Positions 1 to 47,226 of a stretch of DNA of 47,226 bases are shown here, one piece after another. Position 1 is the first letter of the stretch, and each line of letters starts with the position of its first letter. The notes under the pieces are model-generated. The model was not told the DNA's origin. It made no database searches and saw only the letters and a program-made list of their open reading frames with translations. The stretch comes from Candidatus Thorarchaeota archaeon. Its GTDB lineage: Archaea > Asgardarchaeota > Thorarchaeia > Thorarchaeales > Thorarchaeaceae. The stretch spans positions 76,455 to 123,680 of the forward strand of contig SDNZ01000001.1 of assembly GCA_004524565.1 (NCBI GenBank). Reading direction: 5' to 3'. The translations under genes were made by a program, and so were the position numbers.

Positions 1-1631
1 GATCTATAGGTATAGGTCACACTCGTTGGGCAACTCATGGAATACCATCCATGTTGAATTCACACCCTCATTTTGATTGTAATGATGAAATTTCTGTTGT
101 TCATAATGGTGTTATTGATAACTTTTTGGAGCTTAGAAAGGAACTCAGTGCAAAGGGCCACAAGTTGAAATCAGAAACTGATACTGAAATAATTCCTCAT
201 ATGATTGAAGATTATATGAAAGATGGTTTAGATTTATTTGATGCTGTTAAAGAGGTAACAAAACGAATTGAGGGGACATATGCGATAGTTGTAATGAGTA
301 CCAAAGAAGAAGAGAATAAGATTGTGTGTACTCGAGATGGAAATCCACTGGTCATCGGTAGAAAGAAAGATGTTTCGTATGTATCCTCGGACATTCCAGC
401 ATTTCTACCCATGACGAATGATATGATTCTCCTTCTTGATGGGGAGATTGCATGTCTGACTAGTGATGAAGTGAGAATTGAAAGTTTGCTAGACGGGAGT
501 AAGATACATCGTGATAGTATTGAAATTAGCTGGACTGCTGATCAAGCGCAGAAAAGCGGTTATCCACATTTTATGCTAAAAGAGATACACGAACAACCAG
601 AAGCCATTAGGAACACACTGCACCTCAGAGAGGATGTGATTAAACAGGCTGCGGAAATCATTCACTCATCTGATAGGGTATTTATGTTGGCTATGGGTAC
701 TTCTGGGCATTCTGCTATAGCTGGACGACACATGTTTGCATCAATTGCAGGTATCCTTCCAACGTTTGAACTTGCTAGTGATTTTGCAGATACTGTATAT
801 GGCGCCTTGACAGATAGAGACTGTATCATCGCAATAACACAATCAGGAGAAACAACAGATACAATTACTGCAGTAAAATTTGCAAAGGAAAAAGGAGCGA
901 AAATTGTCGCGATAACAAATGTGGTAGGCAGCTCGATTACACGTCTTGCAGATCATACGATTTTGACCCAAGCAGGACCAGAGATTGGAGTGGCAGCTAC
1001 AAAGACCTTCATGGTTCAGCTTACTTCTCTGGCTTTGGTTGCCTTGGCTCTTGGGGAACTCACAGGTTTCACAGACATAGGTAATATTGAAACAAAACGT
1101 AAGTGTTTGGAGAAGATACCTGAAATAGTATCTGATACAATCTCGAGAAATGAAGAGTTAGCAAGACGGCTTGCAGGTGAACTCTATGCAAAAACAAGTC
1201 TTCTTTTCTTGGGTAGAGGTATATCAATAGCTACTGCAGAAGAAGCGGCATTGAAGTTGAAAGAGATATCTTACAATCATGCAGAAGCATACTCTGCAGG
1301 TGAATCAAAACATGGACCAATTGCACTGGTTGAAGATGGTTTTCCGGTAATCTTTGTCGCACCAAACGATGAAACTCGAAGTAGGATGATTGGAAACATT
1401 ATGGAAATGAAGGCAAGAGGAGCTTCTGTTATTTCTGTTATCATCAAAGATGACAAAGAGATAGAAAGCCTTTCAAAATTCGTGTTCATAATACCAGAAG
1501 ATATTGAACCAGAGTTCTCAACAATGGTTTTCATTGTACCTCTTCAGCTCTTTAGTTATTATATGGCATTGAGAAAGGGGTATGATCCAGACATGCCTCG
1601 TAATCTTGCAAAGTCAGTTACCGTTCTTTGA
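1..1631 (+). CDS. glmS: Glutamine--fructose-6-phosphate aminotransferase (isomerizing), 5' truncated by window edge
   Basis: Frame is open from base 3 upstream of the listed ATG and encodes SIGIGHTRWATHGIPS; the SIS domain motifs (AMGTSGHSAIAG, QSGETTDT, AEAYSAGESKHGPIAL) and C-terminal PRNLAKSVTVL follow. Confidence 0.95.
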   Translation, partial: SIGIGHTRWATHGIPSMLNSHPHFDCNDEISVVHNGVIDNFLELRKELSAKGHKLKSETDTEIIPHMIEDYMKDGLDLFDAVKEVTKRIEGTYAIVVMSTKEEENKIVCTRDGNPLVIGRKKDVSYVSSDIPAFLPMTNDMILLLDGEIACLTSDEVRIESLLDGSKIHRDSIEISWTADQAQKSGYPHFMLKEIHEQPEAIRNTLHLREDVIKQAAEIIHSSDRVFMLAMGTSGHSAIAGRHMFASIAGILPTFELASDFADTVYGALTDRDCIIAITQSGETTDTITAVKFAKEKGAKIVAITNVVGSSITRLADHTILTQAGPEIGVAATKTFMVQLTSLALVALALGELTGFTDIGNIETKRKCLEKIPEIVSDTISRNEELARRLAGELYAKTSLLFLGRGISIATAEEAALKLKEISYNHAEAYSAGESKHGPIALVEDGFPVIFVAPNDETRSRMIGNIMEMKARGASVISVIIKDDKEIESLSKFVFIIPEDIEPEFSTMVFIVPLQLFSYYMALRKGYDPDMPRNLAKSVTVL

Positions 1632-1680
1632 GGACTTTATATCATCAATTGGTACCAAACAATTGTATGAGGATAAGGTA

Positions 1681-1929
1681 ATGTTCTTCCAGATTCTAAG
1701 CCCACTTGTAGACTTTGCAAACCTAATTGCAGGATATTTTGCTGAGATTTGGGACTTTCTAATCTTTATTGGGAATATTTCGTCATTCGTTATTGTTCTA
1801 ATAGGTGCAATTCTTTGGTTCACTGAGGTAAATCAAAAGAGAGGAAAGGGTCTCGTTTTTAGTGGGATACTCCTAGCTATCACTGTTCAATACTTTGTAT
1901 TCTTCCCACCAAGCTTTGTATTGGTATAA
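1681..1929 (+). CDS. Small hydrophobic membrane protein
   Basis: ORF 1582-1929; internal ATG at 1681 avoids most overlap with glmS; hydrophobic segments FANLIAGYFAEIWDFLIFIGNISSFVIVLIGAILWF and GILLAITVQYFVFF. Confidence 0.5.
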   Translation: MFFQILSPLVDFANLIAGYFAEIWDFLIFIGNISSFVIVLIGAILWFTEVNQKRGKGLVFSGILLAITVQYFVFFPPSFVLV

Positions 1930-1942
1930 GCGGTGTACATAA

Positions 1943-3157
1943 TCAAAGTAATTGTTCTGATATGGTTGTTAGAGTATCAGCAAGTCTATCGATGTCATCA
2001 ATAGTATTGTAAACATGAGTTGATACTTGTACGAGACCACCATCGGTTATTGATTGGATTATTGGATGTGCACAGATGTATCCGCTTCTAACTGCGATAT
2101 GTGACTCGTCAAGAAATAGAGCAATATCATGGCATCCCATTTCATTCGAGTTTCCTAGGTTGAAACCAAAAATAGTAGACATTTCATTCGGGTTTCCGTA
2201 TAATGTCAAACTTGGTACCTCCACTAACCGTTTTTTCATATAATTTGATATATTTTTGATATGCGAAGTGAGACCTCTTTCATGAAGATTCGAGAGGTAC
2301 TTAATTGATGACCCAAGTCCTGCTATTGCTGGGATGTTAATGTACCCTGATTCAAATTTATGAGGTTGGAAAGCTGTTTCATATGTTTTATCCTGTATTA
2401 TAGATACAGAAGTTCCTCCTAGTATACCAGGTGTATGATCATTACCTAATTCTGGTGTAATCCATTGGATAGCCAATCCTGGAGGACCCATGAGACCGAT
2501 ATTTGCTGAAAAAACAAGAATATCACTGCCCAGATTGACGGGAGAGTTTTGTGTCAGTCCTACCGATCTTGTTGCATCTGTGAGTAATATTGCATCATGG
2601 CTATGAATGATATCTGCCGCTTTGGATATTGGGTTTACAGTCCCTATCCCAGGAATGGTATGACCAATAGCAACAATTCCAGTTTTGTCATTTATAGAGT
2701 GTTCTAGAAACTCCAATGATATAGTTCCATCATCTTCAAGTGGAATTATATCGACGTCAAGATTCAAAATTTCAGCGGCTCTTAGTAATGAGATATAAAC
2801 TGAATTGTCTTCATTTTGAGAGATAATGATTTTATCTTTCTTCTTGTGTTTCCAATCAAATCCAAAAGCCAGAGACGCTACTGCAGAAGGAATTGATTTC
2901 TGAAAAGATAATGAAGAAGGTTCGCCTTTCAGGAAAGCTGCAAGGGTTTCACGAACATCCTTAACGATACTACCACCTTTTACAGCAAGACTATGTGCTC
3001 CACGACGAGCAGAGGCAATAACTGTATCAAGAAAAATGGTAGTTGCTTCAACGGCAATCTTGGGTACAAGTGTCGTACTTGCTGAATCAAAGTATATGAA
3101 ATCACTATCAAGCTTAAAAATTTCAAAGTCTTTCTTGACATCTAAATTGCCGGCCAT
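1943..3157 (-). CDS. Aminotransferase class V / cysteine desulfurase-like PLP enzyme
   Basis: 404 aa; IYFDSASTTLVPK, GHTIPGIGTVNPI, LLTDATRS, VRSGYICAHPI resemble SufS/CsdA-type enzymes. Confidence 0.8.
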   Translation of the reverse strand: MAGNLDVKKDFEIFKLDSDFIYFDSASTTLVPKIAVEATTIFLDTVIASARRGAHSLAVKGGSIVKDVRETLAAFLKGEPSSLSFQKSIPSAVASLAFGFDWKHKKKDKIIISQNEDNSVYISLLRAAEILNLDVDIIPLEDDGTISLEFLEHSINDKTGIVAIGHTIPGIGTVNPISKAADIIHSHDAILLTDATRSVGLTQNSPVNLGSDILVFSANIGLMGPPGLAIQWITPELGNDHTPGILGGTSVSIIQDKTYETAFQPHKFESGYINIPAIAGLGSSIKYLSNLHERGLTSHIKNISNYMKKRLVEVPSLTLYGNPNEMSTIFGFNLGNSNEMGCHDIALFLDESHIAVRSGYICAHPIIQSITDGGLVQVSTHVYNTIDDIDRLADTLTTISEQLL

Positions 3158-3220
3158 TATATTGGCTAGGCTGAAAGAACTGCTTTAATACCATATCGTA
3201 TTTTTGTTGTATGATTAAAA

Positions 3221-4207
3221 GTGTTGGAGAAACTAGTAGAAGGATATTTTATTACAACGGTGGATAATCTCATATTTGAGGTAAAGGGAGTGGTTCATCC
3301 AATTGACCGGATTATAGCTTATGTAAGATATGTACCAATTATCGTTTCCTCAGAATCAATCCCACGATATCAGAAAATCTATGATTTGTCTGAACGAGAG
3401 AGATACCTCAAAGACAATTTCTCAGAGTATTTATGGTTCAGTAAAACTCATGAGAGAGTTTTACAGACCGTCCCATTTGAGAAAGTGAAACGAGTTCATG
3501 ATCCCGTGAAACACATGGTTCAAATTCGAAAGAATTCTAGTGCTCTTTCAATATCTACTTCTAGACTAGTAGATTTGTTAATCAGTCATACAGGAATAAA
3601 CAAGACTGACATAGGTGTCACTGGATCGCAGCTTATTGGTATAGCAAATGAAACGTCAGATATCGACTTGATTGTATTTGGTGAATCTGCTTGCTATGAA
3701 TTCTATAGAAGATTAAGTGAATCTTATGATGAGATTCCTGGATTAAAACATTACAAGGGAGAGCTTCTCAACAGTCATGTCGATTTTAGGTGGAGAGAGT
3801 TGACTAACTACAAGACCATTCTTCGTGAGATTGAGAGTAAGAAAATTCTCCAAGGAGTATTTGAGAATAATGAATTCTTCATTAGACTGGTTAAACGTCA
3901 TGAAGATATCAAAGAGAGTTATGGACAGATAATATCTAAAAATTGGAAAGTAGGAGAAGTAGAATGTCAGATAACTGATCATCAAGACTCGATTTTCACT
4001 CCATGTGCATATCAGGTAGAATCCTCTGAACATCCTGAACTCAAACAAATAATTAGCTACAGAGGGCGATTCACAGAACATGTTTCAAAAGGCCAATTTG
4101 TGAATGTGAGAGGTATACTCGAGAGGGTGGTTAATACAAGTTCAGGAGAACAATATCAACAACTAGTTTTGGGCGAGAATTCATCAGACTATATGATCCC
4201 AAAATGA
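3221..4207 (+). CDS. Nucleotidyltransferase-domain protein
   Basis: GTG start; GVTGSQLIGIANETSDIDLIVFG resembles the Pol-beta-type GS...D.D motif. Confidence 0.65.
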   Translation: MLEKLVEGYFITTVDNLIFEVKGVVHPIDRIIAYVRYVPIIVSSESIPRYQKIYDLSERERYLKDNFSEYLWFSKTHERVLQTVPFEKVKRVHDPVKHMVQIRKNSSALSISTSRLVDLLISHTGINKTDIGVTGSQLIGIANETSDIDLIVFGESACYEFYRRLSESYDEIPGLKHYKGELLNSHVDFRWRELTNYKTILREIESKKILQGVFENNEFFIRLVKRHEDIKESYGQIISKNWKVGEVECQITDHQDSIFTPCAYQVESSEHPELKQIISYRGRFTEHVSKGQFVNVRGILERVVNTSSGEQYQQLVLGENSSDYMIPK

Positions 4208-4208
4208 A

Positions 4209-4646
4209 TTCACAGTGTATTCATAAACACAGGTTCACAGAATTTTCGTGTGAATGGCGCCATAATTGTGAACACTTTCTACGAAACAGGCTTTTGCGTG
4301 CTTATTGAAGAACAATCGGCTTTGATATATCTTCTTATACTTGTGAATAGACACACCCCTTCGTTTCCATTGGAACTAAGTAATCGGACATATGAAACGT
4401 TTAAGGAATCATTCACAATGCATATAGAATAGTGAATGGTGAACAGAATGGAGAAATACCTTATTTTTAGAAATAGAGGTTTTATAACGCTTTTTTACTC
4501 ATATTAGACGCGTACAGGACGTGAGCACACGAGATACGAAGCGGACGAGTCCTATATGGGTGAAAACGTCCTATGTAGCTCTTATCCACGTATATTCAAT
4601 TCACATACTCACACTTATTTGGTTGTCAATACTATCTTGTTGTGAA
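4209..4646. promoter_or_regulatory. Cluster of eight TGTGAA/TTCACA hexamers upstream of the 4673 gene
   Basis: Hexamers at 4209, 4234, 4249, 4267, 4342, 4412, 4600 and 4641 in a 464-bp intergenic region. Confidence 0.55.
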
Positions 4647-4656
4647 TAAGATAGTA
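4630..4656. promoter_or_regulatory. Perfect 9-bp inverted repeat TACTATCTT-N9-AAGATAGTA
   Basis: Arms 4630-4638 and 4648-4656, 17 bp upstream of the GTG at 4673. Confidence 0.55.
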
Positions 4657-4672
4657 GATAGAACCCTCGAAG

Positions 4673-5311
4673 GTGAAAGATATGAACGATGGAGATCGAA
4701 CAAATTATGTCTATGAATTCACGTATAGTTCAGCTCCAGGACTTCGTGAGATCTTTCAATGCAAGTATGTTAGTCCAGTTGAGGCACTTAACAGGTTCAA
4801 AAAGATATTATCACTGACAGAGTCGCCTTTTGATTTTAAAATCCTAGTATCAGATGAAACAATGGGTGAAGAATCTAGTTTCCAAGTCAAGGGTGGCAGT
4901 ATCGAAGAAATGTTTGCCAAATTCAAAGTATTCCTCGAAACAAGTACTGGCTGTGTCTTTGTTGAAAGTGTCAGTGAAATTCCAGAAACGGGTTTCAATG
5001 AAACCAGATTAGAATCCATGAGTAACTATGATAAGATGCAGGTGATTATCTATGCATCTTTCAAACATGGAAAATTTTCTTCTCTTGATGTTGCTGAAAT
5101 TTACGAAGATACTTTCAGTGAAAATCTTCCTAAAAGCACAGCTTCAACTTATCTCGCACGAATGTGGGATAATAGTAAGGGACATCTTGAGCGGTATGGA
5201 AATAGATCAGGGTATACCTATCGCCTCAAAACTGAGGTGAAAGAAGTTTTAAGAGAAACAGAGAGAGCAGAAGAGCTCCTGGCAGCTATCCAGATGCGAG
5301 TTCGAGAATAG
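4673..5311 (+). CDS. Hypothetical protein with probable C-terminal winged-helix-like region
   Basis: 212 aa ORF, GTG start; C-terminal DKMQVIIYASFKHGKFSSLDVAEIYEDTF...STASTYLARMWD reads like an HTH module. Confidence 0.55.
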   Translation: MKDMNDGDRTNYVYEFTYSSAPGLREIFQCKYVSPVEALNRFKKILSLTESPFDFKILVSDETMGEESSFQVKGGSIEEMFAKFKVFLETSTGCVFVESVSEIPETGFNETRLESMSNYDKMQVIIYASFKHGKFSSLDVAEIYEDTFSENLPKSTASTYLARMWDNSKGHLERYGNRSGYTYRLKTEVKEVLRETERAEELLAAIQMRVRE

Positions 5312-5352
5312 CTTGAAACCCTTCTGCAGTGATTTTATTTGTATTATTAGTA

Positions 5353-6669
5353 TTACAAATCAAAAGTATGCTCTTCAAGAGAGATACCTAGTGTAGCTAA
5401 TTCTGCTAAAATTGGCTCGTAGATTTCGGGAATGATAGGACGATATACACCTGTGAGATTGATTCGACCTTCGAGTATCATTCTACTTGCAATAGCAACT
5501 GGAAGCGCAACTGTTCTTGACATGGAACTGTCTCCATTTGGAATTCCATAATCAATCATTGTTGATGTTATCTTCTGTTTCTTGTCTGGATACTCAGCAA
5601 TGAACTCGTGGTGCATAACGAGCATATCACGCTCTCCTGGTTCGTAGTTCATTTTCTCCTCAAAGAGTGCACATAGTGCATCAAGTCTTGTGTTAACCTT
5701 TGGATCGATTGTTCTATCATCAAATAGTCCAAGCCAATCTAATCGTAAGATAACCTCGCTGTCTAAATCGATTTTACAGAATTTGGCAACTGCTTCTTTA
5801 ACATCACCATTTTCAGCTGACGACAGCTCTTTCATCAAACCTGCATAGGTAGTGCCACCCAGAAACCGTTCTTCGATGTCTAGAAGACCAAGATCTGCTA
5901 TCTTGTCAAGGGTTTCACACCATCCTGTGTTCCTAAAAGTTCCTCTCAGCATTGTTTTGGTTTCTTGTATATTGTAAATATCGATGTAGGACATGCTATC
6001 TCGGTTTGGATAACCTTCGAATGTACCCATACCGGGAACTTCCATAGGTTCACAATTTTGAAAAAGATCAGCTCCTTGGATCTTGACCTCTTTTCCATCA
6101 CGCAGAAAGTGTGCGTCATTTCGTCCTGCAAGTAATACTCCTCGAGGGCTCCATGAAAGCTTGTATCCATACGGATTGTTGTTTGCCTCTGGTGCAGGAA
6201 GACCACCTGTGAAAGATGTGAAGCTAACGATTTTGCCATTGTTATTGTGCACATGGTCAATTATTTGCATCGCACTCATGTGATCGATACCAGGATCGAC
6301 CCCACACTCATTCAATAGTAAGACACCTGCTTTCTTTGCATGATCCTCTAATGTCTTCATCTCATCTGAAATGTATGAGGTAGTGCAGAACATCTTCTTG
6401 TGTCTGATTGCGACCTTTGCAGCCTTTACATGGTATGTGTAAGGAAGAAGTGAGCAAACAAGATCAACTTTAGCGGTCAAATCTTCAAGAAGACTATCGT
6501 CTGTGGTTATATTGAAAGCAACAGCTTCAGCATTTTCACACCCTTCTATCAGGTTTTCAGCCTTACTTTTTGTTCTACTGGCAACCACTACGTGGATGCC
6601 GTGTTCGCTAAGATAGTGAATAAACGGACGAGCTACAAGCCCTGCGCCTAAACATAGCACTTTCTTCAT
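5353..6669 (-). CDS. Saccharopine dehydrogenase (LYS9/SDH-domain type)
   Basis: 438 aa; KVLCLGAGLVARPFIHYLSEHG, VDLVCSLLPYTYHVKAAKVAI, NECGVDPGIDHMSAM, FTGGLPAPEANNNPYGYKLSWSPRGVL are typical of saccharopine dehydrogenase. Confidence 0.93.
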   Translation of the reverse strand: MKKVLCLGAGLVARPFIHYLSEHGIHVVVASRTKSKAENLIEGCENAEAVAFNITTDDSLLEDLTAKVDLVCSLLPYTYHVKAAKVAIRHKKMFCTTSYISDEMKTLEDHAKKAGVLLLNECGVDPGIDHMSAMQIIDHVHNNNGKIVSFTSFTGGLPAPEANNNPYGYKLSWSPRGVLLAGRNDAHFLRDGKEVKIQGADLFQNCEPMEVPGMGTFEGYPNRDSMSYIDIYNIQETKTMLRGTFRNTGWCETLDKIADLGLLDIEERFLGGTTYAGLMKELSSAENGDVKEAVAKFCKIDLDSEVILRLDWLGLFDDRTIDPKVNTRLDALCALFEEKMNYEPGERDMLVMHHEFIAEYPDKKQKITSTMIDYGIPNGDSSMSRTVALPVAIASRMILEGRINLTGVYRPIIPEIYEPILAELATLGISLEEHTFDL

Positions 6670-6682
6670 TGTTTTTGTCTCC

Positions 6683-7999
6683 CTAGTTCAGATATTGATT
6701 GAGATATTCAAAATTCTTTGTTAGTTTTCCGCGGTATACGATAATTGCATCTTTGATTTCCCTGGGTAAGTCTAAGTCTTCAAAAGATGCCTTGAAATCT
6801 GCCTTTGCAAGTGCAGGTATGAATTCAAGTAAGGTTTCACCGAATGATGTTGATGCTTCACGTGGAAGTTCACAGGGTAGATTATCAACAGCCATGATTA
6901 CGGGGCCATCTCCTTTTACACCAAGTTCGATTCGATCTTCCTTGATTAGGTAGACAAATGCAGGTTTAGCAGGTGTTGTACAGTCAAGTGTAAACTCGAT
7001 AGCACCACCAATATCACAAGATATGTCCCCTATTACACGCAATTTTCGAGATTTTTCTTTCCAGTGTTCACGGATGAAATCCTTTGTTATTAATCGAGGA
7101 TACTTATTCGTCCAATAGATACAGTTCATAATGATTGTAAGATACTGAACATAATTATGAAACACACCACGGTAATCTGCATTTCCTAATTTGTAATAGT
7201 CTTGTAATTCGAATTTCTTTGTTGACTCTCTGGGTTCTACCATATCTTCTTCTTTGAAGACACACTTGTATAGCAAGTTCCTCTTGGGTTCTAGATGTCG
7301 GAGATCTTCTGGTTGAACTGTTTCGTGAGGAAGCAAGTCAAAGATTAGTTGTGCTCCTCGAGATACGTTACCATATCCTGCAAATCCAACGACAAATGGC
7401 GTAAGCTCTTCAGGAAGTCCTTGTTCGTGGATTCGTTTTCCGAGTGACTTGAATTCTTCTTTCACAGCTTCTAAGCCCTTGAGTTCCAGAGTTGTCCGCA
7501 TACCAGCGAAAGGATTTGGTTTGATACCTTCCATTTCCAAACGTTCTCCAAGAACATGAAATGTATCTGAGATACCAGCCATTCCAGCCCAGTTGCCAAA
7601 GAAAATCATTCGCCGTCCCTTATCATCTACTACCCGTTCGTAGTCAATCAATGTAGATCCGGTATTCATAATATGCTGGAGCATAGGCATGTTGTATTTC
7701 TGGCCTTTGATTGTGTGGCTGAAGAAGATATAGGCTACGTCTTTTTCAAAGAAGTCGATTGGCATCTCTTTGATACCGAGAACTACTGGTACGCCACTTC
7801 CTTTAAGTGGAGTAGCTGTTGCGCCAACTTCTTCGAATTCTTTTTCTTCGAATGCACGCTGAGAACTCGGTTCGATAACAAATTCAATACCATGCTTTTC
7901 GACAAGAGATTTAACTTGATCAGGTATGAGTGCAACTCTTGTTTCAAACGCTTTTTCTTCCTTCCGCAAACCAATCCTATTCAACAAATTTTCCTCCAC
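6683..7999 (-). CDS. Lysine-ketoglutarate reductase (LKR; AlaDH/PNT family)
   Basis: 438 aa; ETRVALIPDQVKSLVEKHG, FFSHTIKGQKYNMPMLQHIM, LIDYERVVDDKGRRMIFFGNWAGMAG, GYGNVSRGAQLIFDLLPHE closely resemble the LKR half of eukaryotic LKR/SDH. Confidence 0.9.
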   Translation of the reverse strand: MEENLLNRIGLRKEEKAFETRVALIPDQVKSLVEKHGIEFVIEPSSQRAFEEKEFEEVGATATPLKGSGVPVVLGIKEMPIDFFEKDVAYIFFSHTIKGQKYNMPMLQHIMNTGSTLIDYERVVDDKGRRMIFFGNWAGMAGISDTFHVLGERLEMEGIKPNPFAGMRTTLELKGLEAVKEEFKSLGKRIHEQGLPEELTPFVVGFAGYGNVSRGAQLIFDLLPHETVQPEDLRHLEPKRNLLYKCVFKEEDMVEPRESTKKFELQDYYKLGNADYRGVFHNYVQYLTIIMNCIYWTNKYPRLITKDFIREHWKEKSRKLRVIGDISCDIGGAIEFTLDCTTPAKPAFVYLIKEDRIELGVKGDGPVIMAVDNLPCELPREASTSFGETLLEFIPALAKADFKASFEDLDLPREIKDAIIVYRGKLTKNFEYLNQYLN

Positions 8000-8108
8000 G
8001 TCCTAGGTTAGGAGTTATGTGTGCTAGGAGCGAGGGCCAAGACACCGACGCTTTAACTTTTCCGTGTCGGCCACAAACGTATTTCTTGTATTACACAAGT
8101 TGAAAATC

Positions 8109-8122
8109 AGAACATGTGTTCT
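8109..8122. promoter_or_regulatory. AGAACATGTGTTCT near-palindrome
   Basis: One substitution relative to AGAACACGTGTTCT copies at 8453-8766; lies between divergent LKR and the 8143 ORF. Confidence 0.5.
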
Positions 8123-8142
8123 TTGATTCGTGTGTTAGTACC

Positions 8143-8430
8143 ATGGCTTCGTATCTGTACCTTTATGATTGTAAGGAAGCTAGACGAAGTAATGCAAGGC
8201 GCGTGGCTTTTACCAAGGAGCTCTATGGGTATATTTACACTTGGAAAACGAAATCCGGAATCAAAGAAAAAAGAAAACCAGGTCTCTTAGACGAATGTGT
8301 GGGATCTGAAGCTGTCGCGGATTCAGCAATTCTAGTACCAGAAGAATCACGAGTATTATTCGATAGCTTATTCTCGACATATCGGGATATACTGAGTCTT
8401 AGGGTGTATGAAATTGTTCAGGAAACCTAG
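8143..8430 (+). CDS. Small hypothetical protein
   Basis: ORF 8116-8430 (GTG at 8116); more likely ATG at 8143, giving MASYLYLYDCKEARRSNARRVAFTKELYGYIYTW. Confidence 0.5.
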   Translation: MASYLYLYDCKEARRSNARRVAFTKELYGYIYTWKTKSGIKEKRKPGLLDECVGSEAVADSAILVPEESRVLFDSLFSTYRDILSLRVYEIVQET

Positions 8431-8454
8431 TATGTGATAATCCTGATATTCTTG

Positions 8455-8766
8455 GAACACGTGTTCTAGTTACTATCATTCTAGCAGGAATCTGGATAAG
8501 GTCTGTGCATTACCTGGATAACACCCCTTCATTTCCACTGCAGAAATAAAAATGGAGTGATTTTAAGCGATCAATATAGAATAAATAAAAATGGAGATAA
8601 ATGCAAGCTGCAAAAACCCCTATTTATACTTACCGAAATCGAATCTAATAGATAGGTGATTGAATTTTTCTAGTGGAAATGGAGGGGTCTTATAGGTCTT
8701 AGAACACGTGTTCTAACAGTAATACACGTATTACCTTAATAAAGTATAGATAAGAACACGTGTTCT
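8455..8766. promoter_or_regulatory. Operator-like region upstream of iorA with three AACACGTGTT-core palindromes
   Basis: GAACACGTGTTC at 8455-8466; TTAGAACACGTGTTCTAA (18-bp perfect palindrome) at 8699-8716; AGAACACGTGTTCT at 8753-8766; GTAATACACGTATTAC at 8719-8734. Confidence 0.65.
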
Positions 8767-8846
8767 AATTTATTTCCATTACCACAAGACTATTACACAA
8801 CTCAATAATGCTCGTCGACATACGTTTGAACGTGGAGGATCTGTGA

Positions 8847-10739
8847 TTGGCTAAACCTCAAGAACTACTTGAAGACTCTCCAGGGAAGAAGGTACTATTA
8901 CTTGCAAATGAAGCTATTGCACGTGGAGTACTAGAAGCTGGAGTTAGGTTGGTTGCACTTTATCCTGGTACACCCAGTAGTGAGATTGGGAACAATCTTA
9001 CATTCATGGCACCAAAGATACCTAATTTTTACTTTGAATTTAGTACGAATGAAAAAGTTGCTCTCGAAGTAGCTGGAGCAGCGGCTGTTGCTGGAGTTAG
9101 ATCAATGATGGTCTGTAAAGGACCAGGTCTCAATGTGGCTGCAGATCCATTCTTCTCACTTGCATACGTTGGAGTACGAGCAGGCATGGTTATCGTTGTA
9201 GCTGATGATCCAAGTATGTGGAGTTCACAGAATGAAAACGATAGTCGGTACTATGCATTGATGGGTAATATGCCTTTGATGGAACCAAGCGATCCTATAG
9301 AAGCTAAATCAATGCTGCTTGAAGCATACGCATTCTCAGAACAATTTGAGCTACCAGTCCTCTTCCGAACTACAACCCGAGTCAATCATACTAGAGCACC
9401 AGTTGAATTCGGACCAATCTCTTCACGCCCTGATAAAATTGAGTTTGAAAAAGAACCATTCCGGTTTGTACCAATTCCAGCTGTGGCTAGAGTTAGGCAT
9501 CCGTGGTTACTTGGACAGATAGAGAAAGCTCGTGAGTTTTCAGAAACCAGCCTTTTGAACTTCACTGAGGGTGAAGGAGACCTAGGTATCATTACTAGCG
9601 GGGTATCGTATAATTATGTGAAAGAAGCTCTTTTGGAGATGAATATCTCTGCAGAAATTTTGAAACTTGGAATCACCCATCCTCTACCTGAGAAAAAAAT
9701 GATAGAGTTTCTGAAGCGTCACAAGAAAGTCGTTGTAGTTGAAGAACTTGAACCATTCCTTGAAACACATGCTCGCCGCCTAGCTCAGCTTGAAAAAATC
9801 ACGGTTGATATTCTTGGTAAAGAGCAAGGTTTCTTTTCTCGTGTTGGAGAATATAGTCCAAGGATTGTTATAGAAGCTCTATGTAAAATTAATACTTGTA
9901 ATACACCTATTAATTGGGCAGATATTGATGCGAGATCAAAAACGGAACTTGATTTACCACCAAGACCCCCATTATTATGTGCAGGCTGTCCGCATCGTGC
10001 ATCTTACTATGCTATTCGGACAGCAACACGAGGGAAAGCAATCTATCCAACAGACATTGGATGCTATACTCTAAGTATTGCACCACCTCTAGAAACCGCA
10101 GACATTCTCTTTGATATGGGATCATCAATCACAACAGCATGTGGACTTGCTGAGGTTACTGATCAGGATATTGTTGCATCAATTGGTGACAGTACCTTTT
10201 TTGCATCAGGTCTTCCAGGTATAGTAAACGCAGTATACAATCAACATAGAATATGTTTGGTGGTCCTGGATAATAGAACCACAGCAATGACTGGCCATCA
10301 ACCGCATCCTGGAACAGGAATTACTGGAATGAGAAAAGAGGTTCCACCACTGGACATCGAAGAGGTTTGCAAAGGTCTCGGAGTTGAGTATGTGAAGACC
10401 ATCAACCCATTCGATTCTATTGCAGGTCTAGTTGGTGAAGTAAGAGAGATGGTAAAATGGGCAAGGGAGAATCATAAGCCTGCAGTCCTGATTAGTAAAG
10501 AACCCTGTGCATTGCTAAAAGCAGCAGATCGTCGTCGTGCAGGCGAAACGCCACCCAAATATTACGTTGATGCGGAAGAATGTACTGCATGCAAACGCTG
10601 TCTTAACCGGTTATCCTGTCCAGCAATGTATATGGATCCTGAAACGGAGAAAGCTGTGATAGATGAAACTCAGTGTAATCTATGTGGGACGTGTGTTGCA
10701 GTATGTCCACAAGGAGCAATAAAGAGGGAGGCGGAATAA
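8847..10739 (+). CDS. iorA: Indolepyruvate ferredoxin oxidoreductase alpha subunit
   Basis: TTG start; ALYPGTPSSEIG, GDSTFFASGLPGIVNAVYN, TAMTGHQPHPGTG; C-terminal ferredoxin motifs CTACKRCLNRLSCPA and CNLCGTCVAVCPQGAI. Confidence 0.95.
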   Translation: MAKPQELLEDSPGKKVLLLANEAIARGVLEAGVRLVALYPGTPSSEIGNNLTFMAPKIPNFYFEFSTNEKVALEVAGAAAVAGVRSMMVCKGPGLNVAADPFFSLAYVGVRAGMVIVVADDPSMWSSQNENDSRYYALMGNMPLMEPSDPIEAKSMLLEAYAFSEQFELPVLFRTTTRVNHTRAPVEFGPISSRPDKIEFEKEPFRFVPIPAVARVRHPWLLGQIEKAREFSETSLLNFTEGEGDLGIITSGVSYNYVKEALLEMNISAEILKLGITHPLPEKKMIEFLKRHKKVVVVEELEPFLETHARRLAQLEKITVDILGKEQGFFSRVGEYSPRIVIEALCKINTCNTPINWADIDARSKTELDLPPRPPLLCAGCPHRASYYAIRTATRGKAIYPTDIGCYTLSIAPPLETADILFDMGSSITTACGLAEVTDQDIVASIGDSTFFASGLPGIVNAVYNQHRICLVVLDNRTTAMTGHQPHPGTGITGMRKEVPPLDIEEVCKGLGVEYVKTINPFDSIAGLVGEVREMVKWARENHKPAVLISKEPCALLKAADRRRAGETPPKYYVDAEECTACKRCLNRLSCPAMYMDPETEKAVIDETQCNLCGTCVAVCPQGAIKREAE

Positions 10740-11354
10740 ATGGCAAGTAATACTAGTAATACAATAAACATAGCTATTGCTGGAGTAGGTGGACAAGGAG
10801 TTCTCACACTTGCAGAGATTCTTGCTAAGGCTGCATTAGCTGAAGGATTGAATGTACGAGTTGGGGAAATCCATGGAATGGCTCAGAGGGGTGGTCATGT
10901 AGTCTGCACAGTTAGGATTGGTGATGATGCAAGTGGTCCAGTCATCGATGCAGGTGCAGCTGATCTTCTTGTAGGCTTTGAACCTGTTGAAACATTACGA
11001 GAGATCCATCTAGTGAAGAAGGGTGGATATGTACTGATGAGCTCACATATTCAATATCCTGTAGCTGTTTCTATGGGAAAAGCTAAATATCCTGATCACA
11101 AGGATATCATAGATTCGATAAAGAAATTCACAGACAAAATCATCGAAATTGATGCACACAAAATTGCTATTGAAGCTGGAAGTCCCAGATCTCTAAACAT
11201 GGTAATGTTTGGTGGAATAATCGGAACCAATCTTATTCCCATTAGTAAAGAATCAGCACTGAAAGTAATCAGTGAAGCCTTCCCAAAGAAGTTTGAAAAA
11301 ATCAATAGCATGGCAGCTGAAATTGGGTTAGAGCAAGTAAAGAAGCAGATATAA
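10740..11354 (+). CDS. iorB: Indolepyruvate ferredoxin oxidoreductase beta subunit
   Basis: Immediately follows iorA; NIAIAGVGGQGVLTLAEILAKAAL, GMAQRGGHVVCTVRIG. Confidence 0.93.
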   Translation: MASNTSNTINIAIAGVGGQGVLTLAEILAKAALAEGLNVRVGEIHGMAQRGGHVVCTVRIGDDASGPVIDAGAADLLVGFEPVETLREIHLVKKGGYVLMSSHIQYPVAVSMGKAKYPDHKDIIDSIKKFTDKIIEIDAHKIAIEAGSPRSLNMVMFGGIIGTNLIPISKESALKVISEAFPKKFEKINSMAAEIGLEQVKKQI

Positions 11355-11374
11355 TACATGTAATATTTGTATTA

Positions 11375-13732
11375 CTATCTCTCATCAGTCAATTTGGCTG
11401 CTGCTGTTGCTACTTGTCCTACAGATATTCCTCCATCACCAGGTGGCACAAGTGAATGAAGAACAGGGACAAGGTTGTTATTCCGGATGTGATTAGCAAT
11501 AGATCTTGTTAGTATCTTATTGACTGCTACTCCTCCCGAAAATCCAATATGAAGTATATCTTCATCTCGAGCTATCTCACATGCAATCTCAGCTAACCCT
11601 TGACCGATTGATTGTTGAGCTGCATATGCTAACTCCGAACGATTCAAACCTTTCTCCTTTAGTTCAATTACCTGTAATAGTAGATGTGTTGTGTCAAGAA
11701 CCTGTCCATAAATAGATTTGACATACTCTCTCTCGAGCTGAATGTCAGATTTTCTAGCGATAGCCTCCAATTTCATTGGGCATTCACCATCATAGGAATT
11801 TTTAGAACAAATACCCAAAGCGACAGCGACTGCATCAAGAACTCTACCAGTACTTGAGCTCTTTACAGTGTTAATTTTTTTATTACTTATCTTTACAAGG
11901 ATATCCAACATATCTGTAGTAATCTTCTGATTAGGTGATACTTCTGCTGTATCCAAGATTTCGAGAATCTTTTCTTTCTCCAATTCCTTACCTACAATGC
12001 CTAAGAAAGCTCTGGATGAATAAACTGCAGATAAATCTCCTCCAGCATATTCCTGTGCTTTCAATCCACCCTTACGCACGTAATCCCAGAGATCTCCTAC
12101 AAGAATCTCTCCTCCCCATCCAGTACTATCTTCTCCGTACCCATACCCATCTGCTGTAATACAAACAATACGATTTTCAATTGGTATTAACCCATCAACA
12201 ATCAAAGAAGAAAGATGTGCATGGTGATGTTGCACCCTAAAGAGAGGAATATCATTCTCAGAAGCAATTCGTTCAGCAAGTTCAGTACTTAGAAACTCAG
12301 GATGCAAATCGCAAGATACCCCATCTAGTTTTGAAATACCCAAGAGATGTTTCATATGCTCAATAGCTTCTGTGAGAAACTCTATGTTTTCCACCTGATC
12401 TGTATCACCAATGTACTGTGTCATATACACTCGACCGGATTTTGCAAGAGCTCCTGTTACTTTCTCTTCTGGACCAACAGCTAACACCTTAAGTGATTTC
12501 CATGGTCCATTGAAAACGAGAGGTTCAGGTACATACCCTCTTGCTCGTCTGATGAAGACTGGATTATCCTCCTCTGTTAATTTTACCACAGAGTCATCCG
12601 CACGTTGGTGAATTCTTCTATCATGAAGTAAGAAGTAATCTGCAATATCACCAAGCTCACTCATGATTGTGTCTGGATCAATATACATAGGCATCCCTGT
12701 AGGATTGGCACTGGTCATAACTAAAGCAGGTTCTTTAGAATACTTGAAGAGAATGTGATGCATTGGTGCATAAGGCAACATTACACCAATACTATCCAGA
12801 CCTGGAGCAATCAAATCGAGCACAGAATCTTGTATTAATGGTAATACACCAGAATTTAATTTCCTTGAAGCCAACACAATTGGCCTTCTCCAAGAAGTGA
12901 GAATCCGTTTCTCAAGCCTATTGATATCGACCAGCTTTTTGAGTGCATCAAGATCTCTTACCATCAATGCAAATGGTCTTTGGAATCTCTTCTTTCTTTC
13001 TCGTAGAATCTTTATTGGTTCTGTATCACTTGTTTTTGTTGCAATGTGAGTTCCTGCAATTCCTTGAAGGACAGCAATAGCACCATCATCAATTAGTCCA
13101 GCAATGGTTTCTATTGGATTGTTATCTGCGAAACTTTGTGCATCTCGATCTACTAGACGATATCTTGGCCCACATGTATCACATGCAGTTGTCTGTGCAT
13201 GATAACGTCTATCCAGTGGGTCTGTATAACCTGTATTACAAGTATCACAAAGTGGAAAATCAATCATTGTAGTATTCGGCCTATCATATGGGAGATCTGT
13301 AATGGTAGAATATCTAGGTCCACATGCCGCGCATGATGTAAATCCATATTGATGCCAGCGTGACTCAGAATCAAACAAATCCCTCACACAATCATTGCAT
13401 ATTGCAATATCAGGAGGAAGTACAGGAATTGCATCATCATTTCGTACTACAGATGATTTACGTATCAGAAAATCTGTAAACTTATTCTCTGCAGGTACCC
13501 ATTCAATATCCAATGTATCTATCCGTGAGATAGAGGGTAAATCATTCTTGATACGACTGATTAATTCATGGACTTGCTTCTCTGTACTTTCAACTACTAT
13601 CTCAACACCAGCATCTCCAAGATTGAGTACATATCCCATCAATGATAGGGACTTGGCAACACGATAAACAAAAGGTCTGAATCCAACTCCTTGGACAATC
13701 CCTGTTATACGGATTACCGCTTTTCTCTTCAC
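11375..13732 (-). CDS. hypF: Carbamoyltransferase HypF (hydrogenase maturation)
   Basis: 785 aa; acylphosphatase domain RITGIVQGVGFRPFVYRVA, zinc fingers CNDCVRDLFD / CAACGPRYS / CDTCNTGYTDP / CDTCGPRY, YrdC-like and Kae1-like regions. Confidence 0.95.
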   Translation of the reverse strand: MKRKAVIRITGIVQGVGFRPFVYRVAKSLSLMGYVLNLGDAGVEIVVESTEKQVHELISRIKNDLPSISRIDTLDIEWVPAENKFTDFLIRKSSVVRNDDAIPVLPPDIAICNDCVRDLFDSESRWHQYGFTSCAACGPRYSTITDLPYDRPNTTMIDFPLCDTCNTGYTDPLDRRYHAQTTACDTCGPRYRLVDRDAQSFADNNPIETIAGLIDDGAIAVLQGIAGTHIATKTSDTEPIKILRERKKRFQRPFALMVRDLDALKKLVDINRLEKRILTSWRRPIVLASRKLNSGVLPLIQDSVLDLIAPGLDSIGVMLPYAPMHHILFKYSKEPALVMTSANPTGMPMYIDPDTIMSELGDIADYFLLHDRRIHQRADDSVVKLTEEDNPVFIRRARGYVPEPLVFNGPWKSLKVLAVGPEEKVTGALAKSGRVYMTQYIGDTDQVENIEFLTEAIEHMKHLLGISKLDGVSCDLHPEFLSTELAERIASENDIPLFRVQHHHAHLSSLIVDGLIPIENRIVCITADGYGYGEDSTGWGGEILVGDLWDYVRKGGLKAQEYAGGDLSAVYSSRAFLGIVGKELEKEKILEILDTAEVSPNQKITTDMLDILVKISNKKINTVKSSSTGRVLDAVAVALGICSKNSYDGECPMKLEAIARKSDIQLEREYVKSIYGQVLDTTHLLLQVIELKEKGLNRSELAYAAQQSIGQGLAEIACEIARDEDILHIGFSGGVAVNKILTRSIANHIRNNNLVPVLHSLVPPGDGGISVGQVATAAAKLTDER

Positions 13733-13900
13733 AACCTTGGCTCCTTCTGGCTGCGGTGAAACATTATGAATATTAATCCAGTGACGTGGCTGTAGGTTAT
13801 TAAAATACAGGCTCGATTAATTGTATTACCAATATTACATTCCATTTCTTCTTTGTATAGGTCCTCTTAAGGCTAAGTAAGAATAAATCACTGAACAGGC

Positions 13901-14314
13901 TTGACGAATAGTACACATACCCAATCAATAGTCCGAGAACCAGAGGCGACCGCATCAATCTTGGCATCGATCCCTGATTGCCTTAAGGATACACTCCTTA
14001 GTTCATCTACACCAGAAGGCAAAGGAAGAAAATCTGTCTTGATATCTAGCAACAATCTTGCCAATCGTTTCATTCTTTCACGATGGGGAATTCGACCATC
14101 CCAAAGGAGAAGGTACAAGAATATCTTTACGTCTATTCGAAAGCACTGTAGAATTTTATTCAACCACTATCTCTTACGAGGAAGAATTGAATGGATTGAT
14201 ATCTCTGGAAAACATCTCTTTGGCGTGTACAAATTTGATGAGGTTCGTGGAAATCTTATCCTAGGTTTTGTTGTTATGACCCCAGAATCCGAATGGACCC
14301 TATCAAATCGATGA
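13901..14314 (+). CDS. Hypothetical protein (weak support)
   Basis: 137 aa ORF; C-terminal RIEWIDISGKHLFGVYKFDEVRGNLILGFVVM looks protein-like, but overlapping ORFs on both strands make the frame uncertain. Confidence 0.3.
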   Translation: MTNSTHTQSIVREPEATASILASIPDCLKDTLLSSSTPEGKGRKSVLISSNNLANRFILSRWGIRPSQRRRYKNIFTSIRKHCRILFNHYLLRGRIEWIDISGKHLFGVYKFDEVRGNLILGFVVMTPESEWTLSNR

Positions 14315-14503
14315 GATTCCTATGATCTGAATTGTAATACACGTATCATAGTTGAACATTTATTACCATGAGATGTCCGTATACAAATGTGTATCCGCAC
14401 AGATGGACTGAGTAAAACAAAGAATAAACCTATTCTATGGCATCTAAACGTGGTTCTAACCCATTCATAGAAAAAAGTATCATAATTTGATGGAGACCAT
14501 ACT

Positions 14504-15052
14504 ATGAAAGAGAAATCTAAAGACCAACCTAATAAAAAGGACATCAAGAATCTCACAGCTGGAACAAAACAGGTATTGAAAGAACCAATACTAAAAAAAC
14601 TCCAAGAGGGTTCAACCCTGAGCCTTGCTCAGCTAGAAACGCTCCTAATTGATCTTGTAGTTGAGGATAATTATGGCACTCACATCACATATGAAGATAA
14701 GGCATCATATCGCTCAAGGAGTGGAAGCAGATCTCGGGGAGTATCAAGAGGAGCTTTCAATAGAACTCTAACTCAAGCAAGAACAAATGTTACACGATGT
14801 CTATACACAATGTTACTTCTTGCATATCTAGGTTTATTTGATTCCACAGTGTTTAGACCATTTGAAGTAGTAGCCACACGAATTGGAGACTATAGAAGAA
14901 TTCGAGATATCCTAGCTGGAAAGACAGAACTGGCTCAAGAAGATCTTGAGAGTGTTGCAGTAACAGAAAAAACAATCATGTCATTTCTAGAAGACCTTTC
15001 ATCTGCATTGGTATTGAAATCCGAGCTCTCACGAAAAAAGCCTGACGAATAA
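14504..15052 (+). CDS. Hypothetical protein
   Basis: 182 aa ORF with an ATG start and no competing ORF of similar quality. Confidence 0.6.
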   Translation: MKEKSKDQPNKKDIKNLTAGTKQVLKEPILKKLQEGSTLSLAQLETLLIDLVVEDNYGTHITYEDKASYRSRSGSRSRGVSRGAFNRTLTQARTNVTRCLYTMLLLAYLGLFDSTVFRPFEVVATRIGDYRRIRDILAGKTELAQEDLESVAVTEKTIMSFLEDLSSALVLKSELSRKKPDE

Positions 15053-15071
15053 TGAACTTTCACTCAGGTAT

Positions 15072-15281
15072 TTGAGAAAAAAGAAATGGCTCGAGCGTGT
15101 CGCACAAAGAAGCAGGACCGAAACATGGAATCGTTCGTTACCAATGCTTCAAGCGGCCATAAGCCATCTTGGAGGTTTTGAGGAGATAGAGATGACAATG
15201 AAGGTGCTTGAATCGTTAGCACGATCGCGACCCTATAGTATCAGCCTATCTTCAAGTGTTACGACACACTCATATTTGTAG
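15072..15281 (+). CDS. Small hypothetical protein (weak support)
   Basis: 69 aa ORF just downstream of the 14504 gene. Confidence 0.25.
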   Translation: MRKKKWLERVAQRSRTETWNRSLPMLQAAISHLGGFEEIEMTMKVLESLARSRPYSISLSSSVTTHSYL

Positions 15282-15468
15282 TAGTATCAATTGTACATAG
15301 TTCTAATCTTAGAACGGGAATTTTTGCATATTTTTTGGCGCGAAAGCCATAATCCTAATAATTGTAATACAAGAAATACAATAAAAGGAAGACACAGATT
15401 AAAGATATCACTTTCAAATTTAGGAAATAGATAGTACAAATAATCAATCAATCGTGAGAGGGTCCTCA

Positions 15469-16713
15469 TTGGCTAAAGACAATAATCGTGAATCCATACT
15501 TCAGGCAGTCAAAGAACGTGTCAGACAATCCGAAGAACTGCAACTCACTCAGATGATAGTCACTGCTATGGGAGAAAGAAGGAACCGGGACTTGAGTGAT
15601 ATTATATCCCAAATAGAACAAGATAGAGGATGGGCTGTTGCACTAATGCACCTCTCTCGAGCTAATCAAATTCCTTATACTCTCCCAATTGGTGCAGGTC
15701 CCAATCATATGTTGATTGAAGAACTGAAATACCGCGAAATGATTTTCACTTTGCTAGAATGCAATGGGCTTGAACCAGTCCCTATTACAACGGAAGAAAT
15801 TCTCTCAGAATTGAAGAACGAAGATTCTTTGATTGACGCTTCACAGTTACTTCGTACTGATTGTGAGTCATTGGCTTCCAAACAGATTGAATCAGGTGAC
15901 ACTCTATTCTTTGATCTGACTAATGCTGATAGTTCTATATCTGCAAACATAGGATACCTTCTTGAAAAAATACAAAGTGATGAACTTGCCAATCTAATCC
16001 TCGAAAAACAAGATGACACAATCAACATTCTCCCTCTCTGGTACCTAGAGAAGGGAAGACAAACGTTATCACAATTAGGAATAAAAGGAACATCGATAGA
16101 TTCAGAAAGGTTTGAAATCGTAATATCTGTAATACAGCAAAATTTACCAACTACTGAATCAACCGAGCTACACGTCACAGACAAGCAATTGAATTATCCA
16201 TCAAATCCACATTATCAAAAACTACTCACCTCAATTATTAATCATGATATAGAAAGTCTAAGTTCACAATCCAGTAGGCACTCATTCCATTCACTGAAAT
16301 TCATGCTCGAAAATACCTTGGATATCTATGAGAATTCCCAATCAAGTTCTGCCTTTTGGAATATCCTATCCTGCGTGAATGCTCATGTCCGAGTCAGAAC
16401 TCCAGAATCTGTAATGCTACTTGAAAATCTTGCTCACTCTAAAGACACTCGAGTTGCAACAGCTGCCATAACAGGCTTAGGTAATTTCTACAATGAGGCA
16501 TCTGTGTCTGCTCTTGTAGATCTTCTTTGCCGTGCAAAAAATAACGAAGTAGTGAATACTGCAATACGTGCTATCAAGAATGTTAGTAAGAGATGTCTTG
16601 AAACCAAGTACATTGTGAGGAACGCCACCGAATCAAAGTTGTGCACAAACATCGGACATTTGAAACGATTATACAAGGATATTTGGAAGGAAGTAGACGA
16701 TTATTACTTGTAA
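15469..16713 (+). CDS. HEAT-repeat-like hypothetical protein
   Basis: ORF 15454-16713; C-terminal alpha-repeat pattern VMLLENLAHSKDTRVATAAITGLGNFYNEASVSALVDLLCRAKNNEVVNTAIRAIKNV; start probably TTG at 15469. Confidence 0.65.
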   Translation: MAKDNNRESILQAVKERVRQSEELQLTQMIVTAMGERRNRDLSDIISQIEQDRGWAVALMHLSRANQIPYTLPIGAGPNHMLIEELKYREMIFTLLECNGLEPVPITTEEILSELKNEDSLIDASQLLRTDCESLASKQIESGDTLFFDLTNADSSISANIGYLLEKIQSDELANLILEKQDDTINILPLWYLEKGRQTLSQLGIKGTSIDSERFEIVISVIQQNLPTTESTELHVTDKQLNYPSNPHYQKLLTSIINHDIESLSSQSSRHSFHSLKFMLENTLDIYENSQSSSAFWNILSCVNAHVRVRTPESVMLLENLAHSKDTRVATAAITGLGNFYNEASVSALVDLLCRAKNNEVVNTAIRAIKNVSKRCLETKYIVRNATESKLCTNIGHLKRLYKDIWKEVDDYYL

Positions 16714-16758
16714 TACAAATAATAGCATCATTCGACGACAGACATAAATCGAACTCAT

Positions 16759-18177
16759 ATGTGGCGTGGAACTATGACAGATTCAGATGCTGAATTATTC
16801 AAAGACATGGACCCATTTTTCAATCCCAAACGCATCGCTCTAGTTGGAGCTTCTGCAGACTATAGGAAACTGGGTAACTCGATATTGATGAATTTACTAG
16901 CATCTGAAATTGATGTATATCCAATTACCCATAGTAGGGATCATGTGCTTGGTATCAAAGCATATCCTAATCTTGCATCAATACCTGAGCCAGTTGATTT
17001 AGTGATTGTTGCAGTGGGGGCAAAATACTGTGCATCCCTAATGCCTGAGATTAAGAAAGCTGGGTCGAGAAATGCAGTAATAATATCAGGCGGATTTAGT
17101 GAAACTGGTGCTGATGGGGTCCAGATTGAGAATGACTTAGTCAAGGCTGCAAAAGAATCAGGTATCAGAATAATTGGTCCAAACTGTGTAGGCGTATCAA
17201 ACAGTAGATTATTCAATGGAACTTTCACAATGATGCCTGAACGCGGCAACATTGCCTTTGTTTCACAGAGCGGAGCTCTTGGTGGTATGACTATTTACAA
17301 TACAAGAACTAAGAGAATTGGAATGAGCAAATTTGCAAGCGTTGGAAATTCTGCTGATGTAGGTATTGTAGAGATGTTGGACTACTTTAGACAAGACTCC
17401 AAGTCAACTGTGATTGCTGCATATATTGAAGGTGTGAGCCACGGTCGTCAGCTATTCGAATCATTACAGCGAGCTGCACGAGAGAAACCAGTCGTTGTAC
17501 TGAAAGGTGGTAGAAGCGAAGCCGGTGGACGTGCAACACAATCACATACTGGGTCTCTTGCTGGATCTGCCAGAATATTTGATGGAATGATTCATCAAGC
17601 TGGTTGCGTCACTGCTCCAACACTTGATACTCTATTTGAAGTCTGTAAATTGTTCGATTATCAACCCCTTCCAAGGGGTCGCAAAATTGGTATTATTAGT
17701 AATACAGGTGGGGCTGGTGTATTAGCTACAGATGCAGCTTCAGATATAGGATTGGAAATCGCAACCTTTGAACAAGAAACGAGGGATGAACTCAGTCAGG
17801 TTCTTCCGCCTATAGCATCTGTAAGAAATCCAATTGATGTTGTAGCTAGTGGAGGACGAAGGGAATACCGAATTGCCACAGAACTTCTCTTAAAAGATCC
17901 TAATGTAGACATGCTACTTGTGATATGTGCAGTTCCAACATTTGCAGGTATGACTCAGACAGAACATGCCGCTGGAACCTTAGAAGGAGTACGTATAGCA
18001 GCCATAGACAAACCAGTCGTAGGAGTATGGCTGGCGGGTGATGTTGGAAAACCTGGAAAAGATCTTCTAGAAATGAATAGAATTCCTTGTTTTGATGATC
18101 CTTCTCTTGCAGCACTTTGCATGATGCGCGTGGCTGAGTATGCAGAAGCCCATCAGAATCCTAATGGGCCCCATTAG
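16759..18177 (+). CDS. Acetate/acyl-CoA ligase (ADP-forming) alpha subunit
   Basis: 472 aa; FNPKRIALVGASADYRKLGNSILMNL, IIGPNCVGVSN, FVSQSGALGG, SHTGSLAGSARIFDGMIHQAG, ISNTGGAGVLATDA are ACD alpha signatures; ATG at 16774 is an alternative start. Confidence 0.92.
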   Translation: MWRGTMTDSDAELFKDMDPFFNPKRIALVGASADYRKLGNSILMNLLASEIDVYPITHSRDHVLGIKAYPNLASIPEPVDLVIVAVGAKYCASLMPEIKKAGSRNAVIISGGFSETGADGVQIENDLVKAAKESGIRIIGPNCVGVSNSRLFNGTFTMMPERGNIAFVSQSGALGGMTIYNTRTKRIGMSKFASVGNSADVGIVEMLDYFRQDSKSTVIAAYIEGVSHGRQLFESLQRAAREKPVVVLKGGRSEAGGRATQSHTGSLAGSARIFDGMIHQAGCVTAPTLDTLFEVCKLFDYQPLPRGRKIGIISNTGGAGVLATDAASDIGLEIATFEQETRDELSQVLPPIASVRNPIDVVASGGRREYRIATELLLKDPNVDMLLVICAVPTFAGMTQTEHAAGTLEGVRIAAIDKPVVGVWLAGDVGKPGKDLLEMNRIPCFDDPSLAALCMMRVAEYAEAHQNPNGPH

Positions 18178-18209
18178 CAATGTAATACGAATATTACACG
18201 TATAATTAT

Positions 18210-18521
18210 TTATTCAAGATACTCATCAGCTATCTGTGGAAATTCCTTAGCAATTGCTTCACGAAGCTGGTGTTCAACCCACAAACTTAGGTTGATTGCC
18301 TTAGTTTTCCTGATAGCTTGAAGACAAGTTCGAAGATCTGTAGGAATTGAAAATGAAACAATTGGACTCTTCCGTTCTTTGTTAGGTACTGCTGAAAGGA
18401 TTTCACTGGTCGTAGTCTTAGTAGGCTCTTGTGGTTTTCTTTCAACGGTTGTTGTTTCACCATCGCTAGCTTCATCGTCTTTATCTGCTTCTTCTCGTCT
18501 GTATTTTCCAAGTAGACTCAT
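18210..18521 (-). CDS. Small acidic protein with a C-terminal ribbon-helix-helix-like segment
   Basis: ORF 18210-18575; internal ATG at 18521 abuts the upstream ATPase; SPIVSFSIPTDLRTCLQAIRKTKAINLSLWVEHQLREAIAKEF has a beta strand plus two-helix RHH-like pattern. Confidence 0.55.
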   Translation of the reverse strand: MSLLGKYRREEADKDDEASDGETTTVERKPQEPTKTTTSEILSAVPNKERKSPIVSFSIPTDLRTCLQAIRKTKAINLSLWVEHQLREAIAKEFPQIADEYLE

Positions 18522-18522
18522 A

Positions 18523-19503
18523 TTATTGAACCTCCCTGAGTATTGTTGCATATGCTTGAGAAACAAGCGATGCAATCTCTTTATCCACTGTGGGGTCTCC
18601 GTTCTTCCTAAAATTCTCAGCAGCCACTTGTTGGCAACCTCGTGCTAACATTCTGATGTCGCGAGGATTACCTCTTGCTGCTGTATTGATTACATTGATT
18701 GATTCATCGCTGAATGGGTATACGTTAAATGAATCTGTATCAAAGCTATCAATTCTTCCCTGAGCATAAGCAATTCTTCGTCCTATGAATTCCTTTGCTT
18801 TTGCATTGTTGAGAGCTGGTACATCAAGAGGTTCTGTACGATCTGCAATCTGTGGTAGGAACGATAACATAGCGTTCCAATATATCATGGTTCCAGACAT
18901 GACCAAAGTGACAATTGGTTCATCTAGAGATTGTGCTTTACCATATGTTTCTACCATCTCTTCAGTTGGCAAGTCTGCAAGAAAACGTAATTTATGAAAT
19001 GCTGCTTCTTGATTATCTGCCACATCCTCAATGAAGAGCGCTGTGCGACTTTTCTCCTCAATATATCTCCGAAGACTCTCTTTTGCTACGGCATCGATGA
19101 TTTGGCTGGACTCCCAGGATCTTTTGTATTTCACTCTCAACGAATCAGCAATAGCTGCAGCCATCTGCTTCTCGTAGAGACCTGTCATCCCTACATATCC
19201 AGTGACAAATTTGTTTCCTTTTCTATCTGCTAATGTTGGCAAGTCTCTCAGTGCCAAAAGCATCAGTGTACTCTTCCCCGATCCCACAGGACCGCGAATG
19301 AAGACATGTCTCTCATTTGTGATAATTAAATCAACAATGGAATCTAAGAAGTCACTATCTTCAATATACAACCGACTGTCTGGCATTTTGAAACCACGAA
19401 ATGGCGAAAATCTGGCACCAATCCTTTCTTCCCATGCTCGAAGGACTTCCTTTCGAGTGTTGAAGTGACGAATCAATGCACTCTCGTGGATAGCAATTGT
19501 CAT
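18523..19503 (-). CDS. AAA+ ATPase, Cdc6/ORC- or ExeA/TniB-like
   Basis: 326 aa; Walker A GPVGSGKSTL, Walker B TALFIEDVAD, sensor-like VTLVMSGTM, lid-like ARGNPRDIRMLARGCQQ. Confidence 0.75.
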   Translation of the reverse strand: MTIAIHESALIRHFNTRKEVLRAWEERIGARFSPFRGFKMPDSRLYIEDSDFLDSIVDLIITNERHVFIRGPVGSGKSTLMLLALRDLPTLADRKGNKFVTGYVGMTGLYEKQMAAAIADSLRVKYKRSWESSQIIDAVAKESLRRYIEEKSRTALFIEDVADNQEAAFHKLRFLADLPTEEMVETYGKAQSLDEPIVTLVMSGTMIYWNAMLSFLPQIADRTEPLDVPALNNAKAKEFIGRRIAYAQGRIDSFDTDSFNVYPFSDESINVINTAARGNPRDIRMLARGCQQVAAENFRKNGDPTVDKEIASLVSQAYATILREVQ

Positions 19504-19714
19504 TTTGTGGACCTCTATTTTCTAGATTATTTTGTATCACAAGTACTTATTGTAATACAGTTTTTCAGTAAACAATTACAATATAAAAAGTGTGGTGAAA
19601 CTTCCCAAATTTACTGGTACAAGCACTAAGAATACACAACCTTTTTGAATAGAATGAAATGGCTTGTAGCTTGACCTGTATAATGGTCATGAACCCTCTT
19701 GGGAGCTATCGGAT

Positions 19715-19993
19715 ATGGATGTTATACGGATTAAACATATCATGAACTCACTGATGATCCTGTCATTCTTGATTTTCGGTGGCTTAGCTGCAATCGTTTT
19801 AATTACTGATGCACCTCTGACAAATGGAACTGTAGCTCTACCCTTTGCTTTCCTCTTCATTTCAATTGCTACATTAATAATCACAGGTCAAATTGATGAG
19901 AATCCAAAATTGGTACAGAAATATATGAGGGACTGGCTTATCATTTGCACTATTGGTATAGTTATTAGTGCGTTAGCTTTTACATTCTACTAA
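19715..19993 (+). CDS. Small membrane protein
   Basis: 92 aa with three hydrophobic segments. Confidence 0.5.
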   Translation: MDVIRIKHIMNSLMILSFLIFGGLAAIVLITDAPLTNGTVALPFAFLFISIATLIITGQIDENPKLVQKYMRDWLIICTIGIVISALAFTFY

Positions 19994-20038
19994 GACCAAA
20001 AAATACTTCTCATAACAGGTCTGTTGAAGTGATTAGCC

Positions 20039-20674
20039 ATGAGTAAAATCCTTCCAGGCACAAAGACGACTAGAATGGAGCTCCTCGCACTCAAAAATAG
20101 AATGAAGCTCGCTGAGAGAGGTCATGACCTTCTTCGAGAAAAGCGGGACTCATTGATAATGGAATTCTTCAACATTATTGCTGAAATCAAAGAAGCTCGC
20201 GAAAAAGTAGACAAATCTTTAGCTGAAGCATTCTCTGCACTGACCCAAGCGAAAATGATTATGGGTCCCGCTAGAGTTATTGAATTTGCTTATGCTAGCA
20301 AATTCGAAGCAGACCTAAAAATCTCAACAAGATCAATGATGGGTGTTAGAGTTCCAGTCCTATCTGTTGAACAGCGAAGTTCCGAACTTCCCTACTCACT
20401 TTCTGATTCTAGTACAAAATTTGATGAGATGGGAGAGAAGTTTAAAGAAGCTCTAAAGGCTATAGTTCAATTGGCTGAAATCGAATCAACTGTGAAACGA
20501 TTGGCATTAGAGATTGAAAGAACAAAAAGACGCGTTTCAGCTCTTGAATCAGTTGTCATACCAAGACTTGATGCAACTGTACGTTTTGTTAAGCTTGCAC
20601 TAGAAGAACGAGATCGGGAAGATTTTGTTCGATTGAAGATGGTACGCGACTGGATTACTGCAGAGGAAGAGTAG
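20039..20674 (+). CDS. atpD: A-type ATP synthase subunit D
   Basis: KILPGTKTTRMELLALKNRMKLAERGHDLLREKRDSLIMEF is the V/A-ATPase subunit D signature. Confidence 0.93.
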   Translation: MSKILPGTKTTRMELLALKNRMKLAERGHDLLREKRDSLIMEFFNIIAEIKEAREKVDKSLAEAFSALTQAKMIMGPARVIEFAYASKFEADLKISTRSMMGVRVPVLSVEQRSSELPYSLSDSSTKFDEMGEKFKEALKAIVQLAEIESTVKRLALEIERTKRRVSALESVVIPRLDATVRFVKLALEERDREDFVRLKMVRDWITAEEE

Positions 20675-20708
20675 AACTACTGTATTAACAGTAATACAAT
20701 AAATATTC

Positions 20709-21101
20709 TTATCTTCTCAATTTTAAGATAGCTGCTGCTAAATCCCCTTCGGTTTCCTTCAAAGCTTGCTTAGCAGTTTCAAGATCAACACCCGTCTGGC
20801 TCGCGACAAGTGCAGCATCTTCCATTGGAATCTCAATCTCTGGAGCTAAAGCTTCCTCAACAATACGGGTTTCTGAAGTCGGTGATGTTCCTGACAGAAC
20901 GCGTTCTGTCTTTGAGCCTCCTACTTGATATGTTTCTGCTCCAGATTGTTTGATTGCTGTAACTTGGGGATTTGAGATTACCCACTCCTTGTCTGCAAAA
21001 CGGATGATTACCTCTTTCACACCTTCTAAATCCTTCTGCTCTATCCCCATCTTCTTCATCATTCGAGCCATTTGTTTCGGAGACATTCCTCTGAATCCCA
21101 T
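20709..21101 (-). CDS. nac: Nascent polypeptide-associated complex protein (NAC alpha) with UBA-like C-terminus
   Basis: MSPKQMARMMKKMGIEQKDLEGVKEVIIRFADKEWVISNPQVTAIKQSGAETYQVGG; C-terminal VASQTGVDLETAKQALKETEGDLAAAILKLRR. Confidence 0.93.
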   Translation of the reverse strand: MGFRGMSPKQMARMMKKMGIEQKDLEGVKEVIIRFADKEWVISNPQVTAIKQSGAETYQVGGSKTERVLSGTSPTSETRIVEEALAPEIEIPMEDAALVASQTGVDLETAKQALKETEGDLAAAILKLRR

Positions 21102-21210
21102 AGAATCACACTCTATTGTTTAACTTACATGATGGAATATTCTAATGTGTCCATCACTATTGCTACATCTATCCAATCACGTTCTGATAAAATGGTTACG
21201 CTTTGAGGAA

Positions 21211-22038
21211 TCAGAGTAAGCCTAAGTTAATATCGAAAACAACGTGGTCAACACCTGGAGAATAATTTTTAATCTTACGAACTTGTATTTGAGATTCGAA
21301 TCCTTTTCTAGAACAAATCTCCCCTATCCGTGAAGTCGTATCTTCTAAGATATCTCTCTGAATAGCTATATGCATATGGATTATACCACCTTCTTGAGTC
21401 AGAGTATCTAACGCATGAGGGAGATACAGATCAGTATTGTGCAAATATCCCATGATGATACGGTTAGCATAATTGATAGGGTGTACCTTTCGACAATCGC
21501 CCAACAAAGCAGTTACTCTATTTTCAAGTTTGTTAATCCGAATATTATCAAGAAGAAACTGATATGCATCATCATTGATTTCAATTGCTGTGACTAAAGC
21601 ATCTGTAGACTTTGCAATTTGCAAAGCAAATTGTCCTACACATGAGAACATGTCCACAACTATTTCACCAGATTTGATTTGCTTTACAATATTTATCCTC
21701 TCTCTCTTGTTTCCACCTGAGAATGTTATCCTAATCGGGTCCAGTCTGAATTGAACACCATTTTCAATATGTGTAGTAACTGTATTACAATCTCCCGCGA
21801 CTACCTCAAAGTCAGGGTGACGTTTCTCTCCACTAGTGGGTCCGGTTCTGATTGCTACTGATTTAATCCGGTCATCAAAAGACAGAGTTGCATCACCAAT
21901 GATGGATGCATACTCTTGGAGAGAAGAATTTAGATGTACTAGGGCAACATGTCCTACGATATGAAAACCTGATGGAAGTTGTATATCCTCAGGTAATCGA
22001 TTCTTCAGTTGTGTTTTGAGGAAATCTCGGTACCTCAT
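21211..22038 (-). CDS. Trm5/TYW2-family class I SAM-dependent tRNA methyltransferase
   Basis: HIVGHVALVHL, FEVVAGDCNTVTTHIENGVQFRLDPIRITFSGGNKRERINI, VVDMFSCVGQFALQIAKS; paralog identity not resolved. Confidence 0.85.
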   Translation of the reverse strand: MRYRDFLKTQLKNRLPEDIQLPSGFHIVGHVALVHLNSSLQEYASIIGDATLSFDDRIKSVAIRTGPTSGEKRHPDFEVVAGDCNTVTTHIENGVQFRLDPIRITFSGGNKRERINIVKQIKSGEIVVDMFSCVGQFALQIAKSTDALVTAIEINDDAYQFLLDNIRINKLENRVTALLGDCRKVHPINYANRIIMGYLHNTDLYLPHALDTLTQEGGIIHMHIAIQRDILEDTTSRIGEICSRKGFESQIQVRKIKNYSPGVDHVVFDINLGLL

Positions 22039-22069
22039 AATGTATCACAATATCTTATACAAGTGATAA

Positions 22070-23272
22070 CTAACAATACATTCCATCGGGGACTTCACTA
22101 AGTCCGCTACCTCTTTCTTGCACTTTTGTTATTGCCATCTTGAAGTCTTCTTCAGTGACACACACTCGTTTATCTCTAATTGCGAACATACCCGCTTCAG
22201 TACAAATACTTTTGATGTCTGCTCCAGTTCTATCTTGGGTAGCAGCAAGAAGGCGACCGAAATCAATTTCGCCATCTATATTCATCCCACGAGTATGAAT
22301 TTTGAAAATCTCTTGTCTACTATCCTCATCTGGAAGTGGAAAATTAATAATCCTATCAAATCTACCAGGTCTCAATAAAGCAGGATCCAAGATATCTGGA
22401 CGGTTTGTCGCACCTAGAACTGCTACTTGGCCCCTAGTTTCGAAACCATCTAGCTCACTCAAAAGTTGCATGAGTGTTCTCTGTACTTCTCTATCACCTG
22501 ATGTTGCAATATCAAGTCTATGAGACCCTACGGCATCTAGCTCATCAACAAATATGATTGCTGGAGCTTTTTCTTTTGCAAGCATAAAAATTTCTCTAAC
22601 TAATCTTGCTCCTTCACCAATGAATTTCTGCACTAGTTCAGATCCAATCACTCGAATAAAGGTAGCATTTGTTTCATGTGCGACTGCACGAGCACACAAG
22701 GTCTTACCGGTACCTGGAAGGCCTGTCAGTAGTACACCCTTTGGGGGTTCAATTCCGACCTGTTCGAATAACTCCGGTTCTAACAATGGAAGTTCCACTG
22801 TTTCTCTAATTTCCTGTAATTGTTGTCTGAGACCGCCAATATCTGAATAGGAAACTTCTGGTGCTTCTTCAATTTCCATCGCTCTGATAATAGGATCTCT
22901 CGAAGGTGGAAGCTCTTGAGTAATTGCGAATGACCTTTGGTTTAGAGCTACAAGTGCACCTGGTAGTAGACTGTCTTTTTGTATTGATGATGCTACATGT
23001 ACAACAAAATTTGGTCCAGTTGAGCTCTTTACAATAGCTCTACCATCTTCTAACATTTCAATGATAGTTGCAGTTATGAGAGGAGATTGGCGGAGCTTCT
23101 CCAATTCTGTTCTAAGAGTCTGAGTTTCTTTCTCAAGTCGACTACGTTCAGCTTGTAATATTTGTTTTTCAGTTTCTAGTGCACGAAGGCGTCGTTCTAA
23201 GTGCCTAGTGTTCTGTGTGTATGCTGAATCATCGATGCTACCTTCGTTCTTTGTGTCCGTAGTCCCTGGCAA
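22070..23272 (-). CDS. pan: Proteasome-activating nucleotidase
   Basis: N-terminal coiled coil, Walker [19 protein letters not shown], Walker [35 protein letters not shown]. Confidence 0.93.
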
Positions 23273-23420
23273 GAATTGGCACCTCGGAAGTTAGTTCTCT
23301 GTTAACGATTTAAGGCTTGCTTTGGTGGTCGTTTCTTTCAATCATATATTTTCAATTGTACACTCGGTAATCTTTATCAACACCCACTCAGAATCCAATA
23401 ATAGAAAGAGGGAATTTGCT

Positions 23421-24008
23421 TTGCCTAGTTGTGAATTGTGTGGCAGAAGCATGAAAGGTCGCGGCAGAAATGTCGTAATCGAAGGAGCATCAATGCTTGT
23501 CTGCCCTGAATGTGGTTCGAAATTCGGACAATCAACCAGTGAATCGACTAAACCAGCCACTCAACCAAGACATCGAACATCTTGGACCGAACCTCCTGAA
23601 AGAAAAACAACTCCACGAACTCATCAACCATCTCGGGTATCGAAACCAATACCCAGTCCTAAACCTAGGAGGTCCACAGGTATACGTCTTGATGAACTGG
23701 AACTCATTGAAGACTATGCAAAAATCATTCGATCAGCTCGTCAAAAGAAGAATATGAGTCAAGATGAACTAGCTCAACGAGTTGGCGAGAGCATCTCAAC
23801 ACTGAAATCCATAGAGTCGGGCCGACAAAAACCAACTGAGAAGACTATCAGGGGTCTCGAACGTGAACTGGAAATATCGTTGTTAGAACCTCTTGGAACA
23901 GCTCCAATAAAAATAGGTAAGACCCAACCCGGTACCGCAGGACCCACACTTGGTGACAGAGTTGTCGTCAAAAAGAAGATGTCTCAGAAAGCACGTCGTG
24001 ATGATTAA
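23421..24008 (+). CDS. Multiprotein bridging factor 1 homologue (aMBF1): zinc ribbon + HTH
   Basis: ORF 23322-24008; likely TTG start at 23421 giving LPSCELCGRSMKGRGRNVVIEGASMLVCPECGSKFG; HTH IIRSARQKKNMSQDELAQRVGESISTLKSIESGRQKP. Confidence 0.88.
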   Translation: MPSCELCGRSMKGRGRNVVIEGASMLVCPECGSKFGQSTSESTKPATQPRHRTSWTEPPERKTTPRTHQPSRVSKPIPSPKPRRSTGIRLDELELIEDYAKIIRSARQKKNMSQDELAQRVGESISTLKSIESGRQKPTEKTIRGLERELEISLLEPLGTAPIKIGKTQPGTAGPTLGDRVVVKKKMSQKARRDD

Positions 24009-24187
24009 ACTTTGATAATTCAGGTTATAATACTAGAATTATTGTTTGATTTCAGTTCGTGTCATTAATAGGCCTTATATAGAGTGCAGTACTATATACT
24101 AGTATAACATTCCAACTGCGGACATTTTGGCTGTGATATAGATATCAGTCGACTGGCCACCTATTACACTTTGGGTGATTTCATCAA

Positions 24188-24709
24188 ATGGTACACACTA
24201 ACTTCAATCATGATCTCTTTCGTCTTGTAGTTGAAGAGATAGCAGGTAAAGAAGGCGTTGACGTTTCTACAGTTCTAGTAAATGCAGAAGAAACAACTGA
24301 CGAAGAAATTGCCACTAAGACTGATCTCAAGCTGAATATTGTTCGCAGGATTCTATACAAACTTCATGATAATCATCTTGCATCTTACCGCAGAATTCGT
24401 GATGTAAATACAGGATGGTTTCTTTACTATTGGAAAATTGACCCAAAGAAAGCTCAGGCTCTGGTTAACCGGAAGAAACGAATGGTGCTAAATCTTCTTG
24501 AGCAGAGGCTCGAACATGAAAGCAATAACGATCTATACTCTTGTGTGAATCGTGACTCTTCACCAGTTCCATTTGAAGAAGCTATGAATTTGTCATTTAG
24601 ATGTCCTACCTGTAATGGACAGCTTGAGTTTGTTGATAATGCAAAAGCTATCTCATTTCTCAGAAAACGTGTAGAAGAACTCAAAGCTGATTTAGAAGCA
24701 TTATCATAG
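24188..24709 (+). CDS. tfe: Transcription initiation factor E alpha subunit
   Basis: Winged helix then VNTGWFLYYWKIDPKKAQ and a zinc-ribbon region FEEAMNLSFRCPTCNGQLEFVDN. Confidence 0.88.
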   Translation: MVHTNFNHDLFRLVVEEIAGKEGVDVSTVLVNAEETTDEEIATKTDLKLNIVRRILYKLHDNHLASYRRIRDVNTGWFLYYWKIDPKKAQALVNRKKRMVLNLLEQRLEHESNNDLYSCVNRDSSPVPFEEAMNLSFRCPTCNGQLEFVDNAKAISFLRKRVEELKADLEALS

Positions 24710-24788
24710 GCATAATGATTCTGATACATTACACCTCTTTCAAAAGGTACTTAGCAACCTGCATAAAGCAAATGAAAGAGGATTCTTA

Positions 24789-25553
24789 TTGAAGTCAGTA
24801 ACTCTCTTTTCAAGAGCATATGGAAAAAAACGGAAACACCTCCTTGACTTGGTCAAATCTGAGGTAACTTCGATGATAGACGAGTTGGATGTTCGTTTGG
24901 CGCGTTTTGGTACCGATAAGAGAGGACACCTTTCACTGGGTTTTGACGGACAAGATTCAGAATTTGTTATTAATTTCCTTGTAAAGAAGTATGGCAAAGC
25001 AATACGTCTTGAGAATGTGAAAGAAGGAGCAATTCTTCCAGGGTCTTTCTTAGAAGTAGGAAAAGTTGGTTTCGGACTCTATGTTGATATTGCGGCTTTG
25101 AGCAATAAAAGCGTGGATGTCTTAATTCCACTTCATCGTATCCGGAACCAATTTAGTATCAAGAAACCTCTGCGGACTATTGCAAATTCACTGGTTTTTG
25201 TTGATAATCTTCCAGTTAGTGTGAAAATAACTGATGTTGATTACAGAGAAAACAAGATAGAAGGAGAACTAGCACAAAGTACCTTGACCCGATTTGAAGA
25301 ATGGGTACACGACGATCATGAACGACTTCTGGTGTTTGGTGCTAATCAGGAAATGATTGAAATCGCTTTGAGAAAAACGAAACATTTGGAAGATATCTAT
25401 GAGTTTGAAGAGCTTGGAGCATTCGAGTACTCACTACGTTGTAAAAGAAGTACTCGCGCATCAGGTATTGTAGCAGCAATTGGACCAAAGATGAGAGACA
25501 TCCCTATGCATCTATTCATTCCAACGGAGATTGAGGCGAAACTGAATGCCTAG
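24789..25553 (+). CDS. DUF2110-family archaeal protein
   Basis: 254 aa, TTG start; downstream of TFE as recalled for this family; GSFLEVGKVGFGLYVDIA. Confidence 0.65.
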   Translation: MKSVTLFSRAYGKKRKHLLDLVKSEVTSMIDELDVRLARFGTDKRGHLSLGFDGQDSEFVINFLVKKYGKAIRLENVKEGAILPGSFLEVGKVGFGLYVDIAALSNKSVDVLIPLHRIRNQFSIKKPLRTIANSLVFVDNLPVSVKITDVDYRENKIEGELAQSTLTRFEEWVHDDHERLLVFGANQEMIEIALRKTKHLEDIYEFEELGAFEYSLRCKRSTRASGIVAAIGPKMRDIPMHLFIPTEIEAKLNA

Positions 25554-26220
25554 GCTTGATGTCTGGTTAGTTGAAAATGGTCATTTTTCTTCCCGTCAAG
25601 TTGCTAAGAGGGCTATCAAAGAAGGAATGGTTTTGGTCAATGGAAGACAATGCAAACCCTCCAAACAGGTAAGCGGAAAAGAAGACATCAAGGTTTCATC
25701 AGAATTTAAGGATAAACCAATGGGCTATCACAAACTCAAAGAAATTGATAATTTGCTACAAGGAAATCTAGTAACTCTTCCATGCATTGCTCTTGATATT
25801 GGTAGTTCAGCAGGTGGTTTTCTTGAATATCTCAACGACAAAGGTGCGACCGCAATTGGAATCGAGGTTGCCCGGAGGTTTTCAGAGCATCTTACCAAAT
25901 TAGTTGATTCTCATTCTAGAATTTCAGTAATCTTTGATGATGCATTTACTATTAATCCCACAGTCATAGTCGACGAAGGTGGTCTCGATCTTCTTCTTGT
26001 TGATGTTACTACAGAAATAGATGGCACTTTGAAACTAATCTCACGATTTTCTTCACTACTGAAGAAAGGTGGTCGTCTAGTTGCAGCCTTCAAGACGGGT
26101 AGCCCTGATATTGTATTACAGTTATTAGAGTCAGTAACGAATACTGGCTTCGAAGATGTACAAAGTTTCTATCTTGATGATAGTCGTCAAGAAGTGCATA
26201 TCATTGGATGTTACAGGTAA
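25546..26220 (+). CDS. TlyA/FtsJ-like S4-domain rRNA methyltransferase
   Basis: S4 domain PRLDVWLVENGHFSSRQVAKRAIKEGMVLVNG; SAM motif ALDIGSSAGGFLEYLNDKGA. Confidence 0.85.
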   Translation: MPRLDVWLVENGHFSSRQVAKRAIKEGMVLVNGRQCKPSKQVSGKEDIKVSSEFKDKPMGYHKLKEIDNLLQGNLVTLPCIALDIGSSAGGFLEYLNDKGATAIGIEVARRFSEHLTKLVDSHSRISVIFDDAFTINPTVIVDEGGLDLLLVDVTTEIDGTLKLISRFSSLLKKGGRLVAAFKTGSPDIVLQLLESVTNTGFEDVQSFYLDDSRQEVHIIGCYR

Positions 26221-26256
26221 GCAACTTTTTATTGGATTATCTAGAGCCTGAACTTA

Positions 26257-26366
26257 GGGCCGCTAGTCTAGCCCGGCTATGATGTCTCGCTTACACCGAG
26301 AATCCAGATGAGCTTCAAGCTCCTTGGAATCGAAGGTCGCTGGTTCAAATCCGGCGCGGCCCACCA
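26257..26366 (+). tRNA. tRNA-Val (anticodon TAC), encoded CCA, 32-nt insertion downstream of the anticodon stem
   Basis: Acceptor GGGCCGC/GCGGCCC; stem TCTCG-loop CTTACAC-CGAGA (26285-26301); insertion ~26302-26333; T arm GCTGG-TTCAAAT-CCGGC (26339-26355); ACCA to 26366. Confidence 0.85.
26302..26333 (+). other. Probable noncanonical tRNA-Val intron at the anticodon-stem/variable junction
   Basis: 32-nt excess between CGAGA and AGGTC; contains hairpin GAGCT-tca-AGCTC; exact ends ambiguous by a few nt. Confidence 0.7.
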
Positions 26367-26411
26367 TCTTTGCGGAAGTAGCCAAGCCAGGTCAAAGGCG
26401 GCGGACTTAAG

Positions 26412-26445
26412 ATCACATGAAATTACGGGGTCATGTCGAGAAGCT
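26412..26445 (+). other. Canonical position 37/38 intron of tRNA-Leu(TAA), about 34 nt
   Basis: Lies between CTTAAG and A-TCCGC; internal CATGA...TCATG hairpin. Confidence 0.8.
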
Positions 26446-26477
26446 ATCCGCTCTCGTAGGAGTCCGTGGGTTCGAAT

Positions 26478-26508
26478 GAGTTCAGAGATTTTCTCTAACT
26501 CCGAATGG
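26478..26508 (+). other. Noncanonical T-loop intron of tRNA-Leu(TAA), about 31 nt
   Basis: Inserted between T-loop TTCGAAT and T-stem CCCAC; hairpin GAGTT.AGAGA...TCTCT.AACTC. Confidence 0.82.
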
Positions 26509-26583
26509 CCCACCTTCCGCACCAATAATTTCAATGAGACCATACACCAATCTCTAAAACAGATATAGGATGCCATCGCCATC

Positions 26584-27147
26584 ATGCAACTTGAAGCACT
26601 AATCGAATCCATCGGCTTAATCTTGCTGATGGAGTTAGGTGACAAAACCATGCTCACCACTATGTGTTTGAGCGCTCAATATCGCCGACCCAAACTAGTA
26701 CTTCTTGCAACTATGACTGCTCTTGCTGTTTCCTCGATTATTGCAGTCATCATTGGCTTCATTTTGTCAGCTACATTACCGGTGGAAATCATAACGTATG
26801 TATCTGGGTTCTTGTTCCTGATTCTAGGTTTTGTTGCACTGGTCAACTCAAATTCAGAAACTGTGGATACGTGTGAAAATCCTGGCACACTTTTTGGAAT
26901 GTTCACTCTTGTGCTAGTTTCCGAGCTTGGAGATAAGAGTCAGATAGCCACCCTTGCTCTTGCCGCTCAATCTCTTTTCCCAATTATGATTTTTATTGGA
27001 GCTATTATCGGATTCTTCATTGTAAACTCAATTGGAGCATATGCTGGTACTAGTATTGCAGAACGAATCCCGATTAAAACTGTAAAACGTGTAGTCGGAA
27101 TCATCTTCATTCTATTTGGAATTCTGGTCATCTTCGGAATTCTGTAG
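26584..27147 (+). CDS. GDT1/TMEM165 (UPF0016) family membrane transporter
   Basis: Two characteristic motifs MELGDKTMLTTM and SELGDKSQIATLALA. Confidence 0.88.
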   Translation: MQLEALIESIGLILLMELGDKTMLTTMCLSAQYRRPKLVLLATMTALAVSSIIAVIIGFILSATLPVEIITYVSGFLFLILGFVALVNSNSETVDTCENPGTLFGMFTLVLVSELGDKSQIATLALAAQSLFPIMIFIGAIIGFFIVNSIGAYAGTSIAERIPIKTVKRVVGIIFILFGILVIFGIL

Positions 27148-27171
27148 AATCAACTATATGACGAAGACTTT

Positions 27172-28566
27172 ATGACAGAGCTTTCATCTTTGATTCATAA
27201 TTCGAAGGTGAGGAATTTATTGAGTCTGGATGATTCGGGATATAGCGGATTGGTTCTGGAGAAGTTATCTCGTTCAAAAATACAGGTAGGTGATACAATT
27301 CGTATCACGAAGGATGGAGAAGAATTCACTGGAGTTCTCATGCCCCGAAGTCAGGTTGGGAGTGATGCTGCTCATATCATTATCAAACTTGATAGTGGTT
27401 ACAATATTGGACTTCGGTTGAATCAAGAATCTACCATCCGTCGAATCAAAGGTGGCACGCGAAAACGAACTACAAAGGTTGAGGATTCTATGGAGAAAAA
27501 GAACTTGCCCAGAGTTTCTATCCTGAGTACAGGGGGTACTATTGCAAGTAAAGTCGATTATCGTACAGGTGCGGTAAATCCAGCACTTTCTGCACAAGAT
27601 CTTTACGACACTGTTCCTGAACTTGAAAATTACGCTAATGTTCATGCAAAAGTGATTATGAGTGTACTATCTGAGAACATTGCACCAAGTGATTGGGGGA
27701 ACATAGCTCGTAAAGTTGCCTCTGAGATACAAGCAGGAACTGATGGAGTCGTAATTGCTCATGGTACTGACACTCTTGGATTCACTTCTGCGGCTCTATC
27801 CTTTGCACTTCAAAATATCCCCGTTCCTGTTGTTCTTGTAGGGTCTCAAAGGTCGTCTGACCGTCCATCATCAGATGCAGCAATGAATCTCATTGGTGCT
27901 GTAAACTTGGCAACAAAAGCAGACGCTGCTGAAGTTATGGTCTTAATGCATGGAGAATCTGGCGATAGTTTTCTCCATGCTCATAGAGGAACAAAAGTCC
28001 GCAAATTGCACACCAGCAGAAGAGATGCTTTTCAATCTGTTAACGAATACCCATTATTTAGGGTAGATGAAGATTCAGTAACGGAATTACACCCTCCCTT
28101 ACTACGCAGAAACCTCGAACGAAAAATCAAGTTGAAAGCCAAATTTGAAGAAAAAGTTGCCCTTTTGAAAACATTTCCGGGAATTGAAGGAACTTTGGTG
28201 GAAAATCTCATTCAAACAGATTACAAAGGAATTGTAATCGAAGGAACCGGTCTTGGACATGCTCCAGATAGTTTACAACCATCAATCAAGAAAGCTATCG
28301 ATGCAGGAGTGGTTGTTGCCATGACCAGCCAGTGCATCTTTGGAAGGACTGACATGGATGTGTATCGCTCAGGAGTGGAACTTCTTGATATTGGAGTTGT
28401 TTCTTGTGAGGATATGTTACCTGAAACAGCTCTAGTCAAGCTCATGTGGTCTTTAGCAAATAGTAAGGATATAGAGAATGCAAAAAATCTTCTTCTAACA
28501 CCTCTTGCAGGTGAAATTGATATGCGCAGCGAAGAATCTGACTATAAAATTCTAGGGGAGACCTGA
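27172..28566 (+). CDS. gatD: Glu-tRNA(Gln) amidotransferase subunit D
   Basis: Asparaginase-like motifs SILSTGGTIASKVDYRTGAV and VIAHGTDTLGFTSAALSF. Confidence 0.95.
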   Translation: MTELSSLIHNSKVRNLLSLDDSGYSGLVLEKLSRSKIQVGDTIRITKDGEEFTGVLMPRSQVGSDAAHIIIKLDSGYNIGLRLNQESTIRRIKGGTRKRTTKVEDSMEKKNLPRVSILSTGGTIASKVDYRTGAVNPALSAQDLYDTVPELENYANVHAKVIMSVLSENIAPSDWGNIARKVASEIQAGTDGVVIAHGTDTLGFTSAALSFALQNIPVPVVLVGSQRSSDRPSSDAAMNLIGAVNLATKADAAEVMVLMHGESGDSFLHAHRGTKVRKLHTSRRDAFQSVNEYPLFRVDEDSVTELHPPLLRRNLERKIKLKAKFEEKVALLKTFPGIEGTLVENLIQTDYKGIVIEGTGLGHAPDSLQPSIKKAIDAGVVVAMTSQCIFGRTDMDVYRSGVELLDIGVVSCEDMLPETALVKLMWSLANSKDIENAKNLLLTPLAGEIDMRSEESDYKILGET

Positions 28567-28567
28567 A

Positions 28568-30484
28568 TTGTCAGATACTGATAGATATTCTAAACTTGGT
28601 TTGATGGTAGGTCTCGAACTTCATCAACAACTGAATACCCAAAGGAAATTATTCTGTCATTGTCCAACAGTTATTCGTGATGAAACACCAGATGGTACAT
28701 TCATTCGAAGGCTTCGTCCTACTCAGAGCGAGATGGGTGAAATTGATCCCGCAGCTCTTTTTGAATTTCAGAAAAAGAAACGATTCTGTTACGAGTACTA
28801 CAATGATACAACTTGCTTGGTCGAAGCTGATGAAGAACCCCCACATAATTTGTGTGAAGATTCGGTTGATATCTGTCTAACAATGGCCAGATTTTTACAA
28901 TCTAATCCTGTTGATGAAATTCATCCAATGAGAAAGATTGTGATAGACGGTTCTAATACTACTGGCTTTCAACGTACTACAATCATTGCTAATGGTGGAA
29001 GAGCAATTGTTGATGGGAAGCCAATCGGCATTCAAACAATCTGTTTAGAAGAAGATGCAGCTCGAAAAATTGCTGATGATGACAACAACAACATGAGGAT
29101 ATACAGACTTGACCGTCTGGGAATCCCCTTGATTGAGGTTGCAACTAACCCAGACATTAGATCACCAGAAGAAGCACAAGAAGTCGCTCTTGCAATTGGG
29201 TTACTCCTAAGATCAACTGGAAGAGTGAAACGAGGTCAAGGAACAATTCGCCAAGATGTCAATGTATCAATCAAAGATGGTGCGATAATAGAAATCAAAG
29301 GTTTGCAGCAACTTGACATGTTAGCTAAAACAGTTGAATACGAGGCACTTAGACAAGAGAAACTCCTCGAAATCCGTGATATTTTGAGAGACCACGGAAT
29401 AACTGAAGAAAAAATCAAAAACAAAATTACTGAAGTTTCAGATGTATTCTCAAAAAGTGAGTCAAAAGTTATCAGCAAATCTCTAAAACTAGGGGGTTCA
29501 GTTTATGCCGTTAAACTCCCTGGGTTTGCAGGACTTCTTGGAATAGAAGTTCAGCCAGAGAGACGTTTTGGAACCGAGATCTCAGACTATGCAAAATTCT
29601 GGGGTGGGGTTGGAGGAATCTTTCATTCAGACGAATTACCAAAGTATGGGATATCCGATACCGATGTTTCTGAGATTCGGAAAATTTTGAAGGCTAACGA
29701 GAAAGATGCAGTGGTTCTTGTTGCATCATCTGAGAATAAATGTAGGGACGCATTGAATGCTGTACTCAATCGTGCACGTGAGGCAATTCGAGGAGTCCCT
29801 GCTGAAACTAGAACACCTCTCCCAGAAGGTACATCCAAATTTGCACGACCGCGACCGGGATCTTCACGTATGTATCCAGAAACTGATGTGAGACCTGTAA
29901 AGGTTACAGAAAGGCGTCTTGAAAGAATCAGGAAGAATATGCCTGAAACTATTGAGAAAAAGGAGAAACGTTTCATCAAAGAATACAACTTGAGCACAGA
30001 TTTAGCCTCTCAAATTACTCGCTCTATGAATCTTGGTACTTTTGAACAAATTATCAAAGAAACCAAGGTTTCTCCGACGTTAGTAGCTGCAACTCTGGAG
30101 AATACAGTCGTAAGCCTTCATAGGGACCAAATCCCCACAGAGAATCTGCAAGAATTCCACTTCATTGACATCTTCAAATTAGTCGAGAAAAATGAACTTT
30201 CCTCTCAAGCTATTCCTGATGTTCTAACGTACCTTGCCAAAAATCCAAGCCTAAGTGTCAACGAAGCATTAGCAGCTACTGGGCTCAGCATGGTAAGTAA
30301 TGAAGAAGTTGCAAAGATTGTTCGAAAAATTGTCCAAGATAGAGAGGATTTTATTCGAGAACAGGGAGTACGATCACTTGGGGGTCTTATGGGAGCAGTG
30401 ATGAAAGAACTGGGCGGAAAAGTTGATGGAAAGACTGTCAAGCAAATCCTCACAGATGAGATTAACAAACTCCTCAAAACATAG
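28568..30484 (+). CDS. gatE: Glu-tRNA(Gln) amidotransferase subunit E
   Basis: GLMVGLELHQQLNTQRKLFCHCP; inserted AspRS-like GAD domain; adjacent to gatD. Confidence 0.95.
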   Translation: MSDTDRYSKLGLMVGLELHQQLNTQRKLFCHCPTVIRDETPDGTFIRRLRPTQSEMGEIDPAALFEFQKKKRFCYEYYNDTTCLVEADEEPPHNLCEDSVDICLTMARFLQSNPVDEIHPMRKIVIDGSNTTGFQRTTIIANGGRAIVDGKPIGIQTICLEEDAARKIADDDNNNMRIYRLDRLGIPLIEVATNPDIRSPEEAQEVALAIGLLLRSTGRVKRGQGTIRQDVNVSIKDGAIIEIKGLQQLDMLAKTVEYEALRQEKLLEIRDILRDHGITEEKIKNKITEVSDVFSKSESKVISKSLKLGGSVYAVKLPGFAGLLGIEVQPERRFGTEISDYAKFWGGVGGIFHSDELPKYGISDTDVSEIRKILKANEKDAVVLVASSENKCRDALNAVLNRAREAIRGVPAETRTPLPEGTSKFARPRPGSSRMYPETDVRPVKVTERRLERIRKNMPETIEKKEKRFIKEYNLSTDLASQITRSMNLGTFEQIIKETKVSPTLVAATLENTVVSLHRDQIPTENLQEFHFIDIFKLVEKNELSSQAIPDVLTYLAKNPSLSVNEALAATGLSMVSNEEVAKIVRKIVQDREDFIREQGVRSLGGLMGAVMKELGGKVDGKTVKQILTDEINKLLKT

Positions 30485-30591
30485 ACTTCACGGTAAGGTT
30501 AATTAGAGGAATTTTGTGTGCTCCGTTGCCAGACTTCAATATGAGTAAAAACAGCCGCAGTGGCCTAGCCTGGCAGGGCGCGAGACTCATA

Positions 30592-30650
30592 ATCTTCTTG
30601 GGTTTCCCAAGACAAGATCGGGGTCATTGAGATCGCGTCTCAGATGAGGC
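30592..30650 (+). other. 59-nt anticodon-loop insertion with two hairpins (one long intron or two introns)
   Basis: Contains TCTTGGG-ttt-CCCAAGA and TGAGA-tcgcg-TCTCA. Confidence 0.75.
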
Positions 30651-30673
30651 ATCTCGAAGTCGCGGGCTCGAAC

Positions 30674-30703
30674 CTTCATCACACTTCGTGATGATGATAG
30701 CCT
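30674..30703 (+). other. Noncanonical T-loop intron, about 30 nt
   Basis: Between T-loop CTCGAAC and T-stem CCCGT; hairpin CATCAC-acttc-GTGATG. Confidence 0.8.
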
Positions 30704-30799
30704 CCCGTCTGCGGCACCACTTTTTTTCTATGCTAAATTGAAAAACTAAAATAAAAAGAAGGATTTGCCTCGAGAAAATCCCGAGGACTTTATTTTGGA

Positions 30800-31360
30800 T
30801 TAGATTTCAGCATCACAGTTTATACATGTGGTAACTCCTTGTTCATTTTTTGCTCCACAATAAGGGCAAACTACAAGGATTTTCTCGTGTTCGATAACCT
30901 TTACCTGAGTGCTACCACTGTTATCATCAACAATTCTCGTGATGAACCAGATTGCAACCACGAAGAACCCAATCACCACTAAAATGGGAAGCACCAGAGA
31001 AAGAGTTGCATCCAAACTAATTGTTATTGAGGGAGCTAAGAAAATCAACCAAAAGATTGCAAGAATTATGATTACAGCTAGACATCCTCCAGAGCTCATT
31101 GGTCTTGCTCTGTATCTTCTTGGGTATCCTACACCAATACTCACCCCACCATAAGGTCTTCTCTGGCGTGGTCGACGAATCCTATAACGTTGTCTTTGAA
31201 ATGGTTGTGGGGTAGGTTCCCGTATAGTTCTGGGTTGTGATCCCGCTTTTGAACCCAAGCCACCAACACGACTTGTTGTCCCTCGCTGTGTAGCCTTTGA
31301 GCCCAAACCACCAACATGACTTGGCGGCCTTTTTCGACGACCTCTTCTTATTCTAGCCAA
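30800..31360 (-). CDS. Zinc-ribbon membrane protein with basic N-terminal tail
   Basis: Two TM segments; C-terminal CPYCGAKNEQGVTTCINCDAEI; repeated VGGLGSKA in the N-terminus. Confidence 0.65.
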   Translation of the reverse strand: MARIRRGRRKRPPSHVGGLGSKATQRGTTSRVGGLGSKAGSQPRTIREPTPQPFQRQRYRIRRPRQRRPYGGVSIGVGYPRRYRARPMSSGGCLAVIIILAIFWLIFLAPSITISLDATLSLVLPILVVIGFFVVAIWFITRIVDDNSGSTQVKVIEHEKILVVCPYCGAKNEQGVTTCINCDAEI

Positions 31361-31480
31361 AGTAAATCACTGAAACCCGAAGTCCGAGGTGGGTCTTTTA
31401 ATTATTCTTACTCTGCAATAGGAAATTTGAATTTTCAAATCCTATGACGGAGTTATTAGGAATAATCAATACTGAATTCT

Positions 31481-31690
31481 ATGACAGAAGAGAAATGGAA
31501 GATAGTAGGTGGTAGTGTGTATAGACTCGCCGAGGTCTTTGAGGGGATGCTTGAAGCAGTAGCGCATGCAAGAGAATTGAAAGAAGAACATCATGTATTC
31601 CTTTCAAAAACAAAAAATGGTCATTGGGCTGTCTATTGGAGATCTAAAGAACCTACTATTGAATGCGAATCAAAATACTATAGTGTATAG
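31481..31690 (+). CDS. Small (69 aa) protein, paralogous to the 35763 ORF
   Basis: EKWKIVGGSVYRLAEVF...KNGHWAVYWR matches the spacing of 35763-35963. Confidence 0.7.
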   Translation: MTEEKWKIVGGSVYRLAEVFEGMLEAVAHARELKEEHHVFLSKTKNGHWAVYWRSKEPTIECESKYYSV

Positions 31691-31734
31691 AATGTTCTAT
31701 TGGTGCTTAATAGCAATGGGCCATACTTAGCTCC

Positions 31735-32046
31735 ATGATATCTGATTCACTTCATCCGGAAACAGCGAATGATGACAGCAAAGTTAGAATCGAATCCTTG
31801 GGTCGAGTTGTTAATGAACAGAATCGGGACCAATTTGAACGAATATTGCGAGAAAGAACGTGGTCCGGTGCAATTGATATTACTAACTGGACTCTTGATG
31901 CAGTGAAAGCACTTGTTATAGTCTGCGCAGACAAAAATCTATCCACCACAATAAAACATGGTTCTCGATATTTCATGCCAATACGGTTTCCAAAAAGACG
32001 GATGTTAGAATCCTTTGCTGAAGCTATTATTGAAGGGAAGTTTTGA
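31735..32046 (+). CDS. Hypothetical protein
   Basis: 103 aa ORF between the 31481 gene and pgk. Confidence 0.5.
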   Translation: MISDSLHPETANDDSKVRIESLGRVVNEQNRDQFERILRERTWSGAIDITNWTLDAVKALVIVCADKNLSTTIKHGSRYFMPIRFPKRRMLESFAEAIIEGKF

Positions 32047-32113
32047 AACTATTCTCACTTTCCAGCAAGCTCTATATTGGAGTCTTGTTCTATCCAGAAC
32101 TCGGTGAAGAGAG

Positions 32114-33319
32114 GTGCAACTCACTTTCAAAACACTTGATGATGTAGATTACATTGGAAAACGTATTCTGATTCGTGTTGACATGAACTGTTCTGTTGAC
32201 CCCAAAACAAAAACAATTACTGACAGTTCACGAATCGAAGCTATACGAAAGACGTTAGAGGAACTTTCTCAAAGCAAGGTAGTGCTTATGGCTCATCAGG
32301 GGAGTCCAGGAAGTGATGATTTCATCTCATTGGAACAGCACACAAAGATACTGAGAAAACTGGGATTTAATGCAACATTTGTTGATGACATCTTTGGTGA
32401 TAAAGCAAAGGAAGCAATAAGCAAAGTCAAGGATGGAGAGATTCTTGTTCTCCAAAATGTTCGATACTTTGAAGGCGAGCTCAAAAAAGCGCCTCCAGAG
32501 GAGGTTGCAAAAGAAGCAATTGTACAGGAACTTTATCCTCTCTTTGACCTGTTTGTCAATGATGCATTTGGAGCAGCACATCGTTCTCAAGCATCAATAG
32601 TTGGATTTACTACAGTACTTCCATCGGTCGCTGGACGGTTAGTAGAGAAAGAGATTCGCACATTGACAGAAGCTACAGATACAGAAAGACATCCTTGGAC
32701 GCTGGTTCTTGGTGGAAGTAAGGTTGAAGATAAAGTGGTGATTTTGGGCAAACTCTTAGCAACGGGTCGAGTTGATCATGCTGTATTAGGTGGACTTGTT
32801 GGAACATTATTTCTTATTGCTGATGGTAAAATCCCTGACAAATATTCCGCGCCAATCAAGGGATTTGAGAATGCAGTGAGCTCTGCACGCGAGCTAATTG
32901 TAAAATATAGCGACACCATATTACTTCCAGAAGATGCCGCAGTCGAACATGAAGGTAATAGAGTTGATTGCGAGTTTTCCGATATGAACGGCGATCCGTT
33001 TCTCGATATTGGACCTCGAACTGCAGTAAAATACGCCGAACTTATCAAAAAATCTGCTGTTGTTTTTGCTAATGGTCCGATGGGTTATTTCGAGAAGGAA
33101 GTGTTTGCTTCAGGAACTGAAGTGGCGCTCCAAGCGATTGCAGATTGCAAGGGTGTAACAGTAGTTGGAGGAGGTCATATGGGCGCTATGGCAAACAAAA
33201 TGCAACTAGAATCAGAAATTACACATATTAGTACAGGTGGAGGAGCCACTATCAATTTCCTTACAGGGAAGAAATTAGACCTTGTTCTTGCCCTTGAAGA
33301 AGCCGCAAAAAGGATGTGA
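32114..33319 (+). CDS. pgk: Phosphoglycerate kinase
   Basis: GKRILIRVDMNCSVDP, FVNDAFGAAHRSQASIVGF, LGGSKVEDK, FANGPMGYFE, STGGGATINFLTGKKL. Confidence 0.95.
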   Translation: MQLTFKTLDDVDYIGKRILIRVDMNCSVDPKTKTITDSSRIEAIRKTLEELSQSKVVLMAHQGSPGSDDFISLEQHTKILRKLGFNATFVDDIFGDKAKEAISKVKDGEILVLQNVRYFEGELKKAPPEEVAKEAIVQELYPLFDLFVNDAFGAAHRSQASIVGFTTVLPSVAGRLVEKEIRTLTEATDTERHPWTLVLGGSKVEDKVVILGKLLATGRVDHAVLGGLVGTLFLIADGKIPDKYSAPIKGFENAVSSARELIVKYSDTILLPEDAAVEHEGNRVDCEFSDMNGDPFLDIGPRTAVKYAELIKKSAVVFANGPMGYFEKEVFASGTEVALQAIADCKGVTVVGGGHMGAMANKMQLESEITHISTGGGATINFLTGKKLDLVLALEEAAKRM

Positions 33320-33325
33320 AATAAT

Positions 33326-33661
33326 TTGCAAATCCTTCAGGACATCATTATTTGGTTTAGTCAAGAACCGATAGTATGGATAACTGCAATGTACCTAGTT
33401 ATCATCAATTTTCTGGCACTTGTGACAATGTGGTGGGACAAAAGAAGAGCCATAAATGACGGGTGGAGAGTCAGTGAGGCAACCCTACTTGTCATGGGAT
33501 TCATTGGTGGAGCAATAGGTTTGATTTTTGGGATGTTTGTATTCCGTCACAAGACAAGAAAGCGGGTTTTCCAAATTATCACTATAATTGGATTGGTAGT
33601 ATCAATCATTCTCTATTGGATTGAATTCAGAGCAATATTATGGCACTTGTACTTCATATGA
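33326..33661 (+). CDS. DUF1294-like membrane protein
   Basis: TTG start; MWWDKRRAINDGWRVSEATLLVMGFIGGAIGLIFGMFVFRHKTRK. Confidence 0.75.
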   Translation: MQILQDIIIWFSQEPIVWITAMYLVIINFLALVTMWWDKRRAINDGWRVSEATLLVMGFIGGAIGLIFGMFVFRHKTRKRVFQIITIIGLVVSIILYWIEFRAILWHLYFI

Positions 33662-33682
33662 TAAATCAAATTAGAAAAAGAA

Positions 33683-33758
33683 TGGAGCCCCAGGCGCGAA
33701 TTGAACGCGCGACCTGCTGATTACAAGTCAGCCGCTATAGCCTCTAAGCCACTGGGGC
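33683..33758 (-). tRNA. tRNA-Thr (anticodon TGT), encoded CCA, no intron
   Basis: Reverse complement GCCCCAG...GCTGA-CTTGTAA-TCAGC...CTGGGGC-T-CCA. Confidence 0.93.
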
Positions 33759-33827
33759 AGTTCTAAAACTGCGTGGGAGCATTATTGTTTTAAAAGCTGC
33801 CCCTGTAGACCTAACTTTTCTTCTTTA

Positions 33828-34370
33828 TCACTTGTCATGGTACACATTATCGATAATGATTGCATACGCAAGTAACATCAATCTTGGCGCATTCGGATCA
33901 ACGACATGAATTACATAGCGGTCCTTGAAGTTGAACATAGGAGCAAATACATCTCTCCACTTGTCCCCTTTCTTGATCTCAGCATAGACCTTTTTCTTAT
34001 CCTTGGGATGTGTTATCGTAAAGTTCCACTTTGTGATACCACCTTGAGCCTTGTAAATCATATTATCCTCAGGATCATACATGTCAACTGATCCTCTTAT
34101 TGCTACCACAGGTTTCTTACCACGACCTATGAGTTCTCCATCTGGAGTTTTTACGTCATAGATAGGACGGACACCCAGTAATTTCTTGTTAATTATACAA
34201 AGCAGAGATTCATCGGGATTCATTAGTTGAATTTCAGCTCGCATCGAGATGAGTTTCCTTTTCATTATCCCGATTTTTTCACCTTGTGGATTGAAAATGT
34301 CACCACCACCAAATTTCCATGCTTTTTCATGTAGTACATAATGTTCAATTGAAGGGTCTAGTAAATCCAT
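33828..34370 (-). CDS. LURP-one-related / scramblase-like (tubby-C2-like) protein
   Basis: 180 aa; AWKFGGGDIFNPQGEKIGIMKRKLISMRAEIQLMNPDESLLCIINKKL...YDVKTPDGELIGRG is the repeated beta pattern of the family. Confidence 0.65.
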   Translation of the reverse strand: MDLLDPSIEHYVLHEKAWKFGGGDIFNPQGEKIGIMKRKLISMRAEIQLMNPDESLLCIINKKLLGVRPIYDVKTPDGELIGRGKKPVVAIRGSVDMYDPEDNMIYKAQGGITKWNFTITHPKDKKKVYAEIKKGDKWRDVFAPMFNFKDRYVIHVVDPNAPRLMLLAYAIIIDNVYHDK

Positions 34371-34650
34371 AATACTTCACCTAACAAGAATTCGTAGTAA
34401 TTTATGTTCAAATTAAGAAAACTGGGATGGAATTTTAGGGATTTTACAAGCCTTGGAAAGCAAAAATCACCTTTAGGGGTGTTAATCAAGGACATGTTTA
34501 TGAGTGATGGTGCGCAAATAGTCAGTAAGGACAGAGTCCTTTATTGATTAAACCGTATCACACGTGTGTCTTACAAACTCTAATGCTTACGAGAAAAGTA
34601 AAATAGCATACAGAAGTGCGTTAGAATGACGTAACAGTAGGTGAAAGCAA

Positions 34651-35670
34651 TTGCAATCAGATTATTCGAACTTCATGGAATCCATTGTTGATCTATTTAG
34701 ACCTATAGCTCAGTTCTTCCAAAGTCTTGGGCTTCCATTTGGTGAAATAGCATGGATCTTTATCTTCACAATTACACCACTACTGTTGATAATTATCCTA
34801 CTGGTAGTTCGTGGTCGACGCAGAGGTGGAGTTGATTTAGATGAAGGTGTTAAGAAGATAATTGCTTCAACTGGTGACGTTTCAACCGGTATGGCTGGTG
34901 TCAAGAAAGTCAAGTACATCAGAACACCTGCAGAAGCCTTGGTCTTTCTCAAGATTGAAGAAAATGCAATCCAACAAGCATTAGCTGCTGTAGACTATTA
35001 TGCACAGCAGGGTGAAATGGATGAATCACTGAAGACTAAATTCATTCAGACCTATCAAGACCGTTTGGATGCAGTTCGCAGTGCAATTGCTAAAGATGAA
35101 GAATTCAAAGAGATTGTCGACACCTCTTCCGCGGTAGACCGCGCTCGTTCTGATTATCTTCAGAAACTTGCAGCAATGTCAGGAACCGCCGTAGAAACTG
35201 ATGATGATGACAAAGCTGGCCCATCAAGTGTAGGAATGCCAGATGCAACCACTACAACTGCTCCAAGTGGAGGAGTCCCAAGTGGTGGTCCTCCCGGTGG
35301 TGGCGCACCCAGTGGTGGTCCTCCAGGCGGCGGTGCACCTAGCGGTGGTCCTCCCGGTGGTGGCGCACCCAGTGGTGGTCCTCCAGGCGGCGGTGCACCT
35401 AGCGGTGGTCCTCCAGGCGGCGGTGCACCTAGCGGTGGTCCTCCCGGTGGTGGAGCACCTAGTGGCGGAAGTCTTCCCGGTGGCGGCCCTCCAGGCGGTG
35501 GTGCACCCAGCGGTGGTCCTCCCGGTGGTGGAGCCCCAGGTGGCGGAAGTCCTCCCGGTGGTGGAGCACCTGGTGGTGAGGCACCAAAAACAACTGGTGG
35601 CAAAAGTTCACTCCAGTCCGAGATGCTTCAAGAGATGGAACGTCTTAAGGCGCTCATGGGTGGAGATTAG
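34651..35670 (+). CDS. Membrane-anchored protein with Gly/Pro-rich tandem repeats
   Basis: TTG start; one TM segment, helical region, then (GGPPGGGAPS)n. Confidence 0.75.
   Translation: MQSDYSNFMESIVDLFRPIAQFFQSLGLPFGEIAWIFIFTITPLLLIIILLVVRGRRRGGVDLDEGVKKIIASTGDVSTGMAGVKKVKYIRTPAEALVFLKIEENAIQQALAAVDYYAQQGEMDESLKTKFIQTYQDRLDAVRSAIAKDEEFKEIVDTSSAVDRARSDYLQKLAAMSGTAVETDDDDKAGPSSVGMPDATTTTAPSGGVPSGGPPGGGAPSGGPPGGGAPSGGPPGGGAPSGGPPGGGAPSGGPPGGGAPSGGPPGGGAPSGGSLPGGGPPGGGAPSGGPPGGGAPGGGSPPGGGAPGGEAPKTTGGKSSLQSEMLQEMERLKALMGGD
35263..35580 (+). repeat. In-frame ~30-bp tandem repeat encoding GGPPGGGAPS; includes a nearly identical 60-bp duplication
   Basis: 35281-35340 and 35341-35400 differ at one base. 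Confidence 0.9.
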
Positions 35671-35762
35671 TAGTATACCTGCCAATCCTGTACAATTTCA
35701 CTATCTGGAATGGAACAAGTTTCCCATTCCACTGTTATTAAGGAATCTACATACGGTATAGT

Positions 35763-35963
35763 ATGAATCCTGAAAAGTGGCTCCTGATAGATGGCAAAGT
35801 ACACAAACTTGTCGACATCTTCGACAATGAAAAAGAAGCCAATATTTTTGCTCTTGTTTTGAAAGAGAATTGTCACACAATAATTTACCAGATGAAAAAT
35901 GGAAAGTGGGGTGTTTATTGGAGACCTCGTACTGGCATTTTATGTCCGTATGGTGTTGTATAG
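35763..35963 (+). CDS. Small (66 aa) protein, paralogous to the 31481 ORF
   Basis: EKWLLIDGKVHKLVDIF...LKENCHTIIYQMKNGKWGVYWR. Confidence 0.7.
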   Translation: MNPEKWLLIDGKVHKLVDIFDNEKEANIFALVLKENCHTIIYQMKNGKWGVYWRPRTGILCPYGVV

Positions 35964-36050
35964 ATCTACAGAAAATCAAGTAGATCTCAAATCGATATCT
36001 CGAAAGCTTTTTGGCGGATTTGTTCCAGTCCTTGACTGGAGTTTATCAAG

Positions 36051-36734
36051 TTGTCTAATATCAAGTTGAATGCAGCTAAGAGTGCCATTGGATTAATTCC
36101 GGAGAAAGGACCAATAGGTCTTGGGAGTGGTTCTACTGTCGCTATCTTTGCAAAAGAGTTAGGCCGAAGAGTAGAATCTGGTAAGGCGGATGTTTCAGTT
36201 GTTCCAAGCTCCTATCAAGCATATCAACTTGCAATTGAATTTAATATTCCACTTACCAATCTTGACAAAAATCCTGAGCTTCTTCTTACTGTTGATGGTG
36301 CCGATGAAGTGGATAAGTACCTGAATCTCACAAAAGGTGGAGGTGGAGCACTCTTTCAGGAAAAAGTAGTAGCCTCAGCTTCAAAGAAGCTAGTTATTAT
36401 TGTTGATGAATCAAAACTTGTAGAGAAATTGGCATCCAGATTTCTAATACCAATAGAGGTTCTCCCTTTCTCTTTAGGAGTGGTTAAAAGAACTATCACA
36501 AAGATGGGTATTGAACCCATAGTACGCGAAGCTCAGAAGAAGATGGGTCCTATTGTAACAGACAATGGAAACTTCATTTTAGACCTGAAATTTGCCAAGC
36601 CAATTGATAATCCTGCACAAGTTGCAATTGATCTGAAAATGATACCTGGTGTTGTAGAAACAGGACTGTTTATTGGCATGACTGATGAGGTTCATGTAGG
36701 GACTGAAGAAGGTGCTTACATCTTGAAGAAATGA
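36051..36734 (+). CDS. rpiA: Ribose-5-phosphate isomerase A
   Basis: IGLGSGSTVAIFAKELG, TVDGADEVDKYLNLTKGGGGALFQEKVVASAS. Confidence 0.95.
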   Translation: MSNIKLNAAKSAIGLIPEKGPIGLGSGSTVAIFAKELGRRVESGKADVSVVPSSYQAYQLAIEFNIPLTNLDKNPELLLTVDGADEVDKYLNLTKGGGGALFQEKVVASASKKLVIIVDESKLVEKLASRFLIPIEVLPFSLGVVKRTITKMGIEPIVREAQKKMGPIVTDNGNFILDLKFAKPIDNPAQVAIDLKMIPGVVETGLFIGMTDEVHVGTEEGAYILKK

Positions 36735-36737
36735 CTA

Positions 36738-37844
36738 TTACTGGTACATCGACCAGAATCTTCTAAATCTGTTAGTGTAACCCAGAACATCTGTGGAATC
36801 AACATATTGGTCAATTCCGCCAAGGTAAGCAGGCAGTATCTTTACTTCATCATCTTTGATTTCATTTTGTATTGCCTCTGCATAATCACCTGCCTGTATA
36901 ATCATGAATGGTCGATTGCGAAATTGGGTTGCCTTTGCTTGCAATGGTTTAGTGATTCCAAGATTGTTATGCATTTTTGCAACATATTCATAGGCTTCAA
37001 TCAGGTACCTCTCTCTCTCTTGCCAAGTATCTGCATCCATTATCTGAATGAAAATCGGTGTGAGATTCTTAGCACACTTGAGTTTTGAGAATGCAGTTCC
37101 AAACCATTTGATATAAGGCGCATACTGTTTTTCCATGAGAAAACAGAGTTTCATTAAATCGTGTACCAAACGGGTTCCCACAATACGCGAACCCAGCTCA
37201 TCACCAACTTGACCGCATCGACCCATGAATGCGACTTCTTGTGATATACGCCGCCATTGACTTGCTAACAGATAGAGCCACAAATCATGTGGGTAGTATT
37301 GAAGTCGTTTAATAATAGGTTCTATTGCCTTCAACCCATCGTGAAAAATACGCCCGCTCACAATACTCTGGATAATTTGTTCAGGGATTGTCAACCAGTC
37401 TACGATACGAAGTCCTTCATTAGGAATAAGGCCAAAGTATTCTGTGAAAAACTCACTAACTGTATTGATTACAATTCCATGATTCACAGGTCCACTTTCA
37501 ATAGGGCTCATTGCTAATGCTCCACTACCAGTTTGCTTGAAATTGGTAGGAAATCCCCGTATCTCATACGGTAAATGGTCACGAAGTTTGGTATCAAGAT
37601 CTTCTTTTACAGAGCCATAATCCCCATCTTTTAAGAAAATCTGCAACTTGGGCCCCCAATCATGATCCATTGACTGTTTTGTATCATATCCCAATACATC
37701 TGAACCATGTCCTATTCGAGCGGCAGAATAGACAAGTTCTGGGAAGTGCTTATCCATGAAAGGCTTCACGGCCTCTTCATAGAATGCCTCACTCAGGTCC
37801 AACCCGGGTAAGAATTCATAGAGCGGGTGATCTTCATCACTCAT
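36738..37844 (-). CDS. DUF4037-family predicted nucleotidyltransferase
   Basis: ARIGHGSDVLGYDTKQSMDHDWGPKLQIFL followed by a helical domain. Confidence 0.8.
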   Translation of the reverse strand: MSDEDHPLYEFLPGLDLSEAFYEEAVKPFMDKHFPELVYSAARIGHGSDVLGYDTKQSMDHDWGPKLQIFLKDGDYGSVKEDLDTKLRDHLPYEIRGFPTNFKQTGSGALAMSPIESGPVNHGIVINTVSEFFTEYFGLIPNEGLRIVDWLTIPEQIIQSIVSGRIFHDGLKAIEPIIKRLQYYPHDLWLYLLASQWRRISQEVAFMGRCGQVGDELGSRIVGTRLVHDLMKLCFLMEKQYAPYIKWFGTAFSKLKCAKNLTPIFIQIMDADTWQERERYLIEAYEYVAKMHNNLGITKPLQAKATQFRNRPFMIIQAGDYAEAIQNEIKDDEVKILPAYLGGIDQYVDSTDVLGYTNRFRRFWSMYQ

Positions 37845-37947
37845 TCATTTATCTCCATTTTTAGAATGTCATTGTGGAATTTGGATTTTCCGACTTAGTA
37901 CTGGGAAGTGGCGGGCCCGCCCGGATTCGAACCGGGGATTACTAACT

Positions 37948-37972
37948 TACTCCAGACTAGATGACTAGCCTC
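37948..37972 (-). other. Canonical 37/38 intron of tRNA-Arg(CCT), about 25 nt
   Basis: CTCCTA|GAGGCTAGTCATCTAGTCTGGAGTA|A-GTTAG restores anticodon stem CTAGC/GTTAG. Confidence 0.7.
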
Positions 37973-37989
37973 TAGGAGGCTAGTGCCCT

Positions 37990-38019
37990 ATCAACCTTCA
38001 TTGAGATACGAACTCAATG
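37990..38019 (-). other. Noncanonical D-arm intron of tRNA-Arg(CCT), about 30 nt
   Basis: Perfect hairpin CATTGAG-ttcgtat-CTCAATG inserted in the D loop. Confidence 0.8.
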
Positions 38020-38096
38020 ATCCAGGCTAGGCCACGGGCCCATGGATTTGAGCGAGTGAAGTGTGCGTTGTTAAAGTTTTTGCAGAGTCCTTAATC

Positions 38097-39359
38097 TTAC
38101 TGTGCAATCTTTGCTGTGACTTTTGCTCCTTCTTCCATAGCATCAACAAGCATGCTACCCTGACGAGTCTTGATACGTATTGCACTTTCCCCATTTCGGC
38201 CAACAACTGTCGTAAAGAGGTAAATATCACCAGCAAATATCTCAATTCTTTGTTTAGCATACTTTCCTCCGGAATAGATTGTGACCTTTTTCTTGTTGTA
38301 GCTAATAGAAATTGGTACACTTTCTCCAGGCACCCCTCTTCCCCTAGGACGGCCATCTCTACCTCCCTCGGAAGCCATACCACCTCTTACCGGTAAAACA
38401 ACTTTTTCACCGCCAAAAGTAAACATCTCATATTCTAGTACACCATGTTCGAACTCTCGAACTTCTACAACTGGTCGTGCTAGGTCTCTTTGAGTACCTC
38501 CCATTCCTGTGGGCAGTTTTACTTTCAATGACAGAGCTGAAACCTTTGCTACTCGTCCATCTTCAATGTGAACTACTGTATCTACTGTACTAGGAACCTG
38601 TCCCAGTTCAACACGACCACCAAGTAGTAACCTTTGAAGTGAATCAATAGCAGAACCTGCATGAACAACTCCAACCATCCCGACCCCTGCAGAACGGAGG
38701 TCTGCATAGGCCCGGAAATCAGAATTCTTACGTAACTCATCATAGATAACAAAGTCAGGACGTACGAGAAGAAGAATATCTGCAGCCTTCTCCATACTAC
38801 CATCAAGAGGAGAGTATTGTACTATCGATTCCTCTACCTGTAGGTCTCTAGGTTGTTCAAGTGTTTTGACAACATTGCCCTTACTACTGTAAAATTCTGC
38901 TAAAGCTGCTGCGAAAGTACTCTTACCAGATCCAGGTGATCCTGAAACCAATATTCCCTCAGCACGCGACTCGAGCCGGTTCATCAGTTTTGTACTGAGT
39001 TCATAGTCATCTAAATTCAATTTTACTATGGGCCTAATTGCAGAAATTTCCATTTTATCAGCAAACGGCCGTCTTGCTATAGCAATTCTCAAGTTTCTAA
39101 GTTGGACAACTGCAGCACCTTCTTCCTCAATCTCAATGAACGAATCATTATCGTATTTTGCTGTTTCAAGTATTGCTTCCGCTAGGATGTCTAGTTCCTC
39201 ATATGTAAGAATTCTATCTGAGAGTTCAACTAGCTCCCAGTTTCCTGGTTCACCCCTCTTGGCTCTTGGAGGATTCCTTTCAACCAAGTGAACACTCATT
39301 GTCTTTTCATCAAAGAATGCTTCGAGCGTCAGTATCTCATCATCATAATCATCATTCAT
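38097..39359 (-). CDS. COG1855-like PilT-family ATPase with KH-like C-terminus, lacking the N-terminal PIN domain
   Basis: FDEKTMSVHLVERNPPRAKRGEPGNWEL, GSPGSGKSTFAAALAEFYSSKGNVVKTLEQPRDLQV, ILLLVRPDFVIYDELRKNSDFRAYADLRSAGVGMVGVVHA. Confidence 0.85.
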   Translation of the reverse strand: MNDDYDDEILTLEAFFDEKTMSVHLVERNPPRAKRGEPGNWELVELSDRILTYEELDILAEAILETAKYDNDSFIEIEEEGAAVVQLRNLRIAIARRPFADKMEISAIRPIVKLNLDDYELSTKLMNRLESRAEGILVSGSPGSGKSTFAAALAEFYSSKGNVVKTLEQPRDLQVEESIVQYSPLDGSMEKAADILLLVRPDFVIYDELRKNSDFRAYADLRSAGVGMVGVVHAGSAIDSLQRLLLGGRVELGQVPSTVDTVVHIEDGRVAKVSALSLKVKLPTGMGGTQRDLARPVVEVREFEHGVLEYEMFTFGGEKVVLPVRGGMASEGGRDGRPRGRGVPGESVPISISYNKKKVTIYSGGKYAKQRIEIFAGDIYLFTTVVGRNGESAIRIKTRQGSMLVDAMEEGAKVTAKIAQ

Positions 39360-39994
39360 TGTTCATCACCACTACGGTCACGTAAGGTTGATTGTGCTAC
39401 CTTGTAGAAATTCACTTCACCGTTTTGATCAACAAGAGCGAAAACTAGGTCCTTTCTGGAACCTGCAGCAGTCTTAGTGACCAAATCCAAATCACTTAGA
39501 GATATTGGTACGCCCTCTTTAAGAACATACACAAGTTCCTTTGCATTAGCTGCTCCCGGTTTGTCCCCTCGAGCATAAACACGGAAACCTATTCCGCTTC
39601 CAAATCCCTTTCGTACTGCATAACCTCTACTTCTGAGGTCTCTAAACACAAGATATCGAATCCATAAGTCTGGATCTTCTTCTAACAGACTATTTACAAT
39701 ATAATCTGAACCTACATGTTCTCCAGAAGGAGTCGATGCAATTGCCCTCTTTCGTTCGATTAGATGAAGAAGCTCAACGGGCTCTAACTCAAGTTTATTT
39801 CCGTCTATACGAGTACCATAGAATCCCTGCTGGGACAATCTATCAGCATCTTCACTAGCAACAAGACCTTTTCCATTCTCAAAGACAACATTAGCAGGGT
39901 CCTCTTCAGGTTCTTGAAATTCTTCTTCAATCTCATCTTCCTGCTCTTCTTCAAGTTCCTCTTGTTCAAGAGAATCGCTATTATCCTTCGACAA
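39356..39994 (-). CDS. endA: tRNA-intron endonuclease family protein (EndA-like), possibly the structural subunit
   Basis: YLVFRDLRSRGYAVRKGFGSGIGFRVYARGDKPGAANAKELVYVLKEG...VTKTAAGSRKDLVFALVDQNGEVNFYKV; acidic N-terminal extension; ATGA overlap with the downstream ATPase gene. Confidence 0.8.
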   Translation of the reverse strand: MSKDNSDSLEQEELEEEQEDEIEEEFQEPEEDPANVVFENGKGLVASEDADRLSQQGFYGTRIDGNKLELEPVELLHLIERKRAIASTPSGEHVGSDYIVNSLLEEDPDLWIRYLVFRDLRSRGYAVRKGFGSGIGFRVYARGDKPGAANAKELVYVLKEGVPISLSDLDLVTKTAAGSRKDLVFALVDQNGEVNFYKVAQSTLRDRSGDEQ

Positions 39995-40089
39995 CTCGTA
40001 CTCGCCTAATCAATCTAGCCCAGAGTCTATTGTGAAAAACCCTTCGCCATGCCACAAGAACTAAAGCCAATATAGACTGAGCCACTATT

Positions 40090-40587
40090 GTGACCGACCA
40101 AGATTTTGTACTTGCTCTGAAGGAGTTCATTGCAGATGCAAAGAAGATTGCAATTCTTGGCATTGGCAATGATTTGCGTACTGATGATGGGATTGGGCTC
40201 TATATTGTGAACTCGATCAAGTTTGATAATCCCAATGTTATGATTGAGAATGTAGGATCAGTACCCGAGGGATTTGCACGTCCTTTAGCAGAGTTTGGTG
40301 CCAAACGGGTTATAATGATTGATGCAGCTGATATGAGGAAAACACCCGGTCATATCGAACTTATCACAAAAGATAGAATTGGTGGAATCAGTATCAGCAC
40401 ACATAGTATGCCTCTGTCATTCCTAATGATGTATCTTGAACAAGAAACCGGAGGAGAAACAATACTTCTTGGTATTCAACCTCAAAGTATCCAGTTTGGT
40501 GAAGGTCTTACTCCTGAAATACAAGAGGTTGCAGAGGATATAATTGCCAGTTTTGAAAGTCTATTAGATGAACATTACAAGGATTGA
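40090..40587 (+). CDS. Hydrogenase maturation protease (HycI/HyaD family)
   Basis: GTG start; ILGIGNDLRTDDGIGLYIV, MIDAADMRKTPGHIE, STHSMPLSFLMMYLEQE. Confidence 0.9.
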   Translation: MTDQDFVLALKEFIADAKKIAILGIGNDLRTDDGIGLYIVNSIKFDNPNVMIENVGSVPEGFARPLAEFGAKRVIMIDAADMRKTPGHIELITKDRIGGISISTHSMPLSFLMMYLEQETGGETILLGIQPQSIQFGEGLTPEIQEVAEDIIASFESLLDEHYKD

Positions 40588-41633
40588 GAGCGATGTACCG
40601 AACAATTGAATGGCTTGACGACTCATCACAGGTCCGTCTTGTGGATCAGACCAAGCTTCCTTTGATTTTAGAGCATATTGTAACAGATAGTCATGAACGG
40701 ATAGCCAAATCTATCAAGATTATGGAGATTCGTGGTGCACCTGCAATTGGAGCAGCTGCTGGAATGGGTATGGCCCTTGCAGCAATTGAGAGTAAGGCAA
40801 GAACGAAAGGAGATTTGCTAGAATATCTGGAAAAAGCAGCTCACACTCTTAACACTAGACCTACTGCTGTTAATCTGACATGGGCAACAACACGAATGCT
40901 GGAAGTTGCAAAGAATACTGATGGAAGCGCAGATGAGATTATCAAAAGGCTCATCGATGAAGGAAAAGAAATTGCTGAGGAAGACGTTCGAATGAGCAGG
41001 GCTATGGGCGAACAAGCTCTCTCACTCATAAAGCCCGGCTACACAATCCAGACAATCTGTAATGCGGGCTCTCTTGCCACAGTCCATCTTGGTACAGTTG
41101 GTGCAGTTGTTAGAGTAGCTCATGAGAATTACAATGGAAACATCAAAGTGTATGCTGCTGAAACCAGACCCCGGCAACAAGGAGCCCGTCTGACAACCTA
41201 CGAATTCATGGAAGATAACATAGATACAACTCTAATCACAGATGGGATGATTGGTACAGTTTTCAGAGAGGGCAGAGTAGATTGCTGCGTTGTTGGAGCT
41301 GATAGAATCCTTCGAACTGGTCATGTAATCAACAAAATCGGAACATATACCATGGCAATCACTGCAAAGTATCACAATATCCCATTCTATTCTGTCGCTC
41401 CGGTATCAACAATAGATATGGTAACTAATCCTGAAGATGTTGTTATTGAGGAACGTGATCCAGATGAAATTCGTATGATTAATGGTGAATATGTTACTCC
41501 CCCTGATGCTAAAGTATACAATCCTGCTTTTGACATGACCCCTCCTGAGTTGATTGATGCCATAATCACCGATAGAGGTGTTGTCAAGAATCCGACTGAA
41601 GAAAAGATGAGAAAGATCTTCGAAAATACGTGA
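40584..41633 (+). CDS. mtnA: S-methyl-5-thioribose-1-phosphate isomerase family (aIF2B-like)
   Basis: IMEIRGAPAIGAAAGMGMALA, TICNAGSLATVHLGTV, YAAETRPRQQGARLT, VVGADRILRTGHVINKIGTY; ATG at 40593 is an alternative start. Confidence 0.9.
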   Translation: MRAMYRTIEWLDDSSQVRLVDQTKLPLILEHIVTDSHERIAKSIKIMEIRGAPAIGAAAGMGMALAAIESKARTKGDLLEYLEKAAHTLNTRPTAVNLTWATTRMLEVAKNTDGSADEIIKRLIDEGKEIAEEDVRMSRAMGEQALSLIKPGYTIQTICNAGSLATVHLGTVGAVVRVAHENYNGNIKVYAAETRPRQQGARLTTYEFMEDNIDTTLITDGMIGTVFREGRVDCCVVGADRILRTGHVINKIGTYTMAITAKYHNIPFYSVAPVSTIDMVTNPEDVVIEERDPDEIRMINGEYVTPPDAKVYNPAFDMTPPELIDAIITDRGVVKNPTEEKMRKIFENT

Positions 41634-41645
41634 AACTAGGAAGTT

Positions 41646-42491
41646 GTGGTATTGATCGAAGTCGCACTCACCTGTCAACTATCAGATGGGACCACTATCA
41701 AGAAATCAGTTGGTACAAAACCCACACAAGTATCACTGACGAGAAACAGTCTGAAAGATATCGATCTTACTCCCTTGCGTTCATGTCTGGAATTGAACGT
41801 GTTGGATCTTGCCCATAATCAATTGAATAAGGTCGATTTGAGCCAGCTTGGGCTGGAGTGTGGGGTGGAACGGCTATCCCTTTCCTACAACCCCCTGCAG
41901 AAAATTGACTTGGAGCCATTAAAGGACTGGAAGAAACTTGAGATTCTACGATTAACAGGGTGCGAATTGGATTCAATTGATCTAGAGTTTCTATCAGAGT
42001 TGAAACATCTAAAACAACTGTCTCTTTCATTCAACAATCTAATAGAATTGGATATGTGGCCACTTGCATCCTGTCCTGAACTGGAAATTCTCACAGTAAA
42101 TAGGAATAGGTTTACGAGTCTTGATTTATCACCACTAGCCCATTGTGCTAGTTTGAAAACATTGAACCTGGGTGACAATGACTATCAGACCATCGACCTA
42201 TCCCCACTTGCAAAGTGTACGAATCTCTACTCCTTGGTCCTGAACAAGACCCCCTTAGACACCATTGACCTTACTCCCTTTGAATCATTAAAGAATCTGC
42301 AAGGACTAGATATGAGTCGAAATAGTTTCAGAACAGTGGATTTACGTCCTTTGCTGCTTTGTAATGATATGTATGAGGTAAACCTTGAAGATAATCCTCT
42401 GGAATCCTTGATTGTGCCAAAGGGATTCGAATGTGCCGCCTTGAAATTGAATGTGGATTCTGAAATTGAAATGGTAGAAAGAGATGGATAA
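41646..42491 (+). CDS. Leucine-rich-repeat protein
   Basis: Repeated units of about 23 aa, LxxLxLxxNxLxxIDLxPLxxC, over nearly the whole protein. Confidence 0.88.
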   Translation: MVLIEVALTCQLSDGTTIKKSVGTKPTQVSLTRNSLKDIDLTPLRSCLELNVLDLAHNQLNKVDLSQLGLECGVERLSLSYNPLQKIDLEPLKDWKKLEILRLTGCELDSIDLEFLSELKHLKQLSLSFNNLIELDMWPLASCPELEILTVNRNRFTSLDLSPLAHCASLKTLNLGDNDYQTIDLSPLAKCTNLYSLVLNKTPLDTIDLTPFESLKNLQGLDMSRNSFRTVDLRPLLLCNDMYEVNLEDNPLESLIVPKGFECAALKLNVDSEIEMVERDG

Positions 42492-42556
42492 GACAAGAAA
42501 TGTGACGGGCGGAAGTTTTAGTACGAGTTATGCGAATATATCAGTGGGTTCTCTAG

Positions 42557-42790
42557 TTGAGGCAAAGCATTATCGGGTTAACGTTGATGACTAGCAGTTT
42601 TCTGGTTTGGTTCCTTGCGATTTCCCTTCTTTTTGACTACATTGTGAATGTATTACACCCAGACCAAGCTTTTGGAGAACCAATATGGGTGATTGCCCCT
42701 ATTGGCTTCTTCCTAATCTCGATACCAACAGGACTCGTGTTTTTCGCTGGGTTTGTAGCTATCTTTTGGGAGATGTCATCAAAAGAATAA
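42557..42790 (+). CDS. Small membrane protein
   Basis: 77 aa, two hydrophobic segments. Confidence 0.5.
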   Translation: MRQSIIGLTLMTSSFLVWFLAISLLFDYIVNVLHPDQAFGEPIWVIAPIGFFLISIPTGLVFFAGFVAIFWEMSSKE

Positions 42791-42794
42791 CAAG

Positions 42795-42872
42795 TGGCGG
42801 GCGCGTCAGGATTCGAACCTGAGACCTCCAACTTCGAAGGCTGGCGCCTTATCCAGGCTAGACTACGCGCCC
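42795..42872 (-). tRNA. tRNA-Arg (anticodon TCG), encoded CCA, no intron
   Basis: Reverse complement GGGCGCG...CCAGC-CTTCGAA-GTTGG-AGGTC-TCAGG-TTCGAAT-CCTGA-CGCGCCC-G-CCA. Confidence 0.93.
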
Positions 42873-42915
42873 TTAAACTCGCCTTAGATGTTTAACACTT
42901 AAGGACTTCTATCTG

Positions 42916-43134
42916 CTACTTCTTCCCAAGCTTTTTGCTCCAGACTTCAATGAAGTTTTCGAGAGATCTATCGTATGTTTTCTCATCTTCTTCCGGAAAG
43001 AGACAACCTGGCAGTTCTTGATGTTTCCAATGGTATTGTAAGCAATCACAACAGTATCCATTTCTTGAACATCCTGGGTACGTGCAAGTACATCGTTCCT
43101 TGTTTTTCTGAACATTACATATTCTGCCAGTCAT
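42916..43134 (-). CDS. DUF6485-like small Cys-rich protein
   Basis: CTCTYPGCSRNGYCCDCLQYHWKHQELPGCLFPEEDEKTYDRSLENFIEVW. Confidence 0.75.
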   Translation of the reverse strand: MTGRICNVQKNKERCTCTYPGCSRNGYCCDCLQYHWKHQELPGCLFPEEDEKTYDRSLENFIEVWSKKLGKK

Positions 43135-43216
43135 AGGACTTCACAAATCAGTTTAAGCCCCATGGGTTAAAACCTGTTTGGTCAGGTCGGCAGGCTAATA
43201 GAGACCATAGTATACC

Positions 43217-44014
43217 ATGAACTTCGCAATGGATCCAATCAACTGGTTCAAAGAAATTCCTACTGGAATTGATGGGACACCATTACCACAGGAGCGAATC
43301 GATACCTTAGAAGGGATTCTGCTCGAAAGATATGGTAAAGATGTAATCATTGCATCTATTTCTCGATTGAAAAGCAAGAAGAATACTGTAATTTCTTTGA
43401 AAATCTCTTCAACAGGTGTCAAAATACACACTGTTGTCGCAAAGATGTTCATTGCAAATCGGTTCCGGAACGAACTCTTCATCCTGAAGACAAGCTGGGC
43501 ACAAGGTCTTGCTGTTCCTCGGGTACTTGAGGCACGAGATGGTGTAATTCTCATGGAATATATCCCAGGAGAACCGTTTGTTGATAGAATCAATCGCACC
43601 TTTGAGCCTCACCTCATAGACCGGCTGGCAGAGTGGTATTACAATTATCATAGAGTACATGGACAGATCAAAGGCGACCCCCGATTGAGGAACTTCATCA
43701 TCCATGATGACCAGATTTTTGGGGTTGACTTTGAGGAATCGCGGGAAGACCTCTGGATGGTTGACATAGCAGGTGTGTGTGCCAGCTTATTGGATACAGA
43801 TCCAATCTTTGACCCACGAAAACGGACACTTTCCTGGAGATTTTTAGAAAAATACCTCTCATCTTATCCAATATCACCACGAAATGAAACCACGTGTTCT
43901 GATTTCATCTCAGCCTTAGCTGATACCCTGAAACAGACTGCAGAATGGAGAAAGGATAGTAGAATTCTGGAACTCTCCGAGAAAATTAGAGATGAAGGAC
44001 TACCAACCGATTAA
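43217..44014 (+). CDS. Protein kinase-like fold protein (RIO/Bud32/APH-like)
   Basis: VILMEYIPGEPFVDRI, HGQIKGDPRLRNFIIHDDQIFGVDFEES resemble the catalytic and metal-binding loops. Confidence 0.7.
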   Translation: MNFAMDPINWFKEIPTGIDGTPLPQERIDTLEGILLERYGKDVIIASISRLKSKKNTVISLKISSTGVKIHTVVAKMFIANRFRNELFILKTSWAQGLAVPRVLEARDGVILMEYIPGEPFVDRINRTFEPHLIDRLAEWYYNYHRVHGQIKGDPRLRNFIIHDDQIFGVDFEESREDLWMVDIAGVCASLLDTDPIFDPRKRTLSWRFLEKYLSSYPISPRNETTCSDFISALADTLKQTAEWRKDSRILELSEKIRDEGLPTD

Positions 44015-44121
44015 TACTACCATACTCACTGTTGCTCCCTAAGGTTCTTAACAAGGTTCACCTCACACCGAAGTATATGACCATGCATATCGATTAGGTA
44101 TGATGGAGAGTATGGTGAACC

Positions 44122-45384
44122 ATGGATCGACGAAAAATTGCACTGGTACTATCGGTCATCACGATAATAGTTCTAAGTTCTACAGCTGTAGTTCTCTTTC
44201 TTGGAACATCCGATGATGGTACTATCAATTTCTACGTTTTTGGTGATTCTCAGGGATATCAGGGAGGAGTAGAACAGATAGTAACTACTGCTAATCTCTA
44301 TAGACCTGATTTCTTATTTCATTGTGGAGACCTTACCCCATTTGGACAAGAAAACCAGTATCAAGCAATAAAGACAGTTCTAGAACAGTCTCTTGTACCT
44401 GTATATACAACAATTGGCAACCACGATATCAAAAATGGTGGTGGGGAGTTATACGACCAGTACTTTGGGAGTTCAACCTACTCTTTCGACCTTGGCCCAG
44501 CTCATTTTACGGTGTTCAATACTTCTTCAGGTGACATTGCACCTCAAGAACTTGCATGGCTTGAGCAAGATCTGACATTGGCAAATGCAGAATTTCTATT
44601 CGTCTTCACTCATATTCCTCCCTTTGACCCACGAATTGGAGAAAATCATTCACTCATCAATTCAACAACAAGTATACAGTTGGTGTCACTTTTTGAAGAC
44701 TATGACGTTGATGTGGTCTTCACAGGTCATATCCATATGTACAATGAGACCGTAGTCAACGGAGTTAGATATATCATAACTGGTGGTGCAGGAGCTAGTC
44801 TTTACGCGGATGAAGATAATGGTGGAATATATCACTACATGAATGTCACACTCAATGAAGATGGTCTTACTATCGAACCGGTCCTTCTTGATACGCCTTC
44901 ACTTCCAAGAAATGTAGTAGCAGTTCGAGGTCTTATTGAAGACGTGACACTATCCCTTGATGACCTTCTCTTGATGAATATAGTAACTGGATATTCATCA
45001 TTCCAAAACCAATATGACAACTGGAGAGGTCACGGGACCTATAGAGGGATTGCAATATCGGAACTAGTGGAACTGGTGGGTGGAATGAATATTGGTGACA
45101 GACTTATCATAACATCATTTGATGGGTATTCCCAAGAATTCAGTTATTCAAACGTCTATCCCAACGCAACATGGGCTGAGATCCAGGGTCCAATGGTTCT
45201 TGCTTATGCCTACAATGACACTTCAGTTCTTGATTGGGCGGATGGAATGCGGCTTGTTATGATACCCCCTGATGGACAATATAGTAACTCTGACGCAGAT
45301 CAGACCTCAGAATCTGGTGATGTGATATCTGCAGGAGCGCGTTGGGTTAGATTCGTGTCATTAGTTGAGGTGATTTCGCTATGA
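44122..45384 (+). CDS. Membrane-anchored/secreted calcineurin-like metallophosphoesterase with extra C-terminal domain
   Basis: N-terminal TM/signal; FGDSQGYQGG, HCGDLTPFG, TIGNHDIKNGG, VFTHIPPFDP, VVFTGHIHMYNE. Confidence 0.88.
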   Translation: MDRRKIALVLSVITIIVLSSTAVVLFLGTSDDGTINFYVFGDSQGYQGGVEQIVTTANLYRPDFLFHCGDLTPFGQENQYQAIKTVLEQSLVPVYTTIGNHDIKNGGGELYDQYFGSSTYSFDLGPAHFTVFNTSSGDIAPQELAWLEQDLTLANAEFLFVFTHIPPFDPRIGENHSLINSTTSIQLVSLFEDYDVDVVFTGHIHMYNETVVNGVRYIITGGAGASLYADEDNGGIYHYMNVTLNEDGLTIEPVLLDTPSLPRNVVAVRGLIEDVTLSLDDLLLMNIVTGYSSFQNQYDNWRGHGTYRGIAISELVELVGGMNIGDRLIITSFDGYSQEFSYSNVYPNATWAEIQGPMVLAYAYNDTSVLDWADGMRLVMIPPDGQYSNSDADQTSESGDVISAGARWVRFVSLVEVISL

Positions 45385-46454
45385 CCACCCGACATATCAT
45401 TACTCGCGTTTTGTCCACAAGAGATATTGTCACTATAGCCATTCTAGCTTCTTTGGGAGGAGCACTTAGTACATTCGTAGGTTACCTTGGAAATCTTGTC
45501 AATCTTGCTTTAGGTGTACCCTTCGGAGCCGGTCAATTCATGGCTGGGCTGCATGTTTTCTGGCTTGTGCTAATGCGAGTTATTGTACCAAAACGTGGGA
45601 TAGGTACAGCAGGCGGTTTACTCAAAGGTATGGTAGAGATGTTCACGGGAAGTACACACGGAATAGTGATAGTTGTAGTATCATTAGCCCAAGGGTTTGT
45701 CGTGGATATTGGTGCTTCAGCAGCAGGCAATAATGAAAATCCTAAGGATAGTTCGCGAATTACATGGTGGCTTGGAGCTGGTGCTGCTTCCGCAGTGAAT
45801 GTTATTGTATTACAATTGTTTTACTTCACAGGTGCACCGTTTCTGTATATTTTCGTGATTTCTATCCTATCTTTCTGCTCAGGCATCATCTTTGCAGGAT
45901 ATTTTGCTTGGGAAACATTGGAATTCTTGAATGATGCAGGTACAATTTCAGGATTTCAAAGCTCAAAACCAGTTCTTCCAAATAAATCGCCAAGATCAAT
46001 TGCATACCGAAACTTACCTGCAATTGTCTTTGTCCTTTTTCTTACAGTGGGGTCTCTTTACTATACAACCAATGTTGCCAACGTATTTGCAGATCCATAT
46101 TCTTGTGAGGTGAAAGGCCTTGTAGACAACCCTTTCTCATTCTCACTGGAAGATTTTCCAGATTCTGAGGTCACCATCGAAGCAGAACTCATTGGAGCTT
46201 ACACTCACATCCCGCCTGCAAATTATACAGGTCTGTTACTCAGTACAATACTACAACAAGCAAATGTACGAACTGGAGCTGTCGGTCTTCAAATTATTGC
46301 AAGGGATGGATATTCTATATCTCTCGATATCAATGCTGTTATGATTGACTCAGAATTACTTCTTTCCACAAGCAATGATGGTCTCTGGCTGATTGCTGGA
46401 AATTATGATGGCTCAATGTGGGTCCGTCAAGTGATTTTACTAGAAGTGTACTAG
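45381..46454 (+). CDS. ECF transporter S component, YkoE-like, with extracytoplasmic C-terminal domain
   Basis: STRDIVTIAILASLGGALSTFVGYLGNLVNLALGVPFGAGQFMAGLHVFWLVLMR; overlaps the preceding gene by 4 bp. Confidence 0.82.
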   Translation: MTTRHIITRVLSTRDIVTIAILASLGGALSTFVGYLGNLVNLALGVPFGAGQFMAGLHVFWLVLMRVIVPKRGIGTAGGLLKGMVEMFTGSTHGIVIVVVSLAQGFVVDIGASAAGNNENPKDSSRITWWLGAGAASAVNVIVLQLFYFTGAPFLYIFVISILSFCSGIIFAGYFAWETLEFLNDAGTISGFQSSKPVLPNKSPRSIAYRNLPAIVFVLFLTVGSLYYTTNVANVFADPYSCEVKGLVDNPFSFSLEDFPDSEVTIEAELIGAYTHIPPANYTGLLLSTILQQANVRTGAVGLQIIARDGYSISLDINAVMIDSELLLSTSNDGLWLIAGNYDGSMWVRQVILLEVY

Positions 46455-46463
46455 GCGAAAACA

Positions 46464-47226
46464 ATGCTAGAATCTCTGGACATATCCTTCTCATATGATG
46501 GAAAAACACAGATTCTAAGGTCTGCCAATCTGCAAATCAATCCAGGGGAAGTTGTTGTGCTTACAGGACCAACAGGTTCTGGAAAATCTACCTTGGCCAA
46601 GTGTCTATCTGGATTCATACCAAGAAGTATCACAGGAGAATTCAATGGTGAAATAAAAATAGACGGTGAAAATACAAGTGACTATTCAATTGCCGAGATA
46701 TCAAAATTGGTCTCTCTTGTACAGCAAGATCCTGATAGTCAAATCTGTACATTGAAGGTAATTGATGAGGTAGCTTTTGGACCCGAAAATTATGAATTTT
46801 CACCAGAAACTATCAAAAAAATCGCAGAATCTTCTCTTTTTGCTGTGGATACATTTCATCTTCATAATCGTAATACACACACCCTTTCAGGAGGAGAAAA
46901 ACAGAAACTTGCAATAGCTTCCATGCTGTCATGTCAACCAAAATATCTCATTCTTGATGAGCCATCGGCCAGTCTAGATCCAAAAGGAGTCTTATCGCTT
47001 AGAAAAATTCTTGCAGGGTTGAAAAACAAAAATGTAGGTGTGCTTTGTATCGAACATAATCTTGATGCGATTCGACCTGTAGCTGACCGTATTCTTTCAA
47101 TATCCGACGGTACAATAATCGATTGGACTCCTCCTACTGAACAACTTATTACACCCACAAAACAAACAATGGTTCCTGATACTCCATTACTCACCTTGGA
47201 AAGAGTCAATTTTTCCTATGGGTCAA
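46464..47226 (+). CDS. ECF/CbiO-like ABC transporter ATPase, 3' truncated by window edge (absent from ORF track)
   Basis: Open from ATG 46464 to the end; MLESLDISFSYDGKTQILRSANLQINPGEVVVLTGPTGSGKSTLAKCLSGF, LVQQDPDSQI, LSGGEKQKLAIASML, YLILDEPSASLDPKG; a second ABC half begins at LLTLERVNFSYG. Confidence 0.93.
   Translation, partial: MLESLDISFSYDGKTQILRSANLQINPGEVVVLTGPTGSGKSTLAKCLSGFIPRSITGEFNGEIKIDGENTSDYSIAEISKLVSLVQQDPDSQICTLKVIDEVAFGPENYEFSPETIKKIAESSLFAVDTFHLHNRNTHTLSGGEKQKLAIASMLSCQPKYLILDEPSASLDPKGVLSLRKILAGLKNKNVGVLCIEHNLDAIRPVADRILSISDGTIIDWTPPTEQLITPTKQTMVPDTPLLTLERVNFSYGS

Follow-up and report, generated by a model that had tools for sequence, protein, structure and literature searches.

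A putative origin-linked chromosome-partition module with an AAA+ ATPase in Asgard archaea

Partition systems are classified according to the NTPase that they use. We know of no AAA+ type; a literature search for an AAA+-type partition system likewise found none. MuB, an ATPase that binds DNA and is released by its partner, serves here as a model for such a protein, while MatP, acting at matS, exemplifies an RHH-containing protein with clustered chromosomal sites. Asgard archaea are the closest prokaryotic relatives of eukaryotes. On how they segregate their chromosomes, a 2024 review states only that ParA/ParB homologues exist in them and may be used (PMC7617429). The sites of SegB occur, as in the array described below, in both coding and non-coding DNA, and the protein has been reported to bridge and compact DNA, its sites being about 1 kb apart (PMC12284271). 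In the type Ib delta/omega system of pSM19035, the RHH protein omega carries a short N-terminal peptide that activates the ATPase, and it binds arrayed 7-bp repeats whichever way they are oriented (PMC9499535).

The DNA analyzed in the present study (the window; 47,226 nt, positions 76455–123680 of the 123,680-bp contig C27) originates from a Thorarchaeota (Asgard) genome of 3.13 Mb in 218 contigs.

The gene pair and its products

The original prediction described two directly adjacent minus-strand genes, the ATPase first, and this arrangement was confirmed:

18523–19503, minus strand: AAA+ ATPase, first gene of the pair, 326 aa, with Walker A and B motifs, AAA_22-type family
18210–18521, minus strand: small RHH-like protein, proposed to be centromere-binding, 103 aa from the ATG (MSLLGKYRREE...)

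The small gene begins one base past the ATPase stop. The 121-aa ORF listed for this place is a longer version of the same gene, starting at a TTG within the AAA+ gene.

The ATPase contains the Walker A motif GPVGSGKST and the Walker-B-like sequence TALFIEDV. A Pfam scan of the window protein returned AAA_16 and AAA_22 only, both below cut-off (AAA_22, PF13401: 22.5 bits versus 27), which, together with the P-loop, bears out the claim that the NTPase is of AAA+ and not of ParA/SegA type. The Odinarchaeia orthologue scored above the AAA_22 cut-off (61.6 bits versus 27), and PF13401 was matched at E ≤ 0.01 by 14 of the 17 family members. The protein had been described as a Cdc6/ORC- or TniB-like AAA+ ATPase; the AAA+ (AAA_22-type) assignment was retained, but orthology to Cdc6 was rejected, because genuine Orc1/Cdc6 genes sit separately on the same contig. 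The window ATPase scored 15.5 bits against the Orc1/Cdc6 model TIGR02928 (cut-off 181.3) and the Odinarchaeia copy 36.6 bits, far under the 181-bit cut-off, and no Cdc6_C winged-helix domain was matched in either of these copies.

The small protein consists of (i) a basic N-terminal peptide, MSLLGKYR, (ii) a variable linker and (iii) a predicted C-terminal strand-helix-helix. Across 19 Thorarchaeota, six of the eight residues of the peptide are invariant (M1, S2, L4, K6, Y7 and R8) and the C-terminus is conserved, whereas the linker (approximately residues 9–45) holds no invariant residue. Among 21 relatives, RHH_1 was matched by three (best E 2e-4) and Arc, weakly, by two; Foldseek gave no match for the small protein, and ParB_N and HTH_ParB were not matched by the window copy in the Pfam scan. 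The AlphaFold monomer comprises a helix (residues 3–15), a disordered part and an extended segment followed by two helices (61–72 and 78–93), with the highest confidence at the C-terminus and no strand called. This is how an RHH monomer would be expected to look, and an RHH fold is thus supported, but not proven, by the model and the weak domain matches; to this extent the RHH-like C-terminus of the original prediction stands. An AlphaFold check had been proposed for both proteins: the topology of the small one favours RHH, while the model of the ATPase was too poor for use (mean pLDDT 51).

Elsewhere in the window we noted a long GGGAPSGGPP-type repeat following a transmembrane-like N-terminus (34651–35670; the repeat is open in other frames too) and a leucine-rich repeat protein (41646–42491; LRR_8, 88 bits).

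The heptad array

The window contains 27 copies of GTAATAC where 3.6 would be expected (7.5-fold), and none of 100 shuffles reached this count. Pairs of GTAWTAC units were then scored, with at least 12 of the 14 positions matching. At a pitch of 9 bp, the 123.7-kb contig contains 24 such pairs, all of them at window positions 5341–26113, and the other ~100 kb has none; every other pitch from 7 to 21 bp gave 0–5 pairs in the core region. All 24 pairs therefore fall within 21 kb around the gene pair, in agreement with its proposed location inside the array. The pairs merge into 19 positions, to which one site of 18-bp pitch (19534/19552) is added; the sites consist of two or three units at 9-bp pitch, with heptads in both orientations. 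They are listed below without strand. The names iorA-like, iorB-like, hypF-like and acyl-CoA-synthetase-like were read from the sequences by us.

5341–26128: whole heptad array, a centromere-like region of ~20 sites, GTAWTAC units at 9-bp pitch
5341–5356: GTATTATTAGTATTAC (pair scan)
8079–8094: GTATTTCTTGTATTAC (pair scan)
8719–8734: GTAATACACGTATTAC, perfect pair (pair scan)
9889–9913: three units, within the iorA-like gene (heptad kept in 17/22 species)
10747–10762: GTAATACTAGTAATAC, start of the iorB-like gene (pair scan, codon test)
11351–11375: three units, interval between the iorB-like and hypF-like genes (pair scan)
12156–12171: within the hypF-like gene (heptad kept, 23/23)
12832–12847: within the hypF-like gene (heptad kept, 9/17)
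13224–13248: three units, within the hypF-like gene (heptad kept, 19/23)
13823–13838: intergenic (pair scan)
14334–14349: upstream of TP3 (pair scan)
15355–15379: three units, intergenic (pair scan)
16120–16135: within the HEAT-repeat gene (heptad kept, 18/21)
16701–16725: three units, spanning the stop codon of the HEAT-repeat gene (pair scan)
17690–17705: within the acyl-CoA synthetase-like gene (heptad kept, 25/26)
18182–18197: GTAATACGAATATTAC, downstream of the RHH gene, flanking the pair (pair scan, 27-locus survey)
19534–19558: 18-bp pitch, 31–55 bp upstream of the AAA+ start (heptad in 27/27)
20682–20697: intergenic (pair scan)
21773–21788: within the methyltransferase-like gene (pair scan)
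26113–26128: outermost site, intragenic, weak (pair scan)

Both phased sites said to flank the pair were found, one at 18182 (GTAATAC-GA-ATATTAC) and the other at 19534/19552, where GTATCAC on the plus strand, a unit with one mismatch, is followed 18 bp on by GTAATAC. The latter site may also have a part in autoregulation of the operon.

Conservation of the array extends to all 27 Thorarchaeota loci surveyed. These loci contain 431 pairs at 9 bp and 148 at 18 bp, against 7–34 at each other pitch; in 27/27 of them a heptad precedes the ATPase start by 28–63 bp, and in 23/27 one lies close to where the small gene ends. On the complete chromosome of G217, 13 of the 14 pairs are within 20 kb of the ATPase gene (0.84 Mb sampled), and similar clustering was observed in three further genomes. 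In the genome from which the window derives, a stricter tandem pattern gave nine matches, seven of them in the array region.

Approximately half of the array sites lie in coding sequence. Among species keeping the amino acid, codons under sites were identical in 88–97%, compared with 47–52% for matched codons of the same genes; the species counts overstate the independent evidence owing to kinship, which the matched control codons share. The constraint was significant in four of the five genes, i.e. the iorA-like, iorB-like, hypF-like and acyl-CoA-synthetase-like genes (p=0.0002, the floor of 5000 resamplings), and weaker in the HEAT-repeat gene (p=0.05). The intragenic array sites are selected as DNA. 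A coincidence of short AT-rich words is ruled out by the shuffles, the control for the 9-bp pitch and the conservation at codon level.

The palindrome AACACGTGTT is a separate observation. Ahead of the iorA-like gene, a stretch of 310 bp holds three exact copies (8456, 8703 and 8755), and a copy with a single mismatch lies at 8111; with up to one mismatch, there are five copies in the window versus 1.2 expected. These copies look like the operator of a separate regulator.

Distribution, neighbourhood and exchange with ParA-ParB

Asgard families are numbered here, f1 being the Thorarchaeota family and f26 Odinarchaeia. Of the 47 Thorarchaeota-family genomes, a single-sequence search detected the AAA+ ATPase in 43, almost all of which have a single copy. 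When 231 Asgard genomes were searched with a profile (E ≤ 1e-20), it was found also in f11 (7 genomes), f13 (4), f14 (4), f21 (1) and f26 (2, one of them a single contig that is presumably Odinarchaeum), and in no family besides these and f1. A diverged relative was identified in f12 (hhalign E 3.5e-12); its own RHH-like partner and the f11 small protein are related (E 1e-4), and a clear relationship links the small proteins of f11 and f1 (E 6e-16). For the small proteins of f13, f14 and f21, no profile alignment to the Thorarchaeota protein was obtained, though their genes occupy the same position. In G189, a Thorarchaeota-family genome in a single contig of 3.2 Mb, both Orc1/Cdc6 genes are near the contig start and neither the AAA+ gene nor TP3 (see below) was found, perhaps reflecting an assembly gap at this place.

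A mobile element or integrated plasmid was rejected as an explanation, because the region is kept over the whole Thorarchaeota family; comparison with phages gave no match and with plasmids one weak match. PADLOC models gave no meaningful match to an anti-phage defence system.

Arrays accompany the pair in other families as well, and it is worth mentioning that their sites differ. The array of f11 consists of GTAWTAC at 9-bp pitch (10–12 per 20 kb versus 1.7–1.9 in shuffles, which for these lineages were first-order Markov resamplings), that of f12 of TTCAWTGAA, i.e. the heptad TCAWTGA at 9-bp pitch, and those of f14 and f21 of GATATC(A) at 13-bp pitch (29, 21 and 14 copies versus 1.7–2.8 in shuffles). 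Single GATATC copies occur throughout the f14 genome; on 260 kb of one f14 contig, however, 29 of the 66 copies lie within 9% of its length (p=1e-13). No array was found at the f13 and Odinarchaeia loci, where the candidates GTTAACA (f13) and ACCGGTA (Odinarchaeia) were enriched within the locus but not relative to the rest of the contig, and were rejected. The survey of co-occurrence suggested in the original prediction thus gave a strong yet incomplete association: f1, f11, f12, f14 and f21 have phased motifs of their own, while f13 and f26 show none. The architecture of the array recurs while the site sequence and even the pitch differ by lineage.

Three further genes of the window recur near the pair:

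14504–15052, plus strand: TP3, third conserved component, 182 aa, near AAA+/RHH in seven Asgard families and beside ParA-ParB in two
4673–5311, plus strand: WH4, winged-helix-like, auxiliary; relatives lie close to the module in f12, f13, f14, f21 and f26 and close to ParAB in f2 and f24
8116–8430, plus strand: ZN5, small auxiliary protein; relatives lie close to the module in f12, f13, f14 and f26

Searches of Pfam, NCBIfam and PDB gave TP3 no relative that exceeded the cut-off. Wherever a family has the pair, TP3 is there too, and in f21 the AAA+, RHH-like and TP3 genes form a single run on one strand; TP3 is further present in f2, f24, f17 and one f6 genome. A hypF-like gene also recurs near the pair in several families.

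Genuine Orc1/Cdc6 genes are separate from the pair in all genomes tested, at distances of 2.6–2.8 kb in f13 and Odinarchaeia, 3–6 kb in f14, ~7 kb in f12, 10 kb in f11 and 35 to ~55 kb in Thorarchaeota (nearest copy), linkages that are partly shared by descent and are not independent counts. The gene between the pair and Orc1/Cdc6 in Odinarchaeia appears, from its sequence, to encode the small subunit of DNA polymerase D, and a probable Alba gene is close by. GC skew, sampled along a complete Thorarchaeota chromosome, was weak and did not locate the origin.

In f2 (L122, 9541–12424) and f24 (L124, 9158–12096), ParA, ParB and TP3 form one run, with WH4 nearby in both loci and a true Orc1/Cdc6 gene ~2 kb away in L124. 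The ParA proteins match AAA_31 with 180–182 bits, the ParB proteins exceed the cut-offs for ParB_N and HTH_ParB, and the two loci have the look of a chromosomal archaeal ParABS; no parS-like array was evident there from k-mer counts. A phylum-wide search with these ParA and ParB proteins gave strong full-length matches (E<1e-160) only in G001 (f2) and G170 (f24), the latter with a stated contamination of 12% and the former with the same arrangement; other matches across the phylum were weaker or partial and located elsewhere. Close full-length relatives of ParA and ParB were found in none of the AAA+/RHH lineages, in which distant ParA-superfamily ATPases (MinD-like and others) may remain. A partial ParB-like match in a contig of a Thorarchaeota genome (G211:C173:120-494) possibly comes from a plasmid or virus.

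Since ParAB stands beside TP3 in f2 and f24, the AAA+/RHH pair occupies the ParAB slot. Where ParAB is in the slot the pair is absent, and vice versa, as observed in two genomes. We take this mutual exclusion, again in two genomes, as the best argument for a role in partition.

Proposed function and comparison with known systems

We consider it likely that the locus represents an origin-linked chromosome-partition module of Asgard archaea, putatively ParABS-like, in which an AAA+ ATPase takes the role of ParA/SegA. The original prediction had left the choice between segregation, licensing and nucleoid organisation. Its partition-like architecture is largely supported by the codon constraint, the linkage to Orc1/Cdc6 and the ParAB slot, from which the function itself is deduced; segregation fits best, because ParAB has a segregation role elsewhere.

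In the mechanism that we propose, RHH-like dimers would bind the palindromic GTAWTAC units side by side at 9-bp pitch, by analogy with omega on its 7-bp repeats (PMC9499535) and with SegB (PMC12284271), and ~20 sites per 20 kb near Orc1/Cdc6 would give rise to a partition complex. The AAA+ ATPase in its ATP state would bind or assemble on DNA without sequence specificity and be released by its partner, in analogy to ParA and MuB. The basic N-terminal peptide (MSLLGKYR...) on its flexible linker would touch the ATPase and stimulate hydrolysis and release, by analogy with the activating tails of ParB-type proteins. A diffusion-ratchet or tether-release cycle comparable to ParA/ParB or to MuB/MuA target immunity could then separate duplicated origins, and TP3 would be an accessory factor common to the ParAB version. 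We infer the binder of the sites, the ATPase cycle, the generation of force and the function of the module as a whole.

Four other readings were weighed. An organiser of the origin region without a motor, in which the RHH-like protein would compact or bridge the array (in the manner of MatP/matS, of SegB when bridging, or of a platform for condensin loading) and be loaded, unloaded or remodelled by the AAA+ protein, would suit the ~1-kb spacing of sites over 20 kb, which resembles that of SegB (PMC12284271), and the tight linkage of array and pair. We regard it as unlikely: the place that the pair holds next to TP3 is the ParA-ParB slot, which favours segregation, and the array is confined to ~20 kb near the pair instead of being domain-wide.

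It is more doubtful still that another local protein, TP3 or WH4, binds the heptads and that the pair is linked to them by position only. TP3 is conserved with the module and has, by eye, a helix-turn-helix-like stretch; on the other hand, f11 has the GTAWTAC array at 9-bp pitch and neither WH4 nor ZN5 within the 20 kb read, and no array was seen where TP3 stands with ParAB in f2 and f24. The change of motif, moreover, is tracked by the similarity of the AAA+ and RHH proteins and not by that of TP3, a correlation over few lineages. Between f1 and f11, which share the motif, identity is 42–45% for the AAA+ protein and 30–33% for the small protein, and between f1 and f14/f21 it is 27–28% and 15–18%, respectively, whereas the corresponding values for TP3 are 27–28% and 27–31%.

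Marginally less probable again is a control of replication licensing or initiation, with an AAA+ protein of distant Orc1/Cdc6-type fold and its sites acting as an initiator titration or licensing switch. The linkage to Orc1/Cdc6 and the 36.6 bits of the Odinarchaeia copy (cut-off 181) would agree with this, but the genuine Orc1/Cdc6 genes are separate in all genomes tested, the ATPase of the pair has no Cdc6_C match, and ParAB replaces the pair in other lineages. We give hardly any weight to a local transcription regulator, the RHH-like protein being an autorepressor or cell-cycle regulator and the heptads its operators: a site 28–63 bp ahead of the ATPase gene in 27/27 loci and several intergenic sites would fit, yet about half of the sites are intragenic and conserved at codon level, the genes of the region are functionally unrelated, and phased pairs are essentially absent elsewhere.

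With the partition module as the preferred reading, close full-length ParA-ParB stands beside TP3 in two families only, while AAA+/RHH, mostly with a centromere-like array, holds the slot in seven, including Thorarchaeota and Odinarchaeia. We lean towards the wider view that an AAA_22-type ATPase, an RHH-like protein and a third factor form the main segregation machine, instead of ParA-ParB, in most TP3-carrying Asgard lineages, and that the centromere changed with the DNA-binding protein. If it is true that the ATPase drives segregation, partition systems would gain a new NTPase type. As candidate proteins, exact sites and three natural site types have been named, binding and segregation are directly testable.

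The pair shares several features with described systems. As in ParABS, the ATPase gene precedes that of the DNA-binding protein, and clustered sites, some of them intragenic, lie near origin-type genes; a centromere-like cluster near the two genes was found for 24/24 pairs of the contig and in 27/27 loci. The ATPase differs from ParA (deviant Walker A, AAA_31/PF13614/CbiA) in its classical P-loop GPVGSGKST and AAA+ features, the small protein lacks ParB_N and HTH_ParB, and the sites are heptads at 9-bp pitch and not the parS of ParB. SegAB of Sulfolobales likewise combines an ATPase with an RHH-type centromere-binding protein (here RHH-like and putative), but SegA is of ParA type, and SegB recognizes the 13-bp motif TCTAGASTCTAGA at sites spread over the chromosome, in contrast to GTAWTAC at 9-bp pitch within ~20 kb. 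With the type Ib omega system the locus shares short repeats arrayed in either orientation. The omega heptads (WATCACW) are contiguous, at 7-bp pitch, and are served by a ParA ATPase; here, GTAWTAC units at 9-bp pitch, two or three per site, are distributed over 20 kb of a chromosome and accompanied by an AAA+ ATPase. ExeA, TniB and MuB-like proteins are AAA_22-type ATPases of the same fold class; unlike them, the ATPase of the pair has no transposase or secretion genes nearby, has an RHH-like partner, and is encoded by a single-copy core gene near Orc1/Cdc6. MatP/matS also unites an RHH-containing protein with clustered chromosomal sites, although MatP is not known to have an ATPase partner and matS is sparse over the terminus, whereas the sites described here are dense and linked to Orc1/Cdc6. 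Since the features of ParA and ParB that were looked for are absent from it, the pair is not a member of ParABS or SegAB, though it most likely works in a ParABS-like manner.
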